Assembly (NCBI GenBank): GCA_017557605.1
Contig: JAFYYJ010000061.1
Coordinates: 1 to 64,000, forward strand
From: Salinivirgaceae bacterium
GTDB lineage: Bacteria > Bacteroidota > Bacteroidia > Bacteroidales > SZUA-534
Direction: 5' to 3'
Length of the DNA: 64,000 bases
In this document: positions 1 through 64,000 of the stretch, one piece after another
How the letters are laid out: every line of letters starts with the position of its first letter
Numbering within the stretch: the stretch's first letter is position 1
The notes under the pieces: model-generated
What the model saw: only the letters and a program-made list of their open reading frames with translations
What the model was told of the DNA's origin: nothing
Databases searched by the model: none
Position numbers and translations under genes: made by a program

Positions 1-321
1 ACATTTGATTACCACATTTTAAAAATCCAAACGCCGAAGGTGTGACATATCACAGGCCGGGGTGTGAACCCCGGATGAGCGTCAGCGCATAAAATGAACG
101 CCGAAGGCGTGGCACAACAATTTATTATATGCCGCCCCGTCAGGGCTCGGTTTGTGGTTCGCGTATTTGAGCGGTGGTTCACACCACCGCCTATGTTATA
201 CCGTTCCTTAGGAACTGATTTCTGCCGCTAACCAAACGAATCCCAATTGAAACCGATATAAACGCTGTAGAGACGCAGCGCGCTACGTCTCTACAATACA
301 GAATATCAATAAATTACCAAA
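1..321. repeat. Hairpin-rich non-coding repeat region
   Basis: No credible gene lies here. The stretch holds a series of short perfect hairpins: CCGGGG/CCCCGG (57-62/69-74), ACGCC/GGCGT (98-102/106-110), GCGGTGGT/ACCACCGC (171-178/183-190), GTTCC/GGAAC (203-207/211-215) and GTAGAGACG/CGTCTCTAC (267-275/286-294). The words ACGCCGAAGGCGTGGC and ATGCCGCCCCGT recur in variant form near 3299 and 45746, so this is a dispersed repeat family rather than a single terminator. The last hairpin lies 28 bp past the stop codon of the minus-strand methyltransferase gene and could end its transcript. REP/RAYT-type origin is inference; no transposase is present. Confidence 0.6.
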
Positions 322-3168
322 TTATTTCGCTTTTTTCCGGCCTTTGGTTTTGGTCTCGGGCTGGTTGGCGGTTAATTGTTTGTATCTTTTATATAACTCT
401 CTAACTATTTCATTTTCACTCATTTCGGCATTGAAACCATATGCTTTCATTACTGCATCATCGTTTGCTCTGTGCGCGGCGATAAGGTCTTGGAACAAAT
501 ATGATTTTTTGCCATAAAGTTGTTTATAATTACAATCTGCATATTTTGCGCGAACATCAAGAATGGCTTGAGCTGTCTGCTCAATTCTCTCTCTCTGCTT
601 GATAGTAACTTTTGGCCACGGAAAATTGTTGTAGACTATGTTGGCAGAATATCTAAAACGGACTTCCAAACGCCCACATATTGCAAATGTCCACGCCATA
701 TGTACTGATGATGTTAAAACTCCAAAATGATAATTTGTAGCATTGGGAATAATAAGATTTGCATTGGTTGAAATCACATCACAAGTTTCAAACCCTATTG
801 GTATGTATTCTCTAAATTCTCCAGAATGGCAAGGTATTAGCAAATAGTTTCCTTTCTCAGGTTGTCTAATCTCGCCAAATAGCATTGGGGTTTTGGATGT
901 TTTTTGTGTGGCAATGCGAGTAGATATTGCTCGTTTTTCTCTAACAATATCAATTACATCGGTAATTGGCTTAATATCAACATATTCGCTTGGACTTATA
1001 TTCTTTAACCACAAACACCACCTTTCTGTATTGTCCAAAAATTCATCGGCTCCCATAACCCGTTTGAACATTTTTTCAGCTTTTGGGTATTTTGCCACTA
1101 TTGCATCTTTCTGTTCTGTACTAAAATTACTTAATCGGCCTCTGTCATCATTTGGTGTGCTTCCCATTATAATTTTGGGACCATCACTTATTTGCGCATT
1201 TCTATCAGTAATGAAAAGATTTGGTGCATCATCAAGATATGGATTTATGTTTTCTGTTTCTAAGGAACTACCATCAGCATTGAAAATGCGTTTCTTATGG
1301 TTTTTAGCATTGGTTATCTCTCTATTCAAAAAACCAATTATTACACAATGTACTTTAGCTTCTCCCTTGGCGCCATTATCCCAGCGGAAAGTTCTGTATG
1401 CATAATCAATATCAATATTGTATGTTTCAATTAAAGGTTGCCATAAAACAGAAACCTGTTCCCCTTGTGTAATACTGTTTGTTGATACTAATGCTGACTT
1501 TATGTTTGTATTTGTTTGCATCATTTGTGCGCATTTTAGATACCAACCTGCCACGTAATCAAGGTTACCAGCTTTTTCCCATTTAGAACCGAACACAATA
1601 GCCATATCTTTCTTTTGTTCACTTCCACTTTTCATTACGCGCGCACCAGAAAATGGCGGATTGCCAATTATATACGACAATTGTTCTGCTGGGCAAACAC
1701 TATTCCAATCGATACGTAAGGCGTTGCCTTCAACAATATTTGCATTCGATTTAAGTGGCAGAAAATCAAAGTTTTGGTTTACAATTCCTTCTGTCTCGGC
1801 AAGCATTTGGCTCTCGGCAATCCACAATGCGGTTTTTGCAACCGAAACGGCAAAATCGTTAATCTCTATGCCGTAGAACTGATTGATTTTCACTTTTATA
1901 ACATCTCCTAAATCAAAGTAGCCTGTTCCGCCGCTTAATACCTTTAGTATTTTGTTTTCCAAACGGCGCAGACTCAAATAGGTTTCAGTCAAGAAGTTGC
2001 CACTGCCGCAAGCTGGGTCTAGAAAGCGTAGTTTGCCTAAATCACTTTGTAGTGCATTCAATTTGTTTGAACGTTCTTTTCCAGTTAGTTTTATAGCTTC
2101 ATCAAACCGACTTTGCAACTCGTTCATAAACAATGGGACAATCACTTTATGAATGTTTTCGATTGACGTATAGTGCATTCCGCCACTCCGTCGAGTTTCC
2201 ATATTTAGTGTCGATTCGAAAAGTGAGCCGAAAATAGTCGGACTGATTTGGCTCCAATCGAAATCATCGCTTGCTTTTGTTATCAAAAGAATTTTGATTT
2301 CTTCGGTTAGTTGTGGAATCTCATCGAGTGTGGCTCTAGAAAACAAACCTCCGTTAACGTATGGAAACTCAAGAAGTTCTGGTTTTTCGTATTTACTGCG
2401 CTCACTTTCTTTTTGGTCGAGAATACGGAACAAATTGAGCAAAGCATCGCGCAAACTGTCGGCGTTGAACCGTTTCAAATAGTCGCCAAATATGGATTTT
2501 TTACCAAAAATGCCAGCATCTTCGGCATAAAGGCAAAACACCAAACGTACGCATAACTTGTTGAGATTTTTTAAGTTGTCGTCCGACTCATCGCCATATT
2601 GCACTTTCAGTTTGTCGTAGAGCAACCCGACCAACTCACCCGATTGGAAAGTGAGGTCTTTTTCTTTTTGCAAATGAACGGTTGTCTCGTCAACCAAAAA
2701 TGAAAGTCTATAATATTCTTTTTCAAGGTCTTTTAAAAATATTTGTGCGGGCTCGTCGTTTGGTTTTTCCATATCGTAAACCAAAAACTCAGAAAAATTG
2801 CAAGTTATAATCCATTTCGGATGTTGACTTAATGGTAGGTCGGGCACATATTTTTTTGCCTGTTGAACTGGTGTGAGCATAGTACCGTCCGATTGTTTGA
2901 TTGGCTCCCGCAAATCTTTATTGCTAGATTTTTGCTCAATCATAACACGAGTTTCAGGAATGTACGCGTCTATGAAATTTGTAATTATCTTATTTTTAAT
3001 CAGGTTTTTAACTTGTTCTTCAAATAAGATATAGTGTGGGTTTTCAACTCCAAACACACGTGTTAGAAGATTGTTCCAAAATGTTTGTGTTTCACCCTTT
3101 TCGTAGCCGTGGCTTGCCCAATCTGCAGCAAATTTTTTTGCTGCCTTTGCTTGTTCTTTTGGTGTCAT
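322..3168 (-). CDS. Type IIL (MmeI-like) restriction-modification enzyme, single chain
   Basis: 948 aa, predicted to combine DNA cleavage and adenine-N6 methylation in one polypeptide. Near the N-terminus is a PD-(D/E)xK nuclease signature, D67-x10-E78-Q-K80, close to the D-x9-ExK arrangement of MmeI. A helical connector follows, then a class I SAM-dependent methyltransferase core: DPACGSGNF (384-392, motif I) and NPPF (503-506, catalytic motif IV). The region after about 620 should hold the target-recognition domain and C-terminal helices; the tail is Lys-rich. Length fits the MmeI family (about 900-950 aa). No separate R, M or S gene is nearby, which suits a self-contained enzyme. Hairpin-rich repeats flank both sides, suggesting an accessory insertion. 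A methylation-only member is the alternative, but all three nuclease residues are present. Confidence 0.85.
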   Translation of the reverse strand: MTPKEQAKAAKKFAADWASHGYEKGETQTFWNNLLTRVFGVENPHYILFEEQVKNLIKNKIITNFIDAYIPETRVMIEQKSSNKDLREPIKQSDGTMLTPVQQAKKYVPDLPLSQHPKWIITCNFSEFLVYDMEKPNDEPAQIFLKDLEKEYYRLSFLVDETTVHLQKEKDLTFQSGELVGLLYDKLKVQYGDESDDNLKNLNKLCVRLVFCLYAEDAGIFGKKSIFGDYLKRFNADSLRDALLNLFRILDQKESERSKYEKPELLEFPYVNGGLFSRATLDEIPQLTEEIKILLITKASDDFDWSQISPTIFGSLFESTLNMETRRSGGMHYTSIENIHKVIVPLFMNELQSRFDEAIKLTGKERSNKLNALQSDLGKLRFLDPACGSGNFLTETYLSLRRLENKILKVLSGGTGYFDLGDVIKVKINQFYGIEINDFAVSVAKTALWIAESQMLAETEGIVNQNFDFLPLKSNANIVEGNALRIDWNSVCPAEQLSYIIGNPPFSGARVMKSGSEQKKDMAIVFGSKWEKAGNLDYVAGWYLKCAQMMQTNTNIKSALVSTNSITQGEQVSVLWQPLIETYNIDIDYAYRTFRWDNGAKGEAKVHCVIIGFLNREITNAKNHKKRIFNADGSSLETENINPYLDDAPNLFITDRNAQISDGPKIIMGSTPNDDRGRLSNFSTEQKDAIVAKYPKAEKMFKRVMGADEFLDNTERWCLWLKNISPSEYVDIKPITDVIDIVREKRAISTRIATQKTSKTPMLFGEIRQPEKGNYLLIPCHSGEFREYIPIGFETCDVISTNANLIIPNATNYHFGVLTSSVHMAWTFAICGRLEVRFRYSANIVYNNFPWPKVTIKQRERIEQTAQAILDVRAKYADCNYKQLYGKKSYLFQDLIAAHRANDDAVMKAYGFNAEMSENEIVRELYKRYKQLTANQPETKTKGRKKAK

Positions 3169-3245
3169 AGGGTTGATAGTTTAGCTGGCACTAACTACCA
3201 ACACTAGTTATTGAACCAGAAAAAGAAAGGCGTCGGCCTCTCTAC

Positions 3246-3421
3246 TCACGTTCACGGGGAAGTCCGCTAAGAAACCCCGCCCACAACAATAGATAAGCCC
3301 ACGCCGAAGCGTGGCTATCTTTACTGTTGTGGCACGAGTTAATTATTGAAACTATCCCGTGAACATTATTATCCGATTCGTAAGAAAATCAGTTTAGCGG
3401 ACTTTTTTCTTTTGAACGTGA
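3246..3421. repeat. Nested palindromic element (MITE-like or structured RNA)
   Basis: Three concentric inverted repeats: an outer 9-bp arm TCACGTTCA (3246-3254) with TGAACGTGA (3413-3421); an inner 11-bp arm AAGTCCGCTAA (3260-3270) with TTAGCGGACTT (3394-3404); and a central, slightly imperfect 24-nt hairpin (3281-3304 with 3309-3332) closed by a CGAA loop. A competing pairing exists between GTTCACGGG (3250-3258) and CCCGTGAAC (3355-3363), which would cross the inner stem and form a pseudoknot-like alternative. A T-run follows the second inner arm. The region has no ORF. Terminal inverted repeats suggest a small non-autonomous element; a folded RNA is equally possible. Confidence 0.6.
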
Positions 3422-3514
3422 ATAATAGATAATGCCTTGTATGTTAATGTATTAGTTTATTACTTTCTGTTTCTTATACTATTCGTTTAATTCGTTACTA
3501 TTCATAAATCTCTA

Positions 3515-4108
3515 TCATTCAACAATTTGTTTTGCCCATTCAGGTAGTTGCTCAACGTAGCGTTTGGCAACTTTGCCGTCGGCATATCTGATAAGCAATT
3601 GTGCTTCAGTATTTTCTGCCGAATTGTCGTACAGATAAACACGTTGGATTTTCCGTACAATGCGGCTGCAATTAAAAATGGATTTTTGGTAACGGCTCAC
3701 AATTTTGGTAATAGGCACATCGTGTCCGCCTTTCAACACTCTGTTGGCAATGCGCGCGGCATTAAGGGCTGGCGATGATGTGCAGACAAAAAACAGTCGC
3801 ACAAAAAATCCCGCTTCAAGGGCGCGGTTGATAAAATCAATCTTTTCGTCGGTCGAGAAAACGGTCTCGAATATCAGGCTTTGTTTTTCCGCCAAGCATT
3901 TTTCGCGCCACTCCTCGCAGTATTTCACCGATTTAAGCACGGCCTCCGCCGAGTTCCAATCGCCAAAACGCTCTTGTGCCACAATGTCGGGGTTGATATA
4001 CACAGAATTCTCCAACCACTGGTGGCGAAGAATTTTGCTTGTTACCGTGGTTTTGCCCGAACCATTTGGACCTGCAACGATTATCAATACTGGCTTCTTT
4101 TCGCTCAT
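3515..4108 (-). CDS. Zeta-toxin-like P-loop kinase/ATPase
   Basis: 197 aa. The N-terminus carries a Walker A loop, GPNGSGKTT (13-21), followed by INPD, an FET segment (about 80) and RVLKGGHDVP (about 122-131), the pattern of the small zeta-toxin/predicted ABC-type ATPase family common in Bacteroidetes. Classical zeta toxins phosphorylate UDP-N-acetylglucosamine; whether this subgroup does so is not known to me. The start codon overlaps the stop of the 59-aa gene upstream by 4 bp (ATGA), so the two are translationally coupled, as expected of a toxin-antitoxin pair. A plain nucleotide kinase is an alternative. Confidence 0.8.
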   Translation of the reverse strand: MSEKKPVLIIVAGPNGSGKTTVTSKILRHQWLENSVYINPDIVAQERFGDWNSAEAVLKSVKYCEEWREKCLAEKQSLIFETVFSTDEKIDFINRALEAGFFVRLFFVCTSSPALNAARIANRVLKGGHDVPITKIVSRYQKSIFNCSRIVRKIQRVYLYDNSAENTEAQLLIRYADGKVAKRYVEQLPEWAKQIVE

Positions 4109-4284
4109 TGCTTCTCTGCATATTTTTTGCGCATCTCTGCAATCTCTTCAAAATACTTTTTCAGAGCCGCTTCGTTGCTTGTGCGTGCATCTTCAGCCGC
4201 CTCTCGCATAATGTAAGCCAGCATTTCGTCGGTTGGCTCCTCCATACTTGTCAGCCTGTAACTGTTTATTTGCTCTTCCGACAT
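4105..4284 (-). CDS. 59-aa acidic helical protein, putative partner/antitoxin of the zeta-like protein
   Basis: A short ORF starting MSEEQINSYRLTSMEEP and ending in a charged helix EIAEMRKKYAEKQ. It runs straight into the zeta-like gene with a 4-bp ATGA overlap. I do not recognise a named domain; the composition (acidic, Ala/Glu-rich, mostly helical) resembles small epsilon-like or co-transcribed partner proteins that sit in front of this kinase family in Bacteroidetes. The coupling and the palindromes upstream support a self-regulated two-gene unit, but antitoxin function is inference. Confidence 0.65.
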   Translation of the reverse strand: MSEEQINSYRLTSMEEPTDEMLAYIMREAAEDARTSNEAALKKYFEEIAEMRKKYAEKQ

Positions 4285-4310
4285 AACTATTTGCCTTTTA
4301 ATCTATTGAA

Positions 4311-4420
4311 TTGTCGCATTTTTTGCGACAAGTGCTTTTTTGCCGAGCTGTCAAGTAATCCTTGACAACTCAATTTTTGTCTTATTCTCTAAATTTGAAC
4401 TGTTGCATTTTTTGCAATAG
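4311..4420 (-). promoter_or_regulatory. Twin palindromes upstream of the zeta-like operon, candidate operators
   Basis: TTGTCGCA (4311-4318) pairs with TGCGACAA (4324-4331) around a T5 spacer. A diverged second copy 90 bp further upstream reads TTGCATTTTTTGCAA within 4400-4420. Between them lies TGTCAAG/CTTGACA (4349-4355/4361-4367). Spaced similar palindromes in front of a toxin-antitoxin-like pair suggest autoregulatory binding sites. A possible -7 box TATCTTTA on the minus strand lies around 4432-4439. Confidence 0.4.
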
Positions 4421-4479
4421 TTGCATCTTCGTAAAGATAGATAAAAAACTCCATTTAATAGAAAATGAAACGAAAACAA

Positions 4480-4505
4480 AAAACGCAACCTCAGCGGCTG
4501 CGTTT
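4480..4505 (-). terminator. Rho-independent terminator after the HIT gene
   Basis: On the minus strand AAACGCA...TGCGTTT forms a 7-bp stem (4481-4487/4499-4505) followed by TTTTTTG. It lies 23 bp past the HIT gene stop codon and separates the greA-HIT transcript from the accessory toxin-like operon. Confidence 0.7.
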
Positions 4506-4528
4506 CGTGCTTATATGCAATGTTTTAT

Positions 4529-4921
4529 CTATACAAACTCTTTGCTGATTTTTGCGGCTATCGCCTCAAATTCCTCTTTGGTCAGTGTCTGTTTTTTGTC
4601 GAAACGGACATCGGCCTCGCTGTTCATCGGAATAAGATGAATGTGTGCGTGCGGAACTTCAAGCCCCAGAACCACAACAGCAACCTTACGGCACGGAATG
4701 GCTTTCTTAATAGCCTTTGCCACGCGCTGCGCAAACTGATGCAGACCGCCCAAAACAGCCGGCTCAAGGTCAAAGATGTAGTCAACTTCCTGTTTCGGAA
4801 TAACCAGCACGTGTCCTTTCTGCACCGGGCTGATGTCGAGAAAAGCAAAATAGTCCTTGTCCTCAGCTATCTTGTAGCATGGGATTTCGCCGTTTACGAT
4901 TTTTGTGAATATCGATGCCAT
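4529..4921 (-). CDS. HIT family (Hint-type) nucleotide hydrolase
   Basis: 130 aa, a full-length histidine-triad protein. The signature HAHIHL (91-96) supplies the catalytic His cluster, and GHVLVIPK (36-43) is the usual nucleotide-pocket strand. Hint-like proteins hydrolyse AMP-linked phosphoramidates and related nucleotides in the cytoplasm. The gene starts only 4 bp after the greA stop codon, so the two are co-transcribed, an arrangement common in Bacteroidetes. A terminator follows directly. Exact substrate is not readable from sequence. Confidence 0.9.
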   Translation of the reverse strand: MASIFTKIVNGEIPCYKIAEDKDYFAFLDISPVQKGHVLVIPKQEVDYIFDLEPAVLGGLHQFAQRVAKAIKKAIPCRKVAVVVLGLEVPHAHIHLIPMNSEADVRFDKKQTLTKEEFEAIAAKISKEFV

Positions 4922-4925
4922 TGTC

Positions 4926-5405
4926 TTACGCGATTGGTCCTATTTCAAGAATTTCGAATTTCATTATTCCGTTCGGAACCTTAACCTCGGCTATTTCGCC
5001 AACCTTGTGTCCCATAAGGCCTTGCGCTATTGGCGTGCTAACCGAAATCTTGAATTCCTTCAGATTGGCTTCGGTTTCCGAAACAATGCTGTATGTCATT
5101 GTCGCGCCGTTGGCGACATTTTTGATTTTCACTTTCGACAATATCTGCACCTTCGAAAAATCAAGTTTCGATTCGTCAATAACGCGCGAGTTGATGATTT
5201 TTGCCTCAAGCTGCGATATTTTCATCTCGAGCAGTCCCTGCGCCTCTTTTGCAGCATCATATTCTGCATTTTCCGATAAATCTCCCTTGTCGCGTGCTTC
5301 AGCTATAGCTTGCGATATGCGTGGACGTTCCACTGATTTCAGGTATTCCACTTCAGCAACAAGTTTTTTCAATCCTTCGCTTGTAATGTAGGATACTTTG
5401 TCCAT
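4926..5405 (-). CDS. greA: Transcription elongation factor GreA
   Basis: 159 aa, the usual GreA length. The N-terminal coiled coil carries the tip motif DLSENAEYDAA (42-52), in which D42 and E45 correspond to the acidic residues that position magnesium in the RNA polymerase secondary channel and stimulate cleavage of backtracked RNA. The C-terminal FKBP-like domain contains SVSTPIAQGLMGHKVGE (121-137). It is first in an operon with the HIT gene. A candidate promoter and a hairpin lie in its short leader (5440-5478). Confidence 0.97.
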   Translation of the reverse strand: MDKVSYITSEGLKKLVAEVEYLKSVERPRISQAIAEARDKGDLSENAEYDAAKEAQGLLEMKISQLEAKIINSRVIDESKLDFSKVQILSKVKIKNVANGATMTYSIVSETEANLKEFKISVSTPIAQGLMGHKVGEIAEVKVPNGIMKFEILEIGPIA

Positions 5406-5439
5406 GATTCTCTTTTTTAATTTTGATATAAAACAAAAA

Positions 5440-5463
5440 GAATCCCGCTTTTATGCGGAACTC
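5440..5463 (-). terminator. Hairpin with T-tract between the secreted-protein gene and greA
   Basis: On the minus strand GAGTTCCGC (5463-5455) pairs with GCGGGATTC (5448-5440) with two G-U wobbles and is followed by TTTTTG. It can terminate the transcript of the 144-aa secreted-protein gene. It also falls at the very start of any transcript made from the greA -7 box at 5471-5478, so it may act as a leader element. Confidence 0.55.
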
Positions 5464-5470
5464 TTTTATA

Positions 5471-5478
5471 CAAATATA
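5471..5478 (-). promoter_or_regulatory. Candidate -7 box for greA
   Basis: Minus-strand TATATTTG matches the Bacteroidetes primary sigma -7 consensus TAnnTTTG. No clear -33 TTTG is seen. Expected transcription start is about 5465, giving a leader of about 60 nt before the greA ATG. Confidence 0.5.
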
Positions 5479-5532
5479 CAGTTTTTCTTTTAAACCGAGC
5501 CCTTTTTTAAAAAAGAACCCGTTTTTGACTAT

Positions 5533-5967
5533 TTATTTTTCCTTGAAACCTACTAAAATCGATACGCAACCGCTTTTAGTGTCCTCGCTGGTCTTGTTCT
5601 CGGGGATGCTCACCTCAACAGTAAGCAGCTGTGTTGAGTTGGTCGAGAAATCCCAGTGGTCGGCATTGCCGTGGTTGGTGTTCGAGTAAAGCTCCTTGCC
5701 TGTCAGGTCAACCAGACGGAACTGAACATCGTCAAACTCATCGGCGCAAACAACAATACGGTAATCCTGGTTGCTGTAGAATGTCAGCATCAGCTCGGCA
5801 ATATCGCCCTGATTCAGCACCGCGCTGTTCATCTGTCCGTTATAGATGTAAGGGTCGAGTTTCGGCTTGCACACATTCTTGATAAATGTTTTGCATTGAG
5901 CGTCAACACTTGTCTGAAGAGTCATACAAGCTATGGCAACCGCTAAAATTCTAATTATCTTTTTCAT
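5533..5967 (-). CDS. Small exported protein of unknown function
   Basis: 144 aa with a clear type I signal peptide (basic MKKIIR, hydrophobic core, cleavage probably near VDA-Q23). The mature part has four Cys (CKTF, NVCKP, VVCAD, GCVS) and a beta-rich composition. LVDLTGKELY resembles the strands of small Ig/jelly-roll-like domains seen in exported Bacteroidetes proteins. No catalytic motif is visible. It lies 29 bp after a predicted lipoprotein gene on the same strand, so the two may be co-expressed. Function unknown. Confidence 0.7.
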   Translation of the reverse strand: MKKIIRILAVAIACMTLQTSVDAQCKTFIKNVCKPKLDPYIYNGQMNSAVLNQGDIAELMLTFYSNQDYRIVVCADEFDDVQFRLVDLTGKELYSNTNHGNADHWDFSTNSTQLLTVEVSIPENKTSEDTKSGCVSILVGFKEK

Positions 5968-5996
5968 GTCGTATCTTTTTAATTATCAATATTCTG

Positions 5997-6890
5997 TTAA
6001 ATTATATTGTTTCTGATTTTATCAACCAATTCTGCGATTTTCTTCACTTGGTCGGCGGTTACTTTCACTGTCACCGGCGCGTCAATGGTTGTCGAGTGTT
6101 TGTCTTGGTCGGTTACCACAACCGATTTGTCGTAAACAATTTCAATGTTGTTGTATTCTTCCTGGAGTTTGTTGAAATCGTCAATCAGAACAGCAATTTC
6201 AGGTGTTCCTTTGTATTCCTCCATTAGATTGATAAGGTTGGTAACCGTATGTTTCTGGTCGATAATGCTCTGCACCATATCGCCTTTGGTGTTCGGTCTA
6301 ATGGCCAGTTGTGTGGCGTAGTGCATTCCCTCAACCCAGGCACCCACCAAGATGAGCGATGCTGTCATGTCGCGCTCTGTTTCTTTCAGATAGCTGTCGG
6401 CTTTTGCGTAAGTGTCTGAAATGATATAAAAAATGGTGTCGCGGTTTTCGATGCTTTGCTCTACGCGGTTGATTGTTTCCGAGCCTTCCTCCTCAGGGAT
6501 TTGCAGCTTTTCAGTAACTTTTTTGATAACTGACAGATAGCTGATAGCTTCCTGCAACTGGTCGTAAACGCGGCAATAGCACAAGTCGGCGCCATACACA
6601 CCAAAGTTCAACGCCAGCGCGCTCGATGTGTTGTATTTGTCAAGATTGGCGGCCGAATTGAGCAGGTTGGCGTCAAAATCCTCTTCGGTTTTCAGCAATG
6701 TCTGTGTAATTTCAACAGGCGAAGGCAGATTAAAGAATATCTTTTTCGCTGTTGTCTGACTCATGCTGCTGTCAACGGCAAGAGCCTCAGCAAGCTGCTG
6801 TTGTTTTTGCTTTTTCTCGTTCGAACATGCTGTTACTAAGCATATTAGCAAAACTGCCGTTAGTGCGCGATATATGTTCATTTTACACAT
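5997..6890 (-). CDS. Predicted lipoprotein of unknown function
   Basis: 297 aa. The lipobox is LVTAC, after a hydrophobic stretch beginning MNIYRALTAVLLI. The internal ATG three codons in (6881) gives a more typical signal peptide than the longer start with MCKMN. The mature protein is mostly helical, Glu/Asp-rich, with segments such as SSALALNFGVYGADLCYCRVY and a C-terminal helix ADQVKKIAELVDKIR. It resembles a widespread family of Bacteroidetes lipoproteins without known role. The 213-bp region upstream (6891-7103) holds no other feature I can support. Confidence 0.7.
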   Translation of the reverse strand: MCKMNIYRALTAVLLICLVTACSNEKKQKQQQLAEALAVDSSMSQTTAKKIFFNLPSPVEITQTLLKTEEDFDANLLNSAANLDKYNTSSALALNFGVYGADLCYCRVYDQLQEAISYLSVIKKVTEKLQIPEEEGSETINRVEQSIENRDTIFYIISDTYAKADSYLKETERDMTASLILVGAWVEGMHYATQLAIRPNTKGDMVQSIIDQKHTVTNLINLMEEYKGTPEIAVLIDDFNKLQEEYNNIEIVYDKSVVVTDQDKHSTTIDAPVTVKVTADQVKKIAELVDKIRNNII

Positions 6891-7103
6891 TTTTAAGTTG
6901 TTTTCTTATAAATTGTCGCAATGGCGTATGTCTATTGCACACGCAACCAAAAGTAATGAAATAAACGGTATGCAAAATGTTATTGCAAAAATTTTATGAT
7001 TGTTGATACAAAAGTTATGCCAATAAAACGGTTTTTTGTTCGTGCTTTTTTCTATCCACGCTCAAAATTCAAATAAACCAGCCTTGTTCCAACTCTCTCT
7101 TTT

Positions 7104-8447
7104 TTAATTGAATGTGCCGATTATCTCTTTGATTTTCTTCAGTTTCTCGTCGAGCATCTGCTGTGTTTTGGCTTCGGCCAGAAGTCGCAGATAAGGCTCG
7201 GTATTCGACGGGCGGATATTGAACCACCAGTCAGGGAACTCAACGCGGTAGCCGTCGAAATCGAACATGGCGGTTGGCTTTTCGGTGCTGGTGAAATAGT
7301 CGCGCACAGCATCCATAGCCTCTTTCTTCTTCTCTATTTTGAAGTTGATTTCGCCTGAATTGCAGTATTTTGCAATGCCGGCAATGGCTTGCGAGAATGT
7401 TTTTCCCTGCTTTTTCAAGTTCGACACAATGCCAAGCACTATGAGCGAGGCCATTATGCCCGAATCGGAGTAGTAGAAGTCGCGGAAGTAGTAGTGTCCG
7501 GCCAGCTCGCCGCCGTAGATGCCGTCAATCTCGCGCAGTTTGAGTGCGGCATAAGCGCGACCCACGCGCCACATATTCATTTTTGAACCAAATTTCTCGA
7601 TGTACTCGCCCACGGCTTTCGAAGTGCGGATGTCTTGCAGCACATTGCCCTTCAAACCTTTCTCCTCGAGGAAGTAGTGCGCCAGCAGACCGATAATCAG
7701 GTCGGGGCTGATAAAGCGGCCTTGCTCGTCGATGAACATCACGCGGTCGGCATCGCCGTCGTAGATGACGCCAACATCGGCTTTTTCACGCTTCACAAGT
7801 TCCTCAAGGTCAGCGCAGTTAGCCTCGATGAGCGGATTCGGCTCGTGGTGTGGGAAGGTTCCGTCGAGCGTATCGTAGATGTAGGTTGGCGCATCGCCCA
7901 AAATATCGTGAATCAGCATCGATGCCATACCGTTCGAGCAATCGATAGCTATTTTCAGATTCGACAGGTCTTTTAGATATTTTCGCTGAAAATCAATGTA
8001 TTCAGCTTTGAAATCAAAATCAACAATTTTGCCTTTTTTGGCCACGGGAGCCACTTGGCGCGTCTCAACCATTGTCTTGAGTTCGCCCAAACCCGAGTCA
8101 AGACCAACGGGCAACGCCTGTGCCCGCGAAATCTTCAAACCATTGTATTCCTTCGAGTTATGCGAGGCCGTTATTTGCACCGACGCTTCGAAATTGAATT
8201 TTGCGGTGGCATAGTAGACCATTGGCGTGGTGGTAAGCCCGGCGGCGTAAACATCGGCGCCCGCATCGGTTATGCCGCGGCACAGCGAGTCAAAAATCTC
8301 CGGCGACGATGTGCGCATATCGCGGCCCACAAGTATCTTGTTGGTTTTGAACAGTTCAGGAATAAAAAAGCCGATTTTGTAAACATCGTCTTTGTTGAAT
8401 TGGTCGGGATAGATTCCGCGAATGTCATAGGCGTGAAATGCGTTCAT
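7104..8447 (-). CDS. Phosphomannomutase/phosphoglucomutase
   Basis: 447 aa, alpha-D-phosphohexomutase family. The active-site phosphoserine loop is TASHN (93-97, S95), the metal loop is DGDADR (230-235), the sugar-recognition loop is GGELAGH (312-318), and the C-terminal phosphate-binding loop is RPSNTEP near residue 420. All four domains are complete. The enzyme interconverts hexose 1- and 6-phosphates for sugar-nucleotide and surface-glycan synthesis. It appears to be a single-gene transcript: a -7-like TATCTTCG lies at 8476-8469 on the minus strand. Whether mannose or glucose phosphates are preferred cannot be told. Confidence 0.93.
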   Translation of the reverse strand: MNAFHAYDIRGIYPDQFNKDDVYKIGFFIPELFKTNKILVGRDMRTSSPEIFDSLCRGITDAGADVYAAGLTTTPMVYYATAKFNFEASVQITASHNSKEYNGLKISRAQALPVGLDSGLGELKTMVETRQVAPVAKKGKIVDFDFKAEYIDFQRKYLKDLSNLKIAIDCSNGMASMLIHDILGDAPTYIYDTLDGTFPHHEPNPLIEANCADLEELVKREKADVGVIYDGDADRVMFIDEQGRFISPDLIIGLLAHYFLEEKGLKGNVLQDIRTSKAVGEYIEKFGSKMNMWRVGRAYAALKLREIDGIYGGELAGHYYFRDFYYSDSGIMASLIVLGIVSNLKKQGKTFSQAIAGIAKYCNSGEINFKIEKKKEAMDAVRDYFTSTEKPTAMFDFDGYRVEFPDWWFNIRPSNTEPYLRLLAEAKTQQMLDEKLKKIKEIIGTFN

Positions 8448-8468
8448 AACTCAAAGTTTTTGTTATGC

Positions 8469-8476
8469 CGAAGATA
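8469..8476 (-). promoter_or_regulatory. Candidate -7 box for the phosphohexomutase gene
   Basis: Minus-strand TATCTTCG, one mismatch from TAnnTTTG, 21 bp upstream of the start codon. No convincing -33 element. Confidence 0.35.
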
Positions 8477-8515
8477 GAAAATGTCGGTGATGAAAACCAA
8501 TTATTCCGCAGATTT

Positions 8516-9586
8516 TTACTTGCCGAGGGTTTTCCGATAGTGGCAGTTGATTACCTCGTCGCATGCGCCGTGCCAGTTATGCATTCCGTTTCCGAGGCAG
8601 AGATTGAAAGCTTTGCACTCTTTGCAAATTCCTTTTTTCGCCCATTTGCGGTTTCTGAACGGTTCAAACCTGTTGTTCCAAACCTCGAAAAAGTTGTCAT
8701 TGTAGATGCTTCCTTGCGAAAAACGGTCACGGTCAATGTTGGGGCAGGCGCAGATGCGGCCGTCAATCAAAACTGACGCAATGTTGATGCCTGCATGGCA
8801 GAAAAACGGCATGTTTCGCACTTGGCACTCGTAACGGCCAAGATATCCCTCACAACTGAATGTCACTCGCATCGGTTGGTTTGGTAGCTCGCGTTTTGCC
8901 TTGATAAACTCCATGAGTTCAACAAATTGGCTGTCGGTCAGGTGCAAATCGGGCTCGTTTTGGGCACGGCCTATTGGTATTATTGTGAATATCCGCCACT
9001 GCCTTACGCCCAGGCCGCTAAGCAAATTGTAGATTTCCTCCAGCTCACCAATGTTGCGTTTGTTGACACATGTCACCACATCGAATGTTAATCGTTTCTC
9101 TTTGGCAGCAAGTCCGATAGCCGATACGGCATGACTGAAACTGCCGGTTTTTCCGCGCATCCAATCGTGAGAGCCTTCCAATCCGTCGAGGCTGATTGTC
9201 AGCGATTCCATGCCGGCCAATAGTAGTTTTTTCTGTTTTTCGGCTGTGTAGAAATATCCGTTGCTCACCATTCCCCAATGACAGCCGTTGGCGCGCAGTT
9301 GCCGTCCAATCTCCTCAATATCAGGCCTTAGCAACGGTTCTCCGCCTGTCAGCACAACATGGAATTTCTTGACTTTCTCTTTCGGAGGAATGGTTTTCAG
9401 CGCACCAATAAAATCGGCCTGCGGCATATCGGGCTCGCCTTTCGACTCCGAACAATCGCTGCCACAATGACGACAATGCAGATTGCAACGGGTAGTGCAC
9501 TCCCAAAACAGATAATTGAGTTCGTGGACTTTAGTCTCGTTCCAACGGAAAAACCGGAACAGAAGATTGCGGATAGCGGCTCGCAT
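8516..9586 (-). CDS. Radical SAM/SPASM enzyme of an rSAM/lipoprotein pair (TIGR04133-like)
   Basis: 356 aa. The 4Fe-4S/SAM motif is C34-x3-C38-x2-C41 (CNLHCRHC), with GGEP at 81-84 for SAM binding. The C-terminal third is Cys-rich in SPASM style (CHAGIN, CACPN, CKECKAFNLC, INCH), which binds auxiliary Fe-S clusters and usually marks enzymes that modify peptides. The 119-aa lipoprotein gene directly upstream (9619-9978) fits the partner always seen with this family in Bacteroidetes. A natural guess is that the enzyme modifies the lipoprotein or a peptide linked to it, but no product is known to me. An iron-sulfur-dependent enzyme with another small substrate is possible. Confidence 0.85.
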   Translation of the reverse strand: MRAAIRNLLFRFFRWNETKVHELNYLFWECTTRCNLHCRHCGSDCSESKGEPDMPQADFIGALKTIPPKEKVKKFHVVLTGGEPLLRPDIEEIGRQLRANGCHWGMVSNGYFYTAEKQKKLLLAGMESLTISLDGLEGSHDWMRGKTGSFSHAVSAIGLAAKEKRLTFDVVTCVNKRNIGELEEIYNLLSGLGVRQWRIFTIIPIGRAQNEPDLHLTDSQFVELMEFIKAKRELPNQPMRVTFSCEGYLGRYECQVRNMPFFCHAGINIASVLIDGRICACPNIDRDRFSQGSIYNDNFFEVWNNRFEPFRNRKWAKKGICKECKAFNLCLGNGMHNWHGACDEVINCHYRKTLGK

Positions 9587-9618
9587 AATCGAATTTTAAG
9601 TGCCCGCAAACCAACAGA

Positions 9619-9978
9619 TTACTTCTTGTTGAGTTTTATAACATATTTTGCCGGCCCTGTATATTTTACAACGGTGTCTTTTTCCTGGTAATAGTCTTTC
9701 GGCTTGAATTTGAACCAGATACTGTCGCACTCGTTGTAAATATCACATCCGTAGACGGTTCCTTTTATATCGGTTATTCCTATATTAAACCAGTCTTCCG
9801 ACTCTTTGGTTTTCGACAAAACCTCAACATCGGGAATGCATTTGCCCGACTCGTCGGTAACAATGAATCGCATTTCTTCAAAATAGTCGTAATCGGAGCC
9901 GTCACCGTAACATGCTTGAAATGTGAATAATACGGCTGAAAACGAGAAACATTTCAATAGATTATGCAACCATTTCAT
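9619..9978 (-). CDS. Radical SAM-associated small lipoprotein (TIGR04134-like)
   Basis: 119 aa with signal peptide and lipobox FQAC23, followed by YGDGSDYDYFEE. The mature part is short and beta-rich (FIVTDESGKCIPDVEVLSKT), like a single Ig/prealbumin-type carrier domain with a conserved V-x-D-x-x-G-K style turn and C-terminal strand YVIKLNKK. The gene ends 32 bp before the radical SAM/SPASM gene, so they form one unit. The FQACYG start of the mature protein is characteristic of the rSAM-linked lipoprotein family. Its role as substrate is inference. Confidence 0.8.
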   Translation of the reverse strand: MKWLHNLLKCFSFSAVLFTFQACYGDGSDYDYFEEMRFIVTDESGKCIPDVEVLSKTKESEDWFNIGITDIKGTVYGCDIYNECDSIWFKFKPKDYYQEKDTVVKYTGPAKYVIKLNKK

Positions 9979-9997
9979 AACAACCGGATTTAAGGTT

Positions 9998-10909
9998 TTA
10001 CTTCAATTCGATTTCTGTTGTTCCAATCATGTTGCCGTCGCAGAAGATATCGGTTTTGTAGACACCGGTCTTCAGCTCGCCCTCCTCGCACTCATAGTAA
10101 ATTACCATGTCAATCTTTTCGCCTTTGTAATCAACCTGACGCAGGGCCGAGAAGGTGATTTTGTCATCCTCAAATTTGAAGGTGTCCTGCTCCTTATTTA
10201 TAAGCATCAGCCCGTCGGGCGAAGTGATGCGGACATACACTTTTTTGTTGCCGCGCGGTGCAATTGGGTTTTCATCGAGTGTGAAACTTACAGCCAGCCG
10301 TTTGATTTTCTTGGCTTTATTGGCGGGTTTACCTTTGGCGTTGAAGCTTGTCATCGACGAATTGATAGCCTTAATGACAGATGCCTTCGCCACTTTGGCT
10401 TGCGACTCCTCATATTTTTGAGTCAGTTGCTTGTTCTCTTTTTTGGCGGCCGTAATCTGCTTTTTCACTTCGGTGTTCTCCTCGGTCAACTGAATATTAA
10501 GAGTGTTGAGCGAATCTATCTGATGCACAAAGTTTTTCATCACATCGCGCAAGGTTTTCAGCTCTTTTTTCATCTTGGCAATCTGCGCTTTGTTTTCCGA
10601 TTTTGTGGTCTTCAGTTCTGTCATCAACTCACGAATGTGCTCCTTCTGTTGCTCTAGTTGTGCCGAAATACTATCGTTTGTTGTTTCGATATTCTCATAA
10701 TCGGCCAACAAATTCTGATATTGCGCCGCCAGCGAGTCTTTTTCAGCACTGACAGTTACTATTTGCACTTGCTGTACGGTGGTTGTGTGCTGTTTTGTAA
10801 AATAGAGCACGCACATTACAGCTAATAAAATGGTTTCGATAGCAATTATAACAACATATTTCTTGTTTCCGTTGCCATTGGCCGATTCAAAATCTTTCAA
10901 GTTGTCCAC
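9998..10909 (-). CDS. Membrane-anchored coiled-coil protein, unknown function
   Basis: 303 aa. A single membrane segment at about 18-37 (YVVIIAIETILLAVMCVLYF) is followed by a long coiled coil (about 55-175, rich in EKDSLAAQYQNLL-type heptads) and a C-terminal beta domain (about 205-303) with TSPDGLMLINKEQDTFKFED. The likely topology is a short cytoplasmic tail with the coiled coil and C-terminal domain outside. It sits 18 bp downstream of queA on the same strand. Proteins of this layout occur beside queA/truB in other Bacteroidetes, but I know no function. Confidence 0.75.
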   Translation of the reverse strand: MDNLKDFESANGNGNKKYVVIIAIETILLAVMCVLYFTKQHTTTVQQVQIVTVSAEKDSLAAQYQNLLADYENIETTNDSISAQLEQQKEHIRELMTELKTTKSENKAQIAKMKKELKTLRDVMKNFVHQIDSLNTLNIQLTEENTEVKKQITAAKKENKQLTQKYEESQAKVAKASVIKAINSSMTSFNAKGKPANKAKKIKRLAVSFTLDENPIAPRGNKKVYVRITSPDGLMLINKEQDTFKFEDDKITFSALRQVDYKGEKIDMVIYYECEEGELKTGVYKTDIFCDGNMIGTTEIELK

Positions 10910-10927
10910 GATAGTAAGTTTTATTTA

Positions 10928-11977
10928 TCAGATAATCAGCATTGCGTCTCCATAAGCACCAAACCGGTACCCTTCTTTAAGGGCTAGTTGGTAGGTGTCC
11001 ATCAATAGGTCGTAGCCGGCGTAAGCGGCAACCATCATCAGCATTGTCGATTGCGGCAAATGGAAGTTTGACACCATCGACGATGCCACGCTGAAGTCGT
11101 ATGGCGGGAAAATGAATTTATTTGTCCAGCCCTCATAAGGCTTCAGGTATCCGTATGTCGATACTGAGCTTTCGAGTGTGCGCATCACTGTTGTGCTTAT
11201 GGCGCAAACCTGATGTTTCTCCTCTTTTGCCTTGTTGACAATATTGGCGGCTTCCTCCGATATGAAAATCTGTTCGGAATCCATTTTGTGTTTTGTCAAA
11301 TCCTCAACATCGACAGAGCGGAAATTGCCAAGTCCGATGTGAAGTGTTATCTCGGCGAATTTTATGCCCTTTATCTCGCAGCGTTTAAGAAGTTCGCGGC
11401 TGAAATGCAAACCAGCTGTAGGAGCGGCAACAGCGCCTTCGTGTTTGGCAAATATCGTTTGGTAACGAATAGCGTCTTCTGGCTCAACCGGGCGTTTGAT
11501 TGAACGCGGCAGCGGTGTTTCACCAAGCGAGTAAAGCGTCTTCTTGAACTCTTCGTACGGGCCGTCGAACAAGAAGCGAAGCGTACGGCCACGTGATGTG
11601 GTGTTGTCTATAACTTCAGCCACAAGCGAATCGTCTTCTCCAAAATAGAGCTTGTTGCCTATGCGGATTTTGCGAGCCGGGTCAACCAAAACGTCCCAAA
11701 GACGCTGGTCGTGGTTCAGTTCACGAAGCAGGAAAACTTCGATTTTTGCTCCAGTCTTTTCTTTATTTCCATACAAACGTGCCGGAAAAACTTTGGTGTT
11801 GTTGAACACAAACACATCCTTGTCGTCGAAATAATTGATTATTTCCTTGAAAATCTTATGTTCAACCTGTCCTGTCTTACGGTTCAAAACTAACAATCTT
11901 GATTCATCACGGTTTTCAGTAGGGTACAACGCTATCCTGTCCTCTGGTAAATCGTAGTTAAATTGTGAAAGTTTCAT
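10928..11977 (-). CDS. queA: S-adenosylmethionine:tRNA ribosyltransferase-isomerase QueA
   Basis: 349 aa, complete. It transfers the ribosyl part of SAM to preQ1 in tRNA to give epoxyqueuosine, the penultimate step of queuosine synthesis. Family hallmarks include [19 protein letters not shown] at the N-terminus, the motif [12 protein letters not shown] (181-192) and the C-terminal [11 protein letters not shown] segment. It lies 75 bp downstream of truB, and the cluster FtsX-DUF3098-TruB-QueA is a conserved Bacteroidetes gene order. Confidence 0.97.
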
Positions 11978-12052
11978 TGGAAATTTATGTTTTTATATGA
12001 ATAATAAACTGAGTTTTTCTGTTCTTATTGTTAAGAAAATGAGTTCGTTTGC

Positions 12053-12778
12053 CTATCCGCGAAATTCGGCGCAATTTTTTATAATTTTTTCAAATTCCAA
12101 AATATCAACAGCATTATTTAAAGTGAAATCGCCTATACGTGTGCGCTGCAGTCCGCCAAGATACGCTCCGGAGTTTAGTCTTTCTCCCAAATCGCGCGCT
12201 ATCGACCTGATATACGTGCCTTTACTGCATACTATCCGGGCCGTTACTTCAGGAAAATTGTAGCTAACCAGTTCACATTTCTCAATGTTGATTAGCGAAG
12301 GTTTCATTTCGACATTTTTCCCTTTACGGGCAGCAATATAGGCACGCTGTCCGTCTACCATTTTGGCCGAAAAAAGTGGCGGAATCTGCTCTTGCTCTCC
12401 TTCGAACGACTTGAGCGCCTCTCGCACTTTTTCTTCGGTTATTCCTTCGGTAGAATATGTGTTATCTATCTCGGTTTCAAGGTCATAAGAAGGAGTTGTG
12501 GCGCCCAGTACAAATGTGCCGACATATTCTTTAACGCTTGCCTGCAGCTCTTCTATCTTTTTGGTGAATTTGCCGGTGCAAACTATCAGAAGGCCCGTAG
12601 CCAAAGGGTCCAACGTTCCGCAATGGCCAACTTTTATTTTTTTGTAACCAAACTGATTCCTAAGCAGATAACGCACTTTGTTCACAACATCGAACGAAGT
12701 CCATTTCAACGGTTTGTTAATCAATATGATTTGCCCTTCCTCAAAATCATATTGTTCTTTTCCGGGTGTAAATATCAT
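12053..12778 (-). CDS. truB: tRNA pseudouridine(55) synthase TruB
   Basis: 241 aa. The catalytic motif GHCGTLDPLATG (51-62) contains the nucleophile D57. INKPLKWTSFDVVNKVR (20-36) is the usual N-terminal segment, and GTYIRSIARDLG near 198 is the second conserved loop. It converts U55 of the tRNA T-loop to pseudouridine. It lacks the extra C-terminal PUA domain of the E. coli enzyme, as is normal for Bacteroidetes. The gene starts 12 bp after the DUF3098 gene. Confidence 0.97.
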   Translation of the reverse strand: MIFTPGKEQYDFEEGQIILINKPLKWTSFDVVNKVRYLLRNQFGYKKIKVGHCGTLDPLATGLLIVCTGKFTKKIEELQASVKEYVGTFVLGATTPSYDLETEIDNTYSTEGITEEKVREALKSFEGEQEQIPPLFSAKMVDGQRAYIAARKGKNVEMKPSLINIEKCELVSYNFPEVTARIVCSKGTYIRSIARDLGERLNSGAYLGGLQRTRIGDFTLNNAVDILEFEKIIKNCAEFRG

Positions 12779-12790
12779 TGAATGAAAATG

Positions 12791-13033
12791 TTACTCTTTT
12801 TCCGGTTTGTGCATTATGGCATAGATTTCGAAAAAGAATCCGGCTAAAACAATGATTGGCGCCACAATTATCCGGCGCGCGCTGAACATTGCTTCGTTGA
12901 ACACCTGCGGGTCGTTTGAGCGGCCTCCTGTCATAAGTATAAAACCAAAGATTATCAATGCTATGCCAATCAGTATGAACCTATAGTTTTTCTGGCTTAA
13001 GGCAAAGCCGCTTTTTGATTTATTATCTTCCAT
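12791..13033 (-). CDS. DUF3098 small membrane protein
   Basis: 80 aa with two predicted membrane helices, about 17-38 (YRFILIGIALIIFGFILMTG) and about 52-72 (RRIIVAPIIVLAGFFFEIYAI). SNDPQVFNEAMFSARRI between them is the diagnostic segment of the DUF3098 family, found almost only in Bacteroidetes next to ftsX. Function is unknown; proximity to ftsX suggests a link to cell division or envelope assembly. The gap to ftsX is 10 bp. Confidence 0.88.
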   Translation of the reverse strand: MEDNKSKSGFALSQKNYRFILIGIALIIFGFILMTGGRSNDPQVFNEAMFSARRIIVAPIIVLAGFFFEIYAIMHKPEKE

Positions 13034-13043
13034 TTCTGTTATT

Positions 13044-13928
13044 TTAAGCGTAAAGTTCGTTACCTTTCATTCGTAAATATCTGTTGACTGCAAAAAAGTT
13101 TGAAATCCAGACAATTAAGAAGCCAACAACCATAATGCCAGCATAAAGAATGGCAATTGTATCAAGCTCGCACATTATCTCAAGCTCTTGCACATGCTCG
13201 TTTATCATATAGATAACACCGCCAAGCAGAATGTAAGCTATTATTATGCTGTAAAGCGCATGGCACAAACTTTTGATAATGAACGGCGCACGGACAAACG
13301 ACCGTGTGGCACCAACAAGCTCCATTGTTTTTATCAGGAACCGGCGCGCATAAACTGACAATCGTATGGTGTTGTTGATTAGTGAAAGCGATATGATGAA
13401 CAGCAGTCCGCAGAAAACAAGCAAAATAATGCTTATCCTTTTGACATTCTGATTGATAGTTTCAATCAGTGACTTTTGGTATGATACCTCTTTCACCAAC
13501 GAATATTTGGACAGTTTCTTCTCGATTTTAGCAATGCTGTCAATGTTGGCGTAATCGGCTTTCAGCTTCACTTCTATCGACGGCGACAATGGATTGTATC
13601 CCAAGAAACTAACAAAATCCTCCCCTATTTCTTGTGTCAGCTCGCGAGCAGCTGAATCTTTCGAAACAAATGCTGTTTGTCTTACAAAATCCGATGTTTT
13701 GAGGATATTTTCAAATCGAATCATTTCCACCTCTTTGACATCGTCGTTCAAAAAGATAGTCAATTCAATGTTTTCTTTAACATGCTGCGAAATCTTGTGT
13801 GCGTTCAGAATCAGCAAACCCACCAATCCTATTACAAACAGCACCAGCGAGATGCTGATAACTGTTGTTATATAAGAACTTCGCAATTGCCGCGAAGAGA
13901 TTCGTTTTTCTTTTTTGTTCATTTTCAA
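13044..13928 (-). CDS. ftsX: Cell division protein FtsX
   Basis: 294 aa with the FtsX layout: cytoplasmic basic N-terminus, TM1 at about 20-42, a periplasmic domain (about 43-165), then three membrane helices (about 168-190, 215-240, 260-285). The segment RRFLIKTMELVGATRSFVRAPF between TM2 and TM3 is the conserved cytoplasmic loop that contacts FtsE. FtsEX controls peptidoglycan hydrolysis through EnvC-type activators; an EnvC-like protein is encoded at 22545-23744. FtsE itself is not in the window. First gene of the ftsX-DUF3098-truB-queA cluster. Confidence 0.93.
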   Translation of the reverse strand: MKMNKKEKRISSRQLRSSYITTVISISLVLFVIGLVGLLILNAHKISQHVKENIELTIFLNDDVKEVEMIRFENILKTSDFVRQTAFVSKDSAARELTQEIGEDFVSFLGYNPLSPSIEVKLKADYANIDSIAKIEKKLSKYSLVKEVSYQKSLIETINQNVKRISIILLVFCGLLFIISLSLINNTIRLSVYARRFLIKTMELVGATRSFVRAPFIIKSLCHALYSIIIAYILLGGVIYMINEHVQELEIMCELDTIAILYAGIMVVGFLIVWISNFFAVNRYLRMKGNELYA

Positions 13929-13969
13929 CAGAATTTGAATGACAAAAATAGAATGTTTTGGCGGTTTTT

Positions 13970-14776
13970 CTATTTTTTTTCGTTTTTGTATGCGTTTTCT
14001 TCGTATTTCGACAAAAATGCTTTTATCGACCCAACAGCAATTTTAGCCTGCACAAGTATCGGAACACACTTGTCATCGGCTGTTACCCAGGCAACAAGGT
14101 CTTCGCCACCGTTGAAAATTGTGCCGCTAACCATCATCACTGCAAATTTCCGGCAAGTGTGAGTTTTTTCGTTGCGGTCAGTCACATCTTCTTTTCCTAA
14201 ATATCTGATATGCAGATTATAAAATTTGTTTCCAACAATCACCGGTATCGGCACTTGCTGGTTTACTTTGATATTTTTGAAATCGATAGACCTGCAAATG
14301 TATATAGCTGACACCAAATCTGTTACCTGCCTGTTTATTTTGATAGTGTCTATTCCGTAAGCTCTTTTGGCTGTTTCGGTTTTGGTTATGGCTATGCTGT
14401 CGGCATAATTAAAAACAGCCTCCTCTTTGTCCCAAAAACTGCCTTCGTGTGTGTTGCATCGGAACCAATATGGCCGGTATTCGTTAGGTTCCACTATAGC
14501 CTCATATGTATCGCGAACTTTGAAAAACCAGTCGTAGCCCGGATTTGTCGCGCCAGTGCTGTACAAATGGAGCGCCTTTGTTTTATTATATAATGTGTCT
14601 CTTATTTCGAATTTTGCCCAACCTGCATTCAGCCAGATGAAGCCCCAGTTGTAATAAATATCGAGAGTGAACGACTCTCCCGATTTGAATTTTCCGTAGT
14701 TGTAATTAATCTGCGGATGAGCAAAAAGCGGCAGGAGACACAGAAAAAAAACTATTGCTTGTTTTTTACACATCAT
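13970..14776 (-). CDS. DUF3108 family exported protein (copy 1)
   Basis: 268 aa, signal peptide ending near FAHPQ22, then a beta-rich domain beginning GKFKSGESFTLDIYYNWGFIWLNAGWAKFEI, the DUF3108 signature of a lipocalin-like barrel. NKKVRDTYEAIV-type and CRKFAVMMVSGTIFNGGEDLVAWVTADDKCVPILVQAKI segments match the second DUF3108 copy at 16655-17476, so the two are paralogues. Its start overlaps the stop of the 617-aa lipoprotein gene by 4 bp (ATGA). Function unknown; periplasmic or outer-membrane-associated. Confidence 0.85.
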   Translation of the reverse strand: MMCKKQAIVFFLCLLPLFAHPQINYNYGKFKSGESFTLDIYYNWGFIWLNAGWAKFEIRDTLYNKTKALHLYSTGATNPGYDWFFKVRDTYEAIVEPNEYRPYWFRCNTHEGSFWDKEEAVFNYADSIAITKTETAKRAYGIDTIKINRQVTDLVSAIYICRSIDFKNIKVNQQVPIPVIVGNKFYNLHIRYLGKEDVTDRNEKTHTCRKFAVMMVSGTIFNGGEDLVAWVTADDKCVPILVQAKIAVGSIKAFLSKYEENAYKNEKK

Positions 14777-16626
14777 TCAACAATCCAAGTGTATTCCATA
14801 TCCCAACCTGATTTTGTCTCAATATTTCTACCAAAGTAGAATACTTTTTCAGGTTGCCTACGTTCTTTGTAATTGCCTGTATCCCAAACTCCATTACCAT
14901 TATCATCGTAAATTAGTTTGCATTTGTAGGTTCCGGGCGACAAATAATTGATAGTGATTGTTGTATTGCCTGTAACTTTATGTTCTTCAAGCACTTTTTC
15001 TTTGGCATTGAGCAATTGTAAAATACAATTCGGGTTTTTCACGCCACTTAGGTTCATTATTATGCTACTGTAATACTCTGAACCGCGTGTAAAAAATTCT
15101 GTTTTAAGAGTGTCGTTAGTGTTGCCGTAAATATCTGTAAACGAGCCTTCTGATATTTCTACATAATATTTTGACGCTTCTTTGGGACTGAATTTCAAAT
15201 TAAATATCCGGTCACTGACGCTGTCTTTTTCGATTGTGAAATCAACTTCATATTCATTTTCCTCTTCCTTTCTTACAAATTTCACATTTTCAGCCGAATA
15301 GTGTTTTATAGGATATTTCATTGTAAGTTTTACCGGTTGATTCAAATCGAAGTCTTCCTTCATATTGTGGTTTATTTTCAATTCCGATTCTTTTCTTTTT
15401 TCTTCTTTGTCAGCATTATCGGTGTTTTCCTCGCCTATTATTTTTGTCAACAAATTGTTTCCTCGTTTCTTTTTATCCTTGCTGGCCTTTTCTTTATTGG
15501 CTTGCTTGCTGTCGAAAATAAAATCAAGCGTATCGGTTCTTACATAATCAACTGTGTCTGTCATTAAATAACTTACAGCAATTTTTATTGTGTCTTTCTT
15601 ATAGATTGTAGAATCGGTTATCCAAAACACTACTGAATCGGTGGGTTGCTCTCCCTCAATCTGATACCAGTTTTCATTATAAGTTGAATCTGAAATCAAT
15701 TTGAATGAGAACGATTCGTCGAGTTCACTATTGAAAGCAATGGAACATAGTCTGTCTTGTTTCCGATAAATGCCATGCAAATACTGAATTTTATGTTCTT
15801 CGGTAAACATATTCAGCTTTATATCGTCAATGGTTGTCACCATTACTGTATATGTATAGATTGAATCACGGAAAACTGTGTCTTTTTTGTTTTTAGATAT
15901 TGATTCAATAATGTGCAGTGTGTCAGTGAATTCGGCCGGTTTGAATGTCGGGCGGAAAACGCTGTCGCAAAATGCTATCGCCTCATTCGGTAAATCGAAT
16001 AACATGTTGTTATTCATATCTTTAAGCGCAAAAATGTAATATGGGACATCGCGCATATTAGGCACTATAAAATAGCCGTCTTTATTGGTTTTTCCCACAC
16101 ATTCTGGCTTTGTCTTGCGCGGAATAGAATCGTCATAACTTCTGTAAAGCAATATGTATGCGTTCTCGATAGGGTTACAGTCGAAAGCACTCAGCAATCG
16201 GCCGCCTAAATATATTGAGTCAAACGAGCTGCCTGTCGAAAACTCAAACTGAAAATTCTCAAGCACATTTCCTTCGTTCAAGTCGGTTATTGAGTTGAAA
16301 AAGTTGAAGTTATACGTTGTGCTATCAGCTAGTTGATTGTTTATTGTCACAACCATTTTCTTTCCACGCATCAAAACCTTCGGCTTTTTTTCGAGCAGCG
16401 GTGAAACTATAAGTTCCTGATTCACATTCTTCAAATCGATGAACTCATCAAATTCGACAATAAATTTTTTGCCTTTGAAATTTGTGGAATAGTTAACAGG
16501 TGAGCTTCGCAAAGCAACTGGCGGTTCGGTGTCTTTTGGTCCACCCACCGGTGATGATTGTTTTGCACAACCAGTTATAAACAAAACAAATACGATTGAT
16601 ATTATTTGTATGTGTTTCAAATTCAT
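14773..16626 (-). CDS. Ig-like domain lipoprotein (Big_5 type)
   Basis: 617 aa. Lipobox FITGC20 is followed by AKQSSPVGGPKDTEPP, a hallmark start in Bacteroidetes. Residues about 35-135 (VALRSSPVNYSTNFKGKKFIV...LPEFSTG region) form a bacterial Ig-like domain of the Big_5/SbsA type. A long middle part has KDTVFRDSIYTYTV-like strands and a Lys/Glu-rich linker around 375-420. The C-terminus (about 515-617) reads as a second beta domain with YDDNGNGVWDTGNY, a calcium-type loop. It is translationally coupled to the DUF3108 gene downstream and separated by 28 bp from the other DUF3108 copy. Its role is unknown; surface or periplasmic location is expected. Confidence 0.8.
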   Translation of the reverse strand: MNLKHIQIISIVFVLFITGCAKQSSPVGGPKDTEPPVALRSSPVNYSTNFKGKKFIVEFDEFIDLKNVNQELIVSPLLEKKPKVLMRGKKMVVTINNQLADSTTYNFNFFNSITDLNEGNVLENFQFEFSTGSSFDSIYLGGRLLSAFDCNPIENAYILLYRSYDDSIPRKTKPECVGKTNKDGYFIVPNMRDVPYYIFALKDMNNNMLFDLPNEAIAFCDSVFRPTFKPAEFTDTLHIIESISKNKKDTVFRDSIYTYTVMVTTIDDIKLNMFTEEHKIQYLHGIYRKQDRLCSIAFNSELDESFSFKLISDSTYNENWYQIEGEQPTDSVVFWITDSTIYKKDTIKIAVSYLMTDTVDYVRTDTLDFIFDSKQANKEKASKDKKKRGNNLLTKIIGEENTDNADKEEKRKESELKINHNMKEDFDLNQPVKLTMKYPIKHYSAENVKFVRKEEENEYEVDFTIEKDSVSDRIFNLKFSPKEASKYYVEISEGSFTDIYGNTNDTLKTEFFTRGSEYYSSIIMNLSGVKNPNCILQLLNAKEKVLEEHKVTGNTTITINYLSPGTYKCKLIYDDNGNGVWDTGNYKERRQPEKVFYFGRNIETKSGWDMEYTWIVE

Positions 16627-16654
16627 CTGAATTTTGTTTTGGTCGCAAACTTAA

Positions 16655-17476
16655 TTATTGTTTTGCAACCTTTGAAGTCATCGGATACTTGTTTCCTTTA
16701 ACATTTTCCATTACAGCCCTTATACTGCCTATCTTAAGTTTCGATTCTATTAGAATAGGTATCTTGTTTTGGTCGTCGGTAAGCCAAATGGTCATAACTT
16801 CGCCCTTATCAAAAAGGTCGCCCTCAACAAAGTAAGGACATATCTTCAAACATTTGTAAGTTTCTCCTTTTCTGAGTGTTATGAGTTCTTTTCCTGCATA
16901 TCGCCAATAAAGGTCATAAAGGTCCATTTGAAAAACCGACGGCATTGGAATTTTCTGGTTTTTATAAATTTTACTGAAATCGGTATTTCGCAAGCCATAT
17001 AAAATGGTTACAACATCTAAATACATTTTCTCATTTCTGATTGTAGTATCCTTTTTCAAGCCGTCGCGCTTGTATTTTTTTATGCGTAAAAGATTTTCAC
17101 CATTCTCATCTTTTGTATAAGTTGTCTGGTACGAAGCAAAGTAATCGTCTTCGTGCGACTGCACCTGAGTAAAGTACGGTTCCATTGTTTCAGCATCAAC
17201 TATTGCCCGGAGAGTGTCGCGAACTTTGAAAGCCTTGAACGCTTTAATTGTTTTTGCCCCTATCTCAAGAGTCACGGCATCTTTTCCTTCATATTTACAA
17301 GCATTTGCGGTGATGTTTGCTTGTGCTGCTTTCAATTCTATAAAACCTAAGGTATAACCTATTGTTAGTCTGATGTTTTCACCTACTTGCCATGCGTTTT
17401 CTTGCTGGGAATAACTCTTTGCGACAGAAAAAATTATTATCGATATTGAAATCAAAAGTGTCCTGAACATTCTCAT
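16655..17476 (-). CDS. DUF3108 family exported protein (copy 2)
   Basis: 273 aa with signal peptide cleaved near SYS-Q24. The DUF3108 pattern is GENIRLTIGYTLGFIELKAAQANI, then FKAFKVRDTLRAIVDAETMEPYF and CPYFVEGDLFDKGEVMTIWLTDDQNKIPILIESKLKIGSIRAV. It is the first gene of the trio DUF3108-lipoprotein-DUF3108. A -7-like TATATTTG lies on the minus strand at 17530-17523. Function unknown. Confidence 0.85.
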   Translation of the reverse strand: MRMFRTLLISISIIIFSVAKSYSQQENAWQVGENIRLTIGYTLGFIELKAAQANITANACKYEGKDAVTLEIGAKTIKAFKAFKVRDTLRAIVDAETMEPYFTQVQSHEDDYFASYQTTYTKDENGENLLRIKKYKRDGLKKDTTIRNEKMYLDVVTILYGLRNTDFSKIYKNQKIPMPSVFQMDLYDLYWRYAGKELITLRKGETYKCLKICPYFVEGDLFDKGEVMTIWLTDDQNKIPILIESKLKIGSIRAVMENVKGNKYPMTSKVAKQ

Positions 17477-18187
17477 TTTAATTCCGTTACGATTTTAAAA
17501 TCATTTGTTTCTATAAATCAAACAAATATAAACCTTTTGCTTTTTATTGATGTTTTTAACAATGGTTAATTTTTTAAAATTCAATCTTATATGAATTTCA
17601 TTTTTAGTATATGATTGATAATGAATTTTAAAATATTATGTTAAATTGTTAATATCATAAAAAGACTGTTGTTTATTTCTTTTATGAAATTTTTCTTGCT
17701 TTTTATTTTTAACAATTGGATATAAAAAATATTGTTCTTGCAAATTTTTTAAAGGACTTTTTTTGTTTGAAAAATCAACACTCTGTTTGGTTTTTAACAT
17801 TTTGGTTTTTCAACAATTTTATCAGCTTTCATGTTTTCAACAATCTGTTTGTTCCAATACATAATGCCCTGATTTTTAATTAAAGCACCTGTTATAATAT
17901 TGTTAAATACGCTTCTTCAAATTGTCTCTTTTAAAAATCCAAGTTTTTTTCCGTGTTTATTTCCACAATTTCAACAGATAATAATATACATCATCTTTTT
18001 TAAGTAATTAAATCAATATATATAAATAATATGTGATGTTTTTTATTGACAAAATCTGGCTTTTTTGTTTTCTGCGGACAATTTTGTCTTGATTTTCGAA
18101 ATCAAAAATATGTCAATTTTTAACGACAGCAATAACTGTTGCTTTGCTTGAGTTATTATTTTTGCAAACTGCTGATTTAATTGTTTT
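17477..18187. other. 711-bp AT-rich divergent intergenic region
   Basis: No ORF or RNA gene is supported. The stretch is strongly A+T-rich with many T-runs. It separates the minus-strand DUF3108 operon from the plus-strand flippase-to-mnmG operon and must hold both promoters: minus-strand TATATTTG at 17523-17530 and plus-strand TATTTTTG at 18157-18164, both fitting TAnnTTTG. I see no clear -33 boxes, repeats or strong hairpins in the middle. Confidence 0.5.
18157..18164 (+). promoter_or_regulatory. Candidate -7 box of the flippase-mnmG operon
   Basis: TATTTTTG, a full match to TAnnTTTG, ends 23 bp before the flippase ATG. The -33 region is not convincing. Confidence 0.45.
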
Positions 18188-19651
18188 ATGAAGTTTTTCA
18201 AAGGCCTTGCCGGGCAGACAATGATTTATGGTTTAGGAACAATTGTTCCGCGGCTGCTCAATTATTTGCTGCTCACTCCTTTTTATACAAGAATATTTAG
18301 CGAAGAACAATATGGCTCTGTTTCAGAACTTTACGCTTACTCATCGCTTTTGCTAGTGTTGCTGATTCATGGAATGGAGACTACTTACTTCCGCTACAGT
18401 GTCAACAAAGACGAGGAGCAAAGCACATATAACCATGCCGTTTTCAGCACTTCGGTTTTTGCCACTCTTTTTCTGGCGTTTGCACTTATATTCAAAAACG
18501 GAATTGCGCATGTTATTGAGTATGAAAACAATGTGAATTATATTGTCTGCTTTGCGTTTATCATTTTCTTCGATGTTATAACATCGATTCCTTTTGCCCG
18601 AATGAGAAACCAGAACCGTGCACTTAAATTTTCTATCATAAAGCTGATAAACGTTTCGGTCAACATTCTGCTTAACATTTTCTTCTTTGTTATTTGTAAA
18701 GATTCTGAAAATGAAACGCTTGCTTCTTTTTATAATCCTGACATCAATATAGGTTACGCTTTCATCAGCAACATGGTGGCGTCAACTGTTACTTTCCTTC
18801 TTGTTCTTCCTGAGTACCGCAGCTTCAGGTTTGAAATTTCACCTAAGAAATATCTTATGATGCTTAATTACACCTGGCCGCTGATTGTTATTGGAATTGC
18901 CGGTGTAATAAACGATGTGTCAGATAAAATTTTTATTAAATATTTGTCGTCGAACGATTTGAATGCTCTTGAGCAGGTAGGTATTTATTCTGGTAACTAT
19001 AAGCTGGCTGTTTTGATGACCATTTTCATTCAGATGTTCAATTATGCGGCCGAACCTTTCTTTTTCAAAAAATCAGTTTCAACTGACGCTAAAGAGTCGT
19101 ATCGTGTGGTAATGGATTATTTTGTCATCTTCTGCTTGCTGATTTTCCTTATGGTAACAATGTATATTGATGTATTTAAATATTTCATTGGTAGTAAGTT
19201 CCATGTTGGTCTTTCAATAGTTCCAGTCATTCTTTTGGCTAATATGTTCCTTGGTATTTATTATAATCTGTCGGTTTGGTACAAAATAAATAACAAGACT
19301 TACTGCGGAGCTGTTATTTCTCTTATAGGAGTTGCTATCACTCTTATTTTTAATATTTTGCTTATACCGAAAATTGGATATTGGGGTTCGGCTATTGCAA
19401 CAATCGCGTGCTATTTTGTAATGGTTGTAGTATCGTATTTCTGGGGCCGCAAGGTCTATCCTGTTGGATACAATGTTTGGAAGATTTTGGCTTATATTGT
19501 TTTGGCAGTTATTATTCTTTATATCAGAAAATTATTTATTTTCAATAACATAGTATCATCGCTTTCAGTTAGTACGCTGTTTATGCTGTTTTATATTGGC
19601 ATTTTGTATTATTTTGAGCGGAAAAACATTAAGAAAATTTTATGCGTGTAA
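18188..19651 (+). CDS. Polysaccharide/oligosaccharide flippase (Wzx/MATE superfamily)
   Basis: 487 aa with about 14 hydrophobic helices spread over the whole length. The N-terminus [40 protein letters not shown] is typical of the polysaccharide biosynthesis/flippase family, which moves lipid-linked sugar or peptidoglycan precursors across the inner membrane. Its place as first gene of an operon with dut, a TPR protein, a DUF4292 lipoprotein and an EnvC-like protein is conserved in Bacteroidetes and points to a housekeeping envelope role rather than a capsule locus. Its 3' end overlaps dut by 10 bp. Confidence 0.88.
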
Positions 19652-20073
19652 AGATTATAAATAAGTCAGATAACCAGTTGCCGGCATACGAAACAGCAAG
19701 TTCGGCCGGAATGGATTTGCGTGCTTTCACTGATGCTGATATCGTTTTAAAACCTTTTGAACGCAAACTTATTCCTACAGGCCTTTATATTGAGTTGCCA
19801 GACGGATACGAAGCTCAGATTCGCCCACGCAGCGGATTGGCAATAAAAAGCGGCATCACAGTTCTAAACTCGCCTGGCACCATTGATGCCGATTATCGCG
19901 GTGAGATAAAAGTGATACTTATAAATTTGAGCGATACTGATTTTACTATCAAATCTGGCGACCGTATATGTCAAATGGTGATAGCAAAACACGAAAAGGC
20001 TGAATTTATTGAAGTTGAAGAGATTAGCGAAACCGAGCGCGGAGCTGGTGGTTTTGGTCATACAGGAAAGTAG
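19642..20073 (+). CDS. dut: dUTP diphosphatase
   Basis: 143 aa, complete trimeric dUTPase with all five motifs in order: AGMDLRA (22-28), PRSGLA (62-67), [13 protein letters not shown] (76-88), GDRICQMVI (106-114) and [11 protein letters not shown] (133-143). D83 in motif III is the expected catalytic Asp. It hydrolyses dUTP to dUMP, limiting uracil in DNA. Start overlaps the flippase gene; only 3 bp separate it from the TPR gene. Confidence 0.97.
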
Positions 20074-20076
20074 AAG

Positions 20077-21789
20077 ATGAAAAGACTTTCTTCATTTTTA
20101 TTATCGTTGTTTATTTCTATTGTTTCATTTGCTCAAAATAATGATTCTGAGGTCTTTTTGTTCGATGATGAGATAAATTACTCTTACAATTTTTTTGAGG
20201 CTGACAAATGTTTTCTTGATGAAAACTTCGAACTGGCCGAAAACTATTATCAGCTTTGTTTGAGCCAAAAGCCCGATAATCCTTTCATTCTTTATCGTTT
20301 GGCCGCCATTTATCTTAAAAAGAATGAGTTAAGACTCTCAGAAGAGTATATTGACAAGTGTCTTTTGCTTTCTCCTGATAATGAATGGTATATGTATTTG
20401 GCTGGAACCATTTACAGTTTAAATAATCATTTCGACAAGGCAAAAAACATATTCCAAACACTTATAAATCAAAAACCTAACGAGTTTGATTTTTATCTTG
20501 CTCTTGCCGATGTCTATCTTGAAGACAACGATTTGAATGGTGTGTTGGATATTTACAATAAGATTGAAAACAAATTCGGCATTGATGAGGCTGTATCTAT
20601 ACAAAAGAAGAATATTTATTTGAGACTCAATAAGAAAAAGAAAGCTGCAGCCGAATTAGAAAAACTTGTTGCCGCTTTTCCCGATGACCTGCATTATAAA
20701 CGCTTGTTGGCTGATTTCTATCTGCAAACCAATGACATAAAAACTTCAATATCAACATACAACGATATTTTGAAAATTAATCCCAACGACGGATTTTCTC
20801 ATATTGGTTTGGCTGGCTGTTATCAGATAATGAATGATTATGATAACATGTATTCGGAGCTATTTAAAGCCTTTCCGTCGCGTGATGTTCCTTCCGATGT
20901 AAAAGTCAATATTCTGGTGATGCAGACGCAGCATACCAATTCGCCAGAAGAACTTGATAAGTTATTTCAATTATGCGAGATACTTGTTAAAAATTACCCA
21001 AACGACCCGGATGTAAATACCATTTATGCCAATTTTCAAATGAGTTTGGGAAATATTGACATTGCTCGGACAGCTTTGCAAAATGTAATAGAAAAACGGA
21101 AAGACAAATATCAGATATGGGAGCAAATTCTACTGATTGACAACCAAATGGTTGATTGGATTTCAATGTTTAAACACAGCAGCGAGGCCATTGAATATTT
21201 TCCCAATATGCCATTTCTTTATTTGTTGAATGGCATCAGCGCTTTTCAGTTGTCGAAAATAGAAAAGGCAAAAACCTCATTGGAATTTGGCTATAAGATT
21301 ATTTCTAAAGACGACCCATTACAGCCAGATTTTCTGTCGTTCCTTGGTGAAGTAAATTACAAGCTTTCTAATAAAGATATCGCTTATAGCTATTTTGACA
21401 AATTACTTGAAATTGAGCCTGATAATGTTATGGTTCTGAACAATTATAGTTACTATTTGTCGCTTGACAAGACAAACCTTGAAAAAGCTGAGCAGATGTC
21501 GTTCAAGACTATTCGTAAGGAACCTGAAAATTCAACCTATCTTGATACCTACGCATGGATTCTTTTCCAAATGGAGAATTATACCGATGCATTAAAATAT
21601 ATCGAAAAAGCCGTCAATTATGATAGAACACGCAGTGCTGTAATTATTGAGCATTATGGTGATATTTTATATTTTAATAACGACATTGACCAGGCAATTG
21701 AGCAATGGATAAGAGCAAGTAAAATAGGAGTAGGACAGGATAATACAAAACTGAATGAAAAAATCGCTAATCATAAATACATTGAATAG
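20077..21789 (+). CDS. Exported tetratricopeptide-repeat protein
   Basis: 570 aa. A signal peptide ends near SFAQ21. At least ten TPR-like helical pairs follow, for example AENYYQLCLSQKPDNPFILY, FDKAKNIFQTLINQKPNEFD, ISTYNDILKINPNDGFSHIG and KAKTSLEFGYKI. The C-terminal repeats (about 440-560) with YDRTRSAVIIEHYGDIL resemble the end of other long Bacteroidetes TPR proteins. It is likely a periplasmic scaffold. The downstream DUF4292 gene starts inside its last 35 bp, so expression is coupled. Confidence 0.88.
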   Translation: MKRLSSFLLSLFISIVSFAQNNDSEVFLFDDEINYSYNFFEADKCFLDENFELAENYYQLCLSQKPDNPFILYRLAAIYLKKNELRLSEEYIDKCLLLSPDNEWYMYLAGTIYSLNNHFDKAKNIFQTLINQKPNEFDFYLALADVYLEDNDLNGVLDIYNKIENKFGIDEAVSIQKKNIYLRLNKKKKAAAELEKLVAAFPDDLHYKRLLADFYLQTNDIKTSISTYNDILKINPNDGFSHIGLAGCYQIMNDYDNMYSELFKAFPSRDVPSDVKVNILVMQTQHTNSPEELDKLFQLCEILVKNYPNDPDVNTIYANFQMSLGNIDIARTALQNVIEKRKDKYQIWEQILLIDNQMVDWISMFKHSSEAIEYFPNMPFLYLLNGISAFQLSKIEKAKTSLEFGYKIISKDDPLQPDFLSFLGEVNYKLSNKDIAYSYFDKLLEIEPDNVMVLNNYSYYLSLDKTNLEKAEQMSFKTIRKEPENSTYLDTYAWILFQMENYTDALKYIEKAVNYDRTRSAVIIEHYGDILYFNNDIDQAIEQWIRASKIGVGQDNTKLNEKIANHKYIE

Positions 21790-22558
21790 AACATTGGCGT
21801 TTTTTTTAGTCATTTTGATAACATCTTGTTCAAAATCAATAACAAATACACGCCCAGTTTCTGATTTGACTGCTTTGCAAACCAAAATAGAAAAGCGTCA
21901 TCATTTTTTTGCTACTAATAGCATAAAATATAAGTTTAAATCAGTCGTGTCACTGGCCGGCAAAGACAATAAAATAGTTGGTAAAGTTTCAGTTTTCAAT
22001 GATTCTTCTTTGTATATCAGTGTTTTATCATATTCAGTTGGCATTGAATTAGTACAATTTTATGTAAACACTGATTCTGTTTTCATCGTTAATAAGATTG
22101 ACAAGGAATATTATTCAGGTAGTTATGCCGATTTTACTGATGTCTTTGATTTTTCTTTGTGTTATTCAATATTTTCAAATTCATATTTTGGCAATTCTGT
22201 TTCGATAAGTAACTGTCATTATCTGCCCGACTTTCAAAAATTCATAGTTAATGACTTACATAAGCCAGACAGTGATTTTAACTATTTTATTACAACACAA
22301 TTTGATTCGTATGGAAATGTAGAAAAGATTGATTATAAATCGTATGACGGAAATTATTTAAAAGTTAATTATTCTAATTTTGTTGCAAACTATAGTTTTC
22401 CGACCGAGATTGTTTTGGTCGCTTCTTTTAAAAAGAAAAGCATTGAGCTGAAAATGAATATAGAAAATGTGGATTTGTTAAAAAACAAAAGTTCTATTCA
22501 TTCTAAGCCGTCGACTGAGAATTATAAAAAGATAGAAATTAAAGATGTTGAGATATAG
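21755..22558 (+). CDS. DUF4292 lipoprotein
   Basis: 267 aa. Lipobox LITSC24 ends a signal peptide that starts MKKSLIINTLNR. The mature part is beta-rich, with HHFFATNSIKYKFKSVVSLAGKDNK and DSLYISVLSYSVGIELVQFYVNTDS, the pattern of DUF4292, a LolA/LolB-like fold family of Bacteroidetes. A role in lipoprotein or outer-membrane lipid handling is a family-level guess. The gene overlaps the TPR gene by 35 bp and the EnvC-like gene by 14 bp, so it is embedded in the operon. Confidence 0.85.
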   Translation: MKKSLIINTLNRTLAFFLVILITSCSKSITNTRPVSDLTALQTKIEKRHHFFATNSIKYKFKSVVSLAGKDNKIVGKVSVFNDSSLYISVLSYSVGIELVQFYVNTDSVFIVNKIDKEYYSGSYADFTDVFDFSLCYSIFSNSYFGNSVSISNCHYLPDFQKFIVNDLHKPDSDFNYFITTQFDSYGNVEKIDYKSYDGNYLKVNYSNFVANYSFPTEIVLVASFKKKSIELKMNIENVDLLKNKSSIHSKPSTENYKKIEIKDVEI

Positions 22559-23744
22559 CGTTTTACTTTGTTTTTTGTTTTCTTTTTGCTGTGTTTTCGC
22601 TCAGTCACGTCAAGAACTTGAAAGGCAGAAAATTCAAAACGAAAAGGATATTATTTATACGAATGAATTGATTGCAAAAACAGAAAAAAACAAGAAAGAT
22701 TCATATAGCAAATTATTGTTAATCAATTCAAAAATCAAAAGTCGTGAAAAGATTATATCTGATATCAATAATGAAATTCAAATAATTGAATATAAAATAA
22801 CTGACCAACAGGAACTCATATCAAATCTTGAAAAGGATTATGAGGAACTGAAGCAGGAGTATGCCAAAATCATTACTCATTATTATAAAAACCGCAACAA
22901 GTACAGTCGTATGATGTTCATTTTGGCATCAGATAATGTTAATGTAGCATTCAAAAGAATCAAATATCTTCAGCAATATAGCAATTACCGTACGCTTCAA
23001 GCAAAACAACTTTTACAAACTAAATTAGAAATTGAAAAACAGTTGTCAGAGCTCAAATCATTACATTCTGATAAAGAAAATCTACTTTCGGAACATAGGA
23101 CTGAAACAAATGAGCTAAAGCGTGAAAAATCGGACCAAAGTGTCATGATTCAACAACTTGATAAGCAAAAAACTGAACTTAAAAAGAAGCTAGACGAACA
23201 AGTTCAGTTGGCAAACAAGTTGCAGAGTGAAATTGAGAAGGTAATAGCCGAAGAACTTAAAAAGTCGAAAAAGGCGGATATGAAAGTTTTTCAGCTTACT
23301 CCAGAAGAAAAGAAACTTGCCGATAATTTTATTAGTAACAAAAGCAAGCTTCCTTGGCCTACCGAGCGTGGTGTCATTACAGGATTCTTTGGTGAAAATC
23401 CACATCCTGTTCTTAAAGGAGTTTTCATTCGCAACGACGGCATCGATATTTCAACTACTGAGGATTCTTACATACGTTCAGTATTTGACGGAGATGTAAC
23501 CCGAGTTTTTGTTATACCTGGCGCACACAAAACTGTTATAATTCGTCATGGTAATTACTTGTCTGTTTATTCAAATCTTTCAGAAGTGTTTGTAAAACAA
23601 GGCGATAAAGTTAAAACTAAGCAAACTATCGGTAAAATATTTACTGATAGGGAAGACGGAAACAAATCTGTTCTTCAGTTCCAAATTTGGAAGGAAAATC
23701 AGAAGTTAAATCCTCAGGATTGGTTGGCTCGAATTAAAAACTAA
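22545..23744 (+). CDS. EnvC-like murein hydrolase activator (degenerate LytM/M23)
   Basis: 399 aa. Signal peptide (cleavage near FAQ20), a long coiled coil (about 22-245), and a C-terminal LytM/M23 domain (about 270-397). The M23 zinc ligands are missing: the HxxxD motif reads N297-D-G-I-D301 and the HxH motif reads V376-L-Q378. This is the state of E. coli EnvC, which has no hydrolase activity but activates N-acetylmuramoyl-L-alanine amidases under FtsEX control. FtsX is encoded at 13044-13928. Operon position and coiled coil fit the same role. Confidence 0.88.
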   Translation: MLRYSVLLCFLFSFCCVFAQSRQELERQKIQNEKDIIYTNELIAKTEKNKKDSYSKLLLINSKIKSREKIISDINNEIQIIEYKITDQQELISNLEKDYEELKQEYAKIITHYYKNRNKYSRMMFILASDNVNVAFKRIKYLQQYSNYRTLQAKQLLQTKLEIEKQLSELKSLHSDKENLLSEHRTETNELKREKSDQSVMIQQLDKQKTELKKKLDEQVQLANKLQSEIEKVIAEELKKSKKADMKVFQLTPEEKKLADNFISNKSKLPWPTERGVITGFFGENPHPVLKGVFIRNDGIDISTTEDSYIRSVFDGDVTRVFVIPGAHKTVIIRHGNYLSVYSNLSEVFVKQGDKVKTKQTIGKIFTDREDGNKSVLQFQIWKENQKLNPQDWLARIKN

Positions 23745-23745
23745 A

Positions 23746-26700
23746 ATGAATAGCAGAATTGAACAGTTCAATGCAAAACTCAATCAATTCCGTCGTGCTT
23801 ATTATTTGCATAAGCTGATTGAAGGAGTTTTCAAAACAATTGTCTTTTCTTTTTCATTTATACTTCTTATATCGCTTTTAGAGTCATACTTTACATTCAG
23901 CAGTCAATTTCGTTTTTGTCTACTATTATTTCTATCAATCAGTATTTTAGGTCTTACATTCTTTTATGTTTTGTTACCTATTTTATGTTTGGCTCATTTA
24001 ATAAAAGGAAAAACAGATAAACAGTTCTGCCAACTAATTCAATCATCTATTCTTCAGGTTAAAGATGCTCCTATTAATATTTTAGAATTATCTAAACTAC
24101 CTCAATCCCAACTTGTTACAGAGAGTATTAACCAAAAATTTGAACTTATTACCGATGTTGATTTTAATAAGGTCATAAAGCAAAACATATTTTATTCAAA
24201 CCGTTATAACCTTTTATCCGCTGTCGTATTACTCTTATTATTTATACCACTTCATAACCATGTAATTACAGGATTCGCTGAGATATTTCATTTTTCAGAT
24301 GATTTTAGCGCTCGCAACACATTAATTGTTGATATAGATGAAGAATCATTATTCATTGAACAGGGTAAGGATTTGAACGTCAATATATTAATCAAAAACA
24401 ATGACTTAAAACACGATGTTTTTATTAATGCTAATGGAAATAAATATGTTCTAAACCAGCTAACAGACACTTTGTACAATTATGTTTTTAAAAGTGTCAG
24501 AAACCCATTCAAGTTTAATATAACTAGCGGGGACTATTGTTCAAAATCATACTCCGTCAATGTGTATGAATCACCATTATTGTTAGATTATTCTGCTGAA
24601 ATTCAATATCCTAAGTATTTTAATAAGTCAGACACAACAGTTGAAAACCAAAACATTTTAATTGTTCCACAAGGAACATTTTTGAATTTTACTTTTGCTG
24701 GGCAGAATTATGATACTTTATCTATTGTTTCGCTTGTTGATACTACTCTAATTAAGTCTTATTCTTTTCAAAATCCTAATAAGTACAGTTTACGAGTTCT
24801 CAAAAATGAAAAATTTAAAATTCGCTTATCGAACAGTCATATTAAACGAAATTTTATCGATTTCAATATTGTATGTGTGAATGATTCATATCCCGAAATC
24901 GAAGCGCAGATTAACGACAGCGCCTCTTATGACGGACATTTAGACTTTACTGGTAAAATTTCAGATGACTATGGTTTTACTAAATTATTATTATTCAAAC
25001 AAGAAAACACAGACATTGATACTTTCGTTGTTCCTATTTATAAGAATATTCTCTCACAAAAATTCTTCTATGATTATCATTTAGATAATAATACAGATTT
25101 CGAAGAAAGAAACATTTCATTCTGGTTCGAAATATTTGATAATGATGCTGTAAATGGTATAAAGAAAACACAATCAGCAATATTTAATCATGTAGCTAAG
25201 AATATTATTCAAAAAACTGCCGATAAGGAGAAGAAGTACAACAATTTGTTTTATCGGTTTATGAGTGCCCAAAGTTTGTCTAATGAGCTCAAAACAGACA
25301 TCGAAAAATTGCGAAAGCGTATGCTTGATGAAAATTTAACCGATTGGGAACGAAATAACATTCTGAAACAAATAGCTGACAAAACGCAAAAACTACAAGA
25401 CCAATTGAATCAAATAAGCAATGATTATAAACAGGCTACTAATTCATTAATGCCGGAGCACAATAAAGAGTTGCTCGAAAAACAACAACTTATCAATGAA
25501 ATGATTAATGATTTGCTCGACGATGAAATGAAACGTATGCTTCAAGATATTCAACAATTGTCCAATAACCAGAATAAAGAATTAACACCTGAGCAATTAA
25601 AAAGAGAATTTGAGAATTTTGAAAAATCTATCGATAAGCAATATGAGCTAGTTAAAAAAATCAAGATTGAGGAAAACATTCTTAATCTGGCCGACAATCT
25701 TAATATGTTGTCTGAAAAACAAGAAGAGCTTATCGACAAAGAAAAATCTGATATTGTTACTGATGTGAATAATCAGGAAAAGATTTTAAATGAGCTGAAA
25801 AATGAATATCAAAATATTAAGGAAGAAAACAATACTTTAACCCGACCTTTTGATATGAATGATTTCGAAAACGAGTTTGAAAATATTGAAAATGAATTTA
25901 ATAACGAAAAGAATGCACTAGAGCAAAATAATACCGACGGTTTTAATGAGTCTGTTAAGCAGAATGCCGAAAAAATGGAAAAGTTGTCACAAGAGTTGAA
26001 AAAAATGATTGATGACAATAATGTTGCCACCGAATCGGAAAATGCCGATGATTTGAGAGTTATGCTTGACAATCTTTTTGAAGTATCGTTCGAATTGGAA
26101 AACGTATATGCTTCAATGTCAGATGTTAATAAAGTAAACCAAGACGCTGTCATAAGACTAACCAAGATACTTGATAATTTCAAATTGGTTCGCGACAGTC
26201 TTTATGCCTTGTCGCTCCGAACACCATATTTGAATAACCAGATATCAAAATCTGCCTTTCTTATTGAAGACGAACTTATTTCATCGTTGAAAAATATGCA
26301 GGAGCAGAATTCATATAAAGCGAAGAAAAATCAGCGCGAGGCACTGAAACAAACCAATGAAATGATTTTATTGTTGTCTGAGTCTTTGAAAGATATAAAT
26401 GGTGTAGGTGCTGGTTCCAGTAAAAAGAAAAAGCAAAAAAAACAGCCGGAAACAAAACAATCATTGTCTGATATGCGTAAAATGCAGGAGAGTTTAAAGA
26501 ATCAGATGAAGGATTTGTTGAATCAGATGAAAAACGAAAACGGCAAACAATTAAATAACGAATTGGCAAAATCGCTGATGCAGAATGAGATATATCAACA
26601 AATGCTTCAACAAATGATGTATAACTCTGATATTGATGACAAAACCGCAAAAATCTTGCAAGAGATTGAAAAACTAATGCAGGCTAATCATCGCGATTTG

Positions 26701-26982
26701 GCAAACAATAGGCTTTCGGCACAAACAATGCTTCGCCAGCAAAAAATTCTTACAAAACTGCTTGAAGCTGAGAATGCCGAAAATGAACGTGAGGAGGATA
26801 ATAAACGCGAATCGACTGCGTCGAAAAATATTAATAGAAAATCGCCCGATAATTTGCCGGAAGATTTTACTTTTGATAAGAATGTGGATTTGTTGAATAA
26901 GAACAATTTGAGGTTAAATTCGTTTTATAAAAAGAAGTACGAAGAATATATCAATCAGTTAAATACAACAGCAAATGAATAA
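23746..26982 (+). CDS. DUF4175-like large membrane protein
   Basis: 1078 aa. Three hydrophobic segments lie near the N-terminus (about 30-48, 55-85, 148-170). An extracytoplasmic beta-rich region follows (about 190-480; for example SAEIQYPKYFNKSDTTVENQ), then a very long charged helical/coiled-coil region (about 490-1070) rich in Gln, Asn, Lys and Glu with LNQMKNENGKQLNNELAKSLMQ. This layout matches the DUF4175 family of Bacteroidetes and other phyla, of unknown function. The gap to the EnvC-like gene is 1 bp, and the stop overlaps the RsbW-like gene by 8 bp. The base composition is markedly AT-rich. Confidence 0.75.
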   Translation: MNSRIEQFNAKLNQFRRAYYLHKLIEGVFKTIVFSFSFILLISLLESYFTFSSQFRFCLLLFLSISILGLTFFYVLLPILCLAHLIKGKTDKQFCQLIQSSILQVKDAPINILELSKLPQSQLVTESINQKFELITDVDFNKVIKQNIFYSNRYNLLSAVVLLLLFIPLHNHVITGFAEIFHFSDDFSARNTLIVDIDEESLFIEQGKDLNVNILIKNNDLKHDVFINANGNKYVLNQLTDTLYNYVFKSVRNPFKFNITSGDYCSKSYSVNVYESPLLLDYSAEIQYPKYFNKSDTTVENQNILIVPQGTFLNFTFAGQNYDTLSIVSLVDTTLIKSYSFQNPNKYSLRVLKNEKFKIRLSNSHIKRNFIDFNIVCVNDSYPEIEAQINDSASYDGHLDFTGKISDDYGFTKLLLFKQENTDIDTFVVPIYKNILSQKFFYDYHLDNNTDFEERNISFWFEIFDNDAVNGIKKTQSAIFNHVAKNIIQKTADKEKKYNNLFYRFMSAQSLSNELKTDIEKLRKRMLDENLTDWERNNILKQIADKTQKLQDQLNQISNDYKQATNSLMPEHNKELLEKQQLINEMINDLLDDEMKRMLQDIQQLSNNQNKELTPEQLKREFENFEKSIDKQYELVKKIKIEENILNLADNLNMLSEKQEELIDKEKSDIVTDVNNQEKILNELKNEYQNIKEENNTLTRPFDMNDFENEFENIENEFNNEKNALEQNNTDGFNESVKQNAEKMEKLSQELKKMIDDNNVATESENADDLRVMLDNLFEVSFELENVYASMSDVNKVNQDAVIRLTKILDNFKLVRDSLYALSLRTPYLNNQISKSAFLIEDELISSLKNMQEQNSYKAKKNQREALKQTNEMILLLSESLKDINGVGAGSSKKKKQKKQPETKQSLSDMRKMQESLKNQMKDLLNQMKNENGKQLNNELAKSLMQNEIYQQMLQQMMYNSDIDDKTAKILQEIEKLMQANHRDLANNRLSAQTMLRQQKILTKLLEAENAENEREEDNKRESTASKNINRKSPDNLPEDFTFDKNVDLLNKNNLRLNSFYKKKYEEYINQLNTTANE

Positions 26983-27370
26983 CGAATTGATAATAAAGTC
27001 GAAGATTGACAACGTTTATTTCGTCGAGAATTTCATAGACGAACTTGCTATTGAACAGTCGATTGCCACCGAATTGTATGGTAACATTCTTATATCGACT
27101 ATTGAAGCGGTAACGAACGCTATCGTTCACGGCAATAAATCGGACCCGGAAAAACAAGTTCGCATAAAGGTTTTCCGCGACAAACATATTCTTCAAATTA
27201 CTGTTTCGGACGAAGGACCAGGGTTCGACATAGATAAAATACCAGACCCTACTAAACCAGAACTGCTTGAACAGCCCGACGGCCGCGGCATTTTCCTTAT
27301 GCGAAATCTGACCGATGACCTTAAATTCGACAAAAACGGGGCAGAAGTAACCTTAATATTTAATATATAG
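26975..27370 (+). CDS. RsbW-type ATP-binding (GHKL) regulatory protein
   Basis: 131 aa, a stand-alone GHKL ATPase of the anti-sigma/serine kinase type. The N box is ISTIEAVTNAIVHGN (about 45-59), the G1 box is SDEGPGFDIDKIPDP (about 78-92), and GRGIFLMRNLTDDLKF covers the G2 box (about 101-116). Such proteins phosphorylate STAS-domain anti-anti-sigma factors or bind sigma factors; no sigma or STAS gene lies nearby. Family members commonly precede ybeY in Bacteroidetes. Target unknown. Confidence 0.88.
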   Translation: MNNELIIKSKIDNVYFVENFIDELAIEQSIATELYGNILISTIEAVTNAIVHGNKSDPEKQVRIKVFRDKHILQITVSDEGPGFDIDKIPDPTKPELLEQPDGRGIFLMRNLTDDLKFDKNGAEVTLIFNI

Positions 27371-27783
27371 TGATTAATTTCTTTTTTGAGGAGACTGACG
27401 AGTTTGATGTCAACGACTTGAATGTCGAGAAAAATATTGAAACTGTTTTAGCAAACGAAAACAGAACATTAGGCGAAGTCAATTACATTTTTTGTTCGGA
27501 CGATTATTTGCTTAACATTAACAAGCAATATCTAAATCATGATTATTACACCGACGTCATTTCTTTCGATTATTCTGAAGACGGTATTATTTCGGGCGAC
27601 ATTTTCATCAGTGTCGATACTGTAAAAGATAACGCCAATGAATATGAGGTTGAATTTAAAAAAGAACTTGCTCGTGTAATGGTGCACGGCGTATTGCATT
27701 TTATCGGTTATAAGGATAAAACCGAAGAAGACGCAAAACAGATGCGACAAAAAGAAAACCAATACCTTCCTTTATTCATTTAA
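27370..27783 (+). CDS. ybeY: Endoribonuclease YbeY
   Basis: 137 aa. It starts with GTG, overlapping the preceding TAG stop by one base. The metal-binding motif is H106-x3-H110-x5-D116 ([12 protein letters not shown]); the third ligand, His in E. coli YbeY, is Asp here, as I recall in other Bacteroidetes members. The strand GDIFIS (76-81) is also conserved. YbeY acts in 16S rRNA 3' end maturation and ribosome quality control. It is followed 2 bp later by mnmG. Confidence 0.93.
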
Positions 27784-27784
27784 G

Positions 27785-29647
27785 ATGTTATTTGAATACG
27801 ATGTTATTGTTGTAGGTGGTGGTCATGCTGGTTGTGAAGCCGCCGCTGCTGCCGCAAATATGGGCTCAAAAACCTTGTTGATTACAATGGACATGACAAA
27901 ATTTGCTTGTATGTCGTGTAATCCGGCTATTGGTGGTATAGCCAAAGGCCAGATAGTTAAGGAAATCGATGCGCTGGGTGGATATACAGGTATAATAACC
28001 GACAAATCGGCCATACAATATAGGATGTTAAACCGGTCGAAAGGACCGGCCATGTGGAGTCCGCGTGCGCAATGCGACCGTACACTGTTCTCAATAGAAT
28101 GGCGCAAACAACTCGAAAGCATCGAAAATCTTGATTTGTTTCAGGATAGTGTTGTGTCGTTGCTAACAGAAAAAGAACGGGTGTGTGGAGTGAAAACCCA
28201 ACTTGGTTTTGAGTTTAAATCGAAAACTGTTGTTCTTACCAATGGTACTTTTCTTAATGGCATGATGCACGTTGGTCGTGTGCAGTTTTCTGGTGGCAGA
28301 TTTTCCGAATTACCGTCTTCAGGACTGACAGAAAATCTTGTTTCGTTAGGTTTTGAATCTGGCCGAATGAAGACAGGAACACCTGCCAGAATCAACGGAA
28401 AAACTATCGATTTCAGCAAATGTACCATTCAAAACGGTGATGACGACCCGTATTTTTTTAGCTACTCAACAAAAAAACCGTATCACGACAGACAAATACC
28501 TTGCTATATTACACGAACCAACGCAGCTGTACACGAAGAATTACGCAAGGGTTTTGTTGATTCACCAATATTCAATCACACGATTATTGGTATAGGACCG
28601 CGTTATTGTCCGAGCATCGAGAGCAAGCTTGTTACATTCAGCGATAAAGATTCTCATCAGTTGTTCTTGGAACCAGAGGGCTTTTCAACCAACGAATATT
28701 ATATAAACGGCTTCTCATCATCGCTGCCTTGGCAAGTGCAGTATGAGGCTATTCACAAGATACCTGGACTCGAGAATGCTAAAATTTATCGTCCGGGATA
28801 TGCCATTGAGTATGACTATTTTCCGCCAACTCAATTAAAGCCAACCTTGGAGACAAAACTAATATCCGGACTTTATTTTGCCGGCCAGATTAATGGAACT
28901 ACGGGATATGAGGAAGCTGCTGCACAAGGAATAGTGGCCGGTATCAATGCGCATCTTTTCTGCAATGAGAAAGAACCATTTGTTTTGAATCGAGACGAAG
29001 CCTACATTGGCGTGTTGATTGATGACCTTATTTATAAAGGTGTTGACGAACCTTACCGTATGTTCACCAGCCGCGCCGAATACCGGATGTTGTTGCGTCA
29101 AGATAATGCTGATGCGCGATTGACCGAAAAGTCTTATAGAATAGGGTTGGCGAAAGAAGAACAATTATATCAATACAAAGAGAAAGAAAAGCAAATATCC
29201 GACCTAGTTGGTTTCTTAAAAACAACCAAAGTTAGGGTAGAGGAAGCCAATAAGTTTCTATCGTCAAACGATGAGTCGCCGGTAGTTGAAGGCCATAAAT
29301 GCTCACAGATACTGTCACGGCCAAACGTCACATTGAACAATATGATTGAGTCGATAGATGTCTTGTCGGAATACAAGAACACAACACGCGAAGTGATAGA
29401 AGGAGCGGAGTTTGACATCAAATATTCTGGATACGTGGAACGCGAGAAAAACAATGCCGAGAAGCTGCGCAAGCTGGAGAACCTAAAAATCCCCGATAAC
29501 TTTGACTATTCAAAATTACAGTCGATAACCATAGAGGCACGGACTAAGCTGACCAAATATGCGCCCACAACCATTGGCCAGGCATCCCGAATTTCCGGTG
29601 TCAGCCCCAACGACATAAACGTGTTATTGGTCTATTTTGGACGATAG
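27785..29647 (+). CDS. mnmG: tRNA uridine-5-carboxymethylaminomethyl synthase MnmG (GidA)
   Basis: 620 aa, full length. FAD-binding Rossmann motif [12 protein letters not shown] (9-20), [19 protein letters not shown] near 45-63, and [20 protein letters not shown]-type loop ([20 protein letters not shown], about 365). The C-terminal tRNA-binding helical domain ends with [18 protein letters not shown]. With MnmE it installs the cmnm5 group on U34 of certain tRNAs. It is the last gene of the plus-strand operon. A parS-like sequence overlaps its stop codon. Confidence 0.97.
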
Positions 29648-29661
29648 TTCCACGTGAAACA
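29646..29661. other. parS-like centromere site
   Basis: AGTTCCACGTGAAACA matches the conserved chromosomal parS consensus TGTTNCACGTGAAACA at 15 of 16 positions; only the first T is replaced by A. It overlaps the mnmG stop codon. In many bacteria mnmG (gidA) lies next to parAB and the origin, though no parA or parB gene is in this window. ParB binding here is inference from the sequence match. Confidence 0.65.
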
Positions 29662-29737
29662 TTTATATATGTAATACAATATAAAACACTATAAATCAAC
29701 AAGATATATCTTTTTATATTATAAAAACAATTACTAT

Positions 29738-29767
29738 TTTGAACATATAAAACAAAAGGTAATTTTG
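29738..29767 (+). promoter_or_regulatory. Promoter of thrH
   Basis: A good Bacteroidetes-type promoter: TTTG (29738-29741), 18 bp, then TAATTTTG (29760-29767), matching -33 TTTG and -7 TAnnTTTG. The thrH ATG lies 25 bp further on. Confidence 0.65.
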
Positions 29768-29792
29768 TGGTGTCAAACATAAAAGGAAAACT

Positions 29793-30398
29793 ATGTGGAT
29801 TGTATGTGCTGATTTAGAAGGTGTGTTTGTGCCTGAGGTGTGGATTAATTTTGCCAAGAAAACAGGTATTGATGCGTTAAAACTTACAACACGCGACATT
29901 AAAGATTACGACGAGCTTATGCGTTACAGGTTGAAAATCCTTGATGAACACAACCTTAAAATACAAGATATACAGGAAGTTATATCGACAATGAAGCCGC
30001 TCGAAGGAGCTCTTGAGTTTACGCGCTGGCTCCGTAGCGTCACTCGGTTTGCCATAGTTTCCGACACTTTTGTTGAGTTTGCAAAGCCGCTAATGGAGCA
30101 ATTGGAAAATCCGTTTTTGCTCTGCCATTCGCTTGAGATAGACCCGACAGGCCGGGTTGTAGATTATAAACTGCGCCAGGCTGACCCAAAACGCAGAACA
30201 GTTGAAGCATTCCAAAGTTTGAAATATAAGGTTTTGGCGTTTGGCGACTCATACAATGATATTCCAATGGTAGAGTCGGCCGATGTCGGTATTTTGTATT
30301 GTCCGCCCGACAATGTGGTTAAAGATTATCCGCAGTTCCCTGTGGCACGCAATCTTAGCGAGCTTAAAGCAATTATCGAAAAGTACGTTTGCGAGTAG
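29793..30398 (+). CDS. thrH: Bifunctional phosphoserine phosphatase/homoserine phosphotransferase ThrH
   Basis: 201 aa, HAD superfamily. The nucleophile motif is CADLEGVFVPE with D7; the DLEGV form, rather than DxDGT, is the ThrH hallmark. SDTF (90-93) is motif II, and AFGDSYNDIPM (149-159) is the metal-binding motif. ThrH dephosphorylates phosphoserine and can transfer the phosphate to homoserine, linking serine and threonine synthesis. It is a single gene with its own promoter, convergent with the LysR gene (18-bp gap). Confidence 0.9.
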   Translation: MWIVCADLEGVFVPEVWINFAKKTGIDALKLTTRDIKDYDELMRYRLKILDEHNLKIQDIQEVISTMKPLEGALEFTRWLRSVTRFAIVSDTFVEFAKPLMEQLENPFLLCHSLEIDPTGRVVDYKLRQADPKRRTVEAFQSLKYKVLAFGDSYNDIPMVESADVGILYCPPDNVVKDYPQFPVARNLSELKAIIEKYVCE

Positions 30399-30416
30399 CT
30401 TGTCGCGCGATAAACA

Positions 30417-31307
30417 TCATTTTTCGGTTTTCGGATTGAGATTTTCGAACAAAATCCTGATAAATTCTTTGGCCGAAAGCTTCTGATAGCTTTCTTTCAG
30501 CACAATTACGGCTGGGTGCATTTGATGTTGTTTTCCTGCTATCGGTATGGCTCGCAGAGTTTCATGACCGCGGATAAGCGTTTCCGACATAACAGCAATC
30601 CAATGGCCGGTTTCAACTAGTTTCAGCATTATAGTCATGCTCGATATTTCAATTTGCGGCGTGAGCCTTACATGGTGGTTATTCAAAATCTGGTCAATCA
30701 TCAGGCGGGCTTGTGAACCAACCGACGGCAGCACAAGCGGGAACTGTTTCAAAAGCGAAGGTGAAACTTCGCGTTGTGCAACAAGTGGATGCCGATAATT
30801 GACTATGACGGAAAGATTTGAATCGAACAGGCTGTAATATTCTATTTGATTATCCTCGTTGTCGGGTTTGTATGACAAAATCAAGTCTAACTCCCTCTCT
30901 TTCAGTAAATCGAGCAATTCACTTACGGGTTTGTTTATGACAACAAGTTTGATGTTCGGATATTTTTTTGAGAAAGAGATTATAGTACTGGTTATCAAAT
31001 CACTAAGTGTGAAAATAACGCCTATGCGAAGCTCTCCGGTTTGAATGTTCTGCAAGTCGCGCAGACGTTGGATGCCGAACTCGCTGTCGGCGATTGTTTT
31101 TTTGGCGAAAGGCAGAAACTCAGTACCGGCTTCGGTCAGGTATATTTTTTTCCCGATGCGGTCGAACAGCAAAGTCTGCAGCTCATTTTCAAGCTGTTTT
31201 ATCTGTTGCGACAGTGTGCTCTGGGTAATGAACAAAAGTTTGGCCGCTTCGGTAAAATTCAGAGTCTCAGCGGTTTTCACGAAATATTTAAGTTGTCGCA
31301 GTTCCAT
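30417..31307 (-). CDS. LysR-family transcriptional regulator
   Basis: 296 aa. N-terminal winged HTH (about 1-60): LKYFVKTAETLNFTEAAKL, then FITQSTLSQQIKQLENELQ and LFDRIGKKIYLTEAG. The effector-binding domain (about 90-290) starts GELRIGVIFTLSD. It is divergent from the AspT/YidE-type transporter gene with a 90-bp shared promoter region, the classical layout for a LysR regulator controlling its neighbour. The effector is unknown. A -7-like TACATTTG lies at 31363-31356 on the minus strand. Confidence 0.92.
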   Translation of the reverse strand: MELRQLKYFVKTAETLNFTEAAKLLFITQSTLSQQIKQLENELQTLLFDRIGKKIYLTEAGTEFLPFAKKTIADSEFGIQRLRDLQNIQTGELRIGVIFTLSDLITSTIISFSKKYPNIKLVVINKPVSELLDLLKERELDLILSYKPDNEDNQIEYYSLFDSNLSVIVNYRHPLVAQREVSPSLLKQFPLVLPSVGSQARLMIDQILNNHHVRLTPQIEISSMTIMLKLVETGHWIAVMSETLIRGHETLRAIPIAGKQHQMHPAVIVLKESYQKLSAKEFIRILFENLNPKTEK

Positions 31308-31350
31308 AACATCAATCGTTTTTATTAATCGTTCTTATAGAATCATTCAA

Positions 31351-31381
31351 TTTCACAAATGTAAGATATTGAATAATTTTG
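31351..31381. promoter_or_regulatory. Overlapping divergent promoters, LysR gene and transporter
   Basis: Plus strand: TTTC (31351-31354), 19 bp, TAATTTTG (31374-31381), serving the transporter gene at 31398. Minus strand: TACATTTG (31363-31356), serving the LysR gene. The two -7 boxes lie within 30 bp, so one bound regulator could affect both directions. Confidence 0.5.
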
Positions 31382-31397
31382 CAGCCGAAAAAAATGA

Positions 31398-33062
31398 ATG
31401 AATATGAATTGGTTTGAATCGCTGCTTTTTAACGAATCGGTTGGGCGCACAGTAATGATTTTCGCTTTTGTAGTGGCCGTCGGCTCAATACTTGGAAAAC
31501 TGAAATTCAAAGGAATATCGCTTGGTTCGACATTCGTGCTTTTTGTCGGAATAATTGTATCGCATTTCGGATTCACCCTCAATCCGTCGATTTCGCATTT
31601 TATGAAAGATTTCGGCTTGATACTGTTTGTCTTCAGCATCGGTCTGCAGGTTGGTCCAAACTTTTTCTCGTCGTTCAAACAGTCTGGATTGCTGCTTAAC
31701 GGTTTGGCAGTCGGCAGCATCACTCTGAACATAATTGTTACATTGCTGATTTTCTACTTTTTAGGTAATATAGATTTCACAATGCTGATAGGAGTGATGC
31801 AGGGCGCAGTAACCAACACTCCGGGCTTGGGTGCCGCGCAACAGGCTATCAACCAGATGAATCCGACAGGCGACATGCCTTCAATATCGCTCGGTTACGC
31901 CGTTGCTTATCCTATGGGTGTTATAGGCGTTATTTTGAGCATTGTTCTTATAAAATGCATATTCAGAATCAATTACGATGATGAGAGGAAGTCGGTTGCC
32001 GGAAAAAGCAAAGAGGAGCCAGCCCGTTGCAGTTACAGCATTTCGAATGAGGAAATCATCGGAAAACAGGTGAAAGAGATATCGCGTATGTTCAACAAAG
32101 AGGTGATTTTTGCGCGAATCAGCCATTTGGGCAATGTGTTTGTGCCAACCGGCGACACTGTTCTTGAAAAAGGCGATTTGGTGCGCGTGATAGCCCCAAA
32201 ACAACGCGAAGCTGAGCTTGACAAGCTGTTCGGCGAAAAAATCCAAAACGATTTGCTAAATGCGCAAACCGAAGAACTTAAACAACGTAAAATATTGATA
32301 ACCAATAAACGGCTCGAAGGAAAAAGCCTGCAAAACCTGGAGCTGCGCAAGTCGTTCAATGTTAATGTGACACGAGTGTTCCGTTCGGGCGTTGAGCTTG
32401 TGGCCACTGCCGATTTGGTTCTGCATATTGGCGACAAGGTGAAAATTGTCGGTAGCGAGGAGAATCTAAGCCTTGTCGAAAAATTCCTTGGCAACTCGGT
32501 TAAGCACCTCAACGAGCCGCATCTTTCCACCATTTTTGCCGGAATTTTCTTGGGAATAATTGTCGGATACATCCCAATCGCTTTTCCAGGAATGCCGCAG
32601 CCGGCGAAGCTGGGGTTGGCTGGCGGTCCGCTTATCGTGTCACTTTTAATGGGTGCGTTTGGACATAAGATAGGCTTGACGTGCTACACAACTCAAAGCG
32701 CCAATTTGATGCTCCGCGAGATAGGCATATCGTTGTTCCTTGCTTGTGTCGGGCTTGAGGCCGGCGAGCATTTCTTCGACACGCTTATTAACGGCGACGG
32801 TCTGCTTTGGGTAGGCTATGGATTGCTGATAACAATGATTCCGGTGCTGATTATTGGCTGTATAGCCCGAAAAGTTTTCCACTTGAACTACTTCACAATA
32901 GTGGGTATGATTTCGGGAACCAACACCAATCCGCCCGCACTTTACTATTCGAATATGATAGCAGAAAACGACCGCCCGTCGGTGGCTTATTCAACGGTTT
33001 ATCCATTGGCAATGTTCCTGCGTATTGTGCTGGCGCAGACGCTGATACTGGTGTTGTGGTAA
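31398..33062 (+). CDS. AspT/YidE-type transporter with two RCK_C domains
   Basis: 554 aa. Two hydrophobic halves (about 15-190 and 378-554) carry the repeated duplication motif, GAVTNTPGLGAAQQ (137-150) in the first and SGTNTNPPALYYS in the second. Between them are two TrkA-C/RCK_C domains (about 212-280 and 290-365), which usually bind small ligands and gate transport. This is the aspartate:alanine exchanger (AAE) family layout. The substrate is not known. Divergent LysR gene and shared promoter region suggest specific regulation. A strong terminator follows. Confidence 0.88.
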   Translation: MNMNWFESLLFNESVGRTVMIFAFVVAVGSILGKLKFKGISLGSTFVLFVGIIVSHFGFTLNPSISHFMKDFGLILFVFSIGLQVGPNFFSSFKQSGLLLNGLAVGSITLNIIVTLLIFYFLGNIDFTMLIGVMQGAVTNTPGLGAAQQAINQMNPTGDMPSISLGYAVAYPMGVIGVILSIVLIKCIFRINYDDERKSVAGKSKEEPARCSYSISNEEIIGKQVKEISRMFNKEVIFARISHLGNVFVPTGDTVLEKGDLVRVIAPKQREAELDKLFGEKIQNDLLNAQTEELKQRKILITNKRLEGKSLQNLELRKSFNVNVTRVFRSGVELVATADLVLHIGDKVKIVGSEENLSLVEKFLGNSVKHLNEPHLSTIFAGIFLGIIVGYIPIAFPGMPQPAKLGLAGGPLIVSLLMGAFGHKIGLTCYTTQSANLMLREIGISLFLACVGLEAGEHFFDTLINGDGLLWVGYGLLITMIPVLIIGCIARKVFHLNYFTIVGMISGTNTNPPALYYSNMIAENDRPSVAYSTVYPLAMFLRIVLAQTLILVLW

Positions 33063-33092
33063 AGATTTAATACGATATTTACAACGCACAAA

Positions 33093-33122
33093 AAAGCCCC
33101 GAATGAGAATGCGGGGCTTTTG
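33093..33122. terminator. Bidirectional terminator between transporter and ilvE
   Basis: AAAAGCCCCG (33093-33102) pairs perfectly with CGGGGCTTTT (33113-33122) around a 10-nt loop. A/T tracts on both sides serve the plus-strand transporter and the convergent minus-strand ilvE. Confidence 0.85.
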
Positions 33123-33142
33123 TTTATTGCCAAATTCAAAAA

Positions 33143-34165
33143 TTATCCAATAACCACGCGAGTCCAGTTGTGCTTGTCAGGCTCGGTACCGTATTGGATA
33201 CCACGCAGCAAGTTGTAAAGCTTCGTCGAAACCGGACCCGGTTTGCCGTCCTTCGAGAAGACGAAAGTCTTTTTCTGCTCAAGGTCGTCAATCTTCGAGA
33301 TTGGCGAGATAACGGCTGCTGTTCCGCAAGCTCCTGCCTCTTCGAATGTAGCAAGTTCCTCTTCAGGAATTTGGCGGCGCTCAACCGTCATTCCAAGGTC
33401 CTCAGCAAGCTGCATAAGGCTCTTGTTTGTGATTGACGGCAGAATCGAACTTGATTTTGGTGTTACGTAAGTGTTATTCTTGATACCGAAGAAGTTGGCC
33501 GCACCGCACTCATCCATATATTTTTTCTCTTTTGCATCGAGATAGAACTCGCAGGCATAGCCCAGGTCGTGAGCCATTTTGTTGGCGCGCAAGCTGGCAG
33601 CGTAGTTACCACCAACCTTGTAGATACCTGTGCCGAGCGGAGCCGAGCGGTCGAACTCGCGGATAATCACATATGGGTTGCAGGCAAAACCGCCTTTGAA
33701 GTACGGTCCAACCGGAGTGGCGAAAATCAGGAACAGATATTCCGAAGCCGGATGAACACCCACTTGTGCGCTTGTGCCGACAAGCAGCGGACGCAGATAG
33801 AGAGTGGCGCCAGTCTCGTAAGGCGGAATGAAACGCTCGTTGAGGCGGACCACCATATCAATCATCTCATTGAATTTTTCTGTCGAAATTTCGGGCATCA
33901 AAATGCCGCGGCAGGTCGATTGCAGACGGGCTGCGTTCTCGTCAGAACGGAAGACTCGCACCTTGCCGTCGGGGCAACGGTATGCCTTCAAGCCTTCAAA
34001 GGCTTCCTGTCCGTAGTGTAGGCAGGTGGCAGCCATGTGCATCGGGATTGTTTCTTCGGAGCAAACTTCAATTTCGCCCCATTTGCCGTCGCGATAGTAG
34101 CAACGAACATTGTAGTCAGTCTTTCTGTAGCCAAATCCTATGTTGGCCCAATCAATGTTTTCCAT
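33143..34165 (-). CDS. ilvE: Branched-chain-amino-acid aminotransferase
   Basis: 340 aa, fold-type IV PLP enzyme. YGQEAFEGLKAYR (51-63) is the conserved N-terminal motif, and K183 in GTGIYKVGGNYAAS is the expected PLP Schiff-base lysine. Length and motifs fit the longer (BCAT type, about 340-360 aa) subgroup. It performs the last step of leucine, isoleucine and valine synthesis or the first of their breakdown, with 2-oxoglutarate/glutamate. A single-gene unit, terminated by the hairpin at 33093-33122. Confidence 0.95.
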   Translation of the reverse strand: MENIDWANIGFGYRKTDYNVRCYYRDGKWGEIEVCSEETIPMHMAATCLHYGQEAFEGLKAYRCPDGKVRVFRSDENAARLQSTCRGILMPEISTEKFNEMIDMVVRLNERFIPPYETGATLYLRPLLVGTSAQVGVHPASEYLFLIFATPVGPYFKGGFACNPYVIIREFDRSAPLGTGIYKVGGNYAASLRANKMAHDLGYACEFYLDAKEKKYMDECGAANFFGIKNNTYVTPKSSSILPSITNKSLMQLAEDLGMTVERRQIPEEELATFEEAGACGTAAVISPISKIDDLEQKKTFVFSKDGKPGPVSTKLYNLLRGIQYGTEPDKHNWTRVVIG

Positions 34166-34249
34166 AACTTAAATATTAGTTCTTCTGAAAAAATCAACCA
34201 AAATTAGAAATTGTAATAATACGAACAACGGAAAAAGTTCAAAATAAAG

Positions 34250-34268
34250 CCGAAGGACATTCCTTCGG
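34250..34268 (-). terminator. Terminator after uvrC
   Basis: CCGAAGGA (34250-34257) pairs with TCCTTCGG (34261-34268) over a 3-nt loop, followed on the minus strand by CTTTATTTT. It ends the ruvA-sprA-porQ-uvrC transcript just before the ilvE promoter region. Confidence 0.7.
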
Positions 34269-34282
34269 TTGTTGGAAAAGCT

Positions 34283-36097
34283 CTAAGCTTTGGGGTGAAA
34301 ATGGTTGAAAACCAACACGGCCTTTGCGTGTCCGACTATTTTTTCGAGAACTTCAAGCGAAGTCTCACGCATCGCATCAACAGTCTTCAACTCATTGAAA
34401 AGCGCCTCTTTGGTTTTGTCGCCGATGCCTTTCACCGAGTCCAATTCCGACACAAGGAATGCCTTTGAGCGCTTGTCGCGGTGGAAAGTGATGCCGAATC
34501 GGTGTGACTCGTTACGCACGTTCTGCAGAACTTTCAGAGTCTCGCTGTTCTTGTCTAGATAAAGCGGCACTGGGTCGCCCGGATAGTAAAGTTCCTCAAG
34601 GCGTTTGGCTATGCCGATAACAGCTATCTTTCCCATTAGGCCAAGTCGGCTCAGGCTGTTGACAGCCGCGCCCAACTGGCCTTTGCCGCCGTCAATCAGA
34701 ATCAGCTGTGGCAACTCATTGCCCTCCTCAAGCTGGCGGCTATAACGACGGTAGATTATCTCCTCCATTGAGGCGAAGTCGTTGGCGCCCACCACGGTTT
34801 TAATGTTGAAATGGCGGTAGTCGCGCTTGCTGGGTTTGCCGTTGCGGAACACCACACACGATGCTACCGGATTGGTTCCTTGAATGTTAGAGTTGTCGAA
34901 ACCCTCAATCAGAACAGGACACTCTTTCAACCGCAAATCTTTTTTCATTGTCTCCATAATGCGCTCGGTGCGTTTTTCGGGGTTGCGGTTAAGCTGTTGT
35001 TTCAGTTTTTCGTGTTTGTAAGTCAGGGCGTTACGCTGGCTCAATTCAAGAAGTTTTTTCTTGTCGCCGCGCTGCGGAATGGTAAATGTGATATTGTCGA
35101 GCTCGAAATCCAAATCGAACGGCACAATTATCTCGTGCGATGTGCTCAGATAACGCTCCCGCGCTTCCTGAATGACCGATAGAAGTGTCGATTCCTTGTC
35201 TTCCTCAATGTGTTTTTGCATCTCGAAAGTGTGTACCTGCACAATAGCGCCGTTCACCACTTTCATAAAATTGATATAGGCGCAATCGTCATCATCGATA
35301 ATCGAAAAGACATCGACATTATGGATTGTCGGGCTGACAATAGTCGATTTGCTTTGAAACTCCGACAGCTTGTCAATTTTATTTTTAATCTGTTGAGCCT
35401 CTTCAAATTTATAATCCTTACTTAAAGCATTCATTTTAGTTTTCAGAAGCTCGATAACAGCATTCGAGTTGCCTTTTAAAATCTCTTTGATGTTCGAAAC
35501 AGCCTCAGCGTAGTCTTCCTCGGTCTGCCGCCCTTCGCAAGGGCCAAGGCAGTTGCCAATATGATGCTCAAGACAGATTTTGTATTTGCCTTTTTCAATC
35601 GCATCGCGGCTTAAGTTGAGCGCGCATGTGCGTATAGGATAAAGCTGGCGGATAAGTTCTAACAACGTTTTTAAGGCGAAACCAGACGTATAAGGGCCAA
35701 AATATGTAGAGCCGTCGCGGACAAAATGGCGCGTTGAGAAAATGCGCGGAAACGGCTCGTTTTTGATGCAAATCCAGGGGTAGGTCTTGTCGTCTTTGAG
35801 CAGCGAATTGTAGCGCGGCTGATATTTCTTAATCAGATTGTTTTCGAGCAGAAGGGCATCTTGCTCTGTGTCGACCACAATGTGCTTAATATCGTTGATG
35901 TTGCGGACCAAAACGCGGATTTTCGCCCGTTCCTGGTATTTGTTGAAGTACGACGATACGCGCCGCTTGAGCCGTTTGGCCTTGCCCACATAGATGATTG
36001 TCCCGTTTTTATCTAAATACTGATAGACGCCGGGGCTCTCTGGCAGAACGGCAACCAATTCCTTCAGGCGGGCGATATGTTGTTCTTCTGTTTCCAA
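34283..36097 (-). CDS. uvrC: Excinuclease ABC subunit C
   Basis: 604 aa, complete. GIY-YIG nuclease domain at the N-terminus (SPGVYQYLDKNGTIIYVGKAK, about 21-41), a UVR motif near 210-240 (LLKTKMNALSKDYKFEEAQ), a UvrC homology/RNase H-like domain (about 375-540, with IEGFDNSNIQGTNPVASCVVF) and C-terminal helix-hairpin-helix (SVKGIGDKTKEALFN, about 556-570). It makes the two incisions in nucleotide-excision repair. It is last in the ruvA-sprA-porQ-NifX-like-uvrC run, with 3 bp to the gene upstream. Confidence 0.97.
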   Translation of the reverse strand: METEEQHIARLKELVAVLPESPGVYQYLDKNGTIIYVGKAKRLKRRVSSYFNKYQERAKIRVLVRNINDIKHIVVDTEQDALLLENNLIKKYQPRYNSLLKDDKTYPWICIKNEPFPRIFSTRHFVRDGSTYFGPYTSGFALKTLLELIRQLYPIRTCALNLSRDAIEKGKYKICLEHHIGNCLGPCEGRQTEEDYAEAVSNIKEILKGNSNAVIELLKTKMNALSKDYKFEEAQQIKNKIDKLSEFQSKSTIVSPTIHNVDVFSIIDDDDCAYINFMKVVNGAIVQVHTFEMQKHIEEDKESTLLSVIQEARERYLSTSHEIIVPFDLDFELDNITFTIPQRGDKKKLLELSQRNALTYKHEKLKQQLNRNPEKRTERIMETMKKDLRLKECPVLIEGFDNSNIQGTNPVASCVVFRNGKPSKRDYRHFNIKTVVGANDFASMEEIIYRRYSRQLEEGNELPQLILIDGGKGQLGAAVNSLSRLGLMGKIAVIGIAKRLEELYYPGDPVPLYLDKNSETLKVLQNVRNESHRFGITFHRDKRSKAFLVSELDSVKGIGDKTKEALFNELKTVDAMRETSLEVLEKIVGHAKAVLVFNHFHPKA

Positions 36098-36100
36098 TTA

Positions 36101-36448
36101 TCAATGGCATTCATGATGCGCGCAAGTAAGGCCTGAGTCGGTGAGATTTCCGGCAATAAAGGCGGCAACGGTATCTTCAACGGCGCCCGAGCATCCGCGT
36201 ATTATTTTGATATTATGCACATTAAGTTTCTCTATAGCTCCATTGCCAATGTTTCCGGCCAGCATCATAGTAATGCCCATTTGCTGCAATGTACCGGCAA
36301 TATTGCTTTTGCATCCGCACCCTTGTGGCGAAGGCAAGGTTTCTTTGCTGATAATCTGTTGGTTATCCACTGTAAAAATAGTGTATTCGGCGCAGTGTCC
36401 GAAATGGTCATCAACGCGGCCGTCGCGAGTTGGAATAGCTATTTTCAT
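36101..36448 (-). CDS. NifX/NifB-type dinitrogenase iron-molybdenum cofactor-binding domain protein
   Basis: 115 aa, a stand-alone Nitro_FeMo-Co domain. It starts MKIAIPTRDGRVDDHFGHC, has a Cys-rich CGCK segment near 44-47, MLAGNIGNGAIEKL (about 62-75) and a CAHHECH tail. Such small proteins occur widely outside nitrogen fixation and are thought to bind metal clusters. No other nif gene is nearby, and it sits between porQ and uvrC in the same transcript. Function unknown. Confidence 0.85.
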   Translation of the reverse strand: MKIAIPTRDGRVDDHFGHCAEYTIFTVDNQQIISKETLPSPQGCGCKSNIAGTLQQMGITMMLAGNIGNGAIEKLNVHNIKIIRGCSGAVEDTVAAFIAGNLTDSGLTCAHHECH

Positions 36449-36479
36449 ATTAGTATGATTTAAAATTTATTACGATGAG

Positions 36480-37535
36480 TTATTTCGGCAAATTGATTAA
36501 CAGCGAGAAGTGGTTTGAGCGGCCTCCAAGTGTGTAGCAAGCGTTGGCATATTCAATGCTGAATCGTTTGAGCCGTAGCCCGAAACCAAGCGACACTCCG
36601 GCCATTCCTGGCGAATTGCTCAACTTCAGCTCCTGACGCCGTTTGTAGTTGAATCCCACACGTGCGTTGAAGGATTTATCGGGGAATAATTCAACTCCTA
36701 AAACGCAATGGCGCAGACAGTTATCGATAAAATCCGGAAGCTTGTTACTGTTGTCCTCAACTTCCGAATCCATATCGGGCATGTTGGCTTTTTGCGGCTT
36801 CAAGTTGAATTTCTGCATCTGTTGCAAAACCAGCGACATACGGAATGGTGCGTGCTCAAGTTGGTGACTAATCGAGGCCAGAATCTCAAACGGAGTGTCG
36901 GCATAGTTGCCGTCGTAGGAAACAATCTGCGCGCCAAAATTGCGCAACAGAATCGATGCTGCGGTGTTGCCGTTGCGGAATCTGTAGGCCGCAGAAACAT
37001 CGGCAAGCAAACCCATTGAAAAATAGCCGCCAAGGCTCGAAAAAGCCGGCTTAACAGTGGCTCCTATCGAAAAGCAGGAATCGAAATGCTGGCAGTATGA
37101 CAGGCGGACGGCCCACTCGTTTGACGAGAAGCTGCCGGCAGTGTTGCCAAATTCGTCGTATCGGGTGTTTTTGCCGCTGTTCAGATACTGCAATCCGGCA
37201 GCAAGCGTGCCCGGCGCAAATGGTGTATGAAAACTGTAAGCCACATCGGCCACCGATATTCCGGCAACATAATTGACATAATTGACGGCAAGTTTGTTTT
37301 CTGTTTCAGCTGACAAAAACGCCGGATTGGCGGCCGCCAGATTCAAATCGGCTTCGGCAATAGCCTGCGGAACACCGCCCAAGGCTCCAATACGCGCCGA
37401 TGTCGGTAATTCAACAAACTGAAAGACCTTTTTGCCAGACTGCGCCCAAGCTGTAACGGAAAACATCATAACACACGCGGCCAACAAAAAATGTCTGCCA
37501 AGCAAAGTGCGTCCGTTCTGCCGATAAGGTGCCAT
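36480..37535 (-). CDS. porQ: PorV/PorQ-family outer-membrane protein, probably type IX secretion PorQ
   Basis: 351 aa. Signal peptide to about TAWAQ32, then the PorQ-like start FQFVELPTSARIGALGG (about 38-54) and ADLNLAAANPAFLSAETENK (about 62-81). The rest is beta-barrel-like with alternating strands and ends SIEYANACYTLGGRSNHFSLLINLPK. FadL-type PorV and PorQ belong to the type IX attachment complex; PorQ is thought to hold PorZ at the surface. The gene is 3 bp downstream of sprA, the translocon gene, which supports the call. PorV is the alternative, but the length and termini suit PorQ better. Confidence 0.75.
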   Translation of the reverse strand: MAPYRQNGRTLLGRHFLLAACVMMFSVTAWAQSGKKVFQFVELPTSARIGALGGVPQAIAEADLNLAAANPAFLSAETENKLAVNYVNYVAGISVADVAYSFHTPFAPGTLAAGLQYLNSGKNTRYDEFGNTAGSFSSNEWAVRLSYCQHFDSCFSIGATVKPAFSSLGGYFSMGLLADVSAAYRFRNGNTAASILLRNFGAQIVSYDGNYADTPFEILASISHQLEHAPFRMSLVLQQMQKFNLKPQKANMPDMDSEVEDNSNKLPDFIDNCLRHCVLGVELFPDKSFNARVGFNYKRRQELKLSNSPGMAGVSLGFGLRLKRFSIEYANACYTLGGRSNHFSLLINLPK

Positions 37536-37538
37536 TAT

Positions 37539-40500
37539 TTAAAGTTTTGCCAAAGCAATTTTCAGTTCAAATCCGAATTCGGTAGTGCTGTTCCGGTACG
37601 AGTTTGATGTCTTCGGGTTAGTCAGGTCGTAGTCGTAGTAGAGTTTGAGCGTTACTTTTTCGTTCAGCTCATACTCGGCCGACAAACTCATTGCAAGACC
37701 AAGTTGGCCCGATGTTATCTCGTCGGTTTGATAAACAAGGTCGCGGGTTACACTGATGTTGTCGCTGACAGTGAAGTCGGCGCGCAGGTTGAGGTCGCTC
37801 ACAATCTGTTGTCCCTGGCGTGTTTTGAACGGCAGCACAAAATCTTCAATCCGATAGCCGGAACCAATCACATACTCGCGCTTGTGAACTTCAAGCATCT
37901 GGTTGTTGGTTAGGTTCATAGTCATAGTGCGGCTGCGTTTGAACTCCAGTTTCGAGCTCATGCTGCTTTTCCATGTTACATCGACTCCAAACAACGGCGC
38001 AAAAGATTCTGAAACGGCAAACGATGTTAGGTCGTAGTAGGGGACAAACATGCCGGCGTTGACCGAGCTTGTGGCCCATGACAGATTGGCGTATTCGGGA
38101 CGTTTGGCCTGTTCGTAGTTATAGTAGCTGTTGCTGTGGTACGAGCTGATTGAGAATGTGCTTGTGTAGCTGTGCGACAGCGATATAGTCTTGATTCGCT
38201 TCTTGAATATATTGTAGTTGGCAAGTCCGTCGTATTTAACGCGCCAGCCCGGGCGGAAGTGTTTCCAGCTTGTGAAATCCAAACCTGACTCGCGGCCGGT
38301 GTAAGCCAACAGGAACGCTGGAACGGCAATGTCAGGGTTCGATATTGTATAGCCGTCGGGCATCGAATCGGCGTCATACACAGGATTGTACTCGCCAAAA
38401 CTCATCGGGGCGTGTCCGCGGCGCATATCAGCTTGCCGCCAGGCGAATTTGCGCAAGTTGCTGCGGTACTCGGCAAAGGCTTCTGATGATGTGTGCTTCT
38501 CGGTCGGCCGCTTGTCGAAAGCCGTCTTCAGCGACCAAATGTTGATGTTGTATGCGCCTGATTCCAAACGGGTTGAGCGATAGACATCGTACTCGTCGCG
38601 CTTGGGGTTCCAGTTGCCCACATAGTAGTATTCGCTGCTTTTCTTTGTAATTGAGCGCTGTCCGGTAAAGTCTATCTTGAGAGCCTTAACGGGCTGGTAA
38701 GTCGCTTTTATGTCGATGCGCTTCTGATTGGTAGTGAGGAAAGGCTCCACAAGGTCGCGGTTGTTGATGAGCAAGCCGTTGCGGGCTGTACGGTCAGCAA
38801 AGGCGGTATCTTGATAACCGAAGATGAATGGCAGACCCGGATTGGTGCGCAGCTCGGTGAAGCTGTACTTGGGCGTGTATCCTTCTAGTGTCATGGCATT
38901 GGATTCGGTATAGGCGAACGATACGTTTTTGAAGCCCGTAACACCCAGAACGACACCTTCCATTACACGGCGGACAGGCGAGTCCTCGGTTGACCGTTTG
39001 CCGCTGATAGTAACAATAGCATTATCGGCGGCTTCTTCCATTTTTACTTTCACGCGGTTACCATTAACTATCTCAAACGATGATTTAAGTGTTTTTCCGC
39101 TTTGCGTAACCTTAACCTGAATGTCTTCTTCGGTGCGCAGGTTGTGAGTTATAGTCTTGGTCTCGCCGGCTTTGGCAGAGAAGTTCTCCTTGCGTGCCGA
39201 CACGGTCTCCATGCGGGTTGCTAAGCGTTTCTCGCGTGTCTGGCGGTATTTCTTGTTTAGCTCGTCGAGTGGCTTGTATTTCTTATACAGATTGTCGAGG
39301 TTGCCTTGTGCGTTTATGGTTATCTGATTGGTGTTGCCGATGCTGTTTCCTGCAAAAAGCGATGTGTCGCGCATCTCAGGTCCGCGGTCCCATTCGTAGG
39401 TTGAGGCGTAGCGCGCCGTCAGCGATGTCCATGCAAAGCCGGGCAACTTGTTGATAGGTACGGTGTACGATGCTGTGAACTTTTGGTTATGCTTGTCTGG
39501 AACACCGCCGTTTAAAACCGACTCCCAGACCTCTTTCTTAAACTGCTCGTATTCAGTGCGGTTGGTTTTGTCTATCAAGCCTTCGGGTTCCTCAATAAGC
39601 GCCATGGTGTTCATCTGCCAGGTGAATTTTATGCCTTTCGACAGGTTGTATTTGATGCTGAACTCGCGCTCCCAGTCGAACCGTTTGTCACAGGTTGGCG
39701 TGTATTCTTCGCCTTCCGATGTTATGTTTAGGTTGGTGTTGCGCAACAGCGTCTGGTTGTATTCGCGCTCAACGCCCGTGCGCCATGCTATCTGTGCCGG
39801 AGCCAGATAGAAGTTGAAATCGCCGATAATTCGCAGATATGGCTTCTTCAAAACCTTTACGTTTTTGAACGGCTCAATGGCTTTGGGCTGGTTATTGAAC
39901 GTGTAATTGAGCGAGCCGGTGTGCGTCTTGGTGTTGTCGTAGGCGGTGCTGTAGTCGTTGTAGTTCTTCTCAACGTAGGCATAGCTTGCACTGAAGTTCT
40001 GCGGTGAGTAGAAGTGTGTCTTATTGCTTTTTTTCTTTTCAGGCTTTTTCTCTTCGCCGTTGTCGGCTTTCTTCTCTTTTTTGACAGCTTGTTTCTTGGT
40101 GCGGCCTCCGTAACCAACATTTGTGAAGCTGATGCTCTTGCGCTCGGTAAGTTCTTGAATGTCTTTCAGATACTCTTTCTTCTCCTTTGGCGTCATCTTT
40201 TTTGTGGCCTCTTTGATTTTGACATCGGGGTCGAACGGGTTATACTCTGGATTGACAGCCGTTCGTGAGTAGCTCATAAACATCGGTAGGCGCACATTCA
40301 GGTCTTTAGGCAGAAGTTTGCCAAGCTCGAAGTTAGCTGCAACATCAAGTTGTTTTGTCTGTTCTTTCGAGCGTTCCGATGTTGATTGCTCAATGCTTCC
40401 GAAACCAGCCTGTGTGGTACTTCCGGCCATATTGACATTACCAAAATCGGCCAGTTTAAGGTTCATTCCGCCCTGCACGGCCCAGCCACCGCTCTCGTCG

Positions 40501-43500
40501 AAATCAGTTAGGCGGAGCTCGTTTATCCAAATCTCGATTGATTTGCTGCGGCCGTCGTCGTTCGAGCGGAAAGGATTGGTTTTAGCCAGAGGGTTGCGCA
40601 CGCCAATCATAAGTGATTTGACAAGCGCGATGTTAGGGTTGCCCACAACGGTTATCCGGCGCTTTGAGTGCCCCGATGTGGTTGTTACAACGTATGGCAG
40701 TGACTGCGATACCGACGGGTTTCCGGCCGAAATCTCAGCGTTGCGTTCAAGTTTGGCATCAACAAGTTCCTGGAAGATAATCTCCATGTTGTTTTCCTCG
40801 GGCCATACAAGCTCGCGGTTCTGTTTATTGTCGGGGTAAGGCCGCGACGTCCACCACGGCGTCAGTTTCAGCGGCACCTCATATTCGTAGTAGTTCTCCG
40901 TATAGTCCTGGCCAATGCGGATGAAGCATGTTACCTCATCGTCATCGAGCGAGGTTTCGTCATCAACCGCTTCGGCATGGATGAACATCTTCAATTTCTT
41001 ATAGTTACGCATATCGACGTTCGTTGTCTTGTAAACCGATTTCGAATAGCCGTCGGCCAAATCGACAACCTTCATCGACATACTCTGCTCGTTCAGCTCC
41101 ACAAGCTGTGTCTGCGACGGGTCCTGTTCGCGTGTCACGCCCGGAGGCAGCAAATAGTTGACCGGTGTGCGGCTGCCGTTCTCCTCAATGTTGATTGTCG
41201 ACATGCTGAACGCGGCGGCGGCATCGTCGTTGTTCTCGGTGGTGACAAGGCTCTCGCTGCCGTCTTTCAGGTCGTAGTCGTAGGTGAACCAGTCGCTCTT
41301 GACAAGATTCAGCGTGGCGAAGCGCAGCACAACTTTCTCTCTCCAGCCGTGCAGGAACATACGCATAAAGCGGATTGACGTAAAGTCCTCAATGTTACCA
41401 ATCTGCTGGCGCTCGTTAGAGCTGAGCGGAATGCGGAACAAATACCACTTGACCGATTTGTGCTCCGAATTGGGCATTGTATTTGTAACGCTGCGCTCAT
41501 CGACAATGTAGTTTGTGCCCACAACCATGTTCTCGCGGCTCAAGTCAACCCGGTATTGGAAGTACGACTCCGACTCGCAAAGCGTGTAATCGCTGTTCAG
41601 GTCCTCAACGTCTGGCATTGATGTTGAGTAGGTTGAGGTGGCACCTGTGCTCACGGGCGAGTTGCCCTCCATGCCGTTGTAGTTCATATAGCGGTCGACA
41701 ATGCCGTAGCCTGCTTCGTCGTAGTCACTGCCTTTGAAGTAATGGTAGTCGTCGCCCGAAGGGTCGTCGTAGAAACTGCGATAGACATCATCGTCAAGCA
41801 CGTTTTTCAGTTCGTCCAAGTAAGACGAGAAGAAAACCTGCTCGTCCGATTGACCGCCGCTGAAAGCCGTACCACTCAATCCGTCGAGGCCGACGTCCTG
41901 ATACCGGCGTTGGTTCTCGTCGTTGACAAAGCTGAGTGTGCTTGTCTGTACAGCCGGCACACGGCCCCAGACAGTAACATCGTAGGTAGCTGGGTCGGGC
42001 GGATAGGTTGTCGGCAGGCCGTTCTCATAGCTTTTACGGCCGTCTTTCAGCACGTCCTCCGATATGTTACCAAAGTTGAAATAGAGTTGTCCGCCAGGGT
42101 TGAGAGAGTCTTCCTCAACGAACGGGTCCATCATCCAGAATTCAAGATAACCGATGTTCGATGTCTCGAAGTTCTTTATGGTTGTCTCGCGCATGATACC
42201 CGCCCATTTGTTTTGCGGATTCATAAAATGGCCAGTCTCGTCATAGTCGTCGATGCTGTAGTTGTAGGGACCGCGCAACGTTGGGTCATAGGCAAGGTCG
42301 AAGGTGGTGAGGTAGAGAGCGTCGCCCGACGACTGGTCGCGGTTGGGGTAGATGTTAAGCTCCGGTACGCGGTAGGCGTTCAGCCTCGACTGCTCGGCTT
42401 TCGACACCGGAGAGCTTGATTGGAACATCAGCGGGTCAATCTTGTACCACGCAAGTTTGGCGCGGTTGAAGCCTGAGCGAAGGTCGCCGTAGAGCGATGC
42501 TTCGCTGAAGATGTTGTCCTGCGGAATGCTGGCAATGCGCCATGCTTCGCGGCTGGTCATGTCATAGTTCGACTCGCTGCTCTCAAAATCGTCGATAAAG
42601 ACCTCGCCGCTCTTGCCCACAGCCTTGTTGTGGCCTGGCACAAGCTGCGCAAACTCGCCTTGTACCGACAACGATGACGGCTCTTTGGTCTCTAGCAATG
42701 GCAGCCAGTCGAGGATTTTTGTAACAAGCGGCAACTCAACTTCATATGAGCCATTCAAACCCCAAATGGTGTTCGAGATAGGGTCTTCGCCAACGTTCAC
42801 TTTGGTGGTGGTTGGTTTCTCAGTCAGGCGCATAACTGTTCCGCCTAAATTAAAGCGGTCGCTGAAGCGGTAGTCGAGGTGGGTACCCAATAGCGTTTTG
42901 GTCATCAGGTTGAAGTCAGAGTTGCTTTCGAGGTTCACTTTTATCGGCGTGCCCGACACCAGATAGCTCTCGTTGATGATTTTGACGCGCCCCATGCTGT
43001 AATCGACCGTGTAATCGACATTCTCGACAAGCGTAATACCGCCAGCCGTTACTGTCACCGAGCCTTGCGGAATGTTGAATGAGTTGAGGATAATCTCGGA
43101 GCCACCAGCTGATTTGTACGAGCCTTTCAGGTAGAATTTGTTTTTGGCTGTCATCTGTATGGCCTTGTACTGGGTGGAGTCGTACAATTCCTGGAACACA
43201 AACTCTTTCGACTGGGCATCGCCGCCCAAAGTATCGTGCAAGTGACCGCCAAATGGCTCAACAACAGGAAAATAGATGCGTCCGTTGGTGGCGTTGACTG
43301 TTATGCCGTTCACAAAGTCGAAGAAACCGTTGCCGCCTTTCACGTAGTTGTTTTTGCTGTCAAGGTTGTCGAGGCCCATAAGGTTGAGCAGCTTGGTGTT
43401 TTTTATCTCGTTAGACAGATAGGCGTTCGACAGCTTGCGCACCCGCGATTTGTTGTTGTAATACTCAACTTCAAGCACAAAATCATCGCGGTTGAGCTGA

Positions 43501-45053
43501 TAGGCACCAAGCGAATAGACGTTTTTCATCATCAGGTCCCAGTTTGGATATTTGGGAGTAAAGTTGCTGCCTTTCAACAGTTTGACAACCAAGTTGTTGG
43601 GGTTGTTTATTCCGTCGCTCGAGAACTCGCCCACCTTGTAGCTCTGTCCGTTGTAGGTGAACTCGAAGGCCACGGCCAGAATCTCATCGCTGTTAAGGGC
43701 GGAGTTCAGTGTTATGTAGCCCAGCTGTGTGTTTACCGAATACTCGTTGCTGTTCAGTTTGCGGGCGTATTCAACTTTCTCATAGTCGCGTGCGCTGGCG
43801 TAGCCTTTGGCGTCGAGCAGCTTGGTCACCTGGTCTATGTTGCGTATGCCATCGGTCGATACCACATCGTCGTAGAGGCTGTTGGCGCCGTTGTCAGGTG
43901 CAGCATAGCGGTAGAAGTTGACGTCGGAGTTCAGCACGGCGCGGTCTTTGCGGTTATACATCGGGTATTCCTCGCGCTCCTCGCCCAAGTCCATGAACGC
44001 CACAATGTTATGCGCGTTCTCAGTCGATTTCTTATTGTTCGTTACCCAAACTTCGATTTTTGTAATCTGCACGCTTGTCACAATCACCGGCAACTGTTTG
44101 AGGGCGTTGTCGTATTGTGCGCGGAAGAAGTGCGACAGGAAGAAGTGGCGGTTTTTATCATAATCGACAGCCGACACGTCGAAGGTGCTTGTCTGCGCTC
44201 CGCCTTGTGTGGTTATAGTCTTCGACTCGCCTTTCTGCTGCGAAATGACTGTCGAGACGTAGAGTTTGCCGAATTTCAGCTCCGTCAGCACGCCAAACAG
44301 GCTCTGGCTTCCCGTGATGAGCGATGTCGACAGCGGCAATGACACGTTTCCGGCCTCAATCTTTTGGATAATGTCGTCCTCTTTGCCTTGGAATTTCAGA
44401 TTGGCCGTGTTGTCGAAATCGAACTGTGACTCAGTGTCGTAGCTGATTTTCAGCTCCAGATTCTCGCCAATTTTTCCGGCCACGCTCATCTGAATCTTCT
44501 CGTCGAAATCGAAAATGGTCTGCCGGCGCAGCGATTGCGCAATGTTTGGGTTAGCTGTGTTGGTTATCTTGACACCGAATTTCAGCGACGCCGTTCCCTG
44601 CGGCTTGATGTCGATGACATTGCTGCCGAAAATGGTCTCGAAAAGTTCGTTGTTGACATTGATTTTGGTAAGCGACGAGCCTTGGCGCTCAAAATTCTCG
44701 CCTTGGTAACGCTGCCGCCAATAGTTGCGCATCGAGCGGTCGACATCGTAGCTGTTGTACTCCTCGCGCGACATGTTGAAAGGCGGACGGATATCGACGC
44801 CGCCTACTTTCTGGTGGATGATGTATTGGTCGGTGGCCTCGTCATACTCAACTTCGTTAGTGAAGTTCGACGGGTCTTTCAGGTTGAGGTTAGATGCTGG
44901 TCGCGACGGTTCGTAGGGTGTTGTTTTGGGTTTGGCTATGCGGAAAGGCAAAGCGGTAGTATCGCCGCCCGATTGCGCAAACACGCCCTCGGCAGCAATA
45001 ATGAAAATGGCTGCAATAGCAATGCGCAGCTTTGTTTTCAACCTCCGCCTCAT
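37539..45053 (-). CDS. sprA: Type IX secretion outer-membrane translocon SprA (Sov)
   Basis: 2504 aa, the size expected of SprA. A signal peptide ends near VFA26. The N-terminal SprA domain shows LKFGVKITNTANPNIAQSLRR and VAGKIGENLELKISYDTESQFDF (about 191-213), followed by SQSLFGVLTELKFGKLYVSTVISQQKG (about 249-275). The protein then continues as a giant beta-rich barrel; a Lys/Glu-rich low-complexity loop (around residue 1655, genomic 40020-40095) is a likely extracellular or periplasmic insert. The C-terminus ends in a barrel strand, TEFGFELKIALAKL. SprA forms the large gated pore that exports folded cargo with C-terminal sorting domains. Operon: ruvA 6 bp upstream, porQ 3 bp downstream. 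Confidence 0.96.
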   Translation of the reverse strand: MRRRLKTKLRIAIAAIFIIAAEGVFAQSGGDTTALPFRIAKPKTTPYEPSRPASNLNLKDPSNFTNEVEYDEATDQYIIHQKVGGVDIRPPFNMSREEYNSYDVDRSMRNYWRQRYQGENFERQGSSLTKINVNNELFETIFGSNVIDIKPQGTASLKFGVKITNTANPNIAQSLRRQTIFDFDEKIQMSVAGKIGENLELKISYDTESQFDFDNTANLKFQGKEDDIIQKIEAGNVSLPLSTSLITGSQSLFGVLTELKFGKLYVSTVISQQKGESKTITTQGGAQTSTFDVSAVDYDKNRHFFLSHFFRAQYDNALKQLPVIVTSVQITKIEVWVTNNKKSTENAHNIVAFMDLGEEREEYPMYNRKDRAVLNSDVNFYRYAAPDNGANSLYDDVVSTDGIRNIDQVTKLLDAKGYASARDYEKVEYARKLNSNEYSVNTQLGYITLNSALNSDEILAVAFEFTYNGQSYKVGEFSSDGINNPNNLVVKLLKGSNFTPKYPNWDLMMKNVYSLGAYQLNRDDFVLEVEYYNNKSRVRKLSNAYLSNEIKNTKLLNLMGLDNLDSKNNYVKGGNGFFDFVNGITVNATNGRIYFPVVEPFGGHLHDTLGGDAQSKEFVFQELYDSTQYKAIQMTAKNKFYLKGSYKSAGGSEIILNSFNIPQGSVTVTAGGITLVENVDYTVDYSMGRVKIINESYLVSGTPIKVNLESNSDFNLMTKTLLGTHLDYRFSDRFNLGGTVMRLTEKPTTTKVNVGEDPISNTIWGLNGSYEVELPLVTKILDWLPLLETKEPSSLSVQGEFAQLVPGHNKAVGKSGEVFIDDFESSESNYDMTSREAWRIASIPQDNIFSEASLYGDLRSGFNRAKLAWYKIDPLMFQSSSPVSKAEQSRLNAYRVPELNIYPNRDQSSGDALYLTTFDLAYDPTLRGPYNYSIDDYDETGHFMNPQNKWAGIMRETTIKNFETSNIGYLEFWMMDPFVEEDSLNPGGQLYFNFGNISEDVLKDGRKSYENGLPTTYPPDPATYDVTVWGRVPAVQTSTLSFVNDENQRRYQDVGLDGLSGTAFSGGQSDEQVFFSSYLDELKNVLDDDVYRSFYDDPSGDDYHYFKGSDYDEAGYGIVDRYMNYNGMEGNSPVSTGATSTYSTSMPDVEDLNSDYTLCESESYFQYRVDLSRENMVVGTNYIVDERSVTNTMPNSEHKSVKWYLFRIPLSSNERQQIGNIEDFTSIRFMRMFLHGWREKVVLRFATLNLVKSDWFTYDYDLKDGSESLVTTENNDDAAAAFSMSTINIEENGSRTPVNYLLPPGVTREQDPSQTQLVELNEQSMSMKVVDLADGYSKSVYKTTNVDMRNYKKLKMFIHAEAVDDETSLDDDEVTCFIRIGQDYTENYYEYEVPLKLTPWWTSRPYPDNKQNRELVWPEENNMEIIFQELVDAKLERNAEISAGNPSVSQSLPYVVTTTSGHSKRRITVVGNPNIALVKSLMIGVRNPLAKTNPFRSNDDGRSKSIEIWINELRLTDFDESGGWAVQGGMNLKLADFGNVNMAGSTTQAGFGSIEQSTSERSKEQTKQLDVAANFELGKLLPKDLNVRLPMFMSYSRTAVNPEYNPFDPDVKIKEATKKMTPKEKKEYLKDIQELTERKSISFTNVGYGGRTKKQAVKKEKKADNGEEKKPEKKKSNKTHFYSPQNFSASYAYVEKNYNDYSTAYDNTKTHTGSLNYTFNNQPKAIEPFKNVKVLKKPYLRIIGDFNFYLAPAQIAWRTGVEREYNQTLLRNTNLNITSEGEEYTPTCDKRFDWEREFSIKYNLSKGIKFTWQMNTMALIEEPEGLIDKTNRTEYEQFKKEVWESVLNGGVPDKHNQKFTASYTVPINKLPGFAWTSLTARYASTYEWDRGPEMRDTSLFAGNSIGNTNQITINAQGNLDNLYKKYKPLDELNKKYRQTREKRLATRMETVSARKENFSAKAGETKTITHNLRTEEDIQVKVTQSGKTLKSSFEIVNGNRVKVKMEEAADNAIVTISGKRSTEDSPVRRVMEGVVLGVTGFKNVSFAYTESNAMTLEGYTPKYSFTELRTNPGLPFIFGYQDTAFADRTARNGLLINNRDLVEPFLTTNQKRIDIKATYQPVKALKIDFTGQRSITKKSSEYYYVGNWNPKRDEYDVYRSTRLESGAYNINIWSLKTAFDKRPTEKHTSSEAFAEYRSNLRKFAWRQADMRRGHAPMSFGEYNPVYDADSMPDGYTISNPDIAVPAFLLAYTGRESGLDFTSWKHFRPGWRVKYDGLANYNIFKKRIKTISLSHSYTSTFSISSYHSNSYYNYEQAKRPEYANLSWATSSVNAGMFVPYYDLTSFAVSESFAPLFGVDVTWKSSMSSKLEFKRSRTMTMNLTNNQMLEVHKREYVIGSGYRIEDFVLPFKTRQGQQIVSDLNLRADFTVSDNISVTRDLVYQTDEITSGQLGLAMSLSAEYELNEKVTLKLYYDYDLTNPKTSNSYRNSTTEFGFELKIALAKL

Positions 45054-45059
45054 TAAAAA

Positions 45060-45641
45060 TTATATCGACTTTAAGGCTTTTTTGACCATTTCCTCAACCT
45101 GCATGGTCGGGTTTTCTTTAAGCAGCTTGTCGAGCAGTTTCTCCACCACGTTTTTCTGAAAACCCAAAGCCACCAATGCAGATAACGCTTCTTCGCGGTT
45201 TGTATTGCTTTGAGCGAACAAAAAATCTGTGTTGGCCTCAGTTTTTCCGATTTTATCTTTCAAATCGACAATAATGCGCTCAGCTGTCTTCTGACCAACG
45301 CCTTTGATGCTTTTTATCATCCCCACGTTGCCGGTGAGCACGGCATCGCGTAACTCGCTGGCACTCAGCGACGACAGAACCATTCGCGCTGTATTGGCGC
45401 CAACGCCCGAAACGGTGAGCAGCAGCCGAAAAACCTCACGCTCTGTCTTCGATGCGAAACCGTAGAGCAGCTGTGCGTCCTCACGTACAATGTAGTGTGT
45501 GAAAACAATGGCCTGTTCCTTGCCCGAAAGCGATGTGTATGTGTTCAGCGAGATGAGAATCATATATCCGACGCCACCGTTGTCGATAACCACGTAGGCC
45601 GGTGTCAGTTCAGCTATCCGCCCTTGGATGTATTCGTACAT
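45060..45641 (-). CDS. ruvA: Holliday junction branch migration protein RuvA
   Basis: 193 aa. OB-fold N-terminus (MYEYIQGRIAELTPAYVVIDNGGVGYMI), two helix-hairpin-helix motifs, SGVGANTA (78-85) and KGVGQKTAERI (113-123), and a C-terminal RuvB-binding domain (about 148-193). RuvA binds Holliday junctions and loads RuvB. It is first in the ruvA-sprA-porQ-NifX-like-uvrC operon; ruvA directly upstream of sprA is a conserved Bacteroidetes order. A -7 box TACCTTTG lies at 45682-45675. Confidence 0.96.
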   Translation of the reverse strand: MYEYIQGRIAELTPAYVVIDNGGVGYMILISLNTYTSLSGKEQAIVFTHYIVREDAQLLYGFASKTEREVFRLLLTVSGVGANTARMVLSSLSASELRDAVLTGNVGMIKSIKGVGQKTAERIIVDLKDKIGKTEANTDFLFAQSNTNREEALSALVALGFQKNVVEKLLDKLLKENPTMQVEEMVKKALKSI

Positions 45642-45674
45642 AATTCAGTAACTTACCTTTATTTATCAGAGGTG

Positions 45675-45682
45675 CAAAGGTA
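45675..45682 (-). promoter_or_regulatory. Candidate -7 box of the ruvA-sprA-porQ-uvrC operon
   Basis: Minus-strand TACCTTTG is a full TAnnTTTG match, 34 bp upstream of the ruvA ATG. The -33 region is poor. Confidence 0.5.
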
Positions 45683-46010
45683 GAAAAAAGGTGGAAATTT
45701 TGTAAAAAAACAACAAAACAGGGGCTTACGCCCCTGCCTGTTTTATGCCGCCCCGTTGGAGCTGGTTTTGGGCTTATCGCTTTGTGAGAAATTTCAACAA
45801 AATTCAATAGAAAATTTATAAAAATTTGATTTTTAAAATTTTGTATAATTTTTTGAATCAATTTTATAACAATTTCCGCCCGCAGGGCGCAACTCATAAA
45901 AAACGCGATACACCACAAAACACGTAGAGACGCGATTAATCGCGTCTCTACAAAAATCACATTTTCAATATTTTACATTGCCGGACGCAAGCATTGCGTC
46001 CCTACACGCA
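45683..46010. repeat. Palindromic repeat region between ruvA and the fibre gene
   Basis: No gene is seen. It contains GGGGC/GCCCC near 45721-45735, the word ATGCCGCCCCGT shared with position 130, and a perfect 28-bp palindrome whose left half is GTAGAGACGCGATT (45924-45951). A second hairpin GGACGCAA/TTGCGTCC (45983-45990/45994-46001) follows. The GTAGAGACGC core repeats the hairpin at 267-294 and the truncated one at 50871-50892. The two hairpins just past the fibre gene stop could act as its terminator. Confidence 0.6.
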
Positions 46011-49000
46011 TTATTGTTTCTTCATCAATTCCTCTAGCATCTTCTTCATCTCCGCCATCTCTTTTTTCATTGCCTCGTTCTCTTTCTGCTGGTTGGCTAC
46101 GGTTGCTTCCAATGCGTCTTTCTCCGCTTTCAGCTCTTTCACGGCCTCAATAAGAATTGGGCCAAGAGTTGAGTATTCAACCGATTTGAAGCCTTCACCA
46201 TCGGTTTTTACAAGTTCCGGGTACTCTGCCTCAAGTTCTTGTGCAATAACTCCAATATGTTTGTTGCTATCGTAGTTATAATCGAAATTGTCAACAGAAA
46301 TGCCTTTGGCAGATGCCATTTCCTCGCGGTTTTTCCAATAGAAGCTGACACCTCTCAGTTTAAGCACTTTATCCAATGCTCCGGTAAGCGTTTGAACATC
46401 TTTCTTCAAGCGGCCATCACTGGTGTTGTCCCATGCAGAACTTCCTCCCGCATTGCCGTTGGCATACAAAGCATAACTGTTAGCTTGGACGGGTGCTTCG
46501 CCATACACTCCATAGTTTTTAATCGCATTTTTTGCAATTCCTTTTACACCGTAGTTTATAGTATTTGTTGCGGTTTTAGTGCCAGTTGCTTCTGCAAGCA
46601 CACCATAAGTTTTTGCATAAGTACCACCATGAGAATTTTTTGCATTTACAGCAGCTTGATTGTTGCTTGTATTAAAATCACCTGTTTGGGCATACACCGT
46701 GTTCCAGCGATTACTTGTTCCGCCCAAATCATAGCTGGTGCCTGATGGTTTTAATGTTGAAGTCACACTGCCCGACACTTTCAAATTTCCTCCAATGCTT
46801 GCTGTTCCGGTTGTTGAGAGGCTTGTTCCATAGATTTCTCCGCCAAAATTTACAGCTGTGGTTGTTTCGAGAATGCCATTTATTACAGTTTTTCCATTCT
46901 TATAAATAGTCAACACATCATTTCTGTTGTTATTGTTTTGGCCGTTTCCTATAACAAACAGTCTGTCGTTAACATTCCATTCTGTTGTGCTTTGAGGTGT
47001 ATAGTCGGTGTTAAAACAACCTATTGCTGTTTCTCGATATGATTTAGCTAATGTGCCATATCCGATAACTATAGAAAAAATGCCCGAAGCTTTTGCGCTA
47101 CCACCACTACCTATTGCAATGGCACCTCCACCTGATGCTACCGTGCCAGTACCAAAGGCAAAGGAACCGTTGCCTGATGCTGTTGCGCCTTGAATAGCAG
47201 TGGCAGTCTGACCACTGGCTGTACTCGAGAATCCTAATGCTAAACTAAAAATGTCTTCCGCTTTTGCACCCGGGCCAATGGCATAAGAATATTGTCCGTT
47301 AGCTTCAGCAGCGGGTAGATGTCTGCCAAAAAATAACGATGAACTACCCAAAGCAAAACTATATATTCCAGTAGCCTTTGCCCCAGTACCCAAAGCAAAA
47401 CAGCCTTCGTTTGTTGCTTTGGCAGTATCACCAAAAGCGTATGCTTGCTTTTCTGTTGCCTCTGCCATGTGGCCAAAGGCGAAACTTAGTTCGCCCTTGG
47501 CTTGTGCTGAATCACCAAAAGCGTATGAATAGGTATTTGTAGAATTCGCTTTTCGCCCAATAGCCACAGAGTTTTTTCCCGAAGCCGTACTCTCTACGCC
47601 TAACGATATCGATTTAACACCGGTAGCATTTGCTGTATAACCCATTGCGGTGGCGTACAAATCTGTTGTGTTAGCCGTGCCTATAGCTTTCGCCCCGTAG
47701 CCTATTGCGGTTGAGTATTTTCCTTTCACTTCCGAGTTGTAGCCCAAAGCTACCGAAGCCTCGCCATCGGCTGTCGACGCATTACCGCCGGCTATTGAAT
47801 TCTTGCCTGACGCTGTTGAACCAGAACCCATAGCTGTTGACGATTCACCCGAAGCGGTAGAACTTGAACCCATAGCTGTCGAGGTCTTGCCCGAAGCTGT
47901 TGTGCCAGAACCCATAGCTGTTGACGATTCACCCGAAGCCGTGCTGTTTGTGCCTAACGACATTGATTTAACACCGGTGGCTTTAGCTGTGTAACCCATT
48001 GCTGTAGCATACAAATTTGTTGTATTATAAGTATCTGTAGCCTTCGATTGGTAACCTATTGCGGTTGAGTACCGGCCTTTCACTTCCGACTGATAGCCCA
48101 ACGCTACGGCGGCCGTGCCGTCAGCCTTGGTTTGATAACCGCCGGCTATCGAATATGCGCCCGAGGCTGTTGAATTTGAGCCCATTGCAGTTGAAGCTGT
48201 ACCCGAAGCCGTTGTGCTTGCACCCATTGCGGTTGACGATTCGGCTGAAGCCGTGCTATTTGTACCTAACGACATCGATTTTGTGCCTGTGGCATTGGCT
48301 TGGTAACCCATTGCTGTAGCATACAAATTTGTTGTATTATAAGTACCTGTAGCCTTCGATTGGTAACCTATTGCGGTTGAGTACCGGCCTTTCACTTCCG
48401 ACTGATAGCCCAACGCTACGGCGGCCGTGCCGTCAGCCTTGGTTTGATAACCGCCGGCTATTGAATATGCGCCCGAGGCTGTTGAGCTTGACCCCATCGC
48501 TGTTGACGATTCTCCCGAAGCCGTTGAACTTGCGCCCATTGCGGTTGACGATGAGCCAGAAGCGGTTGTAGTGTTGCCCATTGCAGTAGCATATTGCGCC
48601 TGTGCCTTTGAACCAAAGCCCAAAGCCATCGATTGAACGCTTGTTGCCTTGGCCCCGTTTCCGAAAGCGTAGGCGTTTGCTTCTTTGGCTAACGCCGATG
48701 AACCAATAGCTACCGAGCTATCGCCTTCAGCGAAAGAGTGCCGTCCGAAGGCGAATGAGCTTATGGCTTTGGCCTGAGCCGAGTCGCCAATGGCTATCGC
48801 GGTCTTTCCCGAAGCCACCGACTTATAACCCAACGCTTGTGAAAAGTCGCCGCTGGCTTTGTTTTGGTAGCCGGCATTGAACGAGTTGGTGCCAACATCG
48901 CTAGCATTGTCAACCTTCAGATTACCAGCCATAAAAGCATTCTTTTCCTCGGCAGGATACCAATAAACGCGGTTCTCGCCTTTCAGTACTTCAGCGTTTT

Positions 49001-50735
49001 TGGCAAGGTCGATGTTGAAAAGATTGCGGATTTCACCGTTTTTGCCGCCACTCTTTCCTGCTACTGCGAAACCGCTCTTGGCGGCCTTGCTTTCGCCATC
49101 TTCTTCAATGTAAACACGGGTGCTGTCGGAGTCAACAATAAGATAGTTTGGGTTGGCTGTTTGGCCGTCTTTGCCTTTTTTCACACTTGCAACAGCAAAT
49201 GTTGCTTTAGCGGCTTTGTTATTGTGCGCATCCTCATCAATAAACACTTTGGTTCCGTCTTTGTTAATAAGAAAGAAATCCTCGGCTGTTTCGCTCTTGC
49301 CGTTGCGTACGCTTGCCACAGCGAATGTGGCCTTGGCTGCCTTTTGGCCATTCACACCGTCAACATATACTTTTGTTCCTTCGTCGTTGATAACAAAATA
49401 ATTATCTCCAACGCTGCCGTCGGCTTTACCACTCTTGCCGGCTACGGCAAATTTGGCCTTGGCGGCTTTGCCGCTGGCGGTGTCGTCAACAAAAACTTGC
49501 GTTCCGTTGTCGTCAATGGCAAAGAAGTTGGAGTTCTCGCCGGCCTTACCCGAGCGTCCTGCCACAGCAAACTTGGCCTTTGCTGCTTTTGTGTCGCCAT
49601 CGTCAACATAAACTTTTGTTCCTGCTTCGTTCACAACCAACAGATTGCCATCGGCTTTGCCACTTTTGCCAGCCACAGCAAATTTAGCCTTGGCGGCTTT
49701 GCCGCTGGCGGTGTCGTCAACAAAAACCTGCGTTCCGTTGTCGTCAATGGCAAAGAAGTTGGAGTTCCCGCCGGCCTTACCCGAGCGTCCCGCAACTGCA
49801 AATTTGGCTTTGGCGGCTTTTGTGTCGCCATCGTCAACATAGACTTTTGTTCCTGCTTCGTTCACAACCAACAGATTGCCATCGCCTTTGCCACTTTTGC
49901 CAGCCACAGCGAATTTGGCTTTAGCAGCCTTACCGCTGGCGGTGTCATCAACGTAAATCTGTGTGCCATAGCCGTTTACGGCAAAATAGTCAGTATTGGC
50001 GTTGGCTTTGCCGCTCTTGCCGGCTACGGCGAATTTGGCTTTGGCAGCTTTGCCGCCGGTTGTTACGGTATCATCGTCAACATAAACCTTTGTGCCGCTG
50101 GCGTTTACCGAGAAATATTGGCTCTCAGTGCCGTCTTTACCGCTCTTTCCGGCCACGGCAAAACCGCTTTTTGCGGCCTTCGCATCGTTCTCGTCAACAT
50201 AAACGCGAACACCGTTTTTATAAACGGCGAACACAACCTTGCCGTCGTTATCCTTCACCTCAAACAGAGCCTCTTCGTCGCCAGTCTCGTTTGTGGCTTG
50301 AATCTTAATGTTTTTCGGGTTTTCAACCTCGCCGGTCTTTTTGGCGTACTCGGCCACAGGCACCGATTGCAGCTTGGTGGTGCCAATAGTTGTGAAATTC
50401 TCGTCGCCTTCGGGGTCAAACTCGGTTCTCATATAAACCTCACCACTGTTCCACGGCACCTTCGAGAAATAACCTGACAAAACCGTGCCGTTGCCCACAA
50501 CAATCGAAACCACACCGTAGGCGTTGGTGGAGACAGGTTTGTGCATCTCCTTGTAATAGACTTCGTTGCCATTGGCGGTTGTCAACGTTATACGCAAAGC
50601 TATCTGTTGTTCGGCCAAAAGGTTGCCGTTGGCATCGCGGATAACAGCCTGGTAATTGAAGCCGTTTTGAGCCATTGTCGTTGTGGCTGCAAACACGGCT
50701 GCAACTGCCAACATTAAGTTTCGGATTTTGCTCAT
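46011..50735 (-). CDS. Repeat-built fibre/adhesin-like protein with YadA-head repeats and C-terminal S74 chaperone domain
   Basis: 1574 aa. Signal peptide to about MAQ23. An N-terminal domain (about 24-135; FNYQAVIRDANGNLLAEQQI) is shared with many exported Bacteroidetes proteins. Ten repeats of about 37-40 aa follow (about 190-570), each with AAKAKFAVAGKSGK and GTKVYVDD. Then come about 630 residues (612-1245) of 14-residue repeats like ASGESSTAMGSSST, the left-handed beta-roll pattern of YadA heads in trimeric adhesins. The C-terminal S74 peptidase/intramolecular chaperone (about 1432-1530) has NTSDGRLKKD with S1439 and K1444, the self-cleavage dyad of phage tail fibres, then a coiled coil to the end. 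No type IX C-terminal sorting domain or YadA anchor is visible, so its route to the surface is unclear. Confidence 0.85.
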   Translation of the reverse strand: MSKIRNLMLAVAAVFAATTTMAQNGFNYQAVIRDANGNLLAEQQIALRITLTTANGNEVYYKEMHKPVSTNAYGVVSIVVGNGTVLSGYFSKVPWNSGEVYMRTEFDPEGDENFTTIGTTKLQSVPVAEYAKKTGEVENPKNIKIQATNETGDEEALFEVKDNDGKVVFAVYKNGVRVYVDENDAKAAKSGFAVAGKSGKDGTESQYFSVNASGTKVYVDDDTVTTGGKAAKAKFAVAGKSGKANANTDYFAVNGYGTQIYVDDTASGKAAKAKFAVAGKSGKGDGNLLVVNEAGTKVYVDDGDTKAAKAKFAVAGRSGKAGGNSNFFAIDDNGTQVFVDDTASGKAAKAKFAVAGKSGKADGNLLVVNEAGTKVYVDDGDTKAAKAKFAVAGRSGKAGENSNFFAIDDNGTQVFVDDTASGKAAKAKFAVAGKSGKADGSVGDNYFVINDEGTKVYVDGVNGQKAAKATFAVASVRNGKSETAEDFFLINKDGTKVFIDEDAHNNKAAKATFAVASVKKGKDGQTANPNYLIVDSDSTRVYIEEDGESKAAKSGFAVAGKSGGKNGEIRNLFNIDLAKNAEVLKGENRVYWYPAEEKNAFMAGNLKVDNASDVGTNSFNAGYQNKASGDFSQALGYKSVASGKTAIAIGDSAQAKAISSFAFGRHSFAEGDSSVAIGSSALAKEANAYAFGNGAKATSVQSMALGFGSKAQAQYATAMGNTTTASGSSSTAMGASSTASGESSTAMGSSSTASGAYSIAGGYQTKADGTAAVALGYQSEVKGRYSTAIGYQSKATGTYNTTNLYATAMGYQANATGTKSMSLGTNSTASAESSTAMGASTTASGTASTAMGSNSTASGAYSIAGGYQTKADGTAAVALGYQSEVKGRYSTAIGYQSKATDTYNTTNLYATAMGYTAKATGVKSMSLGTNSTASGESSTAMGSGTTASGKTSTAMGSSSTASGESSTAMGSGSTASGKNSIAGGNASTADGEASVALGYNSEVKGKYSTAIGYGAKAIGTANTTDLYATAMGYTANATGVKSISLGVESTASGKNSVAIGRKANSTNTYSYAFGDSAQAKGELSFAFGHMAEATEKQAYAFGDTAKATNEGCFALGTGAKATGIYSFALGSSSLFFGRHLPAAEANGQYSYAIGPGAKAEDIFSLALGFSSTASGQTATAIQGATASGNGSFAFGTGTVASGGGAIAIGSGGSAKASGIFSIVIGYGTLAKSYRETAIGCFNTDYTPQSTTEWNVNDRLFVIGNGQNNNNRNDVLTIYKNGKTVINGILETTTAVNFGGEIYGTSLSTTGTASIGGNLKVSGSVTSTLKPSGTSYDLGGTSNRWNTVYAQTGDFNTSNNQAAVNAKNSHGGTYAKTYGVLAEATGTKTATNTINYGVKGIAKNAIKNYGVYGEAPVQANSYALYANGNAGGSSAWDNTSDGRLKKDVQTLTGALDKVLKLRGVSFYWKNREEMASAKGISVDNFDYNYDSNKHIGVIAQELEAEYPELVKTDGEGFKSVEYSTLGPILIEAVKELKAEKDALEATVANQQKENEAMKKEMAEMKKMLEELMKKQ
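48008..48492 (-). repeat. Near-identical 312-bp-spaced repeats inside the fibre gene
   Basis: About 170 bp (48008-48180) recur almost unchanged 312 bp away (48320-48492), and a diverged third copy begins near 47648. They encode GGYQTKADGTAAVALGYQSE and neighbouring 14-mers. The period of 312 bp is 104 codons, so recombination between copies would keep the frame. Confidence 0.7.
49450..50050 (-). repeat. 231-bp tandem repeats inside the fibre gene
   Basis: Copies start at 49450, 49681 and 49912, exactly 231 bp (77 codons) apart. The first two are nearly identical; the third diverges after about 130 bp. Each encodes two FAVAGKSG/FAVAGRSG units with alternating GTKVYVDDG and GTQVFVDDT ends. Confidence 0.7.
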
Positions 50736-50750
50736 AGTGGTAAGTATTTA

Positions 50751-50870
50751 AAAAGTTAAAAGTTTAGAGGTTAAGAGGTTTAAAGATTAGAGGAAAGTGT
50801 TTAGTTGTAAGTTTTTGAAGTTTAAAGTTTTAAGTTAAATGATTAGGGTTTAGAGTTTAATGATTAATGT
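50751..50870. repeat. Degenerate TTTAAAG/TTTAGAG-type simple-repeat tract
   Basis: Between the fibre gene start and the minisatellite lies about 120 bp built from variants of GTTTAAAG, GTTTAGAG and GTTAAGAG on the plus strand, in loose register. There is no ORF. Such tracts look like products of slippage; any promoter of the fibre gene must lie in or near it, but no TAnnTTTG box was recognised. Confidence 0.5.
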
Positions 50871-50892
50871 GTAGGGACGCAGAGCCTGCGTC
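50871..50892. repeat. Truncated GTAGGGACGC palindrome
   Basis: GACGCAG (50876-50882) pairs with CTGCGTC (50886-50892). The left flank GTAGG is present but the matching CCTAC on the right is missing, replaced by degenerate units of the 12-bp minisatellite. It belongs to the same family as 267-294, 45924-45951 and 45983-46001. Confidence 0.5.
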
Positions 50893-50917
50893 ATCGTTTT
50901 CGTTTAAGTTTTCGTTA

Positions 50918-51037
50918 GTGTTTTCGTCAGTGTTTTCGTCAGTGTTTTCGTCAGTGTTTTCGTCAGTGTTTTCGTCAGTGTTTTCGTCAGTGTTTTCGTC
51001 AGTGTTTTCGTCAGTGTTTTCGTCAGTGTTTTCGTCA
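50918..51037. repeat. 12-bp minisatellite, ten perfect units
   Basis: GTGTTTTCGTCA is repeated ten times without a mismatch (50918-51037), with degenerate units on both sides. On the minus strand it reads as (DENT)n inside a 68-aa ORF (50857-51063) starting MKFFGGRND. Because the unit is a multiple of three, any reading frame stays open, so the ORF alone is not evidence of a gene. CGTCATCGT-like degenerate copies continue near 51107-51155. Confidence 0.85.
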
Positions 51038-51277
51038 TCATTTCTCCCCCCAAAGAATTTCAAAGTTAGCGAATTAGACTGAAAAAAGAAAACCCAAAAT
51101 GCAAAAAGTCATCGTCATTGTCTATCGTCTTCGTCATCGTTTATCATCATCGTCAATTAAAATTTCTCATCAAAATTTCTTCCCGATTAAAAAAAATGTG
51201 CATATTTATTTTTTGGTTCAGTCGGGTGCCGCATCGTGGAAAACGGAGGCTCCGGCTTCGGGTTTCAAAAAGAAAAA

Positions 51278-54004
51278 ATGATAGATATGAAAATCAGAAT
51301 CCGCCTCAGTATCAGAGTGCTATGCTTGGTTTTAGGAACAGTTTTCGCCGTAATCCTGTTTGCTTCGGGGTTTGCCACACGGCAGTTCCGAAATTCGATT
51401 GTCGAGACTATGGAAAAGAAGGACGCCGCTGTTATTAGCGACGTATCGACAATAATCAGCAATTTGTCGTCCAACCAATTTCAGTCGTTGCTGACTTTGC
51501 GGTCGATAATTGAGTCGGTCGACGACCAAGCTTTCTCCGGAAACAACGAGTTTTACAACAAAACCATTAAAAAAGCCTGCGAGGACAACCAGGCGTTGTC
51601 GTTTGTGTGGCTCAGCTTCGACAGCCAGTATCTTGACGCCTCGAGCGAGGAGGGGCGCACCACACTTAAAGCCGAAAACACATCGTACGGTGCCGAGGTC
51701 AGCTCAAAAACCATAGCTCAGGTTTACGACGATATGGAGGACCCCTATTTTATTTGCAAAGACGCCGGCGCGCCAATCATAGCCGAACCCGACTACTATC
51801 TCTACGACGGCTCAACAGCCAAGCGCACCATGCGCATCCCAATGGCAATGCCGATAAACAAAAACGGCAGTTTTGCCGGTGTGATAGGGATAGACATCAA
51901 CGCCAACTCGCTTCAGGCGATAATCGATTCGATAGGCAAAGAGAAAAATCAGCACGTCTTCATCTTGTCGCCTAAAGGACACATAATGGCCGCCAACCCC
52001 GATAAGAACTTCAACGGCCAACTCTACAACGAGATAGACACTTTGATTGGCGGCTTCCTCTACGAGTCGTCGGAAGATGTTGTGAATCGTACTTTGATAA
52101 ACAGAAGCACCGGTGACACTTATTGCAACATTCAGGCCATATCGCCCGAAAACCTTAACTCACAATGGAAAGTTGTGGTTGTAACCGACGACAACATCGA
52201 CGAACAAATGGCCGAATCGCTCAACGTGGTAACACGCGCCATTCTTATCGGTCTGTTACTGCTTGCGCTCATCATCGCCATACTGACACAGGGCATTGTC
52301 AACCCGATAAAGAAGGTGAACGAGGTTATCAACCGTCTGGCGCAGGGCAAGGTTGACGAGACGCTTGAGATGCGTGTTGAGAGCAACAACGAGCTTGGGC
52401 AGATGACCGACTCATCGAACAAGGTGGTCGAAGGTCTGTTGCAGGTTACCAAATTTGCCGAGAACATAGGCAACGGCAACTCCGACTACAAATTCAGTCC
52501 GCTGAGCGACCGCGATGTTTTGGGCAACGCCATTATCGAGATGAAATCGAGCCTCGACGAAGCCAAAGAGGAGGAGAACCAGCGTCACGCCGAGGAGGAA
52601 CAACTGAACTGGGCGTCGTCGGGTATCAACCTGTTCAACAAGGTTTTGCGTATCGACAACAAAGATATGCAGACAATAAGCGCCGAGATAATAAAGACAC
52701 TGACACTTTACCTTAACGCGCAAATGGGCGCTCTCTACATTGTTCCCGAGGACCGTGAGGGGCTTGAATTGGTGTCGCATCTGGGTTTCGGCAAAGACAA
52801 GGGCGAAAAAACGTTTTTCAGCCCCAGCGACGGCCTTATGGGGCGCATCTATCACGAGCGCGAGACGATATTCATCAGCGAGATACCCGATGATATGGAG
52901 CGCATCGGCTCAGGATTGGGTCGTTCGCTGCCAAAATCGGCTTTGATTGTGCCGCTCATCTACAACAGCAAATTGGTGGGCGCCATTGAGCTTTACTCTC
53001 TCAAGGTTTTCGAGCAGTATCAGATAGCATTTGTCGAAAAGCTGTCGGAGAACATAGCATCCACATTGTCGACAGTGAAGATAAACGCTCAGACGACACT
53101 GCTGCTCAGCAAAGCTAAACAGCAGGCCGAAGTGCTTGAACAGCAAGAGGAGGAGATTCGTCAGAACATGGAGGAAATGCAGGCCACGCAGGAGGAGACA
53201 ACGCATAAAGAGGAGGGTCTGTTGGCGGTTATCGAATCACTCAGCAACATTGTGCCAATAGTCCACTACGACCTTCAGCAACGCGTTACCGACGCTAACG
53301 AGGAGTTCCTGAACTTTGTGCAGACGCGCCGTAACAAGGTTGTGGGCAAACGTCACAAGGCCGATGTCCAGATGACCGAAGTTGAGGCCAAGGCGCATGA
53401 GCACTTCTGGGACGAGATTCTGGCAGGCAACATTATGGAGGAGGACGAGCAATTTGGCGAGGGAAAAGATGCCGTTTGGCTCCGCATGCATTTCATTCCA
53501 ATCTACGACGACACAAAGAAGATAGTAGATATTGTTGCTGTTGGATTCGACATAACAACACAAAAGAAATACGAGGCTCAGATAGATATGGTTGCCGAAG
53601 GCGTGATACCAGAGGAGTTGAAAAGCATGCTGAAAACATCGGCTAACAAGAAACGCCGCCTTATCGACCTGACCAACATGAACGCTGCTTATAAAAACGA
53701 CGAGAAGAAGATTGACAACATGCTGCGCCGCTACTACGAGCAGATTCCCGCACAGTTTGCTGACATCGAAAAAACCATTGAGAGCAACAACTACAAAGTG
53801 CTGAAAATGGAGGTGAAGGCCCTGCGGACAAAAATCAATTATCTGGGAGTGAAGCCGATAACCGACATGCTCGACACCATTATAAACTCGATAACGAAAA
53901 ATTCGGGCACCGAGCGAATTCCGCAAGTGTTTGCCGACGCAAAGAGCAAATGGGAAGAGGCCTACAATGAGCTTACCGAGCTTATCGGTCTGATTGATGA
54001 GTAA
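51278..54004 (+). CDS. Membrane sensor: Cache-HAMP-GAF-coiled coil-PAS with degenerate HPt-like C-terminus
   Basis: 908 aa from the ATG at 51278, preferred because the extra 14 residues of the longer frame look non-native. TM1 about 14-33, an extracytoplasmic dCache-like domain (about 35-310; GVIGIDINANSLQAIIDSIG), TM2 about 322-339, HAMP (about 340-392), a NWASSGINLFNKVLR linker and GAF (about 445-600), a coiled coil with EEEIRQNMEEMQATQEE (624-640), a PAS domain (about 650-765) and a C-terminal helical bundle (about 800-908). The bundle aligns with HPt domains, but the HTLKG-type His position is K in KALRTKINYLG. No kinase, GGDEF, EAL, phosphatase or chemotaxis domain is present. The gene precedes a paralogue by 32 bp. 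Confidence 0.85.
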   Translation: MIDMKIRIRLSIRVLCLVLGTVFAVILFASGFATRQFRNSIVETMEKKDAAVISDVSTIISNLSSNQFQSLLTLRSIIESVDDQAFSGNNEFYNKTIKKACEDNQALSFVWLSFDSQYLDASSEEGRTTLKAENTSYGAEVSSKTIAQVYDDMEDPYFICKDAGAPIIAEPDYYLYDGSTAKRTMRIPMAMPINKNGSFAGVIGIDINANSLQAIIDSIGKEKNQHVFILSPKGHIMAANPDKNFNGQLYNEIDTLIGGFLYESSEDVVNRTLINRSTGDTYCNIQAISPENLNSQWKVVVVTDDNIDEQMAESLNVVTRAILIGLLLLALIIAILTQGIVNPIKKVNEVINRLAQGKVDETLEMRVESNNELGQMTDSSNKVVEGLLQVTKFAENIGNGNSDYKFSPLSDRDVLGNAIIEMKSSLDEAKEEENQRHAEEEQLNWASSGINLFNKVLRIDNKDMQTISAEIIKTLTLYLNAQMGALYIVPEDREGLELVSHLGFGKDKGEKTFFSPSDGLMGRIYHERETIFISEIPDDMERIGSGLGRSLPKSALIVPLIYNSKLVGAIELYSLKVFEQYQIAFVEKLSENIASTLSTVKINAQTTLLLSKAKQQAEVLEQQEEEIRQNMEEMQATQEETTHKEEGLLAVIESLSNIVPIVHYDLQQRVTDANEEFLNFVQTRRNKVVGKRHKADVQMTEVEAKAHEHFWDEILAGNIMEEDEQFGEGKDAVWLRMHFIPIYDDTKKIVDIVAVGFDITTQKKYEAQIDMVAEGVIPEELKSMLKTSANKKRRLIDLTNMNAAYKNDEKKIDNMLRRYYEQIPAQFADIEKTIESNNYKVLKMEVKALRTKINYLGVKPITDMLDTIINSITKNSGTERIPQVFADAKSKWEEAYNELTELIGLIDE

Positions 54005-54036
54005 AAACGTTTTTCTGGAAACTAAATAGAAAAGAG

Positions 54037-56400
54037 ATGATTTTTAAAAAGACTATCCACCGGAAAATGGTGCTCAACCTGTTGGGCACATCGCTTATAA
54101 TGTATATAGCCGCAATGGGTTATATCATCTACGAAGTGGCGGAAAATCTCAAAGCCGACTCGTACACCGAAATGAAACAGGAATCGAGCGACATAACCAG
54201 CCGCATTGAGGGACTTGTTGCCAGCCGCACAAAGATAGTGGAGACCTTGGCTGCCACCATGGCCAACTACAACGATATTGAGGAAACCGAGCGCCGGCCA
54301 TTCTTCAGCGACCTTTTGCACCAGACATTACTGGAAAATCCTGACCTCTGTGCTGCCTGGTCGATTTGGGAGCCGAACAGCATCGACAATCTTGACGAAA
54401 ACTACATTGACAAGGTTAACTCCAATTCCATTGGCAGCTTCTCTCCCTCTTTCTATCGGGTTGACGAAGAGATAAAATCGGAAGAGACAACCGACACGCA
54501 ATACGAGGAGGATTTCTACACCCTGCCGCGCGACACAAAAAAGACCAAAATGGTGGAGCCCTACTTCTATTCTTATAACGGCAAAGACTCCATTCTTATG
54601 ACATCAATAGTGGCTCCAATAATCGTCTGGGATGAGTTTATGGGCGTTGTGGGCATCGACCTTTCGATACACGATTTGAAGAAACTGCTTGTGCTGAACC
54701 CCGACGGCAAAGACGAAAAGAATTATCTGATTTCAGAATCCGGAAAATATCTCTACAGCCGCGACACCAAACTGACAAGTACGAAACAGACTATTGTTGC
54801 GGACATCGACAGTATTGCCCGCGACACTCTTTACATAGGCAACGATATCAACGGCGAGAAATCGATTATTGTTTGCAACAGGGCAAGTTTCGACAACGCG
54901 CAGAGCTATTGGCATGTAGTTACCGTATCGTCGTGGAAGAGCAGCTTCAAACAACGGAGCAGCAGTCTTCTGCGTTTGCTTATCATAACCATTATCGGTC
55001 TCATTATCATCTCAATAGTTATCTCGATAGTGGCCCGGACAATATCGGGAACCATTGTCGGCATCAACAACAAGCTGGCCGACCTGTCGCTGGGTATCAT
55101 CAGCGACGAGAAGATGCATAAGACGCGAATCAAGAGCGAGATAACCGACCTAACGGAGTCGATTGAGGTGCTGAGCGACGGTTTGAAAGCATCGGTGAAC
55201 TTTGCCGGCGAGATAGGCAAGGGCAATTATGACGCCAAATACCGGCTGCTGAGCGACGGGGATACTTTGGGAGAGTCGCTTATCGCCATGCAGAAAAGCC
55301 TTGTGAAAGCAAAAGAGGAGGAGGACCAGAAGAAAGAGGTTGACGCACAGCGCAACTGGGTTACCCACGGCCTGGCCGAATTTGGCGAGATTATCCGCCA
55401 GGAGAACGAGAACGCCGACAGCTTTGCCTACAACGTGCTCAACGAGCTGCTGAAATATATGGACATTGTGCAGGGCGCCGTTTATTTCAAGATAGAAGAT
55501 GAGTATGACACCGAGCTGAAGTTCGAGAGCAAGGCCGCCATAGCCTACGGCAAGCAGATAATGCTCGACACCGTTGTGACGGATAAAGACGGTCTGTTTG
55601 GCCGCGTAATCGACGAGATGCGTCTTATCTATCTCGAAGATGTGCCCGACAGCTACGTTACATTCACGCAAGGCAAACGCGAGGAGCAGAAACCACGCAA
55701 CCTGCTGCTTGCCCCGATGATTGTCAACGATGAGATTTACGGCATAATGGAGCTTATATCGTACAATCATATCGAGAAATACAAGATAGATTTTGTGGAG
55801 CATCTGTGCGAAAATATGGCGTCGGCTGTTTCAAATGTCAGCATCAACGCACACAACGCCAAGCTACTTGAGCAATCGAATGAACAAACCGAAGTGCTGT
55901 CGCAGCACGAGGAAGAGATGCGCCAGAACCTTGAGGAGATGCAGGCCACACAAGAGGAGGCCACCAAGCGTCAAGACCAGCTCAACGCGCAAATCAGCGC
56001 TTACTATAAAGGTCTTATGGTTGCCGAAATCGATTTGAGCGGAAAAATAATGAGCATGTCTAAACGGCTGATGTTCTTCTACAATGTCGGCGACAACTTT
56101 GTTGGTGTTCCGTATGTATCGCTTGTCACGCAAGACGAAGCGGCGCGCGAACAGTTCATCAACGAGTTCTGGCCAGCGCTGCTGAATACAGGCAAAGCAC
56201 GGCGCAAAAACAAATCGCTGATTCGCGGAAAGCAGCTGCGCACCACCGAATACTACAAGGTTGTCTATCTTAACGAGCAACCCGACCATGTGATTGTTGT
56301 CTCGGAGAACCGCAGCCGCGAGCATGAGCTCAAAGACCGCCTGATGCTTGAGATACAGTCGTATATGAAAGAGCACGGCATCGATGCCGGAAACGCATAA
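54037..56400 (+). CDS. Membrane sensor: Cache-HAMP-GAF-coiled coil-PAS
   Basis: 787 aa. TM1 about 12-33, an extracytoplasmic dCache-like domain (about 36-300; MTSIVAPIIVWDEFMGVVGID), TM2 about 311-332 (LLRLLIITIIGLIIISIVIS), HAMP (about 333-390), the NWVTHGLAEFGEIIR linker and GAF (about 445-598), a coiled coil with EEEMRQNLEEMQATQEE (625-641), and a PAS domain (about 655-760). It ends 27 residues later without any catalytic output domain. Same architecture and motifs as the upstream 908-aa protein, so the pair arose by duplication. The downstream pgeF gene follows by 12 bp. A partner kinase encoded elsewhere, or signalling through heterodimers, is inference. Confidence 0.85.
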   Translation: MIFKKTIHRKMVLNLLGTSLIMYIAAMGYIIYEVAENLKADSYTEMKQESSDITSRIEGLVASRTKIVETLAATMANYNDIEETERRPFFSDLLHQTLLENPDLCAAWSIWEPNSIDNLDENYIDKVNSNSIGSFSPSFYRVDEEIKSEETTDTQYEEDFYTLPRDTKKTKMVEPYFYSYNGKDSILMTSIVAPIIVWDEFMGVVGIDLSIHDLKKLLVLNPDGKDEKNYLISESGKYLYSRDTKLTSTKQTIVADIDSIARDTLYIGNDINGEKSIIVCNRASFDNAQSYWHVVTVSSWKSSFKQRSSSLLRLLIITIIGLIIISIVISIVARTISGTIVGINNKLADLSLGIISDEKMHKTRIKSEITDLTESIEVLSDGLKASVNFAGEIGKGNYDAKYRLLSDGDTLGESLIAMQKSLVKAKEEEDQKKEVDAQRNWVTHGLAEFGEIIRQENENADSFAYNVLNELLKYMDIVQGAVYFKIEDEYDTELKFESKAAIAYGKQIMLDTVVTDKDGLFGRVIDEMRLIYLEDVPDSYVTFTQGKREEQKPRNLLLAPMIVNDEIYGIMELISYNHIEKYKIDFVEHLCENMASAVSNVSINAHNAKLLEQSNEQTEVLSQHEEEMRQNLEEMQATQEEATKRQDQLNAQISAYYKGLMVAEIDLSGKIMSMSKRLMFFYNVGDNFVGVPYVSLVTQDEAAREQFINEFWPALLNTGKARRKNKSLIRGKQLRTTEYYKVVYLNEQPDHVIVVSENRSREHELKDRLMLEIQSYMKEHGIDAGNA

Positions 56401-56412
56401 GCCGCGCTGTTC

Positions 56413-57189
56413 ATGAATTTTCATGCCGCCGATTTCCCGTATTACACCTTTGGCAGTTTAGATAGGTGTGGCGGTGTGCGCCATTTTGTGACCTCGTGCC
56501 GTCAAGGCGCGTTGGGCGATGTCAATCTGCGAAGTACGAACGGAGCGGAAAACCGCCGTCGCTTAGCCGCCTCGGTTGGTTTCAATATCGAACGCCTGAC
56601 AACAGCCGAACAGACACACAGCCTAAATATTGCAGTTGTAAACGAAACTAATGCCGGTCTTGGTGCTCTCACTATCGACAGCCGTATTCCTAATACTGAC
56701 GCGCTTATAACCAATCAGCCAGGCGTTTGTATTATGGTGCTTACAGCCGATTGCCAGTCGGTGCTGCTATACGATGCTGAAAACCATGCTGTAGCGGCCA
56801 TACATGCCGGTTGGCGCGGCACAGCCGGAGGCATTGTCCGCCTTACGGTTGAGGCTATGCAGCGCGAGTTCGGAACCGAGCCAAGCCACTTGATTGCTGC
56901 GTTGGGCCCGTGCATCGGCAGTTGCTGCTTCGAGGTTGGCGACGATGTTGCCGAACAGTTCTCCCAATGGCCCGAAGCTATCTTGCACAAACCCGAATGG
57001 GCGCGTCCGCACATCGATTTGACAGCCGTCAACCGTCAGCATCTTATTTCCGCCGGCTTGCCGCTCGAAAACATCGAAGCCGCGCAAGTCTGCACCAAAT
57101 GCCATCCCGATGAGTTTTTCTCGTATCGGCACAATCACACATTGGGACGAATTGGGACGGGGGTGATGGTGGAGGAAGATTTCACTTAA
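56413..57189 (+). CDS. pgeF: PgeF/YlmD-family purine nucleoside phosphorylase-like protein (Cu-oxidase_4)
   Basis: 258 aa. The zinc/metal triad is H69 (QTHS), C114 (TADC) and H131 (HAGWRG), and CTKCHPDEFFSYR (227-239) is the C-terminal hallmark. Family members were first called multicopper polyphenol oxidases; several act on purine nucleosides, and E. coli YfiH has been linked to correcting peptidoglycan composition. It lies 12 bp after the second sensor gene, so it is probably on that transcript, without an obvious functional link. Full length. Confidence 0.9.
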   Translation: MNFHAADFPYYTFGSLDRCGGVRHFVTSCRQGALGDVNLRSTNGAENRRRLAASVGFNIERLTTAEQTHSLNIAVVNETNAGLGALTIDSRIPNTDALITNQPGVCIMVLTADCQSVLLYDAENHAVAAIHAGWRGTAGGIVRLTVEAMQREFGTEPSHLIAALGPCIGSCCFEVGDDVAEQFSQWPEAILHKPEWARPHIDLTAVNRQHLISAGLPLENIEAAQVCTKCHPDEFFSYRHNHTLGRIGTGVMVEEDFT

Positions 57190-57206
57190 CTTTCCGTTTA
57201 TAGATT

Positions 57207-57248
57207 CTACTGAAAACTTTTTACAAAATCGGCAAAAGTTTTCAGTAG
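57207..57248. terminator. 14-bp perfect hairpin between pgeF and the PIN gene
   Basis: CTACTGAAAACTTT (57207-57220) pairs exactly with AAAGTTTTCAGTAG (57235-57248) around a 14-nt loop. It stands between convergent genes and may end both transcripts, but no clean T-run follows on the plus strand. A small palindromic repeat is the alternative. Confidence 0.5.
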
Positions 57249-57323
57249 GGAATTTTAGGTTTATGCTTTTAACCTAGAAGTGGCGCGATTAAGTTCTATT
57301 ATATGTGATGTTATTTATAATCA

Positions 57324-57725
57324 TCAGAGATAATCCATCATTGTATCAAGCTTAATTATAGACACTTTTGGAAATCCTAATTCAAAAAGCACGTTGAAAT
57401 GACGGTCATCAGTAACTATAAAATGAGCATTGGCGGCTACAGCGCAATCAACAAATTTGTTGTCGTCAGGGTCGATTTTAATGATGTTAAATTTATAGTA
57501 TGGCGTTACAAATAGAGTGTAGGGGTTATTTACGATAACATCAATGGCTAATGAGGCAAAAGTCGGAGAGGTTTTATTTTCCAATATCTCAGCATATTCT
57601 GCCAGAATTTCGGTGGAAACGCAAAGTTGATTACGCCCGTCCAAAAATGAACGCCACAATTCATGGTAGCTGCTACGGTGCGCAATACACTGAATGAGAG
57701 TGTTAGTGTCAAGAACGAGTTTCAT
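57324..57725 (-). CDS. PIN-domain toxin (putative ribonuclease)
   Basis: 133 aa. PIN fold with the acidic residues in place: D6 (VLDTNTL), E39/E43 (STEILAEYAEIL), D93 (DDNKFVDCAVAA) and D106 (IVTDDRHF). This is the pattern of the 'putative toxin component, PIN family', Mg-dependent endoribonucleases. The preceding 71-aa gene ends 5 bp upstream and is the likely antitoxin. It lies in an accessory stretch. Confidence 0.88.
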   Translation of the reverse strand: MKLVLDTNTLIQCIAHRSSYHELWRSFLDGRNQLCVSTEILAEYAEILENKTSPTFASLAIDVIVNNPYTLFVTPYYKFNIIKIDPDDNKFVDCAVAANAHFIVTDDRHFNVLFELGFPKVSIIKLDTMMDYL

Positions 57726-57730
57726 GGTTC

Positions 57731-57946
57731 TTAACTCTTGGCATGTAGGTCTTCATGGCGCAACGCATCAAGGCGTTCTTGGTTTAGAACACCCTCATCC
57801 CATAGTTTGTCGGCTTCAGCATCAAGGCGAGATTGAAAATGCTGTGTTAGTACAATTTGAACCTCGCGGGCGTACGCCTCACTGTTGTTAAACGAGAATA
57901 TTTTGAGTAGATGCTGTTGAGTTGGTGTTAAAGTTGTCGCTTCCAT
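57731..57946 (-). CDS. Putative antitoxin of the PIN protein
   Basis: 71 aa starting MEATTLTPTQQHLLKIFSFN and ending RHEDLHAKS. Predicted all-helical. The N-terminus TPTQQHLLKIFS is typical of small antitoxins paired with this PIN subgroup in Bacteroidetes. The C-terminal half (LTQHFQSRLDAEADKLWDEG) may wrap the toxin. No AbrB, RHH or HTH motif is evident. The 5-bp spacing supports co-expression. Confidence 0.75.
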   Translation of the reverse strand: MEATTLTPTQQHLLKIFSFNNSEAYAREVQIVLTQHFQSRLDAEADKLWDEGVLNQERLDALRHEDLHAKS

Positions 57947-58023
57947 AATTGTGTGTTTTTCTTATCGCTAAGGTACAATAATTATAGCTCAGTTGTCTGT
58001 TTTTATTATTTAACCACAAAAAA

Positions 58024-58047
58024 AGAGCCGCTCAACTGAGCGGCTCT
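58024..58047 (-). terminator. Terminator after the 280-aa lipoprotein gene
   Basis: AGAGCCGCTCA (58024-58034) pairs perfectly with TGAGCGGCTCT (58037-58047); on the minus strand it is followed by TTTTTTTG. It lies 23 bp past the gene's stop codon and insulates the PIN/antitoxin unit downstream. Confidence 0.85.
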
Positions 58048-58070
58048 CGTTCTTTATTGACAATTATCAA

Positions 58071-58913
58071 TTAATTGAAAGCAGCTGAAGTGTCAATCTT
58101 CAAAGTGCCTTTCGAGTTGATAACGATACCGCTGATTTCATAAGTTACATCATCAACTTTTGTAAGTTTATAAGTAGCGATGCAATCAGTTGTTGTGATG
58201 ATAGCGTTCTCAAAGATTTTAGCGTCAGCCAAGATAGCCTTGTTAGCGTCGCATTGCTCTTGGCTTCTAACACCATCTTTAGGAGTGTTAGCAATGGTCA
58301 AAAGTTTAGCAGTCTCAAGTGATACATTGTCACCTTCGCCCTTCAAAGCAACTTCGATTTTGCTTGCAACAGCCTCGTCACTGATGTTACCGTTTGAAGA
58401 ATCATAAAAGTCTTTCAACATGTAAGCGCTTTGGTTGTACAAAGAGAATTGTGAACCAAGTTGAGTGTTAGCACCTGTACCAATGTTGAAATGATACTCA
58501 GCACCAATAGCCTCTTCGAAAGCACCAGCTTTTTTGGTCTTAATTCTAAGAGTATAGATGGCTACAGGCAGTTTGCCAGTAGATTTGATGTCAAGAACGA
58601 AAGATTTGTCTTTAACGGCCTTGCCATTCTCATCCAAAGTTTTGTTTTTCTCTTTAACTTGCTCGTTAGCCTCAAGGAAATCGTAAGCTACAGAGCCATC
58701 GGCATTGTACAAAGCAAACTCTTTGATTTTGGTGTTGGTTGCAATCTGACCAGCGATTTCGATAGTACCGTCAGCGTTGGCAACTGCTGTCAATTCACCA
58801 AACTTGAATTGCTCTTCTACTTCACCTTCAACTGCTTCCTCACCGCAAGAGGTGAAAAGAGCTGTCGAACACATAGCAACCATCATGGTTGCAAACATGA
58901 ATCTTTTTTTCAT
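58071..58913 (-). CDS. Predicted lipoprotein, unknown function
   Basis: 280 aa. Lipobox LFTSC23, then GEEAVEGEVEEQ. The mature protein has repeated beta segments (TAVANADGTIEIAGQIATNTKIKEFALYNADGS) followed by a helical middle and a C-terminal strand pair (YEISGIVINSKGTLKIDT). No family is recognised with certainty. It has its own candidate -7 box (58970-58977) and terminator, so it is a single-gene unit. Confidence 0.7.
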   Translation of the reverse strand: MKKRFMFATMMVAMCSTALFTSCGEEAVEGEVEEQFKFGELTAVANADGTIEIAGQIATNTKIKEFALYNADGSVAYDFLEANEQVKEKNKTLDENGKAVKDKSFVLDIKSTGKLPVAIYTLRIKTKKAGAFEEAIGAEYHFNIGTGANTQLGSQFSLYNQSAYMLKDFYDSSNGNISDEAVASKIEVALKGEGDNVSLETAKLLTIANTPKDGVRSQEQCDANKAILADAKIFENAIITTTDCIATYKLTKVDDVTYEISGIVINSKGTLKIDTSAAFN

Positions 58914-58969
58914 CTTTTTAAATTTTTTAATTAAACAATAAATTAAACAAAAGTTTGTTCTTAAAGCCG

Positions 58970-58977
58970 CAAATATA
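58970..58977 (-). promoter_or_regulatory. Candidate -7 box of the 280-aa lipoprotein gene
   Basis: Minus-strand TATATTTG, a full TAnnTTTG match, 56 bp upstream of the start codon. Confidence 0.45.
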
Positions 58978-59085
58978 CAAATGTTTTTGTTCGTAGTATT
59001 CGTTTTTTGCCGCTTTAATCACCGTTTGTCAAAAGTTTTTGTCTGTTGCTCACTTTTGCCACATTAAAAATGTCGCAAAAAAAGT

Positions 59086-59109
59086 AGAGCCGCATCATAA
59101 TGCGGCTCT
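59086..59109 (-). terminator. Terminator after the 167-aa exported protein gene
   Basis: AGAGCCGCAT (59086-59095) pairs with ATGCGGCTCT (59100-59109) over CATA; on the minus strand it is followed by ACTTTTTTTG. It resembles the terminator at 58024-58047 (shared AGAGCCGC stem). Confidence 0.85.
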
Positions 59110-59140
59110 GCAATTATTTCTAAAGAAAACTATGCTGGCA

Positions 59141-59644
59141 TTATTTAACCAAGCCGTTTTTCTTCATCAAATCTTTAAGGTCGTTGTACGACACATCCAA
59201 ACCAATGGCAACCTTAAATGTCTTTGTGGTAGCTTTTGAAACCGATTTAGAATTAGCCAGTTTGCTAACTTTAACGTATTTCAGATAGTCGCCACCAGGC
59301 TTAAAGAAGTTGGCCAGAAAATCAGAATTGTCAGCGCTTGAATCCTCAATGATAGCAGGAGCTGCTTCTGCACCATTGGCTCCCGATGGGAATCCGCAGA
59401 ACAAAGCGCAAGCAACGGCTTTCATCTTTGCATCCTCAATGGCAGCTTCTTCAGTTTCGCCACGGCCGTCCAAACGAACGATATTAATACCAGCGTCACC
59501 TTTGGCCAACGACTCGGCGTTGTATTCGGTTGTGCTGTTATACTTAAACTTGGCTTTCTTTTCTTTTGCATTGACCGACGATGCACCACCGGCAATCAGC
59601 ATGGCTGCAAGAGCCATCATTAAGATTTTGATTGATTTTCTCAT
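59141..59644 (-). CDS. Small exported protein, unknown function
   Basis: 167 aa with a type I signal peptide (MRKSIKILMMALAAMLIAGG, cleavage near VNA27). The mature part contains NIVRLDGRGETEEAAIEDAKMKAVACALFCGF, a pattern like the start of a flagellar-assembly/LPP20-type domain in which a helix follows a glycine turn. A C-terminal strand-helix VAIGLDVSYNDLKDLMKKNGLVK follows. It lies 26 bp downstream of the 201-aa lipoprotein gene and may be co-transcribed. Function unknown. Confidence 0.65.
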   Translation of the reverse strand: MRKSIKILMMALAAMLIAGGASSVNAKEKKAKFKYNSTTEYNAESLAKGDAGINIVRLDGRGETEEAAIEDAKMKAVACALFCGFPSGANGAEAAPAIIEDSSADNSDFLANFFKPGGDYLKYVKVSKLANSKSVSKATTKTFKVAIGLDVSYNDLKDLMKKNGLVK

Positions 59645-59670
59645 AGTAAATAGTTTTTAATGGTTATAAA

Positions 59671-60276
59671 TTATTTGCCCGGGCAAGAGAATTTGCCGTC
59701 GGTAACTTCAAGTTTTTCACCATTGGCGTTCTCAAGAGTGGCAGTGAATGTGCCTTTATAATACTTAATTGTACCAACGCTTGTAATCTTGTTGACTACT
59801 ACATTGGCTTTTGTAGCAACATAGAAGTCTTTGCTGTTGGCGTCTTGAATGCCTTCAGATTTCTTATAGACCATCATTGTTTTAGCTTCGGCTTTGATAG
59901 CGTCTTTTGCAGTATCCTCAATATCGCCTGTTGTCAGGTAGTTGATAAGGAGTGTTGTCGGGTTGAGCGATACGGCAAGGCTCAAGTCATAGGTTGCTTC
60001 GGTGTTGCCGTTCAAAACGATAGAGAGAACTTGTCCGTTGGTGTTGGCACCGTAGATGCTTGTTATTTTGTCACCATTGCCGGCCAGCAAATCAGCCAAT
60101 TTGGCGTTGTTGTTGTCCTGCTTTGCAACTGCGGTTGCGCTGAAGCTTTCACCGTTAATTGTAGCCGAAATAGAAGCCAACTCTTTTACTTCGTCTTTTT
60201 TGCACGATGTAAATAATGTGGCTACTGCCAACGACAGAGCCGCAAATCCCATTAATCCAAAAGTCAATTTTTTCAT
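59671..60276 (-). CDS. Predicted lipoprotein, DUF6252-like
   Basis: 201 aa. Lipobox LFTSC25, then KKDEVKELASISATINGESFSATAVA, the pattern of small Bacteroidetes lipoproteins with a beta-sandwich of the DUF6252 type. The C-terminus is GTFTATLENANGEKLEVTDGKFSCPGK. It has a well-formed upstream promoter (60322-60351). Function unknown; the family name is a tentative recall. Confidence 0.6.
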   Translation of the reverse strand: MKKLTFGLMGFAALSLAVATLFTSCKKDEVKELASISATINGESFSATAVAKQDNNNAKLADLLAGNGDKITSIYGANTNGQVLSIVLNGNTEATYDLSLAVSLNPTTLLINYLTTGDIEDTAKDAIKAEAKTMMVYKKSEGIQDANSKDFYVATKANVVVNKITSVGTIKYYKGTFTATLENANGEKLEVTDGKFSCPGK

Positions 60277-60321
60277 GTCTTTAAAATTTAAATTTTTAAA
60301 ATGTTTTTAAATCACTGAATG

Positions 60322-60351
60322 CGAAGGTAGCAACATTTTTTCATTTGCAAA
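60322..60351 (-). promoter_or_regulatory. Promoter of the 201-aa lipoprotein gene
   Basis: Minus strand: TTTG (60351-60348), 18 bp, TACCTTCG (60329-60322), matching -33 TTTG and -7 TAnnTTTG with one mismatch. Confidence 0.5.
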
Positions 60352-60415
60352 TAAAAAATAATGGCAAGCGTCAGTCATTATCATTGTCTGCGTTAGTGTT
60401 TTGCGTTTTCGTTCC

Positions 60416-60423
60416 TATATTTG
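60416..60423 (+). promoter_or_regulatory. Candidate -7 box of lepA
   Basis: TATATTTG, a full TAnnTTTG match, 18 bp before the lepA ATG at 60442; the leader would be very short. No clear -33. Confidence 0.5.
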
Positions 60424-60441
60424 CACCCTAAAAATTCGCAA

Positions 60442-62229
60442 ATGGACAACATCCGCAATTTCTGCATCATAGCGCACATCGACCACGGCAAGAGCACTCT
60501 GGCCGACCGTCTGCTTCAGTACACGGGCACCGTCAACGAGAGGCAGGCGCAGGACCAGGTTCTCGACGATATGGACCTTGAGCGCGAGCGCGGCATCACC
60601 ATCAAGAGCCACGCCATCCAGATGGACTACACTTACGAAGGCAAAAAATATGTGCTCAACCTAATCGACACCCCAGGGCACGTCGATTTCTCGTACGAGG
60701 TGTCGCGCTCAATAGCCGCCTGCGAGGGTGCGTTGCTTATTGTCGACGCCACACAGGGCATTCAGGCTCAAACTATTTCGAACCTGTATCTGGCCATCGA
60801 GCATAATCTTGAGATTATTCCTGTCATCAATAAAATCGACCTTCCGAACGCTATGCCCGAAGAGGTGAAGGACCAGATTGTGGACCTTATCGGCTGCGAC
60901 CGCGACGACATTCTGGCGGCCAGCGGCAAGACGGGCGAGGGCGTGGATAAGATTCTGGAACGCATTGTGCAGGTGATTCCGCCGCCAAAAGGCGACCCGC
61001 AGGCACCGCTTCAGGCGCTGATTTTCGATTCGGTTTTCAACTCGTTCCGCGGCATCATCGCCTATTTCAAGATTGTGAACGGCGAGATTGCCACAGGCGA
61101 TTTTGTGAAGTTTGTGAACACGGGCAAGCAATATAACGCCGACGAGGTGGGCGTCCTTCGGCTCGACCGCGAACCGCGCAAGGTGCTGAAAACAGGCGAC
61201 GTGGGCTACATTATTTCGGGCATCAAGACATCGCGCGAGGTGAAGGTGGGCGACACCATCACTCACGTCGACCGTCCGTGCGCTGCCGCCATCGAGGGTT
61301 TCGAAGAGGTGAAGCCAATGGTGTTCGCGGGTGTCTATCCTGTGGTGGCCGATGAGTATGAGGACCTTCGCGCATCGCTTGAGAAACTGCAACTGAACGA
61401 CGCTTCGCTGACTTTCCAACCCGAATCGTCGGCGGCTCTGGGATTCGGCTTCCGCTGCGGCTTCCTTGGTTTGCTTCATATGGAAATCATTCAGGAACGG
61501 CTCGACCGCGAGTTCAATATGGACGTCATCACAACCGTGCCAAACGTTTCGTTCATCTGCCACACCAAAAAAGGCGAAACGCTTGAGGTGCACAATCCGT
61601 CGGGGTTGCCAGCGGTGAACACCATCGACTATATTGAGGAGCCGTACATCAATGCGCAGATAATTTCGAATGTCGATTACATCGGCAACATAATGAAACT
61701 CTGTATCGAAAAACGCGGCGTGCTGAAGAACCAGACCTATGTGACGGGCAACCGCGTTGAGGTTACGTTCGATATGCCGCTGTCGGAGATTGTGTTCGAT
61801 TTCTACGACAAACTGAAAAGTATTTCAAAGGGTTACGCATCGTTCGACTACCATCCGTGCGGATACGGACGCGCTAATCTTGTGAAACTCGATATTCTGC
61901 TCAACGGCGAGGGTGTCGATGCGCTGTCGTCGCTCATCCACGCTGACCACGCCTATGACCTTGGCCGCAAAATGTGCGAGAAGTTGAAAGAGTTGATTCC
62001 GCGCCAACAGTTCGATGTGGCTATACAAGCTGCTATCGGTGCCAAAATCATTGCCCGCGAAACTGTCCGCCAGGTGCGCAAGGATGTGACTGCCAAATGC
62101 TATGGCGGCGACGTGTCGCGAAAGCGTAAACTGCTTGAAAAACAGAAGGAAGGCAAGAAACGTATGCGCCAGATAGGCACCGTTGAGGTTCCGCAGAAGG
62201 CGTTTTTGGCGGTGTTGAAGTTGGATTAA
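60442..62229 (+). CDS. lepA: Elongation factor 4 (LepA)
   Basis: 595 aa from the ATG at 60442, which begins [19 protein letters not shown]; the open frame reaches back to a TTG at 60421 but the ATG fits the family. P-loop AHIDHGKST (11-19), switch [16 protein letters not shown] for guanine recognition, then domains II, III, V and the LepA-specific C-terminal domain ending with [20 protein letters not shown]. LepA is a ribosome-bound GTPase implicated in initiation, biogenesis or back-translocation. Single gene with its own promoter. Confidence 0.97.
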
Positions 62230-62311
62230 TTGAAGGCATTAGGCAAAAGACATAAGTGATTTCGGGTAAGTTTGGTTAGAGAAAAAATTGCATATCACGT
62301 AAAAATAGTGG

Positions 62312-62318
62312 TATTTTG
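62312..62318 (+). promoter_or_regulatory. Possible -7 box of the DUF3791-DUF3990 unit
   Basis: TATTTTG (62312-62318) preceded 21 bp upstream by ATTG (62287-62290), an approximate match to -33/-7. It is followed by the first start codon 22 bp later. A competing TAAGTTTG lies at 62267-62274. Confidence 0.3.
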
Positions 62319-62339
62319 TAATAACATTTAGTGGCAATT

Positions 62340-62558
62340 ATGGATTTCAAACCTGAATATATTGTTTTCATCATCCGTAAGTTTGCGGAGCATTACTCTA
62401 TGCCCGTCAAACAAGCATACGGTTACCTTAAGCAATATTCAGGCATTGCATTTCTTGACGATTGCTATGAGGCTGAACATCAGCAGTCTGTGGCTACAGC
62501 CATTGAGGATTTGACCACCGTCTGCCAAAATCACGGAGGATGGTTGCGCTATGCTTAA
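62340..62558 (+). CDS. DUF3791 small protein
   Basis: 72 aa from the ATG at 62340 (a GTG three codons earlier is in frame). Sequence MDFKPEYIVFIIRKFAEHYSM with AEHQQSVATAIEDLTTVCQNHGGWL matches my recollection of DUF3791, small helical proteins encoded beside DUF3990 genes. The 8-bp overlap with the DUF3990 gene couples the two. A role as antitoxin or partner is inference. Confidence 0.7.
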   Translation: MDFKPEYIVFIIRKFAEHYSMPVKQAYGYLKQYSGIAFLDDCYEAEHQQSVATAIEDLTTVCQNHGGWLRYA

Positions 62559-63030
62559 ACTCTATCACGGTTCGAATGTCCGAATAGAGCGTATAAACCT
62601 TCTTGTCGGGCACGTAAACAAGGATTTCGGCAAAGGCTTTTATCTGACAACCCTTAAAGAGCAGGCTGAGGCTATGGCCAACCGAAAAGCCAGATTGTAT
62701 ATCGATGCCGTGCCTGTTGTTACAGAATTCAACTTTGATGATTCTTGCTTGGCTAACAATGACTTGAATATCAAAATATTTGAAGGTGTATCGGAAGAAT
62801 GGGCTGAATTCATATTTGAAAACCGCCGAGCTTCGGAGACAGGATACAGCCACAATTACGATATTGTTATCGGACCAGTGGCCGACGATGGGGTTGTAAT
62901 GCAACTCGACCGCTACGAGATGGGAAAAATCACTCTGCAACAACTTGTTGAGGAGTTACGTTTCCGCAAATTGAACAATCAATATTATTTCGGCACAGAA
63001 AAAGCCATTAAATATTTGACGGTGGTATGA
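62551..63030 (+). CDS. DUF3990 protein, possible ADP-ribosyltransferase-fold toxin
   Basis: 159 aa. LYHGSN (4-9) and DFGKGFYLT (25-33) are the family signature. They resemble the His and Tyr motifs of ADP-ribosyltransferase-fold enzymes (H-Y-E type), with a possible acidic third residue not identified. Its overlaps with DUF3791 upstream (8 bp) and a 68-aa gene downstream (4 bp) indicate a three-gene unit, as is usual for toxin-antitoxin modules. Catalysis has not been shown to my knowledge; the ART link is inference. Confidence 0.75.
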   Translation: MLKLYHGSNVRIERINLLVGHVNKDFGKGFYLTTLKEQAEAMANRKARLYIDAVPVVTEFNFDDSCLANNDLNIKIFEGVSEEWAEFIFENRRASETGYSHNYDIVIGPVADDGVVMQLDRYEMGKITLQQLVEELRFRKLNNQYYFGTEKAIKYLTVV

Positions 63031-63233
63031 GCGACGAGCAAAAATATTTGACTGATTATGTGTTGGCAGGTGTGGCGGCGCTGATTATGGAGAAACAGAA
63101 CCGTACGCTTCCCGAAGCGTTGGACATTCTTTATAATTCTTCGCTTTACGACCAACTTTCCGACCCCGAAACAGGACTATATCTGCAAAGCAAATACTAC
63201 AATTATGAACTTTTACAGGATGCCACTTTATGA
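63027..63233 (+). CDS. Small protein, third gene of the DUF3990 unit
   Basis: 68 aa starting MSDEQKYLTDYVLAGVAALIMEKQ. Its start codon overlaps the DUF3990 stop by 4 bp (ATGA). It is helical, with a C-terminal LYLQSKYYNYELLQDATL. It is similar in size and layout to small partner proteins beside DUF3990 genes; I cannot name the family. Likely the second small partner of the module. Confidence 0.65.
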   Translation: MSDEQKYLTDYVLAGVAALIMEKQNRTLPEALDILYNSSLYDQLSDPETGLYLQSKYYNYELLQDATL

Positions 63234-63278
63234 TGCGATTGGAACAGGAATTTACAACTAAATAAACTCTAAACTTTT

Positions 63279-64000
63279 ATGAAACGTTTGACAATTTTGG
63301 CGGCTTTGGCGACAATGATTTTTGCCGGCTGCAACAATGTTCGCGAGAAGGTGCTTCCGCAGATTTCCGGCAAGGCTGGAGAGGTGGTTATCGTTATTGA
63401 GGACCAGGTTTGGAAATCGACCACCGACACCATCATAAACATCCTGAAAGCCGATGTGCCGGGATTGCCGCAGAGCGAGCCGATGTTCGACGTAGTGCGA
63501 ATTCCAAACAGCGCTTTTACTGAAATTTTCCAGCGTCATCGTAATATTATCAGTTGCCGTATCGCATCCGACAGCACAGCCAGCATAAAAGTGGCGCAAG
63601 ACCTTTGGTCTACACCGCAGATAGTGCTTCAAATTGTGGCACCATCGGCACAAGCCTTAGAGCAACTCTTCTCTGACAACCGCGACAAAATTGTTGGTCT
63701 TCTGCTCAAAGCCGAACAGGACCGCATAATCAAAAACTACTCAACCTTCCCCGAGCGTCAGGTAATGGATAAATTGGCAAAGGCCACTGGCGTAATAATG
63801 ACTATACCAAAGGGTTACACCTTTGATATGGACACCAATAACTTTGTTTGGATTTCGCACGAAACGCCCGAAATCAGCCAGGGAATGTTCGTCTATTACT
63901 ACGATTACACCGACTCGCTAATGCTTACTTGCGACAGTTTGATTGCTATGCGCAACCGGATGTGCAAGGCATATGTTGGCGGCCCGTCCGACGGCTCGTA
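63279..64000 (+). CDS. DUF4837 lipoprotein, N-terminal part (cut by window end)
   Basis: The first 240 codons run off the window end without a stop. Lipobox FAGC18 (MKRLTILAALATMIFAGCNN), then a DUF4837-type sequence: VLPQISGKAGEVVIVIEDQVWKS and MDKLAKATGVIMTIPKGYTFDMDTNNFVWISHETPEISQGMFVYYYDY. DUF4837 proteins are about 330-350 aa, so roughly 100 residues are missing. Function unknown; envelope-located. Confidence 0.85.
   Translation, partial: MKRLTILAALATMIFAGCNNVREKVLPQISGKAGEVVIVIEDQVWKSTTDTIINILKADVPGLPQSEPMFDVVRIPNSAFTEIFQRHRNIISCRIASDSTASIKVAQDLWSTPQIVLQIVAPSAQALEQLFSDNRDKIVGLLLKAEQDRIIKNYSTFPERQVMDKLAKATGVIMTIPKGYTFDMDTNNFVWISHETPEISQGMFVYYYDYTDSLMLTCDSLIAMRNRMCKAYVGGPSDGS

Follow-up and report, generated by a model that had tools for sequence, protein, structure and literature searches.

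A conserved pair of output-less membrane sensors in Bacteroidota and its probable link to a CheR/CheB-SpoIIE-SiaB-SiaC gene cluster

Chemoreceptors are normally receptor-only sensors that act through a separate transducer shared among them, and MCPs have several methylation sites. The published consensus for CheR is EExxA(S/T) (PMC1079850). In the SiaABCD Thr-phosphorylation switch of Pseudomonas aeruginosa, the phospho-acceptor of SiaC is T68 (PMC7647112). Here, we describe two adjacent membrane sensors, P1 and P2, whose output is probably encoded elsewhere, in a gene cluster that combines CheR and CheB with SpoIIE (SiaA-like), SiaB, and SiaC proteins. A preliminary description of the locus had proposed that the pair works by binding or as a heterodimer with an unseen partner, and had called this an unusual logic for large membrane sensors. 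This was overstated for the receptors, which follow the chemoreceptor plan, and it is the transducer that is unusual.

Domain anatomy and pairing of P1 and P2

We analyzed a window of 64,000 nucleotides (the whole stretch of DNA under study) from the MAG of a rumen Salinivirgaceae bacterium; an assembly of water-buffalo rumen contains a P1 with 98% identity. Both genes lie on the + strand with intact frames (0 internal stops) and an intergenic gap of 33 bp, and a laccase-domain gene starts 13 bp after P2. The features of the pair are as follows.

51278..54004, + strand: P1 gene, 908 aa, dCache-TM-HAMP-GAF-coil-PAS-(His-less HPt) (ORF, Pfam, 17 orthologous loci)
51425..52042, + strand: P1 periplasmic dCache_1, residues 50-255 (Pfam E 3.6e-13)
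52286..52414, + strand: P1 HAMP, residues 337-379 (Pfam E 4.4e-4, below cut-off; HAMP in 51/63 family members)
52661..53068, + strand: P1 GAF, residues 462-597 (Pfam E 2.9e-15)
53159..53197, + strand: P1 coil motif RQNMEEMQATQEE, residues 628-640 (sequence, conservation)
53171-53188, + strand: P1 EEMQAT (CheR-type consensus, PMC1079850), residues 632-637, candidate methyl-accepting Glu633 (sequence)
53258..53566, + strand: P1 PAS, residues 661-763 (Pfam E 2.1e-6)
53651..54001, + strand: P1 His-less HPt tail, residues 792-908, with Lys847 (codon at 53816) at the phospho-His position (alignment, Pfam, AF2, Foldseek)
54037..56400, + strand: P2 gene, 787 aa, PDC-TM-GAF-coil-PAS (ORF, Pfam, AF2)
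54307..54681, + strand: P2 periplasmic PDC (MCP-like_PDC_1), residues 91-215 (Pfam E 4.9e-11)
55417..55830, + strand: P2 GAF, residues 461-598 (Pfam E 3.1e-7)
55921..55959, + strand: P2 coil motif RQNLEEMQATQEE, residues 629-641 (sequence)
55933-55950, + strand: P2 EEMQAT, residues 633-638, candidate Glu634 (sequence)
56017..56310, + strand: P2 PAS-like domain, residues 661-758 (AF2 model only, pLDDT ~78-92 over most of the region)

The coordinates and lengths agree with the preliminary description, which had assigned a Cache-TM-HAMP-GAF-coil-PAS architecture to both proteins and placed an RQNxEEMQATQEE motif before each PAS domain. The motif is present in both coils, with the consensus RQN(M/L)EEMQATQEE. 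For P2, Pfam detected neither HAMP nor PAS; the PAS assignment comes from the AlphaFold model, in which a PAS-like alpha/beta domain (residues 661-758) is preceded by one unbroken 79-residue helix. Foldseek searches with the cytoplasmic model of P2 returned mainly multi-domain GAF/phytochrome structures and were of little help with the PAS. The claim that both sensors lack an output domain was borne out by Pfam and NCBIfam scans, which revealed no catalytic domain in either protein. By Pfam, P1 and P2 contain neither HisKA/HATPase nor the MCP signaling hairpin (PF00015), and those NCBIfam kinase models with a match in P1 cover only its HAMP or PAS parts. Loss of a kinase by frameshift was rejected, as the frames are intact and the orthologues in the 17 other loci are equally long.

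Elsewhere in the window, positions 46011-50735 (- strand) encode a protein of 1574 aa that contains 33 YadA-head repeats and ends in an S74 endosialidase-chaperone domain, and whose neighbors we take to be ruvA and sprA (type IX secretion).

P2 lies directly downstream of P1 in every P1 locus (the window and 17 orthologous loci), so that these homologues always occur as a pair; some loci contain one or two extra family members upstream. The flanking genes are common only to the closest relatives and otherwise change, and no kinase gene is conserved beside the pair across these loci. Although the two sensors are adjacent and related, as the preliminary term "duplicated" implied, a recent tandem duplication is rejected by the tree: P1 and P2 are 27% identical, fall into separate, well-supported clades, and belong to an eight-member family in their own genome. 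The two clades point to long joint inheritance, and P1-P2 is an ancient, obligate pair. P1 and P2 probably form one receptor complex, which would be a hetero-oligomer.

The HPt fold of the P1 tail

We built a model of the P1 tail from an alignment of 17 tail sequences. The AlphaFold (AF2) model (pLDDT 93) adopts a four-helix HPt fold, and its top Foldseek matches are HPt proteins (TM 0.79-0.83; 3myf, 7c1i). The Pfam Hpt model matches 6 of the 17 orthologue tails, with a best E of 5.8e-6. A PDB sequence search with the tail gave weak matches only (best 3myf, E 0.058), and the HPt assignment is therefore carried by the fold comparison.

These profile and structure searches of the C-terminal residues confirm the HPt-like tail that had been proposed, including the absence of the histidine, and show no catalytic domain; the lysine reported in its place is not conserved. 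Across all 18 sequences (P1 and its 17 orthologous loci), the phospho-His site is occupied by K, N, S, T, or V and never by His, and the LKxKxxYxG pattern around it is largely kept among orthologues. Because the site varies in this way, only the absence of His counts as a real feature, and Lys847 was rejected as a functional His substitute. The tail retains the HPt fold and not the phosphotransfer residue. It has the four-helix fold in common with HPt proteins (BarA-type 3myf, HptB 7c1i) and with the pseudo-HPt AHP6, whereas it differs from HPt proteins in having no phospho-acceptor His, in its fusion to a membrane sensor, and in standing outside any visible phosphorelay. Judged by its missing His, the tail is predicted not to be a functional HPt, and it may act as a docking or regulatory bundle rather than as a phosphorelay step.

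Alternatively, the tail could still take part in a phosphorelay by competing for, or titrating, receiver domains. AHP6, a plant HPt-like inhibitor of cytokinin signaling that lacks the phospho-acceptor His, would be a precedent for such a role, and the surroundings of the site (LKxKxxYxG) retain the fold well. We consider this quite improbable, however, given that the site residue is free to vary, that an HPt match is found in neither P2 nor the other paralogues, and that no receiver protein is linked to P1-P2 in the flanks seen. If the proposed docking or regulatory role is correct, the P1 tail is a clear case of an HPt conserved for its fold and not for phosphotransfer.

A receptor-only family and the CheR/CheB-SpoIIE-SiaB-SiaC operon

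The source genome encodes eight paralogues on seven contigs, P1 and P2 among them. All share a linker-GAF and a coil of the form RQNxEE(M/L)xAT(Q/H)EE or a close variant. Only the copy on contig C107 carries a catalytic output, a C-terminal SpoIIE phosphatase; the copy on C97 ends in a bacteriohemerythrin-like domain, and the others have no output. The C97 domain (L011:77-2878) scores an NCBIfam E of 6.7e-17, below the curated cut-off, and by eye several of its usual iron-ligand His residues seem to have been substituted; this would be a loss of His comparable to that in the HPt of P1.

We surveyed 63 non-redundant, non-SpoIIE members from across Bacteroidota with Pfam and inspected the 25 commonest families, which include GAF, HAMP (51 of 63 members), PAS, and Cache domains. 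Neither an enzyme domain nor the MCP signaling domain PF00015 is among these 25. Several members terminate 55-67 residues past the GAF, soon after the coil, so that no conserved element lies beyond it. Rather than a peculiar pair, P1 and P2 belong to a large receptor-only family of Bacteroidota. Outside the family, the closest relatives that share this linker-GAF are hybrid histidine kinases, as would be expected if the sensors were decaying hybrid histidine kinases that had lost their kinase domain. We give this reading almost no credence: the reading frames are intact, the P1 and P2 clades are ancient and monophyletic, the coil is near-invariant, and the output-less state extends over the 63 members surveyed.

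Conservation of the coil motif was assessed in a census of 197 Bacteroidia genomes, using a family profile that omits the coil and splitting high scorers from lower-scoring relatives. This profile search replaced an invariance estimate from loci fetched by a motif-containing pattern, which is biased; position-by-position motif counts are likewise anchored on the motif itself and do not constitute independent evidence for it. In the census, EExx(A/T)T(Q/H)E occurs in 26 of 28 family proteins and in 1 of 22 lower-scoring hits, and most of the latter that were checked are histidine kinases. One of the two exceptions, a family-like protein at L151:8083-10398 (genome G168) that has lost the EExxAT motif, lies in a region with CheW and CheB genes.

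P1 and P2 each carry EEMQAT, which fits the CheR consensus, and the coil glutamates Glu633 (P1) and Glu634 (P2) are candidate sites of methylation by CheR. There is one EExxAT site per coil in each protein. The flanking RQN and QEEE show the same degree of conservation as EExxAT, and the coil may function as a binding surface, either in addition to a role in methylation or in its place.

The C107 paralogue belongs to an operon (L016) with the order CheR-CheR-CheB-GAF-[GAF/coil/PAS/PAS/SpoIIE]-SiaB-SiaC-ABC and without a separate sensor; a SpoIIE/PP2C phosphatase, a SiaB kinase, and a SiaC phosphoprotein are thus encoded together. The scores are 4e-17 for SpoIIE, 5e-50 for the SiaA model, 7e-48 for the SiaB family, and 1.6e-41 for SiaC. 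The SpoIIE protein has a GAF and a coil (QNAEEMRATHEE) similar to those of the sensors. CheB is a bare, receiver-less catalytic domain of 187 aa that aligns to 3sft/1chd over the catalytic region, CheR aligns to 5ftw, and the phospho-Thr of SiaC is conserved (Thr68, aligned to the P. aeruginosa SiaC Thr in 6kko/6k4f). In many other Bacteroidota, an output-less family sensor is part of this operon, either between two CheR genes or upstream of a single one, giving the order CheR-[sensor]-CheR-CheB-GAF-SpoIIE-SiaB-SiaC-ABC; a cultivated relative with the operon is Perlabentimonas gracilis M08 (locus L069). Among 61 loci outside the P1/P2 orthologues, which were picked solely by similarity to P1 with neighbors not a selection criterion, 31 have the sensor no more than 3 kb away from CheR/CheB, and SpoIIE is present as well in 25 of these 31. 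The operon SpoIIE protein lacks the coil motif in 8 of 11 cases in the census set, and coil-coil pairing is therefore not universal.

Two side observations concern the components of this operon. The source genome (3.1 Mb) has some 20 phosphatase domains of the SpoIIE type, which suggests that it relies heavily on partner switching. In other Bacteroidia (L138, L139, L141, and L142), a receiver-less CheB lies beside GAF hybrid histidine kinases, and two of these loci also contain CheR. This is a second setting in which CheR/CheB are used without CheA.

CheB is present in 13/13 family-bearing census genomes and in 51/184 without the family (Fisher p = 1.8e-7, a value that ignores shared ancestry; the test spans 8 families). 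It is also present in 17/17 other genomes with the P1-P2 pair, nearly all of which contain the CheR-CheB-GAF-SpoIIE-type cluster in the retrieved loci, some of which end at contig edges. A CheW domain, in contrast, is found in 2 of the 13 family-bearing census genomes. It is absent from 11 of the 17 other pair-bearing genomes and from the source genome, which consequently has no CheA or CheW.

P1 and P2 could in principle be classical chemotaxis receptors that couple to CheA/CheW. Their Cache/PDC sensor domains are those of MCPs, and in three relatives (L204:1891-10330, L205, and L206) a family sensor directly follows a cheA-cheW-cheR-cheD-cheB cluster. However, CheW is missing from 11 of 13 family-bearing census genomes, from 11 of the 17 other pair-bearing genomes, and from the source genome, and the MCP signaling domain is not among the commonest domains of the family. 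The source genome retains a paralogue, C21, that is 65% identical to the L204-L206 sensor and has the same two genes downstream, and the cheA-cheW-cheR-cheD-cheB cluster is missing at this syntenic site (L014:4586-9385). Retention of the sensor where CheW domains are absent indicates that the family is independent of CheA/CheW. We therefore regard coupling to CheA/CheW as very improbable; it appears largely refuted already by the absence of these proteins from the gene content.

Proposed signaling route and comparison with known systems

We favor, with moderate confidence, a reading in which P1 and P2 are methyl-accepting-like receptors that are adapted by CheR and a REC-less CheB and regulate a shared SiaA-type phosphatase/SiaB/SiaC switch. 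The periplasmic Cache/PDC domains and the cytoplasmic GAF and PAS domains would read signals, and the readout would travel via the continuous helix and through the near-invariant coil RQNxEE(M/L)xAT(Q/H)EE, a putative common output surface. Its Glu-Glu-X-X-Ala-Thr would serve as a CheR-type site at which the receptors are adapted by the CheR methyltransferases and by the CheB esterase, which has no receiver. As the shared transducer, we propose the separately encoded SpoIIE-type (SiaA-like) phosphatase, which in the source genome bears a similar GAF and coil and may contact the sensors. This phosphatase and the SiaB-like kinase would together control the phosphorylation of SiaC on Thr, as in a partner switch.

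Gene neighborhood and co-occurrence point to the C107 cluster as the place of the output. The P1-P2 locus is not beside CheR/CheB, and its link to the cluster consists of family membership and co-occurrence; CheR/CheB could act on other paralogues only. The preliminary description had envisaged a self-contained heteromer that acts on a histidine kinase or another partner, in which case the CheR/CheB/Sia cluster would serve the other paralogues. This is suggested by the adjacency of P1 and P2 in all P1 loci while the flanks change, by the absence of CheR/CheB within the retrieved flanks of these loci, and by the HPt fold in P1. Nevertheless, we think it unlikely, as the coil motif of the cluster-linked members is complete in both P1 and P2, CheB accompanies the pair in all 17 other genomes, and the differing flanks leave no kinase gene conserved beside it. 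Its idea of a separate binding partner appears right, and the partner is probably not a histidine kinase.

Receptor-only, methylation-adapted sensors wired to a SiaA/B/C-type switch seem to lack a published description, and we found none for the CheR/CheB-SpoIIE-SiaB-SiaC operon, in the openly accessible literature (most subscription journals and preprints lie outside it). If the route through this switch is correct, methylation and adaptation of receptors can operate apart from the CheA kinase, and gut and environmental Bacteroidota would use the same module to drive a serine/threonine partner switch. This would give a function to many output-less "GAF/PAS domain proteins" and explain the retention of CheR and CheB in genomes without CheA. 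In a broader proposal, for which we see the case as evenly balanced, Bacteroidota would have a second adapting chemosensory array, in which many CheR/CheB-methylated receptor-only GAF-coil sensors feed a PP2C phosphatase/SiaB/SiaC output that replaces CheA/CheW/CheY and was kept after the loss of classical chemotaxis.

Among described systems, MCPs of the Tsr/Tar type with CheR/CheB resemble the family in periplasmic Cache/PDC sensing, TM and HAMP regions, receptor genes scattered around one shared cluster, the presence of CheR and CheB, and an EExxA(S/T) consensus within a coil. Unlike MCPs, P1 and P2 have no MCP hairpin (PF00015 is not among the common domains of the family), a single candidate site, and GAF and PAS domains in the output half, and their genome has a CheB without a receiver domain and no CheA/CheW. 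Without the hairpin and CheA/CheW, P1 and P2 are not MCPs, though they are probably MCP-like in their working. The CheR-CheB-linked GAF hybrid histidine kinases of Bacteroidia (for example, L141 and L142) share the linker-GAF and are preceded by a receiver-less CheB and CheR, whereas their output consists of a kinase and a receiver and their coil is a different one that lacks EExxAT. Finally, the cluster resembles the SiaABCD switch of P. aeruginosa (PMC7647112) in its SpoIIE/PP2C protein, which fits the SiaA model (5e-50), its SiaB family kinase (7e-48), and a SiaC with a conserved phospho-Thr. P. aeruginosa SiaA combines HAMP and phosphatase in one protein, whereas here most sensors are separate, CheR/CheB are added, and an ABC transporter takes the place of the SiaD diguanylate cyclase.
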